A DNA stretch of 22,257 nucleotides from a virus. Positions 1 through 22,257 of the stretch are shown here, one piece after another (the first letter of the stretch is position 1; the number at the start of each line of letters is the position of its first letter). Both the position numbers and the translations under genes were made by a program. The notes below the pieces were generated by a model. It was not told where the DNA came from. It saw only the letters and a list, made by a program, of their open reading frames with translations, and did not search any database. The stretch spans positions 1 through 22,257 of IMG/VR virus record IMGVR_UViG_3300007533_000023; one strand, written 5' to 3'.

Positions 1-1
1 C

Positions 2-46
2 TACGCCGTTTCGACTGAACTGATTTCGACGATTGAGATTACCTGA
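2..46 (+). CDS. 3' end of an upstream gene (partial)
   Basis: An open frame enters from the left edge and encodes YAVSTELISTIEIT before a TGA at 44-46. That TGA overlaps the ATG of the next gene (46-48) in a TGATG junction typical of translational coupling. The next gene is a P2 gpI-type baseplate protein, so a baseplate J-like protein would be the expected neighbour by synteny. Fourteen residues cannot confirm this, and no function is assigned. Confidence 0.55.
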   Translation, partial: YAVSTELISTIEIT

Positions 47-2808
47 TGACCATTGAGAAACAGATTGTCAACAACTTGCCTGCAAGCTTGCAGGGCTATG
101 CCAATGTAAACTCCTTGTTTGGGGCGCTTGGCGAGTTCTTGGATGACATTCGTATTCAGATCGATGAGTTCGACAATCACAATGATAGTGCGCTTGTAAG
201 CGAGTCTCGTCTTGACACTTTGGCGATGAATTTCGGTGTCAACTACCCCCGCAATCTCAATCGTGAGGAAAAGCGCACCCTGATTCGGGACATCGTCAAC
301 ATCTATCGTGCCAAAGGCACGGTGCGCGCGATCAAGCACATCTTCAAGCTGGTGGGTTGGAATGTGGAGTTGGAATACGTCTGGATCGACAAGAACATCA
401 AGAAGTCCAGTTACACCTATCCAGACGACTACTATATCGGCACCGAGAAACGATATGCCACGGGCATCTATGCGGATGTGACCGACAATGCCAGCAATAT
501 ATTCACGCAGGTACGCATCTACGGCGAAGATTACCCGGCTGGCGCTCCGCAATCGACGATGGAGCTGATCAAGACACCGTACCTGAAGGTGATCGTGACC
601 GCCGAAGATTATCGGCTGTTCACCGAAGATTACGTGGCTCCCGATGGAACCGTGTATTCGTTCACGGATACGGAGAAGTTCAACATCGTACAGGACATCT
701 TCGACTTCTTCGTGGAGAAGGGACGCCCGGCCAATGTGGCAGTGATCGAGGTCATTACGCCATTCGATCTGCATGACACAATCGATACAACCACATTTGC
801 CACGGCCGAAGCCGACAACTTCGAGGACATCTCGCAGGCGTATCAGACCACGGCTCTTGATTTGACCGCCAATGGTAACCACGGCACGCTCATGGGCGGT
901 GCCCTGTGGAGTGCCGACCAACCGAATCAGAACGTGACCGGGAGCTTGTCGTTTGATGGGGTGGATGACTATGTAGCCCTGCCCGCAGCACCCTCATTCG
1001 GTGGGAGCCCTGCCGCAGCGACGATTGAGGGGCGGATGTATGTGAATGACCTCTCGGCCGATCAGAACATACTGTTCAACGTATTCGGTCAAGGGCTCTA
1101 CCCACGGATCAGTATGTTCTCTGATGGCACCATCTATGCGCAGGCGTCAATAGATGGTACCCCCATCGGTGCCTTCTCAGCAGCGGGCGTCGTGAGCACG
1201 CAGCGCTGGCATCATTTCGCGGTCGTCCTCAACGCATCCGTTTCCCCCCGCATGATTTTGTACCTCGATCTGGTGAACGTCGCTCAGAACAACGGCACGG
1301 GCACCTCATTCGATATTGGCGGCACGGCGCCCCACTTCGGATACGATGATAGTGCCGCAACGCACTTGGCCGGAAGCCTTAGTGATATTCGGGTCTGGTC
1401 TGTAGCGCGCACGCCCACGGAGCTCTCTGACAACATGAACACCCGCCTCACCGGCACCGAGTCCGGGCTGGTCGGGTACTGGCCGCTGGATGATGTGGTA
1501 CTGCCGTACGAAGGTCGGCGCTATCCGTTCGATGTGGCCGAAGCAGCCTATACCTTAGCCCATCCTTTTTGGTCCCATCCCCGTTATGTGCATGCCCCGA
1601 TAACGTTGCATTCCAATGGTGAGTACTTCTATCAGCCGGAGACGGGCGGACCGAGTACGCTGGCATATGATCTGACCGCCAATGGCAATGACGGCACGTT
1701 GATGAACGGTCCTCGTTGGAACCGGTTTGAGGGTCCGAGTGATGATCTGTTTGGGTGTTTGTCGTTCAACAATTCGGACCAAGCCGTACTTGTTGGTAAT
1801 CCCGCGTCGGTGAATTTCGGTAGTGGCGATTTTACGTTGGAGGCTTTTTTCAAGACACCGAACAATGGACAGAGTGGTCGATGGCTGTTCAATAAAGGGG
1901 ACGCTTTTGTCGGTGCTGCGGGGTATAGCTTTTTTCTCACTTCTGCGGGCACCCTTCGTGGCGCCATGTCCGACGGCACGAACAAGGTGGATATAAATGG
2001 TGGGTTGTTTGCTGATGATGCGTGGCATCGTGCGTCATTGGTTCGTTCAGGAACAACGCTGACTGTTTATGTCGATTGGACGCAGATAGTACAAGACTCC
2101 GCAGCGTCAATGGGCAGCACGGATAACGGCGTTGACCTAAGGCTTGGAGGCAACGGCGCCACTGAAAGCTTGCTCGGAGAAGGAGCAGATTTCCGGGCTT
2201 GGAACATAGCCCGCACCCAGCAGCAGATACAGGACAACATGAACACCCGCCTCACCGGCAACGAAATTGGGTTGGTCGGGTACTGGCCATTGCGCAGTCC
2301 GGGCGTTGAAGTCTTCAATACCTATCCGCTCAATTACATCCCCAAGGATGTGCCGTACGATGGCATCTTTGTGCCGACCAGCTTCCTTGATATGGGTGAT
2401 ACCTATGGACCGATCCCGGCCAGTGATAATGTGCGCGTGAAGGTGACCTGTGATCAACATACGAGGGCATATGTCTTCCGCACCGCGAACTCCCTGTATG
2501 ACATCAGTCAGGGCAATATCCAGTATCAGGTGGTGGAACTCCTGATCGGTCCCGTCGATGAGACTATCGTGACGGTCAAATATGCAACAGCCGTGGCCGT
2601 CAATTTCACCCCCAAGAATGGAGAGACCCCGGTCTATGAAGGCTCTTTTGAGGTCGGTTATCATACCGACCCAATCTTGATTGATGACTGGAATGACACA
2701 CTAGGAGATGATTGGGGAGAAGTACGTCGCTATTCGCGTTTTTACGTACCCAATTACTCGGTTGCAGATGCAGTTGACGTGACATGGGACTTTGGGACCA
2801 TCGTATAA
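46..2808 (+). CDS. Baseplate/tail protein: P2 gpI-type N-terminus plus two LamG domains
   Basis: This 920-residue protein appears to be a chimera. Residues ~1-250 resemble the P2 gpI tail protein family, with a short helical start, a conserved-looking stretch around KGTVRAIKHIFKLVGWNVE, and a beta-rich part after it; such proteins sit at the baseplate. Two concanavalin/LamG-like domains follow at ~270-480 and ~540-760. Each opens with DLTANGN(H/D)GTLM and ends with NMNTRLTG followed by GLVGYWPL. Such domains usually bind glycans, so a role in host-surface contact is likely. The ~150-residue C-terminus is beta-rich and unrecognised. The second LamG repeats parts of the first at DNA level, suggesting duplication or exchange. 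The ATG overlaps the upstream stop. The terminal TAA lies inside a late-promoter-like octamer serving the next gene. Confidence 0.75.
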   Translation: MTIEKQIVNNLPASLQGYANVNSLFGALGEFLDDIRIQIDEFDNHNDSALVSESRLDTLAMNFGVNYPRNLNREEKRTLIRDIVNIYRAKGTVRAIKHIFKLVGWNVELEYVWIDKNIKKSSYTYPDDYYIGTEKRYATGIYADVTDNASNIFTQVRIYGEDYPAGAPQSTMELIKTPYLKVIVTAEDYRLFTEDYVAPDGTVYSFTDTEKFNIVQDIFDFFVEKGRPANVAVIEVITPFDLHDTIDTTTFATAEADNFEDISQAYQTTALDLTANGNHGTLMGGALWSADQPNQNVTGSLSFDGVDDYVALPAAPSFGGSPAAATIEGRMYVNDLSADQNILFNVFGQGLYPRISMFSDGTIYAQASIDGTPIGAFSAAGVVSTQRWHHFAVVLNASVSPRMILYLDLVNVAQNNGTGTSFDIGGTAPHFGYDDSAATHLAGSLSDIRVWSVARTPTELSDNMNTRLTGTESGLVGYWPLDDVVLPYEGRRYPFDVAEAAYTLAHPFWSHPRYVHAPITLHSNGEYFYQPETGGPSTLAYDLTANGNDGTLMNGPRWNRFEGPSDDLFGCLSFNNSDQAVLVGNPASVNFGSGDFTLEAFFKTPNNGQSGRWLFNKGDAFVGAAGYSFFLTSAGTLRGAMSDGTNKVDINGGLFADDAWHRASLVRSGTTLTVYVDWTQIVQDSAASMGSTDNGVDLRLGGNGATESLLGEGADFRAWNIARTQQQIQDNMNTRLTGNEIGLVGYWPLRSPGVEVFNTYPLNYIPKDVPYDGIFVPTSFLDMGDTYGPIPASDNVRVKVTCDQHTRAYVFRTANSLYDISQGNIQYQVVELLIGPVDETIVTVKYATAVAVNFTPKNGETPVYEGSFEVGYHTDPILIDDWNDTLGDDWGEVRRYSRFYVPNYSVADAVDVTWDFGTIV
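1429..1456 (+). repeat. Direct repeat copy 1 (end of first LamG domain)
   Basis: A 28-nt stretch encoding DNMNTRLTG is identical to 2233-2260. A second shared patch (ggtcgggtactggcc) follows shortly after each copy. The two copies are about 804 nt apart, one at the end of each LamG domain. Identity at DNA level exceeds what protein conservation requires. Confidence 0.8.
2233..2260 (+). repeat. Direct repeat copy 2 (end of second LamG domain)
   Basis: Partner of 1429-1456, marking the end of the second LamG domain. A pair this long and exact could support homologous deletion or duplication of the intervening domain. Confidence 0.8.
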
Positions 2809-2811
2809 ATA
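2804..2811 (+). promoter_or_regulatory. T4-like late promoter octamer TATAAATA
   Basis: This is an exact match to the T4 late promoter octamer, which in T4 is read by the gp55 sigma factor with the gp45 clamp. It lies 22 nt before the ATG of the S74 tail fibre gene, with the RBS GGAAGGAG in between. The octamer contains the TAA stop of the preceding gene (2806-2808). Confidence 0.7.
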
Positions 2812-2833
2812 ACAGTACAACGGAAGGAGAAGT

Positions 2834-4042
2834 ATGGCTACCCGAGCAGTCCAATACAGACGCGGCACGACGACGCAGCATTCGACATTCACAGGTCTTG
2901 TGGCCGAAGTCACGGTTGATACCGACAAGAGTACCGTGGTGGTTCATGACGGTGTTACTGCGGGCGGACATCCATTGGCCTTGGAGGCCAATCTTTCCGC
3001 ACACAAGGCAAACACCGGCAACCCCCACAACGTCACCCGATCACAGTTGTCGCTGGATACAACCGATAATGTGACCTTCAACACCATTACGGCTGCGGGC
3101 GGATTGCGCACCAATTCGGGCTCTGCGCCCGATCATTGGTACGCGCAAATCGCCGATGATTCAGACACGAGCATCATTGCGGTTCAGGACAGTTCTGCTG
3201 CCGTGGTTGGTCGAGTGGCAGTAGTCGGATTGAATGGCGCCGGGGGCGCTGCCGAGTTGAACTTCACTACGTGGTCGACGGTTACTATTAATGGTAATCG
3301 TATCGTGACCGTGGCTGATTATGGCGCCGGCAACAGCCTCGACGCTGATATGCTTGATGGCCAGCATGGTTCTTACTATCGTAACGCCAGCAACATCAAT
3401 GCCGGTACACTGAATGCTGCGCGATTGCCGGCCATCCCCGACAGCCTGCTCCCCGATACCATTACATCGTCGGTACAACTTGCCACGGTGGGCGCACATA
3501 TCAATGCCGCAGCCGGTGCATTGTATAGTTATGTTGATAGTGTGCTTGGCTCGCAGACGTTCCTTACCACCGACGATCATTTCTACACTCGCGCCTCGGG
3601 TGCGGCCGACGGGGGTTGGCAACATCACTTTGACATGTTTAGCGGCGACTTCGAAGCCAAGGGTGATGTTACGGGCGGTGCCTCGGATGCGCGCCTGAAG
3701 ACGAATACGGTAGAAGTATCCGATGCCATTGCCAAGGTCATGGCGATCAAGCCGATTCATTTTGATTGGGATCGTGATGCCTGCACGGAGGCGGGGTACA
3801 AGCCGTCACGAGATCGAGATACGGGCGTGTTGGCACAACAAGTCGCCGAGGTATTGCCGGATGCAGTCTGTCCGGCCCCATTCAATCGTGATTACCTGAC
3901 GGTCCGCTATGAGCGTCTGAGTGTCCTGAACATTGGCGCGATCCAGCAACTCGTGCGCGAGAAGAAGTCACTGGAAGACAAGGTCGCATCAATGGAGAGC
4001 GAAATCGAGGCATTGAAGCAAGCGGTATTCGGAGGTAAGTAA
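2834..4042 (+). CDS. Tail fibre protein with C-terminal S74 intramolecular chaperone/autoprotease
   Basis: The protein has 402 residues. Residues ~8-45 (RRGTTTQHSTFTGLVAEV, then VVVHDG) match the short N-terminal module common to phage fibres and tropism determinants. A typical fibre linker follows (NPHNVTRSQLSLDTTDNV, ~60-80), then a repetitive shaft. The C-terminal ~120 residues form a peptidase S74 domain. It opens with SDARLK at 284-289, where Ser284 and Lys289 would be the predicted autocleavage dyad, continues through GVLAQQVAEVLPDAV and YLTVRYERL, and ends in a coiled coil (LEDKVASMESEIEALKQ). In this family the domain trimerises the fibre and then cuts itself off. A strong RBS and a late octamer precede the ATG. 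Confidence 0.85.
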   Translation: MATRAVQYRRGTTTQHSTFTGLVAEVTVDTDKSTVVVHDGVTAGGHPLALEANLSAHKANTGNPHNVTRSQLSLDTTDNVTFNTITAAGGLRTNSGSAPDHWYAQIADDSDTSIIAVQDSSAAVVGRVAVVGLNGAGGAAELNFTTWSTVTINGNRIVTVADYGAGNSLDADMLDGQHGSYYRNASNINAGTLNAARLPAIPDSLLPDTITSSVQLATVGAHINAAAGALYSYVDSVLGSQTFLTTDDHFYTRASGAADGGWQHHFDMFSGDFEAKGDVTGGASDARLKTNTVEVSDAIAKVMAIKPIHFDWDRDACTEAGYKPSRDRDTGVLAQQVAEVLPDAVCPAPFNRDYLTVRYERLSVLNIGAIQQLVREKKSLEDKVASMESEIEALKQAVFGGK

Positions 4043-4043
4043 T

Positions 4044-5105
4044 ATGGGCACTCCGCTACAGTCCTCCGGCCCCATCAGTCTGCGTGATCTCCGTTTCGAA
4101 TTCACCAGCCGTGGCGGCAACATCGCGACCGCGCCTGATACGATCATGGAGTATTACCTTGGGAGCATTCAACCGGTCTCCGGCGGGTCTGTGCCGTCTT
4201 CGGGTGCTATCTCTCTCAGCGATTTCTATGGTCTGGAACAGGTCTATGTGGTCAATCTGACCATTGGCAGCAACACGCAATCATACAACATCAAAAATGC
4301 AGCGATTGCCGCCGGATGGAACGGGGTTGATGCCGTCGAGGTCAACCTGACCATCAATGCCGGGGTCGTGGTCTATGGAAGCCATGCGGGACGGGCAACC
4401 TATGATGGACTCAATGAACATAATGGCGGCAGCGGTGGGGTTGCCATGGATACCGGGGATTTCAACGGGCTGCTGCATGGTGATATCAACATCGACATGA
4501 GCGGCACCGGAAAAATTGTCGGCGGTGGCGGTGGCGGTGGTTCCGGTTGCGAAAGTCGACGCAATAATACAGATCGTGGTGGCAACGGTGGTAACGGTGG
4601 CACCGGGTTGGTGATCCGTTCGAGCGATACGGTCAATATCACGAATGGTGGTGATCTGGCCGGTGGCGGTGGCGGTGGCGGTGGCGCTCCGGCGTACGGA
4701 GTGTCGTATGTTACCGGTAACACATGTGGCAAATTGGGCAGTGATCCGTGTGTCTACGCTGTTACAATGGACGGTTGTGGCGGTGGCGGTGGCGCTAGTT
4801 ACGCCTTGGGTGGTGGCGGTGGATATGGGGACACCGTCAGCGGTTATACCGGCTATGACGGGTCTTCCACATCGGGTGGCGCGGCACGACGAAATTCAGA
4901 CACTGATCCGAATGGTAATGTAAACTACGGCAACTACTCTGGTGCTGGAGGAGATTGGGGTGCCAATGGCGCTACCGCTCAGGACAAGGTCAATTATAGC
5001 GGCGACGACATTCCGGGTTCTGGTGGCAGTCGCGGACTGTATGTGTCCGGTTCTGCAAATCTGACCCTGAGTGGGACAACGGTGACACATGGCGCAGCAG
5101 CATAA
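4044..5105 (+). CDS. Glycine-rich tail adhesin / fibre-tip protein
   Basis: The protein has 353 residues. The N-terminus contains two copies of a short phage-fibre module, SGPISLRDLRFEF (~8-20) and SSGAISLSDFYGL (~52-64). The second half contains glycine tracts (runs of 7-8 Gly near ~157, ~207 and ~250) mixed with Asn/Ser/Thr, ending in SANLTLSGTTVTHG. Glycine-rich loops of this kind are known from receptor-binding tips such as the gp38-type adhesins of T4 relatives, so a distal host-recognition role is inferred. It starts one base after the preceding stop with an RBS (GGAGGT) inside that gene. Its end overlaps the QueC-like gene by 17 nt. The glycine codons are mostly GGT/GGC, giving low-complexity DNA prone to expansion and contraction. 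Confidence 0.65.
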   Translation: MGTPLQSSGPISLRDLRFEFTSRGGNIATAPDTIMEYYLGSIQPVSGGSVPSSGAISLSDFYGLEQVYVVNLTIGSNTQSYNIKNAAIAAGWNGVDAVEVNLTINAGVVVYGSHAGRATYDGLNEHNGGSGGVAMDTGDFNGLLHGDINIDMSGTGKIVGGGGGGGSGCESRRNNTDRGGNGGNGGTGLVIRSSDTVNITNGGDLAGGGGGGGGAPAYGVSYVTGNTCGKLGSDPCVYAVTMDGCGGGGGASYALGGGGGYGDTVSGYTGYDGSSTSGGAARRNSDTDPNGNVNYGNYSGAGGDWGANGATAQDKVNYSGDDIPGSGGSRGLYVSGSANLTLSGTTVTHGAAA

Positions 5106-5667
5106 AGATCACATCATCCTTTGGTCCGGAGGGATCAACTCCTCTGCAATGGCGCTGCGACTGGCCGAAATGTTGCCGGTCGGCACCAACCTGTACCTGT
5201 TGCATGTGTGCGACCACAACAACCCGGCGGAACGATTTCAGAAGTCCTCCTTGGAGAGCTTCCTGATGGACCTGATTGGAGATCGGAGAAATGGTTGCGT
5301 GTTTCTGGATCATGAGATCGAGATTTCGGGTTATGTGTTACCCGACACGGACTATTTGCTGTTTGGTTACGCCATGGCGCTGGAACGCCACCACATGTTG
5401 ACACCCGGGTTCGATCCAATCGTGCATTGGGCGACTTCGAAGGAGGATTGGCGGCATATCGATCAGGCTCGTATGCGCAAGCTGAAGAAGTATGTGACGC
5501 AGACCGTGCCGGTCGAGCTGTTTGGAAAGAACATCGCCAAGCGTGAGCATGTACTGACCTTGGGTTCGATGTATCAACAGGCATGGACCTGCCCGACGCC
5601 GACCGCCAATAACAAGCCCTGTCAGAAATGCGCCAAGTGTGAAATCAGGAAGAGGAGTCGTCCATGA
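5089..5667 (+). CDS. QueC-like PP-loop ATPase, copy 1
   Basis: The protein has 192 residues. The N-terminal PP-loop signature is SGGINSSA (residues 13-20), with Asn where SGGxDS families usually have Asp. The C-terminus carries a likely Zn site, Cys168, Cys178, Cys181 and Cys184 (C-x9-C-x2-C-x2-C), followed by basic residues, as in the 7-cyano-7-deazaguanine synthase QueC. QueC uses ATP to convert 7-carboxy-7-deazaguanine to preQ0; relatives adenylate and amidate other carboxylates. It is somewhat shorter than cellular QueC as I recall it (about 220-230 residues). It overlaps the adhesin gene by 17 nt and the next QueC-like gene by 4 nt (ATGA), implying translational coupling. No other deazaguanine gene is visible, so the substrate is unknown. 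Confidence 0.7.
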   Translation: MAQQHKDHIILWSGGINSSAMALRLAEMLPVGTNLYLLHVCDHNNPAERFQKSSLESFLMDLIGDRRNGCVFLDHEIEISGYVLPDTDYLLFGYAMALERHHMLTPGFDPIVHWATSKEDWRHIDQARMRKLKKYVTQTVPVELFGKNIAKREHVLTLGSMYQQAWTCPTPTANNKPCQKCAKCEIRKRSRP

Positions 5668-6215
5668 AATGCGTGATCCCATGGAGCGGCGGACCCGATA
5701 GTACGGCCTGTCTGGAATTCCATTTGAAACACACCGACCACGAGGTCATGACGTTCTACATGCGCAATACCGTTATCGATCCGACGGCACAAGCGGTCGC
5801 GATCCGTTCCATTGAAGCCTTGCGCACCACCCTTGAGTCTCGCTATCGTCCCTTCGAGTTCATTGTCGTGGATTATCGCCATTCGACCGATGTGTACTTC
5901 TACGATCATGTATTTCCGGCCTCCTACTTTCTCGATCATGGCGGCGGCATGCTGTGTCTTGGATACAACAAGGAAGATGCCGATGCGTTCGATGACAATC
6001 CGTGGAAGCTGCACCACGCCAGCAAGGAGCGCGCGTTTGCTGCGCTCGGGGTCACGGTCATACACTTCAATTGGGACAAGCCAAAGGCACAGATCAGGAA
6101 CGACTTGGGTGCGTTGTGGTCCATGACGACCAGTTGTATAACACCGGAGGATTCCGGCAAGCCTTGTGGGACCTGTTTGAAGTGCAAGGAACGACAAGCG
6201 GCAGAAGCTAAATAA
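5664..6215 (+). CDS. QueC-like PP-loop ATPase, copy 2
   Basis: The protein has 183 residues. Its PP-loop is canonical, SGGPDSTACL (residues 8-17). The C-terminal Zn-type cluster is Cys158, Cys168, Cys171 and Cys174, with the same C-x9-C-x2-C-x2-C spacing as its neighbour. A central LGYNKEDADAF segment resembles the IGxxxxD region of QueC. The two copies have diverged strongly outside the motifs, so they are either an old duplication or a heteromeric pair. The ATG overlaps the upstream stop by 4 nt. The TAA (6213-6215) lies in a late-promoter-like octamer for the next gene. A preQ0 synthase role is possible, but activation of a non-nucleobase carboxylate is equally open. Confidence 0.75.
   Translation: MKCVIPWSGGPDSTACLEFHLKHTDHEVMTFYMRNTVIDPTAQAVAIRSIEALRTTLESRYRPFEFIVVDYRHSTDVYFYDHVFPASYFLDHGGGMLCLGYNKEDADAFDDNPWKLHHASKERAFAALGVTVIHFNWDKPKAQIRNDLGALWSMTTSCITPEDSGKPCGTCLKCKERQAAEAK
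6208..6215 (+). promoter_or_regulatory. Late-promoter-like octamer CTAAATAA
   Basis: This resembles the other late octamers of the window (NTAAATAN) and lies 17 nt before the ATG at 6233, with CGGAGA as RBS between. It includes the TAA stop of the second QueC-like gene. It differs from the T4 consensus at its first and last bases, so it is less certain than 2804-2811. Confidence 0.45.
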
Positions 6216-6232
6216 GACCACGGAGAACTTGA

Positions 6233-6976
6233 ATGGCTTTAACAGAGAATTTCGACCTTTGGGCAGTAGTAGACAATGGCACGATCATGGCCATCGGCCA
6301 GATGCCGTACTTTGCCGTGGATCAGTCCACCGGCAAGCGGGTGCAGGTACGTGGCAATTATGATCCAACCGATGCTGCCGCACAGACGGAGTTGGCCACC
6401 CGGTTCAATCTGTATCCAGTATGGTCCGAGAATCGCAAAGATTTCTTTGACCCCGATCTGGAGCGGGAGATCACTCCCAATGACTATATCGACACGGACG
6501 GCAAAGTAGTCCGTCAGCATCAATATGATCTGCATCCGGACGCGCGTGCGCGCATGATCTCCAAGTTGAACTCCAAGGCGGAACGGGAGCGCATTGCCAT
6601 TGCGGCGTCCTATGGGGGCCAGATGCGCGAATATATCGAGACCGAGCGCGAGGCGTTTGCGTTCTTGGCCTTGTCCGTGGACCAGCGGGGCGCTGCGCAA
6701 CCATCCGACTGGCCATATCTCAAGTCCGGCCTTGGTAACGACAAGACGGAGACGGGCGCAATGGTGACTACGCTGGAAGAGGAGGCACGAGTAGTGAAGT
6801 TGCGCTCGCAGCAATGGCGTGGGGCGCTCGTCACCGTGCGCGATGCCCGCAAGAAGGCGCTGGCCCTGATTGAATTTGCCGACACGGACGCACAGGCGTT
6901 ACAATCCTACTATCGTGCGTTCTCGAACCACAATCAGGCGATGTTCAGTTCGATAGAGCGCGCGAACTTCATTTAA
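6233..6976 (+). CDS. Unrecognised protein in the tail-fibre region
   Basis: This 247-residue protein has no family I recognise. It has no signal peptide or membrane segment. The N-terminal half (to ~100) is mixed alpha/beta with a WAVVDNGTIMAIGQ start of the kind seen in some tail-fibre assembly chaperones. The second half (~100-247) is mostly helical and charged, with EEEARVVKLRSQQWRG and RDARKKALALIEF. Its position downstream of the adhesin and the QueC-like pair, behind its own late-like octamer, suggests late expression. A tail-fibre chaperone is possible but unproven. Confidence 0.6.
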   Translation: MALTENFDLWAVVDNGTIMAIGQMPYFAVDQSTGKRVQVRGNYDPTDAAAQTELATRFNLYPVWSENRKDFFDPDLEREITPNDYIDTDGKVVRQHQYDLHPDARARMISKLNSKAERERIAIAASYGGQMREYIETEREAFAFLALSVDQRGAAQPSDWPYLKSGLGNDKTETGAMVTTLEEEARVVKLRSQQWRGALVTVRDARKKALALIEFADTDAQALQSYYRAFSNHNQAMFSSIERANFI

Positions 6977-6996
6977 TCAAAAAGGGAAGTCCCCGC

Positions 6997-7998
6997 ATGC
7001 GTCTCTTGCTTGCGTTCGTTGCTGTGTTGCTGTCGTTCTCGGCCGGCGCGACCGATTCATTGATTGTCTATACTTGGGGTGGTGCCTATGAACAGGCACA
7101 GCGTGAGACGGCTTTCAAGCCGTTCTCCCGGGAGTTTGGAATACCCATCGTGACGGCCACGGCCAACAACTTGCTTGCCAAGGTGAAGGCGGAGACGGAG
7201 CAGGGACGATCTTCACTCGATATCGCCGATATGAATGTCGCGCAGGCGATCAATGGCTGTGACGAGGGGCTGTTACGCCGGGTCGGTCGGCTTTTCAATC
7301 CAGACGATTATGTGCCCGGTGCAGTCTTCCCGTGTGGCGTGGCACAGAACATTTGGGCACAGGCCATCATCGTGCGACCAGACGAGACCTCGATCCGGTC
7401 TGCCAAGGATTTCTTCGATCCCTCGATTCCCGGCAAACGTGGACTTCGCAAGTGGCCTCGGGTGACCTTGGAGATGGCCCTGCTCGGCGCCGGAGTCCCC
7501 AAAGATCACATCTATGATGTGTTGAAGACCGATGCCGGGCTGCAATTGGCCTTTGACACGATCCGGGGGATCAAGGATCGCATCATCTGGTGGGGGTTGG
7601 GGGCACAATCGGCCAAGTTGATTGCCAATCGGGAAGTGGTGGCGTCCACGGGATTCACCGGACGCATTCTCAATCTGCGCAAAAACGAGGGACTGCGGGA
7701 CACGAAGATTCTGTGGAATGCACATGAACGCGGGTTTTCCGTCTGGACCATCCCCAAGAACAACCCCCATCCGAAGCTGGCACTCCAATTACTGCGCTTT
7801 GCCACGGGACCGCGCAATCTGCGGATGAATGACGTGTCGGCCTATGCCTCGGTGCGCGCGCATCAGGCCAATACCAATCCCGACCTGCCCACCTATCCCG
7901 CCAACATGAGACAGGGCATCGCGGAGGACGGGGAGTTTTGGGCAGAGTATGGACCCGAGATCAGTCGGAAGTTTTCGGCGTTCCTCTCCGGACTCTAA
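6997..7998 (+). CDS. PotD-like periplasmic solute-binding protein
   Basis: The protein has 333 residues. A clear signal peptide covers residues 1-18 (MRLLLAFVAVLLSFSAGA), with cleavage predicted before TDSLIVYTWGG. The mature protein looks like the spermidine/putrescine-type ABC substrate-binding family (PotD/PotF, COG0687). It opens with YTWGGAYEQAQRETAFKPF, then LDIADMNVAQAINGCDEGLL, with a WWGLGAQSAKLI segment near the second lobe and a C-terminal YGPEISRKFSAFL helix. In bacteria such proteins capture polyamines or related ligands in the periplasm and pass them to a permease. No permease or ATPase gene is nearby. An RBS (AGGGAAG) precedes the ATG. It ends 7 nt from the end of the convergent minus-strand gene. 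It could be a host-derived metabolic gene or a repurposed virion or receptor-related protein. Confidence 0.75.
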   Translation: MRLLLAFVAVLLSFSAGATDSLIVYTWGGAYEQAQRETAFKPFSREFGIPIVTATANNLLAKVKAETEQGRSSLDIADMNVAQAINGCDEGLLRRVGRLFNPDDYVPGAVFPCGVAQNIWAQAIIVRPDETSIRSAKDFFDPSIPGKRGLRKWPRVTLEMALLGAGVPKDHIYDVLKTDAGLQLAFDTIRGIKDRIIWWGLGAQSAKLIANREVVASTGFTGRILNLRKNEGLRDTKILWNAHERGFSVWTIPKNNPHPKLALQLLRFATGPRNLRMNDVSAYASVRAHQANTNPDLPTYPANMRQGIAEDGEFWAEYGPEISRKFSAFLSGL

Positions 7999-8005
7999 TC
8001 AATGC

Positions 8006-8896
8006 CTACGGGTAACTGATATACCACACGACATGAACGTTGATATTGTTCGATAGTGACAGGCGCGCAAATCGCTTGTAGGCAAACACCTTGCCGTTGC
8101 CAGTATGCAGCGCGGCCGACGTGAACTTCACGGTATCGGTGCTGAGCAAGCCTAGATCGCCCAAGACCGTGGCACCCGTGATCGTGTGATTGACAATGAT
8201 CTCGGTCACACTGTTGTTGCCGAAGATCAGGTTGGGTGGATGTGCATAGCTGGTCGAGTCGTAGAATACGGTGCTGTTGTTGGGCATTGTGTTGAGATCG
8301 TAGGTGTCCTTCGGTGTTTCCGGATTGCCCTCGTTGATGGCCGCATTGAAGGCCACGAAACCGGTACATGCACTGAACAGGGTATCGGTGGCGTTATCGA
8401 AGTTCACGATCTGTTCCGGGTCGGTGGAATCGGCCGTCAGTTGAATGTTGCCGCCGGAGATGGCCACACTGGCACCTTTGCCGGTCAGGTCCGTGTTGAT
8501 CTCGTTGATGAGCGCGGTAAAGGTCTGCGCATTGGACCCGGTCACGTTCACGGTTGTCAACACGTTGTTGATATAGGTGTCGGTGCTGTACACCGTCGCA
8601 TCGTTGGCCAACCCGGTGGCCCCACCGCCGGTTACGCTACCACCGAAATCCACGATCTGATAGGCGGCACGACCACCATCGGTGATATCATTGCCGGTGA
8701 CCAGCTTGTGAATCAGGTAGTCGGAACTCGTTGACTTGACCGCATTGATAAGGGCTTCCTTGGCTGAGAGCACAACGACGTTGCCGCCGTCTCGAAAATC
8801 GACCAGTTCATGGGTCTGTGCATCTCGTGCTTCAAGGACCAGTCGTCCCTGTGGCACGCCAAATGCGCGATCTTTGAACTTCAACGGTTGCTGCAT
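8006..8896 (-). CDS. Probable virion structural protein
   Basis: The protein has 296 residues. Residues 1-75 (GRLVLEARDAQTHELVD, then GGNVVVLSAKEALINAV) resemble the start of structural proteins in large myoviruses. The central part (~105-190) contains VNVTGSNAQTFTALINEIN, then GNIQLTAD, a pattern like a beta-rich module inserted in tail and flagellar-type proteins. The rest is beta-rich with many Asn and Thr and no signal peptide. It lies directly downstream of terminase on the same strand, behind its own late octamer and an AGGGAT RBS. A tail or head surface role is inferred from composition and context only. Confidence 0.6.
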   Translation of the reverse strand: MQQPLKFKDRAFGVPQGRLVLEARDAQTHELVDFRDGGNVVVLSAKEALINAVKSTSSDYLIHKLVTGNDITDGGRAAYQIVDFGGSVTGGGATGLANDATVYSTDTYINNVLTTVNVTGSNAQTFTALINEINTDLTGKGASVAISGGNIQLTADSTDPEQIVNFDNATDTLFSACTGFVAFNAAINEGNPETPKDTYDLNTMPNNSTVFYDSTSYAHPPNLIFGNNSVTEIIVNHTITGATVLGDLGLLSTDTVKFTSAALHTGNGKVFAYKRFARLSLSNNINVHVVWYISYP

Positions 8897-8921
8897 ATGA
8901 TGGTATCCCTGTCTGGTAATG

Positions 8922-8929
8922 TATTTATC
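8922..8929 (-). promoter_or_regulatory. Late-promoter-like octamer GATAAATA (minus strand)
   Basis: On the minus strand this reads GATAAATA, one base from the T4 octamer TATAAATA, and lies 25 nt before the ATG at 8896. The TGA stop of the terminase gene (8930-8928) overlaps its first two bases. Confidence 0.6.
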
Positions 8930-10511
8930 AGACCGAATCGTTAAAGGGGTCTGTTTCTCCGCCGAATATGATCGGCATTGGGGTATGTGAGAGGGAATCC
9001 TCCTCTTCGTCCTGTAGATGGATGTTGTTCAGCAGGTCGTACACGGACTCCTCGTAGTGGGCGAGTAGATCAAGCATGTTGCAAAACAGGACGCAGGCCA
9101 TGGTGAGGTCGTCATGGCCCTCGCCCCTGCCACGTTCGGACGCAAACGATGCCCCGGACTTGACGAAGAACTTCAGTTCCGTGAGCAGACGCTTCGAATG
9201 CAGCTTCAGCTTCCACCCCTCGACCAAATCCTTCAACAACATGCACCCCCGTGCCTTGCTCGCGGTGTTGGTCGGGATGCCCTTCTTGCGGTGCTTGATG
9301 TCGCTCACCATTATGGCGTGATTGAGCGCACTGTCATCGCTGTTGATCAGGAGATTGATTACCCCCATTCCAATACTGTTGTTCTCCACCGTGTAGTAGA
9401 TTTCCTTCGCACCACTGTTGTGGATCATGCGGATCACATTGATGATCACGTGCGTGAACTGCGTCTGCGTCATGACGTTGTTACGCCATTCTCCCAACTG
9501 TTCCATGCCATCGATATCGAAAATCTGGATCGCATGGAAGTCCTTGCCGACGCCTTCTCCCACGTCACAACATATCGCCACGGTCTTGTTCCTGAAGTCG
9601 CCGAACAGTAACAGATCGTCGTTACTGCCTGAAATGGGTTCCTTCGGTCGAATGGATTCCAACACAGTGGAATTGACCAGCGTGGACTTGGAACTCAGGA
9701 AGGCACCCTCATATTCCTGCATGTACTTCTCATAGGTCATCTTGCGAAGCATTTCCCGCTTGAAGTTCGCGTCGCGTCCCGGGATGCGGTCGGGATAGAC
9801 CTTGTACTCCTTGAATCCATTGTCTCCATTGACCGCGCCAAACCACAACCTCGCATACTGCCCCTCTGTACCGTTCGGGGTCGAGGCGATGATGATCTGT
9901 GTCTTGGCGGAATCCTCGCCTGCGGCCGAGATGACTGGCAGAATCGAGGTCCAGAACTCCTCGGCGATCACCGGTTTCACGTGCGCGAACTCGTCGAGAA
10001 ACAGCTTGGTCATCGAGCGGCCACGGAAGGTAGACTCGGTCGTGGTCGCCCCTTCAATCGATGAGTGATTGACCGCAAAGCTGATCTTGAACTTGGAGTA
10101 CTCGGTCACTGGCGGTTTCAACCACCATGGCAGGTTCTCATAGGAATACCGGATGCGTCCCATGATGTCCTTGACATTGATTTGGCGGTTGGAAGTGATG
10201 CCGATGGTCTCATTCGGTGTAAAGATGGCCGCATGCAGCAAAAAGCCGATGCTGCTCGACGTCTTTCCGCTCTGACGCGGCAGGTTCATGATGAGGAATC
10301 GGTACTCTTCCATCAGGTCCAGCATCTCTTGCTGATAGTCACGGGGATGAAACAGGACCGCGCCGTCGGACGGATGCTGCACGTACAGGTATTTGCGCAT
10401 GAAGTATTCGCGATCATTGGCGCATTTGACAAACTCCATGGCCTGTTCGCGTGTGAGGTCTTCCTCGTCCTGCGGCCGTTTGACGACCTTGTTGTAATCA
10501 GGTGTGAACAT
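8928..10511 (-). CDS. terL: Terminase large subunit, T4 gp17 type
   Basis: From the ATG at 10511 the protein has 527 residues and holds all parts of a headful-packaging motor. The N-terminal ATPase has the adenine/RDYQ region (~57-61), Walker A PRQSGKT (78-84), Walker B LFLDE with Asp173 and Glu174, and the coupling motif ASTPNG. The C-terminal RNase H-like nuclease has acidic residues in CCDVGEG (~330), TVEN and GHDDLTMA. It cuts concatemeric DNA and pumps it into the prohead. The frame stays open upstream to 10622, with an alternative ATG at 10562. I chose 10511 because the sequence after it already covers the gp17 domains, and the upstream extension reads through the divergent palindrome. 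Confidence 0.93.
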   Translation of the reverse strand: MFTPDYNKVVKRPQDEEDLTREQAMEFVKCANDREYFMRKYLYVQHPSDGAVLFHPRDYQQEMLDLMEEYRFLIMNLPRQSGKTSSSIGFLLHAAIFTPNETIGITSNRQINVKDIMGRIRYSYENLPWWLKPPVTEYSKFKISFAVNHSSIEGATTTESTFRGRSMTKLFLDEFAHVKPVIAEEFWTSILPVISAAGEDSAKTQIIIASTPNGTEGQYARLWFGAVNGDNGFKEYKVYPDRIPGRDANFKREMLRKMTYEKYMQEYEGAFLSSKSTLVNSTVLESIRPKEPISGSNDDLLLFGDFRNKTVAICCDVGEGVGKDFHAIQIFDIDGMEQLGEWRNNVMTQTQFTHVIINVIRMIHNSGAKEIYYTVENNSIGMGVINLLINSDDSALNHAIMVSDIKHRKKGIPTNTASKARGCMLLKDLVEGWKLKLHSKRLLTELKFFVKSGASFASERGRGEGHDDLTMACVLFCNMLDLLAHYEESVYDLLNNIHLQDEEEDSLSHTPMPIIFGGETDPFNDSV

Positions 10512-10513
10512 GT

Positions 10514-10537
10514 CCCTATTTAGTCGCCTAAATAGGG
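10514..10537. promoter_or_regulatory. Perfect palindrome carrying two divergent late-promoter-like octamers
   Basis: A 10-bp arm CCCTATTTAG (10514-10523), a 4-nt loop TCGC and the exact reverse complement CTAAATAGGG (10528-10537) lie between the divergent terminase and protease genes. Each strand therefore reads CTAAATAG toward its own gene. The octamers end 4 nt from the ATGs at 10511 (minus) and 10540 (plus). By T4 spacing, transcription would begin at or next to each start codon. It could also be a hairpin or an operator. Confidence 0.6.
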
Positions 10538-10539
10538 GT

Positions 10540-11286
10540 ATGAAAACTTTCGGTTTTGCCATTTCAATTGCGCTTCTCTTTGTGACCGTGGCTCTGGCAA
10601 CCCTTGTGCTGGATTCACACATCCATCCAAGCTATGATCGGATCATGAACGAGACCGTGTACGTCGGTCTCTACGATGATATGGGACGAGAATTGGGACA
10701 TGGCTCTGGCGTATTGACTGACGCGGGCATCTTCACGGCCGCACACGTGATTCTCACGGGTGAAGATGGGGATCATGCGAAGCCGCAGAAGAACATTCTG
10801 GTGCGCTTCAGTGACGGGCGATTCGTGCGCGCGGAGATCGTCACCTACGAGTACGATCTGGTTCGAGGATTGGGATTGGCCAAGCACGACTTTGCCCTGC
10901 TGCGAATACCGAAACGTGTGGCAGACCAGTACCCGAAGGCGACCTTCTCTTGTTCATCCGATCCAGACGTAGGGGATCGACTCTATGTTTCCGGTAGTCC
11001 ATTGGGACTGCGATGGATTGTCACCCAAGGACGCGCATTGACCACGTATCGTCAGAAGCGCGGGCTTTCATCTTTTGGCATTACCGACGCCATCGTGGCC
11101 GGGGGTGTCTCGGGGGGACCGGTTTTTGATCGTTTCGGACGAGTGGTGGGACTGATCGAGGGCTACATGCTCAATCGCCTGTCGGGCGGATTCTCACCAT
11201 CCATATCCAATGCCGGCTACACGATCTATACGAGGATGTCGTTGATCTGTTCGGAGGTCATGATCCATCATTCCTCTGTTTCCTGA
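10540..11286 (+). CDS. Trypsin-like serine protease with N-terminal membrane anchor or signal
   Basis: The protein has 248 residues from the ATG at 10540. Residues 1-24 (MKTFGFAISIALLFVTVALA and on) form a signal peptide or single membrane anchor, so the enzyme should act in the periplasm. The chymotrypsin-fold triad is complete: His69 in FTAAH, Asp117 in KHDFALLRI and Ser191 in GGVSGGPVFD. The frame also offers a GTG at 10504 and an ATG at 10510, the latter with a good RBS (AGGTG) and sharing CATG with the terminase start. The later start gives the cleanest signal sequence. Its last 29 nt overlap the convergent o-spanin gene. Possible jobs are envelope damage, degradation of host periplasmic defences or superinfection exclusion. 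It is unlike the T4 gp21 prohead protease, which is cytoplasmic. Confidence 0.8.
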   Translation: MKTFGFAISIALLFVTVALATLVLDSHIHPSYDRIMNETVYVGLYDDMGRELGHGSGVLTDAGIFTAAHVILTGEDGDHAKPQKNILVRFSDGRFVRAEIVTYEYDLVRGLGLAKHDFALLRIPKRVADQYPKATFSCSSDPDVGDRLYVSGSPLGLRWIVTQGRALTTYRQKRGLSSFGITDAIVAGGVSGGPVFDRFGRVVGLIEGYMLNRLSGGFSPSISNAGYTIYTRMSLICSEVMIHHSSVS

Positions 11287-11641
11287 TCTTCTCCATGTAT
11301 TCGTCACGTAGTTTCTGAACGCGTTCCAGTGCGCGCTTGTAGTCACGAATCCACTGAGCGCTGTTCTGACGCTCCTTGCGCAGGATTTCTATGGACAGCA
11401 CGTATGCCTTGGCGATCTTGCTGTAATCGCCCCTGTCGCTCTTGGAGAGTTTGTCAATGGGTAGTGTGATCGGGTTGGCGTCCGTATCGGGGATGTTGTC
11501 CGCATCCGGCAAGGCGGTGACGATCTTGTCCACAACCGGCGGCACCGGGTCGGGCTGTTTGGGTACGGTGCCGCAACTGGACAGCAACATGATCATGATC
11601 ATGGTGAAGGTTGCTATCATGAGGATCGCGCCTCTACTCAT
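11258..11641 (-). CDS. Outer-membrane lipoprotein, o-spanin (Rz1-like)
   Basis: The protein has 127 residues. A lipoprotein signal ends in the lipobox LLSSC, giving lipidated Cys23. A proline-rich stretch follows (PKQPDPVPP), then a charged C-terminal helix (~85-125). It begins 8 nt inside the end of the i-spanin gene, the overlapped Rz/Rz1 layout, and closes the lysis cassette. With its inner-membrane partner it would bridge the periplasm and fuse the two membranes after the wall is cut. It is longer than lambda Rz1. Its 3' end overlaps the convergent protease gene by 29 nt. Confidence 0.7.
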   Translation of the reverse strand: MSRGAILMIATFTMIMIMLLSSCGTVPKQPDPVPPVVDKIVTALPDADNIPDTDANPITLPIDKLSKSDRGDYSKIAKAYVLSIEILRKERQNSAQWIRDYKRALERVQKLRDEYMEKIRKQRNDGS

Positions 11642-12023
11642 CGTTTTTCGCTCCGGTGGCCTTGTCCAGCATGTAGTTCATGGCGCCGTCACAGGTCTTC
11701 GGGACCTCTTCCTGTGCCAGATCACGGATGCGCTGTTCATAGCGTTTCTGTGCGGCACGGCGCTTCTTGTTGGCGTCCTTGATTTGCTCTTTCAGTTGTT
11801 TCTCGGTCTCTTGCAGGTTGTGAATCGAGTCGTTCTGCTGCTTGAGCACGGCCTCACGCTGCTGTTCTGTTGCCCTGTAGTTGGCAATGGTGGATTCATA
11901 CTGGCCGTTTTTGGATCGCAATGAGCCGTTTTCCGAATACAGCCACCAGATCACGGTCCCCATTGCACCGACCACAACGAACATGATGAGGTATCCCCGA
12001 AATCTCTTGATCAGTCCAAACAT
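11634..12023 (-). CDS. Inner-membrane spanin (Rz-like)
   Basis: The protein has 129 residues from the ATG at 12023. A basic N-terminus (MFGLIKRFR) and one membrane segment (~11-28) lead into a long charged coiled coil (~35-110), the i-spanin plan. The frame extends upstream to 12122, but that part overlaps the holin gene and has no plausible motif. The ATG follows the holin stop by one base. The o-spanin gene starts within its last 8 nt. The C-terminal LDKATGAKNDE tail would contact the lipoprotein partner. Confidence 0.7.
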   Translation of the reverse strand: MFGLIKRFRGYLIMFVVVGAMGTVIWWLYSENGSLRSKNGQYESTIANYRATEQQREAVLKQQNDSIHNLQETEKQLKEQIKDANKKRRAAQKRYEQRIRDLAQEEVPKTCDGAMNYMLDKATGAKNDE

Positions 12024-12024
12024 G

Positions 12025-12291
12025 TTACTTGTTGTCCTCTTCGAGCCGCATCTTGCGGTATTCCTTCCAGTCGAGCCCGGATTTGAAGTAAACCCCGGTA
12101 ACGACGCCCGCCACACCGACAATCACACTGACGAATGCCGATTGCGCGCTGGTCGGCGCAGTCAGGTGGATGAACCACTCGTACATGTCCCACACCAAGT
12201 AGGCATAGCCGACCATGAACAGGCGGGGCACGATCCTGTACGCATCGATGACCTCTGCGATATCAATCAGCCAATCATTGATCTGTTTCAT
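12025..12291 (-). CDS. Holin, two predicted membrane segments
   Basis: The protein has 88 residues from the ATG at 12291, which has a strong RBS (GGAGG). Two hydrophobic segments are visible: ~21-40 (RLFMVGYAYLVWDMYEWFI) and ~46-66 (AQSAFVSVIVGVAGVVTGVY), joined by a short loop, with a charged C-terminus (RKMRLEEDNK). Size, topology and position between the endolysin and spanin genes all fit a small holin that times membrane opening. The gene overlaps the end of the endolysin gene by 17 nt. Assignment rests on architecture and position. Confidence 0.65.
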   Translation of the reverse strand: MKQINDWLIDIAEVIDAYRIVPRLFMVGYAYLVWDMYEWFIHLTAPTSAQSAFVSVIVGVAGVVTGVYFKSGLDWKEYRKMRLEEDNK

Positions 12292-12874
12292 TCTTGATGG
12301 CCTCCAAGTATTCGCTGAAACGACGCACCGCCTGTGCAATGGCATCGCATCCATCATAGAACTGCTCGTGCATGATCAGGTCGAGGTTCGACATGAATTC
12401 GGGTTCGATGATGATCGCGGGGATTGCGGTCTTGCGTACGAAGTAGTCAATCGTTTCATCGCCGTCGACATCACCCGCATAATCGACAACACCCGGCTTG
12501 TCCATCTTGTACCATGCCTCCTTGCTACCCCGATTCGGCTGGAAGATGTCGCGCTTGTCGAACTCTTCGAGCACGATATCGGCGAAACGCTTTCCCTGTG
12601 TACTGCCGGGGTAGTACAGGCTCTCACAGCCATGCGCGCCGTCGATGTTTCCATTGAAGTGTAGTTCGGCCGTGAACTGGACGCCTGCGTACGTGTTGAT
12701 GAAGTCTACCTTGGAGGGCAAATGTCCGGTCGGGACGGTGTCAATGGGAAACCCGTCCCCTTGCAGTATCTCCACGATGCGCTTCACCCATGTAGAGGCG
12801 ATGCTGTGTTCGGTATGTTCCCCATTGGTCGCCCCGGGGGCCTGCGGATAGTGTCCGATTGATAGTAGAAACAT
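12275..12874 (-). CDS. Endolysin: N-acetylmuramoyl-L-alanine amidase (Amidase_3 type)
   Basis: The protein has 199 residues from the ATG at 12874 (RBS GGAG). It cleaves the bond between muramic acid and the stem peptide. Predicted Zn ligands are His8 (SIGHYPQAPGA), Glu22 (TEH) and His72 (AELHFN), with Glu157 in IIIEPEFMSN as catalytic acid. There is no signal peptide and no separate wall-binding domain, so release should depend on the holin. The frame opens upstream at a TTG (12886), which would overlap the preceding gene. It is tightly packed: the preceding stop is one base before the ATG, and the holin gene starts inside its 3' end. Confidence 0.85.
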   Translation of the reverse strand: MFLLSIGHYPQAPGATNGEHTEHSIASTWVKRIVEILQGDGFPIDTVPTGHLPSKVDFINTYAGVQFTAELHFNGNIDGAHGCESLYYPGSTQGKRFADIVLEEFDKRDIFQPNRGSKEAWYKMDKPGVVDYAGDVDGDETIDYFVRKTAIPAIIIEPEFMSNLDLIMHEQFYDGCDAIAQAVRRFSEYLEAIKNETDQ

Positions 12875-12875
12875 G

Positions 12876-13235
12876 TTAGGCTCCAATATGACTCAAAACA
12901 TACATCAATGTCAGCAGGCCAATGGTCCCGACCAAGCCGATCATGCCGTTGTTTACCCAAGTCATCGTCTGTTCAAGCACCGGTAGACGATTCTCGATCT
13001 GAGCGATCTTGTCTTGCTGTATGTTGTTTCTTTGCTGCTGTTCATGAATTCGCTGCTCGATGTCGCCGATGCGCTGCAATGCCACGGCGATGTCGATCAA
13101 TGCGCTTCGAACCGATTCGTTCTGTTTCTGGAAATTACGCAGCGTGTTCTCAAAGGAGTTGATCTTGTCCGTTAGCTCCTTGATTGCATTCGCATTTTGA
13201 TGCTCGATGTTCTCATCGTTATTCGCTGACGTCAT
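12876..13235 (-). CDS. Coiled-coil protein with C-terminal membrane segment (XhlA-like, lysis cassette)
   Basis: The protein has 119 residues. The first ~90 are highly polar with heptad character (KELTDKINSFENTLRNFQ; EQRIHEQQQRNN; IAQIENRLPVLEQ). One hydrophobic segment near the end (~97-115, GMIGLVGTIGLLTLMYVL) follows. This resembles XhlA-type proteins that sit beside holins and amidases in other phages. It could be an antiholin, holin partner or membrane tether. It lies immediately upstream of the endolysin gene in the same run. Confidence 0.6.
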   Translation of the reverse strand: MTSANNDENIEHQNANAIKELTDKINSFENTLRNFQKQNESVRSALIDIAVALQRIGDIEQRIHEQQQRNNIQQDKIAQIENRLPVLEQTMTWVNNGMIGLVGTIGLLTLMYVLSHIGA

Positions 13236-13246
13236 TACCCATCCAA

Positions 13247-13630
13247 TCAGTCTTCATTCAACTCTTTGATGCCATCATGGCGGATACCCCATTCATCCAG
13301 AACATGTTCAAGCTGAGAAGAGATTGTCTTCTTGCCGTTGTAGTGAGTTCTGATATTCTTTAGTTGTCCGAAATGGGGCAACCGGTGTTCATTCCATGCC
13401 ATGGTCTTGTGAAAGCGCCATCCTTTTCCCGTGTGACGTTCGATGGTAGCCACCATCTCCGCCACGTTCTGATCGTTGCGCCGATAAATCTTGATCTTGT
13501 GCGGGTGCGCCTTGTATTCCACGCTTCCAATGCTGTGTATGCTTCGGAACGGTGAATGAATCGGCGCGAAGTTTCCAGCACTAGTCGTGCTGCTGCTTGC
13601 CTCCTCCGCTACTATTTCGTTTAGTTTCAT
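13247..13630 (-). CDS. Basic small protein with a capsid-targeting-like N-terminus
   Basis: This 127-residue protein belongs to no family I recognise. It starts MKLNEIVAEEASSS, close in pattern to the T4 capsid-targeting sequence MKTYQEFIAEA, which carries internal proteins into the prohead and is then removed by the gp21 protease. A flexible Ser/Thr stretch follows, then a basic body (HPHKIKIYRRND, HTGKGWRFHK) that could bind nucleic acid. A good RBS (AGGAAG, 6-nt spacing) supports the ATG at 13630, although this means a 50-nt overlap with the preceding gene. An internal head protein is a reasonable inference; the head genes lie outside the window. Confidence 0.55.
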   Translation of the reverse strand: MKLNEIVAEEASSSTTSAGNFAPIHSPFRSIHSIGSVEYKAHPHKIKIYRRNDQNVAEMVATIERHTGKGWRFHKTMAWNEHRLPHFGQLKNIRTHYNGKKTISSQLEHVLDEWGIRHDGIKELNED

Positions 13631-14033
13631 CGGCAGCTTCCTGTTCGATCTGTTTGTAGACCTCTCGTCTACTTACCCCTTCAGTTGCACCATCTTCGCT
13701 ATTGTCGGCCAGTGCGCCAGATGAGGGGTTCTTGGTATTTAGAGCTTTGGCGGCTTTCTTGATATCGTTGTCGTCGCGTTTGGACACTGCGTCCTTGGCG
13801 AGATTGAGATAGGTTTGCGCAACTTCAAGCGCCCGTTGGCGATACCGTGCGGGCACTTGTGTGACATCCTTCAGTTGCTCCTTGTAGGCATAGAGCGCCA
13901 TGTGAGTGATGTCGTCCAGAGAGATGTATTCTGGAATGTCATCAAAGGGGAAGGCATACCCCGAATCACCATCACCCATGTCAAGATGATCGGGGTCCAG
14001 ATCAAACGCCTTGTTGAGCGGATCGTCGGCCAT
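13581..14033 (-). CDS. Possible small terminase (T4 gp16-like)
   Basis: The protein has 150 residues. It has an acidic, disordered-looking start (to ~35), a helical core (~38-95: DITHMALYAYKEQL, RYRQRALEVAQTYLNLAKDA), and a low-complexity tail ending GGGKQQHD. A central helical core between acidic and flexible ends matches the plan of gp16, which forms rings that load DNA on the motor. Similarity at residue level is weak. Position a few genes from the large terminase in a minus-strand late block is supportive. The gene follows its upstream neighbour by 3 nt and overlaps the downstream one by 50 nt. Another small virion or scaffold protein is the main alternative. Confidence 0.4.
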   Translation of the reverse strand: MADDPLNKAFDLDPDHLDMGDGDSGYAFPFDDIPEYISLDDITHMALYAYKEQLKDVTQVPARYRQRALEVAQTYLNLAKDAVSKRDDNDIKKAAKALNTKNPSSGALADNSEDGATEGVSRREVYKQIEQEAADETKRNSSGGGKQQHD

Positions 14034-14036
14034 TGT

Positions 14037-14351
14037 TTAGCATGAAATCCAAGCCGAGCTTCCGGCGAGGCTTGCGACCAGTTTGATTCCAGTGGAACCG
14101 TATTCGTTGGGTTTCCACTCTTCTACGGAACCACTGGCTACCGTATTGATGGTGTACCATGTGGCAGTACCACCCTCGATGGCGGCAACGGAATCATAGG
14201 TGAGTTGGATGTCTACGACCGCACCGACGGCGTTCACCAACACGGACGACATGTCCGTGGTCACGATCCCGTTAGCCGGGAAGTCTGCTTGGACATCATC
14301 GAACTTGTGCATCACTCGATGCACGCCGACGTTGTAGGTTGTATGTGCCAT
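14037..14351 (-). CDS. Small beta-rich protein, probably virion-associated
   Basis: This 104-residue protein is not recognised. It has no signal or membrane segment and a composition rich in Val, Thr, Ala and Gly, with alternating patterns (VLVNAVGAVVDIQLTYD; GIKLVASLAGS) suggesting a beta sandwich. It has its own late octamer 26 nt upstream and a good RBS (AGGAG). It heads the operon that runs through the lysis genes. A head decoration or tail protein is possible from size and expression context only. Confidence 0.55.
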   Translation of the reverse strand: MAHTTYNVGVHRVMHKFDDVQADFPANGIVTTDMSSVLVNAVGAVVDIQLTYDSVAAIEGGTATWYTINTVASGSVEEWKPNEYGSTGIKLVASLAGSSAWISC

Positions 14352-14377
14352 GTAGCTGCTCCTATAGTGCTATCAAG

Positions 14378-14385
14378 TATTTATC
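14378..14385 (-). promoter_or_regulatory. Late-promoter-like octamer GATAAATA (minus strand)
   Basis: On the minus strand this reads GATAAATA, 26 nt before the ATG at 14351. It includes the TAA stop (14383-14381) of the upstream gene. It is probably the main late promoter for the eight-gene run down to the o-spanin gene, since no comparable octamer occurs at gene junctions between 14351 and 11258. Confidence 0.6.
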
Positions 14386-14866
14386 TTGAAACAAAGTTGT
14401 GCTCGTAACTGTCGATTAGATCGCTCACATCGTCTTCATCAAAGCCGGTTTGTTGCCAGTACTTGAGGTAGCAGCCGGCAATTGCCTGAAGATTGTTGTC
14501 CGGTGCTGCATCGAAGCGGCTCGCGTAAATGCCGTAGGTTACGGCAATCTGGAAGCTGAGGTCGTATTTCAGTCGCCGCAGCAACAGCTTGAATGACGTG
14601 TTGCGCAGATCGACACGACAGAACTCCTCGATTCGCTCGCGTAGTGGATGGTGACGGATGAAATCGTAGACGAAGTTGCGGAATGCGGCCATTTCAATGC
14701 GTGAGAGGCCGTACAGATTCTCTTCGAGGTCTTCCCTCGGCATGAAGTCGTCGAAGTTGCTTTCCGCCAAGATCGTCATTTTAATCAATCTCAGGATGGC
14801 TGTATTGTTGACATGTAGACCTTCAAGGGTGTCACGTACTGCAATATGCACATGCATGGGGTTCAT
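14381..14866 (-). CDS. Unrecognised helical protein
   Basis: This protein has 161 residues from the ATG at 14866. It is mostly alpha-helical and charged, with no membrane segment. Segments include LSRIEMAAFRNFVYDFIRHHPLR cut by short loops, and FKLLLRRLKYDLSFQIAV. I do not recognise the family. The open frame runs to 14980, but an earlier start would span the late octamer at 14895-14902, and an RBS-like GGAGG lies 11 nt upstream of 14866. It is divergent from uvsX. A neck or head-completion role would suit the context but nothing in the residues shows it. Confidence 0.55.
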   Translation of the reverse strand: MNPMHVHIAVRDTLEGLHVNNTAILRLIKMTILAESNFDDFMPREDLEENLYGLSRIEMAAFRNFVYDFIRHHPLRERIEEFCRVDLRNTSFKLLLRRLKYDLSFQIAVTYGIYASRFDAAPDNNLQAIAGCYLKYWQQTGFDEDDVSDLIDSYEHNFVSR

Positions 14867-14894
14867 AGGTATGGTATCCTCCGTTTTCGCTACC

Positions 14895-14902
14895 CTATTT
14901 AG
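14895..14902 (-). promoter_or_regulatory. Late-promoter-like octamer CTAAATAG (minus strand)
   Basis: It lies in the 126-bp divergent gap before uvsX, within the inverted repeat CCCTATTTAGGG (14893-14904). On the minus strand it reads CTAAATAG, 28 nt before the ATG at 14866. It matches each octamer in the terminase/protease palindrome. Confidence 0.5.
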
Positions 14903-14992
14903 GGTTGAAATCTGGACGCCAAGGAAGGCCGAGCGGTATGTTATACTGCCCCCTGCGTAGGAGTCACACCATAACAACAATCAGAGAATTCC

Positions 14993-15994
14993 ATGGATAC
15001 ACAAAAACTGCGACAGTCCCTCAACAAGAAAGACATCTCGACCGATCTCTCCGATCCTGACTGCTGGCTCTCGACCGGCAACATGGCGTTGAACTACATC
15101 CTCTCCAACAATTTCAACGAGGGGATTCCAAACAGACGTTCGACGCTGCTCTTCGGACCGTCCGGAACGGGCAAGTCACTGTTACTTGGCAACATCGCCA
15201 AGAATGCGCAGGACAAGGGCTATATGGTCGTCTATATCGATAGTGAAGGGGCGATTGACACCAAGTATCTTACACGGATCGGACTCAGCCTTGCCGAGAC
15301 CGATTTCCTCCCCGTGCGGGTATCCACCGTTGAGGACACGGCCTCGGTCATCAGTGACTTGATGCGTACAGTCAGCCCGGCAGATAAGGTGTTCGTGGCA
15401 CTGGACTCCCTGTCAATGCTCGAACCGGCACAGGAACTGGAGAAGTTCCAAGACAAGGGTGAACTCCAGAACGATCAGGGGCGGACCGCGAAGAAGTTCA
15501 AATCGCTGGTCAAGAACGTCAACGCCAAGATCGGCAATCGTGACATGTTCTTTGTCTATACGGCGCACGCCTATGCCAACCAAGACATCATGAACGGGAA
15601 GGGCAAGTGGCTGATTTCCGGTGGAGAGGGCCAGTTGTACATCCCCTCCATGTCCCTGTTGCTCGACAAATTGAAGTTGAAAGAGGGTACGGAGAACATC
15701 GGCTTTCAAATGAAAGCCGAAATTTACAAGTCCCGGTTCTCGATGCTCGGCGCCAAGTCCACGTTGAAGATTCCCTATGATGCCGGCATCGATCTCTACG
15801 ACGGACTGTTGCCGATCTTTGAGAAGCTAGGCATGGTTTCCAAGAACGGTGCTTGGTACAACTATATCGTTGACGGCAAGACCATCAAGTTTCAGTCCTT
15901 GGCCTTGCACGAACACGCGGACGCGATTTTGAATCAGATTTCGTCTTCGGAAGCAGACGACCCGACGGCGGTAGCTGATGATGATGTGGTCTGA
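14993..15994 (+). CDS. uvsX: UvsX RecA-like recombinase
   Basis: The protein has 333 residues. The RecA fold is shown by Walker A GPSGTGKS (55-62), the MVVYIDSEGAID segment (~80-91), Walker B VFVALDSLSML and the HAYAN segment. The acidic C-terminal tail (EADDPTAVADDDVV) resembles that of RecA/UvsX regulators. UvsX drives strand exchange in recombination-dependent replication and works with UvsY and UvsW, whose likely genes follow. The length is somewhat shorter than T4 UvsX. Its last 61 nt overlap the convergent minus-strand gene. The gap upstream has no late octamer on its strand, as expected of an early or middle gene. Confidence 0.9.
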   Translation: MDTQKLRQSLNKKDISTDLSDPDCWLSTGNMALNYILSNNFNEGIPNRRSTLLFGPSGTGKSLLLGNIAKNAQDKGYMVVYIDSEGAIDTKYLTRIGLSLAETDFLPVRVSTVEDTASVISDLMRTVSPADKVFVALDSLSMLEPAQELEKFQDKGELQNDQGRTAKKFKSLVKNVNAKIGNRDMFFVYTAHAYANQDIMNGKGKWLISGGEGQLYIPSMSLLLDKLKLKEGTENIGFQMKAEIYKSRFSMLGAKSTLKIPYDAGIDLYDGLLPIFEKLGMVSKNGAWYNYIVDGKTIKFQSLALHEHADAILNQISSSEADDPTAVADDDVV

Positions 15995-16305
15995 ATGGTA
16001 GTGAGGACCTGCGTGCCACGGGAAAGAAAGTAGGTCCCGGACATGGAGTTCCAATTGTCCTTGAGCCACGCGCGGACCTTGCCCCATTCGTCGTCTTTCA
16101 GGACCTTGCCGTCCTTGACGATCTGCACCCGCTCATGATCTTTGACGGTGACGGATTGGCGTAGAAACATGCGAGATTGCAGGGCATTGTCATGATCGGG
16201 GCTGTCGGGTCCGCCAAAGTTCATGATGTCGTCTTTGGGGGAATCATCGAATGTCATCGATGGTCCGGAATACTCGTATTCATTGAGGATATCGCTAATC
16301 TTCAT
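15934..16305 (-). CDS. Small protein with capsid-targeting-like N-terminus, antisense to the end of uvsX
   Basis: This 123-residue protein is not recognised. It starts MKISDILNEYEYS. The ILNE fits the (I/L)-x-E cleavage rule of the T4 gp21 prohead protease, at the right place for a capsid-targeting sequence. The rest has an acidic linker (DDSPKDDIMNFGGPD), a compact part (VQIVKDGKVLKDDEWGKV, WLKDNWNSM), and a Ser/Thr-rich acidic tail. It is the only minus-strand gene between 14993 and the right edge, has two late-like octamers upstream, and its 3' end overlaps uvsX by 61 nt. A packaged internal protein is a possible role. Confidence 0.55.
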   Translation of the reverse strand: MKISDILNEYEYSGPSMTFDDSPKDDIMNFGGPDSPDHDNALQSRMFLRQSVTVKDHERVQIVKDGKVLKDDEWGKVRAWLKDNWNSMSGTYFLSRGTQVLTTIQTTSSSATAVGSSASEDEI

Positions 16306-16331
16306 AGGGTCTGGTTCCAGTTCCTCTTATT

Positions 16332-16339
16332 CTATTTAG
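16332..16339 (-). promoter_or_regulatory. Late-promoter-like octamer CTAAATAG (minus strand)
   Basis: On the minus strand this reads CTAAATAG (within CCCTAAATAG), 26 nt before the ATG at 16305, the same spacing as for the genes starting at 14351 and 8896. Confidence 0.5.
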
Positions 16340-16349
16340 GGTGGGTCAA

Positions 16350-16357
16350 GTATTTAT
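16350..16357 (-). promoter_or_regulatory. Second octamer CATAAATA (minus strand) at the uvsY-like start
   Basis: On the minus strand this reads CATAAATA, and it shares the 12-mer ATAAATACTTGA with the promoter at 14378-14385. It overlaps the first two bases of the start codon of the plus-strand uvsY-like gene. It may be a tandem promoter for the gene starting at 16305. Confidence 0.35.
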
Positions 16358-16826
16358 GAGTCAGAATCAAGCGGTTGAGCATCAATACGATGCGATCAGA
16401 AAATCATTCGAAGAACAGAGTGATGTCTACAACCAGATGTACGTCGGCTCGGAGAGCACGATTCTCATCGAGAACCGCCAGCTCCGGGAGTGCATTGGAG
16501 AACAGATCAGCCTGCTTTATGAATGGGAGGGGTTGGCTGCAATCACTCATGCCAATGCCCGTCGAGCCGAGGCGCTGGTCGATCAGGTGTATGGCCTCGT
16601 GTTCAAGAAGGAGATGAGCGGTAGAGGCAAGGCGCCAAGCACGACCGAGGCCAAGGCGTACGCGCAATCCAACGATGACTATGTGCGGGTCAAACAACTG
16701 CATAACAACACCATTCGGCTCCGGGACGAGGTCGATGCGGTGTTAAATACCATAAAGGCGCGGCAGTATGCATTGAAGGACCTGACCAATGCCCTTGTCG
16801 CAGGAGTCGAAAGCCATGTCATCTAG
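16356..16826 (+). CDS. uvsY: UvsY-like recombination mediator
   Basis: The protein has 156 residues from the ATG at 16356; a GTG at 16341 in frame is less likely. It is almost wholly helical. The C-terminal half follows the pattern I recall for T4 UvsY: a charged stretch after SGRG, an EAKAYAQSNDD segment, then DEVDAVLNTIKARQYALKDL, comparable to the terminal ALDAIKSRGFAIKHI of UvsY. UvsY loads UvsX onto DNA coated by gp32. Location between uvsX and uvsW supports the call, although identity is low and the N-terminal ~40 residues are unmatched. Its stop overlaps the start of the next gene by 11 nt. Confidence 0.6.
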   Translation: MSQNQAVEHQYDAIRKSFEEQSDVYNQMYVGSESTILIENRQLRECIGEQISLLYEWEGLAAITHANARRAEALVDQVYGLVFKKEMSGRGKAPSTTEAKAYAQSNDDYVRVKQLHNNTIRLRDEVDAVLNTIKARQYALKDLTNALVAGVESHVI

Positions 16827-17070
16827 ACAGCCGGACCCCACACAGGAGTTGTTGCAGATTGATTTCACGCTGCTCGACGCGTGGAAAAACAAGACCATCA
16901 AGGAACTTCACGAGATGCGCGATGTCTTGATAGGCAAGATCAATTGCATCCCGAAGGAATCCCGGATGTTCAAGAATCAGTTGTTCCAGACGCTGAATGA
17001 TCTTGAGACCTACATTCGTATCCGGGAAGACCGCGAACAACCAGACAAACACAACAACATAGTGGTGTAA
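16816..17070 (+). CDS. Small gene between uvsY-like and uvsW
   Basis: The protein has 84 residues from the ATG at 16816 (RBS AGGAG); an ATG at 16789, also with a fair RBS, would give 93. It is charged and helical (WKNKTIKELHEMRDVLIGKI; NQLFQTLNDLETYIRIRED), with no membrane segment. T4 also carries small genes (uvsY.-1 and uvsY.-2) between uvsY and uvsW, so the position is syntenic, though similarity cannot be judged here. The TAA overlaps the uvsW ATG (TAATG), implying coupling. Confidence 0.6.
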   Translation: MSSRQPDPTQELLQIDFTLLDAWKNKTIKELHEMRDVLIGKINCIPKESRMFKNQLFQTLNDLETYIRIREDREQPDKHNNIVV

Positions 17071-18497
17071 TGGCTATCGACCTGTATCTCATTGATGAAG
17101 TCAATGTCCGGTTCGACGGACTAACGGATTCTCAGACCAAGCACATCATCAAGGCAACGGAACGAAGCGTTCCGGGCGCCTTTCAAAGTGCCGCGTTCAA
17201 ATTGCACAAGTGGAACGGCAAGGAATCCAATTTCTCGCCTTCGGGCTATACCTTCAGCTTCCTGCTGGATCAGGTCCTCGATATCTTGGAGCGAGACCTG
17301 CTGGTCGATCTCGATCAGGACATCACATTGCATGATGTCCGGGAACTCCCCCTCGTACCCGATCACGTGCCCCGGATCGACAATACCTATTTGTCGGGCC
17401 TCGGGATCACGATGCACGATCATCAGGTAGAAGCCGTCAACCGGGTCATCGAGGCACGCAAAGGGATCATCGACATCGCCACTACCGGCGGCAAGACCTA
17501 TATCTGTCTGTCGTTGTCGAAGGTCTTTTCTGAATGGGTCGGCAGCGTCGTCGTGGTCCCCAACAAGGAACTATTGGTACAGACCTATAACAGCTACGTC
17601 GAAGAGGGCTCTCTCAACGTTGCGATGCTGACCGGAAATGGCGACCGGGAGCAGATCGTGGCCAATCATGACCACATCATCGTGACATGGCAACTGCTGA
17701 AGAACTCTGCGGAACTGTTCCGGGGGTTTCGTGGTGTACTCATACAGGACGAGTGCCACATATTAGGCGAGGTCATGCAGCGCAATCTGCGCGACGTGTT
17801 CAGTGATTGTCCGGTACGGGTAGGCATGACCGCCACGGTGCCCAAGACTGGCCACAAGAAAGAGAAGCTGTTCTGTCATATTGGCGGCGACGTGTTGATC
17901 AAGGTCGAAACCCGCGAGTTGCAGGAGCACAAGATTGCGTCCACATGCAGCATTACCACGGTTCGTACTCGGGATTCGCGCTTGGAACACGAAGAGCCAT
18001 TCGAGGAATGGGAATCCGAGAAGAAGTATCTGTTGAAGAACCGACGTCGAGTGGACGCACTGGCGGAATACCTCGACCTGCTGCCAAACAAGAACACCTT
18101 GGTCCTGACGCACCCACAGTTTGGCTCCAAGATCGCCAAGAAACTGTCATTGCCATTCATCGACATGGATGTAAAGAGCGAGGACCGAATCGCCGAGTAC
18201 GAGAAGTTCGAGGTTTCGGACGACAACTGTTTGATTGCCACGTTTGGGACGGCCGGCACCGGCATCAGCATCAATCGCATATTTCGCCTGATCCTGATCG
18301 ATCCCGGCAAGAACCCGACCGCGATTGTTCAGGGCATCGGTCGCGGTCTGCGCCTCGATGGGGTATACAACCATCTGGAAGTGTTTGACATCTATTCGAA
18401 CACAAGGTGGTCGGTTCGTCATCAGAGAGGGCGACAGCAATTGTACAGGTCCCAAGGCTTCGAACTGCATACAGCACCGGACATCCACATTCTTTGA
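17070..18497 (+). CDS. uvsW: UvsW-type SF2 DNA helicase
   Basis: The protein has 475 residues. Residues ~1-105 form an N-terminal substrate-binding part as in T4 UvsW. The SF2 core follows: a Q-motif-like GITMHDHQVEAV (~112-123), Walker A ATTGGKT (137-143), PNKELL (motif Ia, ~164), DECH (227-230), motif III GMTATVP (~252), motif V TFGTAGTGISI, and motif VI QGIGRGLR with its arginine finger. UvsW unwinds Holliday junctions, stalled forks and R-loops and helps switch to recombination-dependent replication. The start overlaps the preceding stop by 1 nt. It shares strand and module with uvsX and uvsY-like. Confidence 0.92.
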   Translation: MAIDLYLIDEVNVRFDGLTDSQTKHIIKATERSVPGAFQSAAFKLHKWNGKESNFSPSGYTFSFLLDQVLDILERDLLVDLDQDITLHDVRELPLVPDHVPRIDNTYLSGLGITMHDHQVEAVNRVIEARKGIIDIATTGGKTYICLSLSKVFSEWVGSVVVVPNKELLVQTYNSYVEEGSLNVAMLTGNGDREQIVANHDHIIVTWQLLKNSAELFRGFRGVLIQDECHILGEVMQRNLRDVFSDCPVRVGMTATVPKTGHKKEKLFCHIGGDVLIKVETRELQEHKIASTCSITTVRTRDSRLEHEEPFEEWESEKKYLLKNRRRVDALAEYLDLLPNKNTLVLTHPQFGSKIAKKLSLPFIDMDVKSEDRIAEYEKFEVSDDNCLIATFGTAGTGISINRIFRLILIDPGKNPTAIVQGIGRGLRLDGVYNHLEVFDIYSNTRWSVRHQRGRQQLYRSQGFELHTAPDIHIL

Positions 18498-18516
18498 TAC
18501 GGGGATACTTACACAC

Positions 18517-18987
18517 ATGCAACTGATCGGTGAAGACTACACGGCTCTACCCAACAGCGACGAAGCGACCGAATGCCACCATTGGGAATACAACATCAAG
18601 GAACGGGACTTCTTTCTTTGCGAGACTTCATCGTGGCATCGCATTACCGGGACCGCCTATCACATCGGTATAGGCAAGGACACCTTGATCGTCCCGGCCA
18701 ACTATCATGTGATGATCGCGGACGTTTATGGGGACCTTGACTGGATCAAGGTCGATGAGATCGTGGGACGAACCTTCGATGCGTTCCTGATGACCAACAC
18801 CCTCGAAGAGAACGCATGGCAGATCGAGACCATGGAAGTCATCGATTGCGTGGAAGACTTTATCATGGTGTACCCCCAAACGAAGAATCCGGTGCCGGTC
18901 AGTGTGGGGACTCGATTCTCGATTCTGGTCTCTCCGGCAGACCTGTACAATAAGATGAGTGACTATTGCCACGTGGATGTCGTATAG
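18517..18987 (+). CDS. Unrecognised protein, first of a pair after uvsW
   Basis: This protein has 156 residues from the ATG at 18517. The frame extends upstream inside uvsW but without a convincing RBS. It is soluble, acidic and aromatic-rich, with a beta-like centre (TLIVPANYHVMIADVYGDL; DWIKVDEIVGRTFDAFLM). No motif is recognised. Its TAG is immediately followed by the ATG of the next gene, so the two are probably translated together. Confidence 0.6.
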   Translation: MQLIGEDYTALPNSDEATECHHWEYNIKERDFFLCETSSWHRITGTAYHIGIGKDTLIVPANYHVMIADVYGDLDWIKVDEIVGRTFDAFLMTNTLEENAWQIETMEVIDCVEDFIMVYPQTKNPVPVSVGTRFSILVSPADLYNKMSDYCHVDVV

Positions 18988-19569
18988 ATGAGAGAAGAAC
19001 AATCCAAGGTATACCTGTTTCAAACGAAAGAAGAATTGAACGTCAATGACGGTCAGGGGCGTTGCCATATGCTGGCCGATGACGTCTTTCTCTGGATCGG
19101 CTATTACACGGTACAGGATAATGGTAGCGCCATGCTGTACGACGTATTTGCATATCACGGTGCCAGTTCGGATGACACGATCTCGATCCGGGCCATCAAG
19201 GAGGGCTACAACGAGAAGTATCGGGATGACATCATTTCATGCCTTACCATGAATGACGTCGGGCTGTTATCGAAACTGACATGGGCAGACCACATCCTCG
19301 CCTTCCTTGTGCAACTGGTCACTCTTGGTACGGTTACGCTCAATCGCAGCGTCTTCGATCCGAATTTGTATCTGCCTCCGGGATTCCATGATTGGGGGTA
19401 CTACATGCATTTCGATCAAATCGTGGTCCATGAGGATCAATGGAATCACCTGTACGAAGCGATGCGTGCCCGGGAGATGCAGTATGGTCAACCTGCCCGG
19501 GTACTGGACGTGTTCCCCACGCTTGCTGTTCCCAAAGACAGGATAGAAGTATCAGAAGAAGAGGTATGA
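18988..19569 (+). CDS. Unrecognised protein, second of a pair after uvsW
   Basis: This 193-residue protein starts on the base after the previous stop. It is soluble, with a hydrophobic stretch (~110-130, ILAFLVQLVTLGTVTL) that is probably a buried helix, and aromatic-rich segments (GFHDWGYYMHFDQIVVHED). I do not recognise the family. Its place between uvsW and the dNMP kinase gene suggests early or middle expression. Confidence 0.6.
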   Translation: MREEQSKVYLFQTKEELNVNDGQGRCHMLADDVFLWIGYYTVQDNGSAMLYDVFAYHGASSDDTISIRAIKEGYNEKYRDDIISCLTMNDVGLLSKLTWADHILAFLVQLVTLGTVTLNRSVFDPNLYLPPGFHDWGYYMHFDQIVVHEDQWNHLYEAMRAREMQYGQPARVLDVFPTLAVPKDRIEVSEEEV

Positions 19570-19576
19570 CTCAACA

Positions 19577-20170
19577 ATGACAACCAAACCAACACTGATC
19601 GGTATTTGCGGACCCGCTCGTTCGGGAAAGGACACTTGCGCCAACGCACTGGTAGAGCAACTTCACTTTCATCGATACTCGTTTGCCGATCCACTGAAAC
19701 GGGCTGCACAAGAGATGTTCGGCCTTACCGACGAGCAGACATGGAGTGATGAGTACAAGGACGAGGTAAATCCGTTTTGGGGTATTACCCATCGAGAGAT
19801 GTTCCAGAAGTTGGGGACCGAAGGTGGCCGGCAGTTGTTCTTCACGGACATATGGGTTCGACGTGCCACATTGCAGTTGTCGCGCGCAATCGGTTTCGGG
19901 TACAACCGTTTCGTGATTCCGGACATACGCTTCGATAATGAGGCCGACTGGCTCCATGATTTCGGAGGCACCCTGTTCTACGTCGAGCGTCCAGACCTCG
20001 AACACATCAAGCATTCCTCTCATGCCAGTGAGAACTCCTTGGACATGGCCAATGTTGATGAGATCATTCTAAACGACAACACCAGATACGACTTGCAGAA
20101 CCAGATTGTTGCGGCCGTGTCTGATATAATCGACAGCGTACTTTCGGATTCCCTCCCCCTTGGAACGTGA
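19577..20170 (+). CDS. Deoxynucleoside monophosphate kinase, T4 gp1 type
   Basis: The protein has 197 residues. The P-loop GPARSGKD (12-19) is followed by YSFADPLKRAAQEMFGL (~36-52), a hallmark of the T4 gene 1 family, then WGITHREMFQKLGTEGGRQ and VIPDIRFDNEADWL, and a C-terminal HSSHASENSLDM and DNT segment. The enzyme phosphorylates dNMPs (in T4 dTMP, dGMP and hydroxymethyl-dCMP) to dNDPs for replication. Whether this phage uses a modified cytosine cannot be told from the window. Its stop lies just before the next ATG (TGATATG). Confidence 0.85.
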   Translation: MTTKPTLIGICGPARSGKDTCANALVEQLHFHRYSFADPLKRAAQEMFGLTDEQTWSDEYKDEVNPFWGITHREMFQKLGTEGGRQLFFTDIWVRRATLQLSRAIGFGYNRFVIPDIRFDNEADWLHDFGGTLFYVERPDLEHIKHSSHASENSLDMANVDEIILNDNTRYDLQNQIVAAVSDIIDSVLSDSLPLGT

Positions 20171-20171
20171 T

Positions 20172-20759
20172 ATGCCCTACTACGACAAGGAGCGACTACG
20201 GTACCTCCACCATTCGGGGGATTCGACCGTGGGCTTTCATGGTGCGGTTGATACGCTGCTTCGAACGGGACATCCACCGAAGCACGCAATCCATGGCAAT
20301 CCACGGCACTATTGGCCGCATACGGTCGTTGTTCAGTACAATCGAAAGTATGTGGGTGAATCAAAACTTGAATTGAAAGCGCAGTTTCCGAACCCCGACC
20401 CCATCAATTGGAACCATTCGGACGGGGACGTGGAGCGATTCGTGCGCCTGTTTCGCGGCACTCCCCGATTCTCTGCATACCCGGATCGTGAGGCCGCAAG
20501 CGACCGGTTTGAACTGGAGTTTGATTTTTTCGAACGAAACCAATACATCCTGTTTCTTGTCTCGCTCCATGACCTGATCCAGCAGTTCAAACGGGACAAC
20601 GTCATTTGGGGGGTGGGGAGAGGCAGTTCATGTGCCAGCTTCATCCTGTACTGCCTCGAAGTCCATGACATCGATCCCATCGAGTTCGATATCCCCTTCA
20701 AGGAACTTTCCAAAGAAACAGAACACGAGGAACCACAACAACATGACCACAACACATGA
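20172..20759 (+). CDS. Stand-alone protein carrying a fragment of the DNA polymerase III alpha (DnaE) palm
   Basis: The protein has 195 residues from the ATG at 20172 (RBS GGAA); a TTG at 20160 is also in frame. Residues ~113-180 match the DnaE/PolC segment that ends in the triphosphate-binding GRGS. The visible pieces are ILFLVSLHDLIQQFK, then GVGRGSSCASFILY (147-160), then DIDPIEFDIPF. In cellular enzymes the catalytic PDxDxDF motif comes right after this; here the protein stops. No PHP domain, second catalytic aspartate, fingers or clamp-binding part is present, so it cannot be a polymerase alone. The first ~110 residues are unrecognised. It could bind nucleotides or act as a decoy or replisome modulator. 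It overlaps the GroES-like gene by 17 nt. Confidence 0.65.
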   Translation: MPYYDKERLRYLHHSGDSTVGFHGAVDTLLRTGHPPKHAIHGNPRHYWPHTVVVQYNRKYVGESKLELKAQFPNPDPINWNHSDGDVERFVRLFRGTPRFSAYPDREAASDRFELEFDFFERNQYILFLVSLHDLIQQFKRDNVIWGVGRGSSCASFILYCLEVHDIDPIEFDIPFKELSKETEHEEPQQHDHNT

Positions 20760-21030
20760 AGAACAACTGAAGCCCTTTTCCCGGGAGATCGTCGTCAAGG
20801 TCGAGGATCGTAATGACTTCAACAACTCCCCGATCCATGTCCCGGAACGCTCCAAGAACGAAGACGCGCACTTCTTTCGAGTGCTACGGGTCGGCAGCGA
20901 CGTACACGAAGTCAAGCCCGGAAACGTGATCTATGTTCGATGGGCGAATACCATGCCCCCGTTTTTGTGGGGGAGCGATCTGTTGTCCGTGACACGCGAA
21001 GAACACGTAGAGGCCGTCATTGATGGTTGA
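20743..21030 (+). CDS. GroES-like cochaperonin (possible T4 gp31 analogue)
   Basis: The protein has 95 residues from the ATG at 20743 (RBS GAGGAA); an in-frame start at 20632 lies inside the previous gene. The fold pattern is that of chaperonin-10: a REIVVKVED strand, a mobile-loop-like NDFNNSPIHVPE whose IHV would be the GroEL-binding hydrophobic tripeptide, FFRVLRVGSDVHEVKPGNVIYV, and a closing LLSVTREEHVEAVID. T4 gp31 replaces GroES so that GroEL can fold the large capsid protein; this gene may do the same. Length matches GroES rather than the longer gp31. Assignment is by pattern, without alignment. Confidence 0.6.
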   Translation: MTTTHEEQLKPFSREIVVKVEDRNDFNNSPIHVPERSKNEDAHFFRVLRVGSDVHEVKPGNVIYVRWANTMPPFLWGSDLLSVTREEHVEAVIDG

Positions 21031-21715
21031 GACCCCCCCAATCAGCCCGACGGTGCTATGGCAGACACACCAAGAGCTTGCCCGTATATATGCCAACCAC
21101 AAACTGCATGCGCCGAATGAGGTCTATTGCCGGGACGATGATCGGGACACCCGGATCGTCACGATCCACACCATGCCGATGGGAAAATTCCTGAAGGGAC
21201 GTGGGGCTGACACCGATTTTTGTGTCTCTTTGACGCAGCTCTTTCTTCAATTGTACGGGGTCCCACAAGCATTGGCATATACAGACCCGTTGCGGGTCGA
21301 CCTGAAATTCGATCTGCGGGCCGATGTCATGAGTGTAGCCGGGGGTGCAGACATGAAAGAGTTCTTCGATGGAATCGACACGACCACCTCCGGCATCATC
21401 CGTGGCCAGATACATTCGGACCTGAACCATTTCAGTTTCTTGCATGTGGACCGAAACCTGCGCGAGGATTTCCAGATCATGTATGACCCCTGCTTCCTCA
21501 TGGAGATGGAGCCGTCACCCCCGGCTAAACCATTGCTTACAAGTCCGTCGATCACACCAGCGAGGCACACGGAGTCGAGCCTGTTGTACAACAAAATTCG
21601 AGAAGCAGTAAAATACCGGAACTACTGGCCGTTGCTCCTGTTCTGTGTCGATGATCAGGGCACTGTTATCGGATGGGAAGACGGCCAGTACCTCAGTTCA
21701 TTTGCCGAGCTATAA
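21023..21715 (+). CDS. Unrecognised protein before the PAAR gene
   Basis: This protein has 230 residues from the ATG at 21023, which overlaps the GroES-like stop by 8 nt; a TTG one codon earlier is possible. It is soluble and mixed alpha/beta, with MGKFLKGRGADTDF (~54-67), VDLKFDLRADVMSV (~94-107), HSDLNHFSFLHVDRNLREDF (~132-151), and a proline-rich linker (EPSPPAKPLLTSPSITPAR) to a C-terminal ~40-residue part. No family is recognised. Its TAA lies in the late octamer that precedes PAAR, so it ends the early/middle module. Confidence 0.6.
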   Translation: MVETPPISPTVLWQTHQELARIYANHKLHAPNEVYCRDDDRDTRIVTIHTMPMGKFLKGRGADTDFCVSLTQLFLQLYGVPQALAYTDPLRVDLKFDLRADVMSVAGGADMKEFFDGIDTTTSGIIRGQIHSDLNHFSFLHVDRNLREDFQIMYDPCFLMEMEPSPPAKPLLTSPSITPARHTESSLLYNKIREAVKYRNYWPLLLFCVDDQGTVIGWEDGQYLSSFAEL

Positions 21716-21718
21716 ATA
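21711..21718 (+). promoter_or_regulatory. T4-like late promoter octamer TATAAATA
   Basis: An exact T4 late octamer ends 5 nt before the PAAR ATG (21724). It includes the TAA stop of the preceding gene (21713-21715). By T4 spacing the transcript would start at or next to the ATG, giving a leaderless or nearly leaderless message. Confidence 0.65.
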
Positions 21719-21723
21719 CCCCC

Positions 21724-22026
21724 ATGGCTGGATCAGGCAATGCAAGAGCAGGCGACATCGCGACCGGAATCTGCCCCGCGCACAAACACCCGCAGCACTA
21801 TTCGGCGGTTATCACAGGCGTATCTCCGACTGTGGTACTCGAATCGGCCGGCGCATCATTTATTGGTTCTGTTGCTATTGCTAGCTGCGGCCATCCTGTT
21901 GTTGTCATTTCCGGTTCTGGCACAGTGCTTGTTAATGGTGCCGGTGCTGGACGAATCGGTGACATAGGGACCAATCCCGGCCCCTGTGTCATCCAGACCG
22001 GCGCACAGACCGTAATCTCAGGATAG
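21724..22026 (+). CDS. PAAR-domain tail-spike tip protein
   Basis: The protein has 100 residues. It is a PAAR-type protein that caps the central spike, as gp5.4 does in T4, sharpening the tip for membrane piercing. Evidence is the repeated small beta pattern, the GAGAGRIGDIG segment and Cys/His residues suited to bind the apical metal (CPAHKH near 17-22, CGH near 55-57, and a Cys near 88). The frame is open upstream to 21673 within the previous gene, but the ATG at 21724 gives the usual short PAAR start (MAGSGNARAGDIATG). Confidence 0.8.
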   Translation: MAGSGNARAGDIATGICPAHKHPQHYSAVITGVSPTVVLESAGASFIGSVAIASCGHPVVVISGSGTVLVNGAGAGRIGDIGTNPGPCVIQTGAQTVISG

Positions 22027-22030
22027 ACAT

Positions 22031-22257
22031 ATGGCAGTCAACGCGAATTCCGTCATCGACGCATCCATCGACACGTTCAATCACGCGCTCTACGTGTCGA
22101 TCACAGACAAGGAAGACTACTGCTACACCAGCAGCACGCAACCGGACGTCACCGACGGGGTCACGGAATACCAGCCCTACTTCCAGAACTTGAGCGACAC
22201 TATCGTCGCTTGGCTCACGGACCCGCGTTCCGGATACGACTGGTCCAGTTACATCCA
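22031..22257 (+). CDS. 5' end of the next tail-region gene (truncated by window)
   Basis: An ATG at 22031 with RBS AGGA opens a frame that runs to the right edge (75 codons, no stop). It begins MAVNANSVIDASID and continues with aromatic-rich sequence (EYQPYFQNLSD, GYDWSSYI). No signal peptide is present and no family is recognised. Position right after PAAR suggests a baseplate or spike-associated protein. Confidence 0.55.
   Translation, partial: MAVNANSVIDASIDTFNHALYVSITDKEDYCYTSSTQPDVTDGVTEYQPYFQNLSDTIVAWLTDPRSGYDWSSYI

Follow-up and report, generated by a model that had tools for sequence, protein, structure and literature searches.

Recent work showed that enzymes related to QueC can modify the N-terminus of a protein in bacterial immunity. 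Cap9 of type IV CBASS, a protein of about 185 aa representing the minimal QueC fold, joins a deazaguanine to a protein N-terminus. QatC of the qatABCD system, with ~400 aa and large extensions at both ends, works together with a partner in which the N-terminal MGTS is essential (PMC13279940). For preQ0 synthesis by Escherichia coli QueC, the motifs YxQxHxxE and VPxRN are both required, the zinc motif of the canonical enzyme being C-x8-C-x2-C-x2-C (PMC13329287), and the Tyr and Asp of the QueC YPDC motif serve deazaguanine recognition (PMC13279940, PMC13329287). Phages carry many QueC singletons (PHROG 1550, including Muddy gp16, Det7 gp140 and members in SFP10 and ECML-4), in which a compact PP-loop ATPase is combined with a C-terminal four-Cys zinc motif in genomes with no linked deazaguanine pathway; Hutinet et al. 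(2019) set these singletons, that of Muddy included, apart as a probably unrelated subgroup (PMC6884629).

In the window, that is, the whole virus fragment of 22,257 bases to which coverage of this genome extends, two QueC-like genes stand side by side among tail genes, an arrangement that is real and somewhat surprising, within a known, unexplained family. The pair resembles the phage singletons in its compact PP-loop ATPase, its C-terminal four-Cys motif and its lack of a linked deazaguanine pathway, but differs from them in its tandem copies, in the altered ATP loop of one copy, in the coupling to a glycine-rich tail gene and in the late-promoter motif ahead of the block. Genes of UvsX and UvsW type were identified in the fragment by their RecA and helicase domains. 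Its terminase is T4-like, with the best phage match in Alishewanella phage Slickus01 (46.6% identity), and the phage is assigned to the T4-like group. The features of the block are:

2804–2811, + strand: T4-type late-promoter motif TATAAATA, located 23 nt ahead of the fibre gene and presumed to drive the block 2834–7998
2834–4042, + strand: tail fibre with an Mtd_N domain (Pfam, 5.8e-13) and an S74 intramolecular chaperone (Peptidase_S74, 9.4e-13); matches PHROG tail fibre families
4044–5105, + strand: glycine-rich tail protein (MGTPLQSSGPISL...), 353 aa, 24% Gly, positioned after the S74 fibre; probable adhesin and candidate substrate
5089–5667, + strand: QueC-like protein 1 (copy 1), 192 aa, SGGINS (Pfam QueC, PHROG 1550, model); probable degenerate or regulatory partner
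5664–6215, + strand: QueC-like protein 2 (copy 2), 183 aa, SGGPDS (Pfam QueC, model, structure matches); probable catalytic subunit
6233–6976, + strand: 247-aa protein of the same block; weak match to PHROG 32459 only (E 0.006)
6997–7998, + strand: solute-binding-protein-like product with a signal-peptide-like N-terminus (Pfam SBP_bac_8, 1.8e-20), last gene of the block; no match in the phage-record search

All genes of this block run in the same direction and are joined by overlaps or by gaps of at most 26 nt. The two PP-loop genes had been noted as adjacent and as overlapping each other and the glycine-rich gene, which was confirmed from the ORFs and the sequence, with 17 nt between the glycine-rich gene and copy 1 and 4 nt (ATGA) between the two copies. 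A clear ribosome-binding site precedes copy 2 (GAGGAG), and none is obvious for copy 1, which fits translational coupling of the latter to the upstream glycine-rich gene. The codon-position GC of both genes resembles the values of their neighbours, so that both appear to be coding and not obviously recent arrivals. The window has two exact copies of the T4 late-promoter consensus, where shuffled sequences would give 0.12, and five ATAAATA cores for an expectation of 0.76, each shortly upstream of a gene (2804, 8922, 14378, 16351 and 21711); these five sites are useful for annotating this phage. Since the motif at 2804 heads a block of single direction, and no second such motif follows on the + strand up to 7998, late transcription of the QueC-like pair together with the tail genes, as the original prediction had it, is well supported by the signals read from the sequence.

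Both proteins pass the Pfam QueC (PF06508) cut-off of 22 bits, copy 1 with 24.5 and copy 2 with 36.0 bits, mostly via the C-terminal zinc region, and both match PHROG 1550 ('QueC-like queuosine biosynthesis') with partial coverage (E 1.2e-6 and 3.2e-11, respectively), which makes the family assignment more than chance. Profile A6, a model in which both copies were included, groups them with the phage set, and we assign both to the known, unexplained phage QueC singletons. The identical spacing C-x9-C-x2-C-x2-C noticed at the outset was confirmed at C168/178/181/184 in copy 1 and C158/168/171/174 in copy 2, whereas canonical QueC has C-x8-C and Cap9 C-x7-C at the first interval. Similarity between the copies is weak (E 8e-7, 28% over 61 aa), and the idea that copy 2 arose from copy 1 by recent duplication was rejected, since copy 2 matches the relative at locus L052 (1e-15) better than it matches copy 1 (about 1e-6). 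With canonical QueC (3bl5, 2pg3) the pair has the fold, the zinc Cys set and, in copy 2, SGGxDS in common, but the NCBIfam QueC equivalog TIGR00364 gives the copies 11.3 and 15.9 bits, far below its cut-off of 150.3, and YxQxHxxE and VPxRN are absent at the aligned places in both. Because the equivalog cut-off is missed by far and two of the three substrate motifs are absent, neither copy is taken to be a canonical QueC.

The QueC-type PP-loop fold and the resemblance to Cap9 that had been suspected were both borne out by predicted structures and their matches to solved ones. The model of copy 2, built with an alignment of 15 phage sequences, is confident (pLDDT 86.7, pTM 0.85), and its closest solved fold is Cap9 (9nto; Z 18.3, 2.5 Å over 164 residues), followed by Bacillus subtilis QueC (Z 15.9), QatC (9y01; Z 15.3), with which it has the QueC core in common, and other PP-loop enzymes (Z at most 14.8), the margin of Cap9 over QueC reflecting in part the compact size of Cap9, matched by the 183 aa of copy 2. 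The copy 1 model is weaker (pLDDT 70.7), with Cap9 (Z 12.6) and QueC (Z 12.3) tied, and in sequence-profile comparison the phage family matches QueC (7.5e-14) better than Cap9 (1.5e-8).

A Cap9-like fold, together with the altered ATP loop of copy 1, would suit a role in counter-defence, in which the pair mimics Cap9 or QatC and binds their protein substrates, the tails of CD-NTases or QatB, with copy 1 as a dead decoy; QatB and the CBASS CD-NTases are recognised through flexible MG-type N-termini (PMC13279940). Such a role seems improbable: late expression would come at the wrong time against an early sensor, the sequence match of copy 2 to Cap9 is distant (E 0.0084) and copy 1 has none, no close relation to QatC was seen, and no positive evidence for action against CBASS or Qat was found. 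In contrast to Cap9, to which copy 2 is 18% identical, the pair keeps the Y/F-x-Q(x)5-E, RN and YxDC signatures incompletely, and it has tail genes for neighbours, with no CD-NTase, type IV CBASS gene or Cap10/TGT nearby. Both copies are also far shorter than QatC, neither matches the PADLOC QatC model, and no qatA, qatB or qatD lies near the pair.

The two copies differ in the ATP loop SGGxDS, which is intact in copy 2 (SGGPDS) and altered in copy 1 (SGGINS, Asn for Asp). In alignments, copy 2 also retains all four Cys, the conserved Lys and part of the P-x-x-x-x-K region. When its G-Y-N-K-E-D-A-D-A-F-D-D-N is set by inspection, ungapped, against G-V-C-E-T-D-F-S-G-Y-P-D-C of QueC, F109-x-D111 falls on the YPDC position, with N for C; copy 1 is without both residues. 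F-x-D is also present in Muddy gp16 (ADAFDD) and in the L007 protein (FFD), but its absence from the L052 protein, the closest homologue of copy 2, and from copy 1 ruled it out as common to the whole phage family. Since copy 1 lacks the loop Asp and the aromatic-x-Asp pair, a catalytic and a degenerate protein is the natural reading of the pair, with copy 1 probably the degenerate partner, in line with the earlier suggestion of one degenerate site. Small chaperone genes often follow fibre genes, and this general pattern, along with the degenerate state of copy 1, would also agree with a non-enzymatic PP-loop fold that acts in fibre assembly or as a fibre chaperone. We give this a low probability: the ATP loop and four Cys kept in copy 2 would be needless in a scaffold, and SGGxDS is kept as well in Muddy gp16 and in the L007, L051, L052 and L064 proteins.

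Among the window ORFs scanned there are no other deazaguanine genes, queD, queE and folE included, as the original prediction had claimed. Profile searches for FolE (PF01227), QueD (PF01242) and TGT/DpdA (PF01702), the three families covered, in which positive controls gave signal, gave no hit in the complete Slickus01, Muddy and PIS136 genomes or in carrier contigs of 79–267 kb. That carriers of relatives, two complete genomes among them, have no QueD, FolE or TGT-family gene is a new observation, and the absence of these genes agrees with the separation made by Hutinet et al. (2019) (PMC6884629). Ordinary 7-deazaguanine modification of DNA, with the remaining pathway elsewhere in the genome, would accord with the placement of the pair in the Pfam QueC family and with the incomplete genome, 22,257 of probably about 140 kb as judged from the related Slickus01. 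It had been said to fit this locus poorly, and we likewise find it very unlikely, given the equivalog scores, the absent substrate motifs, the lack of pathway genes in the scanned ORFs and in the carriers and related genomes searched, the setting apart of the singletons and the late promoter ahead of the block.

Relatives were found by DNA patterns on the Cys motif and on IPWSGGxDST, and the sample is small and pattern-selected. Within it, structural operons of several unrelated phages contain short QueC-like relatives, a recurrence that is new. At L064 the gene directly follows a fibre gene with a 4-nt overlap; at L051 it comes after a Gly-rich fibre gene and one small gene, and genes for a TctC-type solute-binding protein, the neck and the terminase come next; at L052 it overlaps TerS, and at L007 it lies just after the portal. 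In PIS136 it is downstream of the virion genes PIS_019 and PIS_017 and upstream of an adjoining ATP-grasp ligase gene. In Muddy it is gp16, lying between the genes for the major tail protein and those for tail chaperones; a suspected order with it beside the fibre gene gp24 was not found. The closest relatives of copy 2 in the sampled set are those of L052, L007 and L051, and copy 2 is in turn the best match of the L051 protein. A solute-binding-type gene stands downstream of the QueC-like genes both in the window (SBP_bac_8) and at L051 (TctC, directly after).

A conserved adhesin-QueC-QueC order, which the original prediction had put up for survey, was not found in the other phages sampled; these have single QueC-like genes next to fibre or structural genes, plus one tandem of another family. 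The latter (L059, 4329–6725) consists of two DUF6395 QueC-like genes between a lambda-type terminase and the portal, and resembles the pair in its adjacent copies, one with an altered loop (SAGADS beside SGGVDS), but its two proteins, each of about 380 aa, share 49% identity and belong to a different Pfam family. An alanine-dehydrogenase-like gene follows this tandem. Most QueC-like genes of Ackermannviridae and phiKZ-like phages are placed outside tail clusters, so a tail position is not a property of the whole family, and members in several large phages likewise lie away from virion operons. In the marine T4-like loci L013, L018, L028 and L031, the QueC-like gene has an SGGxEC loop and is coupled to a radical-SAM-like gene; the neighbourhood also has GNAT-like and carbamoyltransferase-like genes, all three of these neighbours being named from sequence alone.

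Wider searches added little: tblastn with both copies against 50,697 phage records gave no match, peptide-pattern scans of viral contigs (single copies or a two-row alignment) confirmed nothing, and a scan of GTDB genomes returned only two trivial Cys-motif matches, in one MAG. The terminase probe found no loci as a single protein and 32 T4-like loci (25–37% identity) as a two-row alignment; none of the 32 carries a QueC-like gene within the flanks covered, which makes the pair accessory.

The pair could be auxiliary metabolic cargo whose target is a tRNA or small molecule (nucleotide, cofactor or nitrile/amide chemistry), placed in a spot downstream of the fibres. PHROG classes the family as auxiliary/host-takeover, many members are in early or metabolic regions, and a solute-binding-like gene lies downstream of the pair in the block. 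Moreover, the fibre-terminase interval is a cargo spot in Pelagibacter phage Mosig, so the adjacency of pair and tail may reflect insertion rather than function. Because this region collects such genes, oxygenases and haem genes among them, in other T4-like phages, cargo metabolism stays a serious rival, possible though doubtful in view of the late promoter, the tight coupling to a tail gene and the recurrence of short members among virion genes in unrelated phages. Both counter-defence and DNA modification have a lower likelihood.

The glycine-rich product gave no match in the Pfam scan, and its sole phage match is short, to a hypothetical protein of a Limnohabitans phage, so that 'adhesin' is a putative label. 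Its start, MGTP, parallels the N-terminal Gly of QatB (MGTS) and of the CBASS CD-NTase (MGGS) (PMC13279940), and Gly directly follows Met in 2.8% of 863 ORFs from the sampled loci. The second-residue Gly had been proposed as the mark of a substrate, but its conservation found no support: the neighbouring virion genes start MTI/MAH at L051, MSV at L064 and MTA in Muddy. Unusual as it is, Gly2 therefore carries little weight. Gly/Glu-rich C-termini occur in the Muddy major tail protein (L074, 1053–1694; GGGGEGEGEGE) and in PIS_019 (L068, 2397–4199; GEGEGEGGEGGEG), a protein capsid-like by inspection; their nearness to QueC-like genes may be chance in these GC-rich genomes.

Our preferred reading, held tentatively and with less than even confidence, is that the pair forms a PP-loop ligase of two QueC-like subunits, made late, whose substrate would most likely be a virion protein. 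The analysis shows how the genes are arranged, the late-promoter motif, the fold, the intact and altered ATP loops and the repeated occurrence of short QueC-like genes in structural operons; catalysis, pairing, substrate and chemistry we infer. Copy 2, like QueC and Cap9, would activate a carboxylate by ATP-dependent adenylation to form an amide, copy 1 would be its degenerate partner, and the substrate would come from the same transcript, the glycine-rich tail protein being the first candidate; the tail would then carry a small-molecule adduct, perhaps of deazaguanine type. A virion-protein modifier is the best reading because the enzyme is probably amide-forming and ATP-dependent, late, and placed in a tail block. 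It is supported by the fold of copy 2, nearest to a protein-modifying enzyme, by its retained SGGPDS, Lys, four Cys and F109-x-D111, by the short relatives in virion operons (L064, L051, Muddy, L052, L007 and PIS136), and by L059 as a second, independent tandem with one altered loop, between terminase and portal; the structural-operon relatives and the carriers without QueD, FolE or TGT favour it over DNA modification. It is weakened by the lack of YxQxHxxE and VPxRN in copy 2, the missing F-x-D in its closest homologue, the position of most Ackermannviridae and phiKZ-like members outside tail clusters, and a Gly2 not common to neighbours. The more specific proposal, in which an active/degenerate pair attaches a deazaguanine or a related carboxylate covalently to a tail protein as a recurrent and hitherto unrecognised step in late phage assembly, is rather unlikely. 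Literature searches yielded no usable report on enzymes that modify tail fibres. With short members present in virion operons, that of the tractable mycobacteriophage Muddy included, a direct test on tail-protein mass is possible; an adduct would reveal a new layer of phage tail chemistry, and otherwise the family would point to metabolism.

Other features were observed in the window. At 46–4042, a 920-aa Tail_P2_I protein with Laminin_G_3 domains is followed by the fibre starting with Mtd_N, a domain also described in the Bordetella phage tropism determinant. The gene at 10504–11286 encodes a trypsin-like serine protease (Trypsin_2, 7e-22) and overlaps the start of the opposite-strand terminase by up to 119 nt, and a 199-aa ORF (20160–20759) holds only a partial DNA polymerase III alpha NTPase domain (3.6e-13), as a short stand-alone fragment. 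A PAAR-like protein (21673–22026), scoring 26.1 bits, just under the cut-off of 27, is likely a tail-spike tip and lies beside a late-promoter motif.
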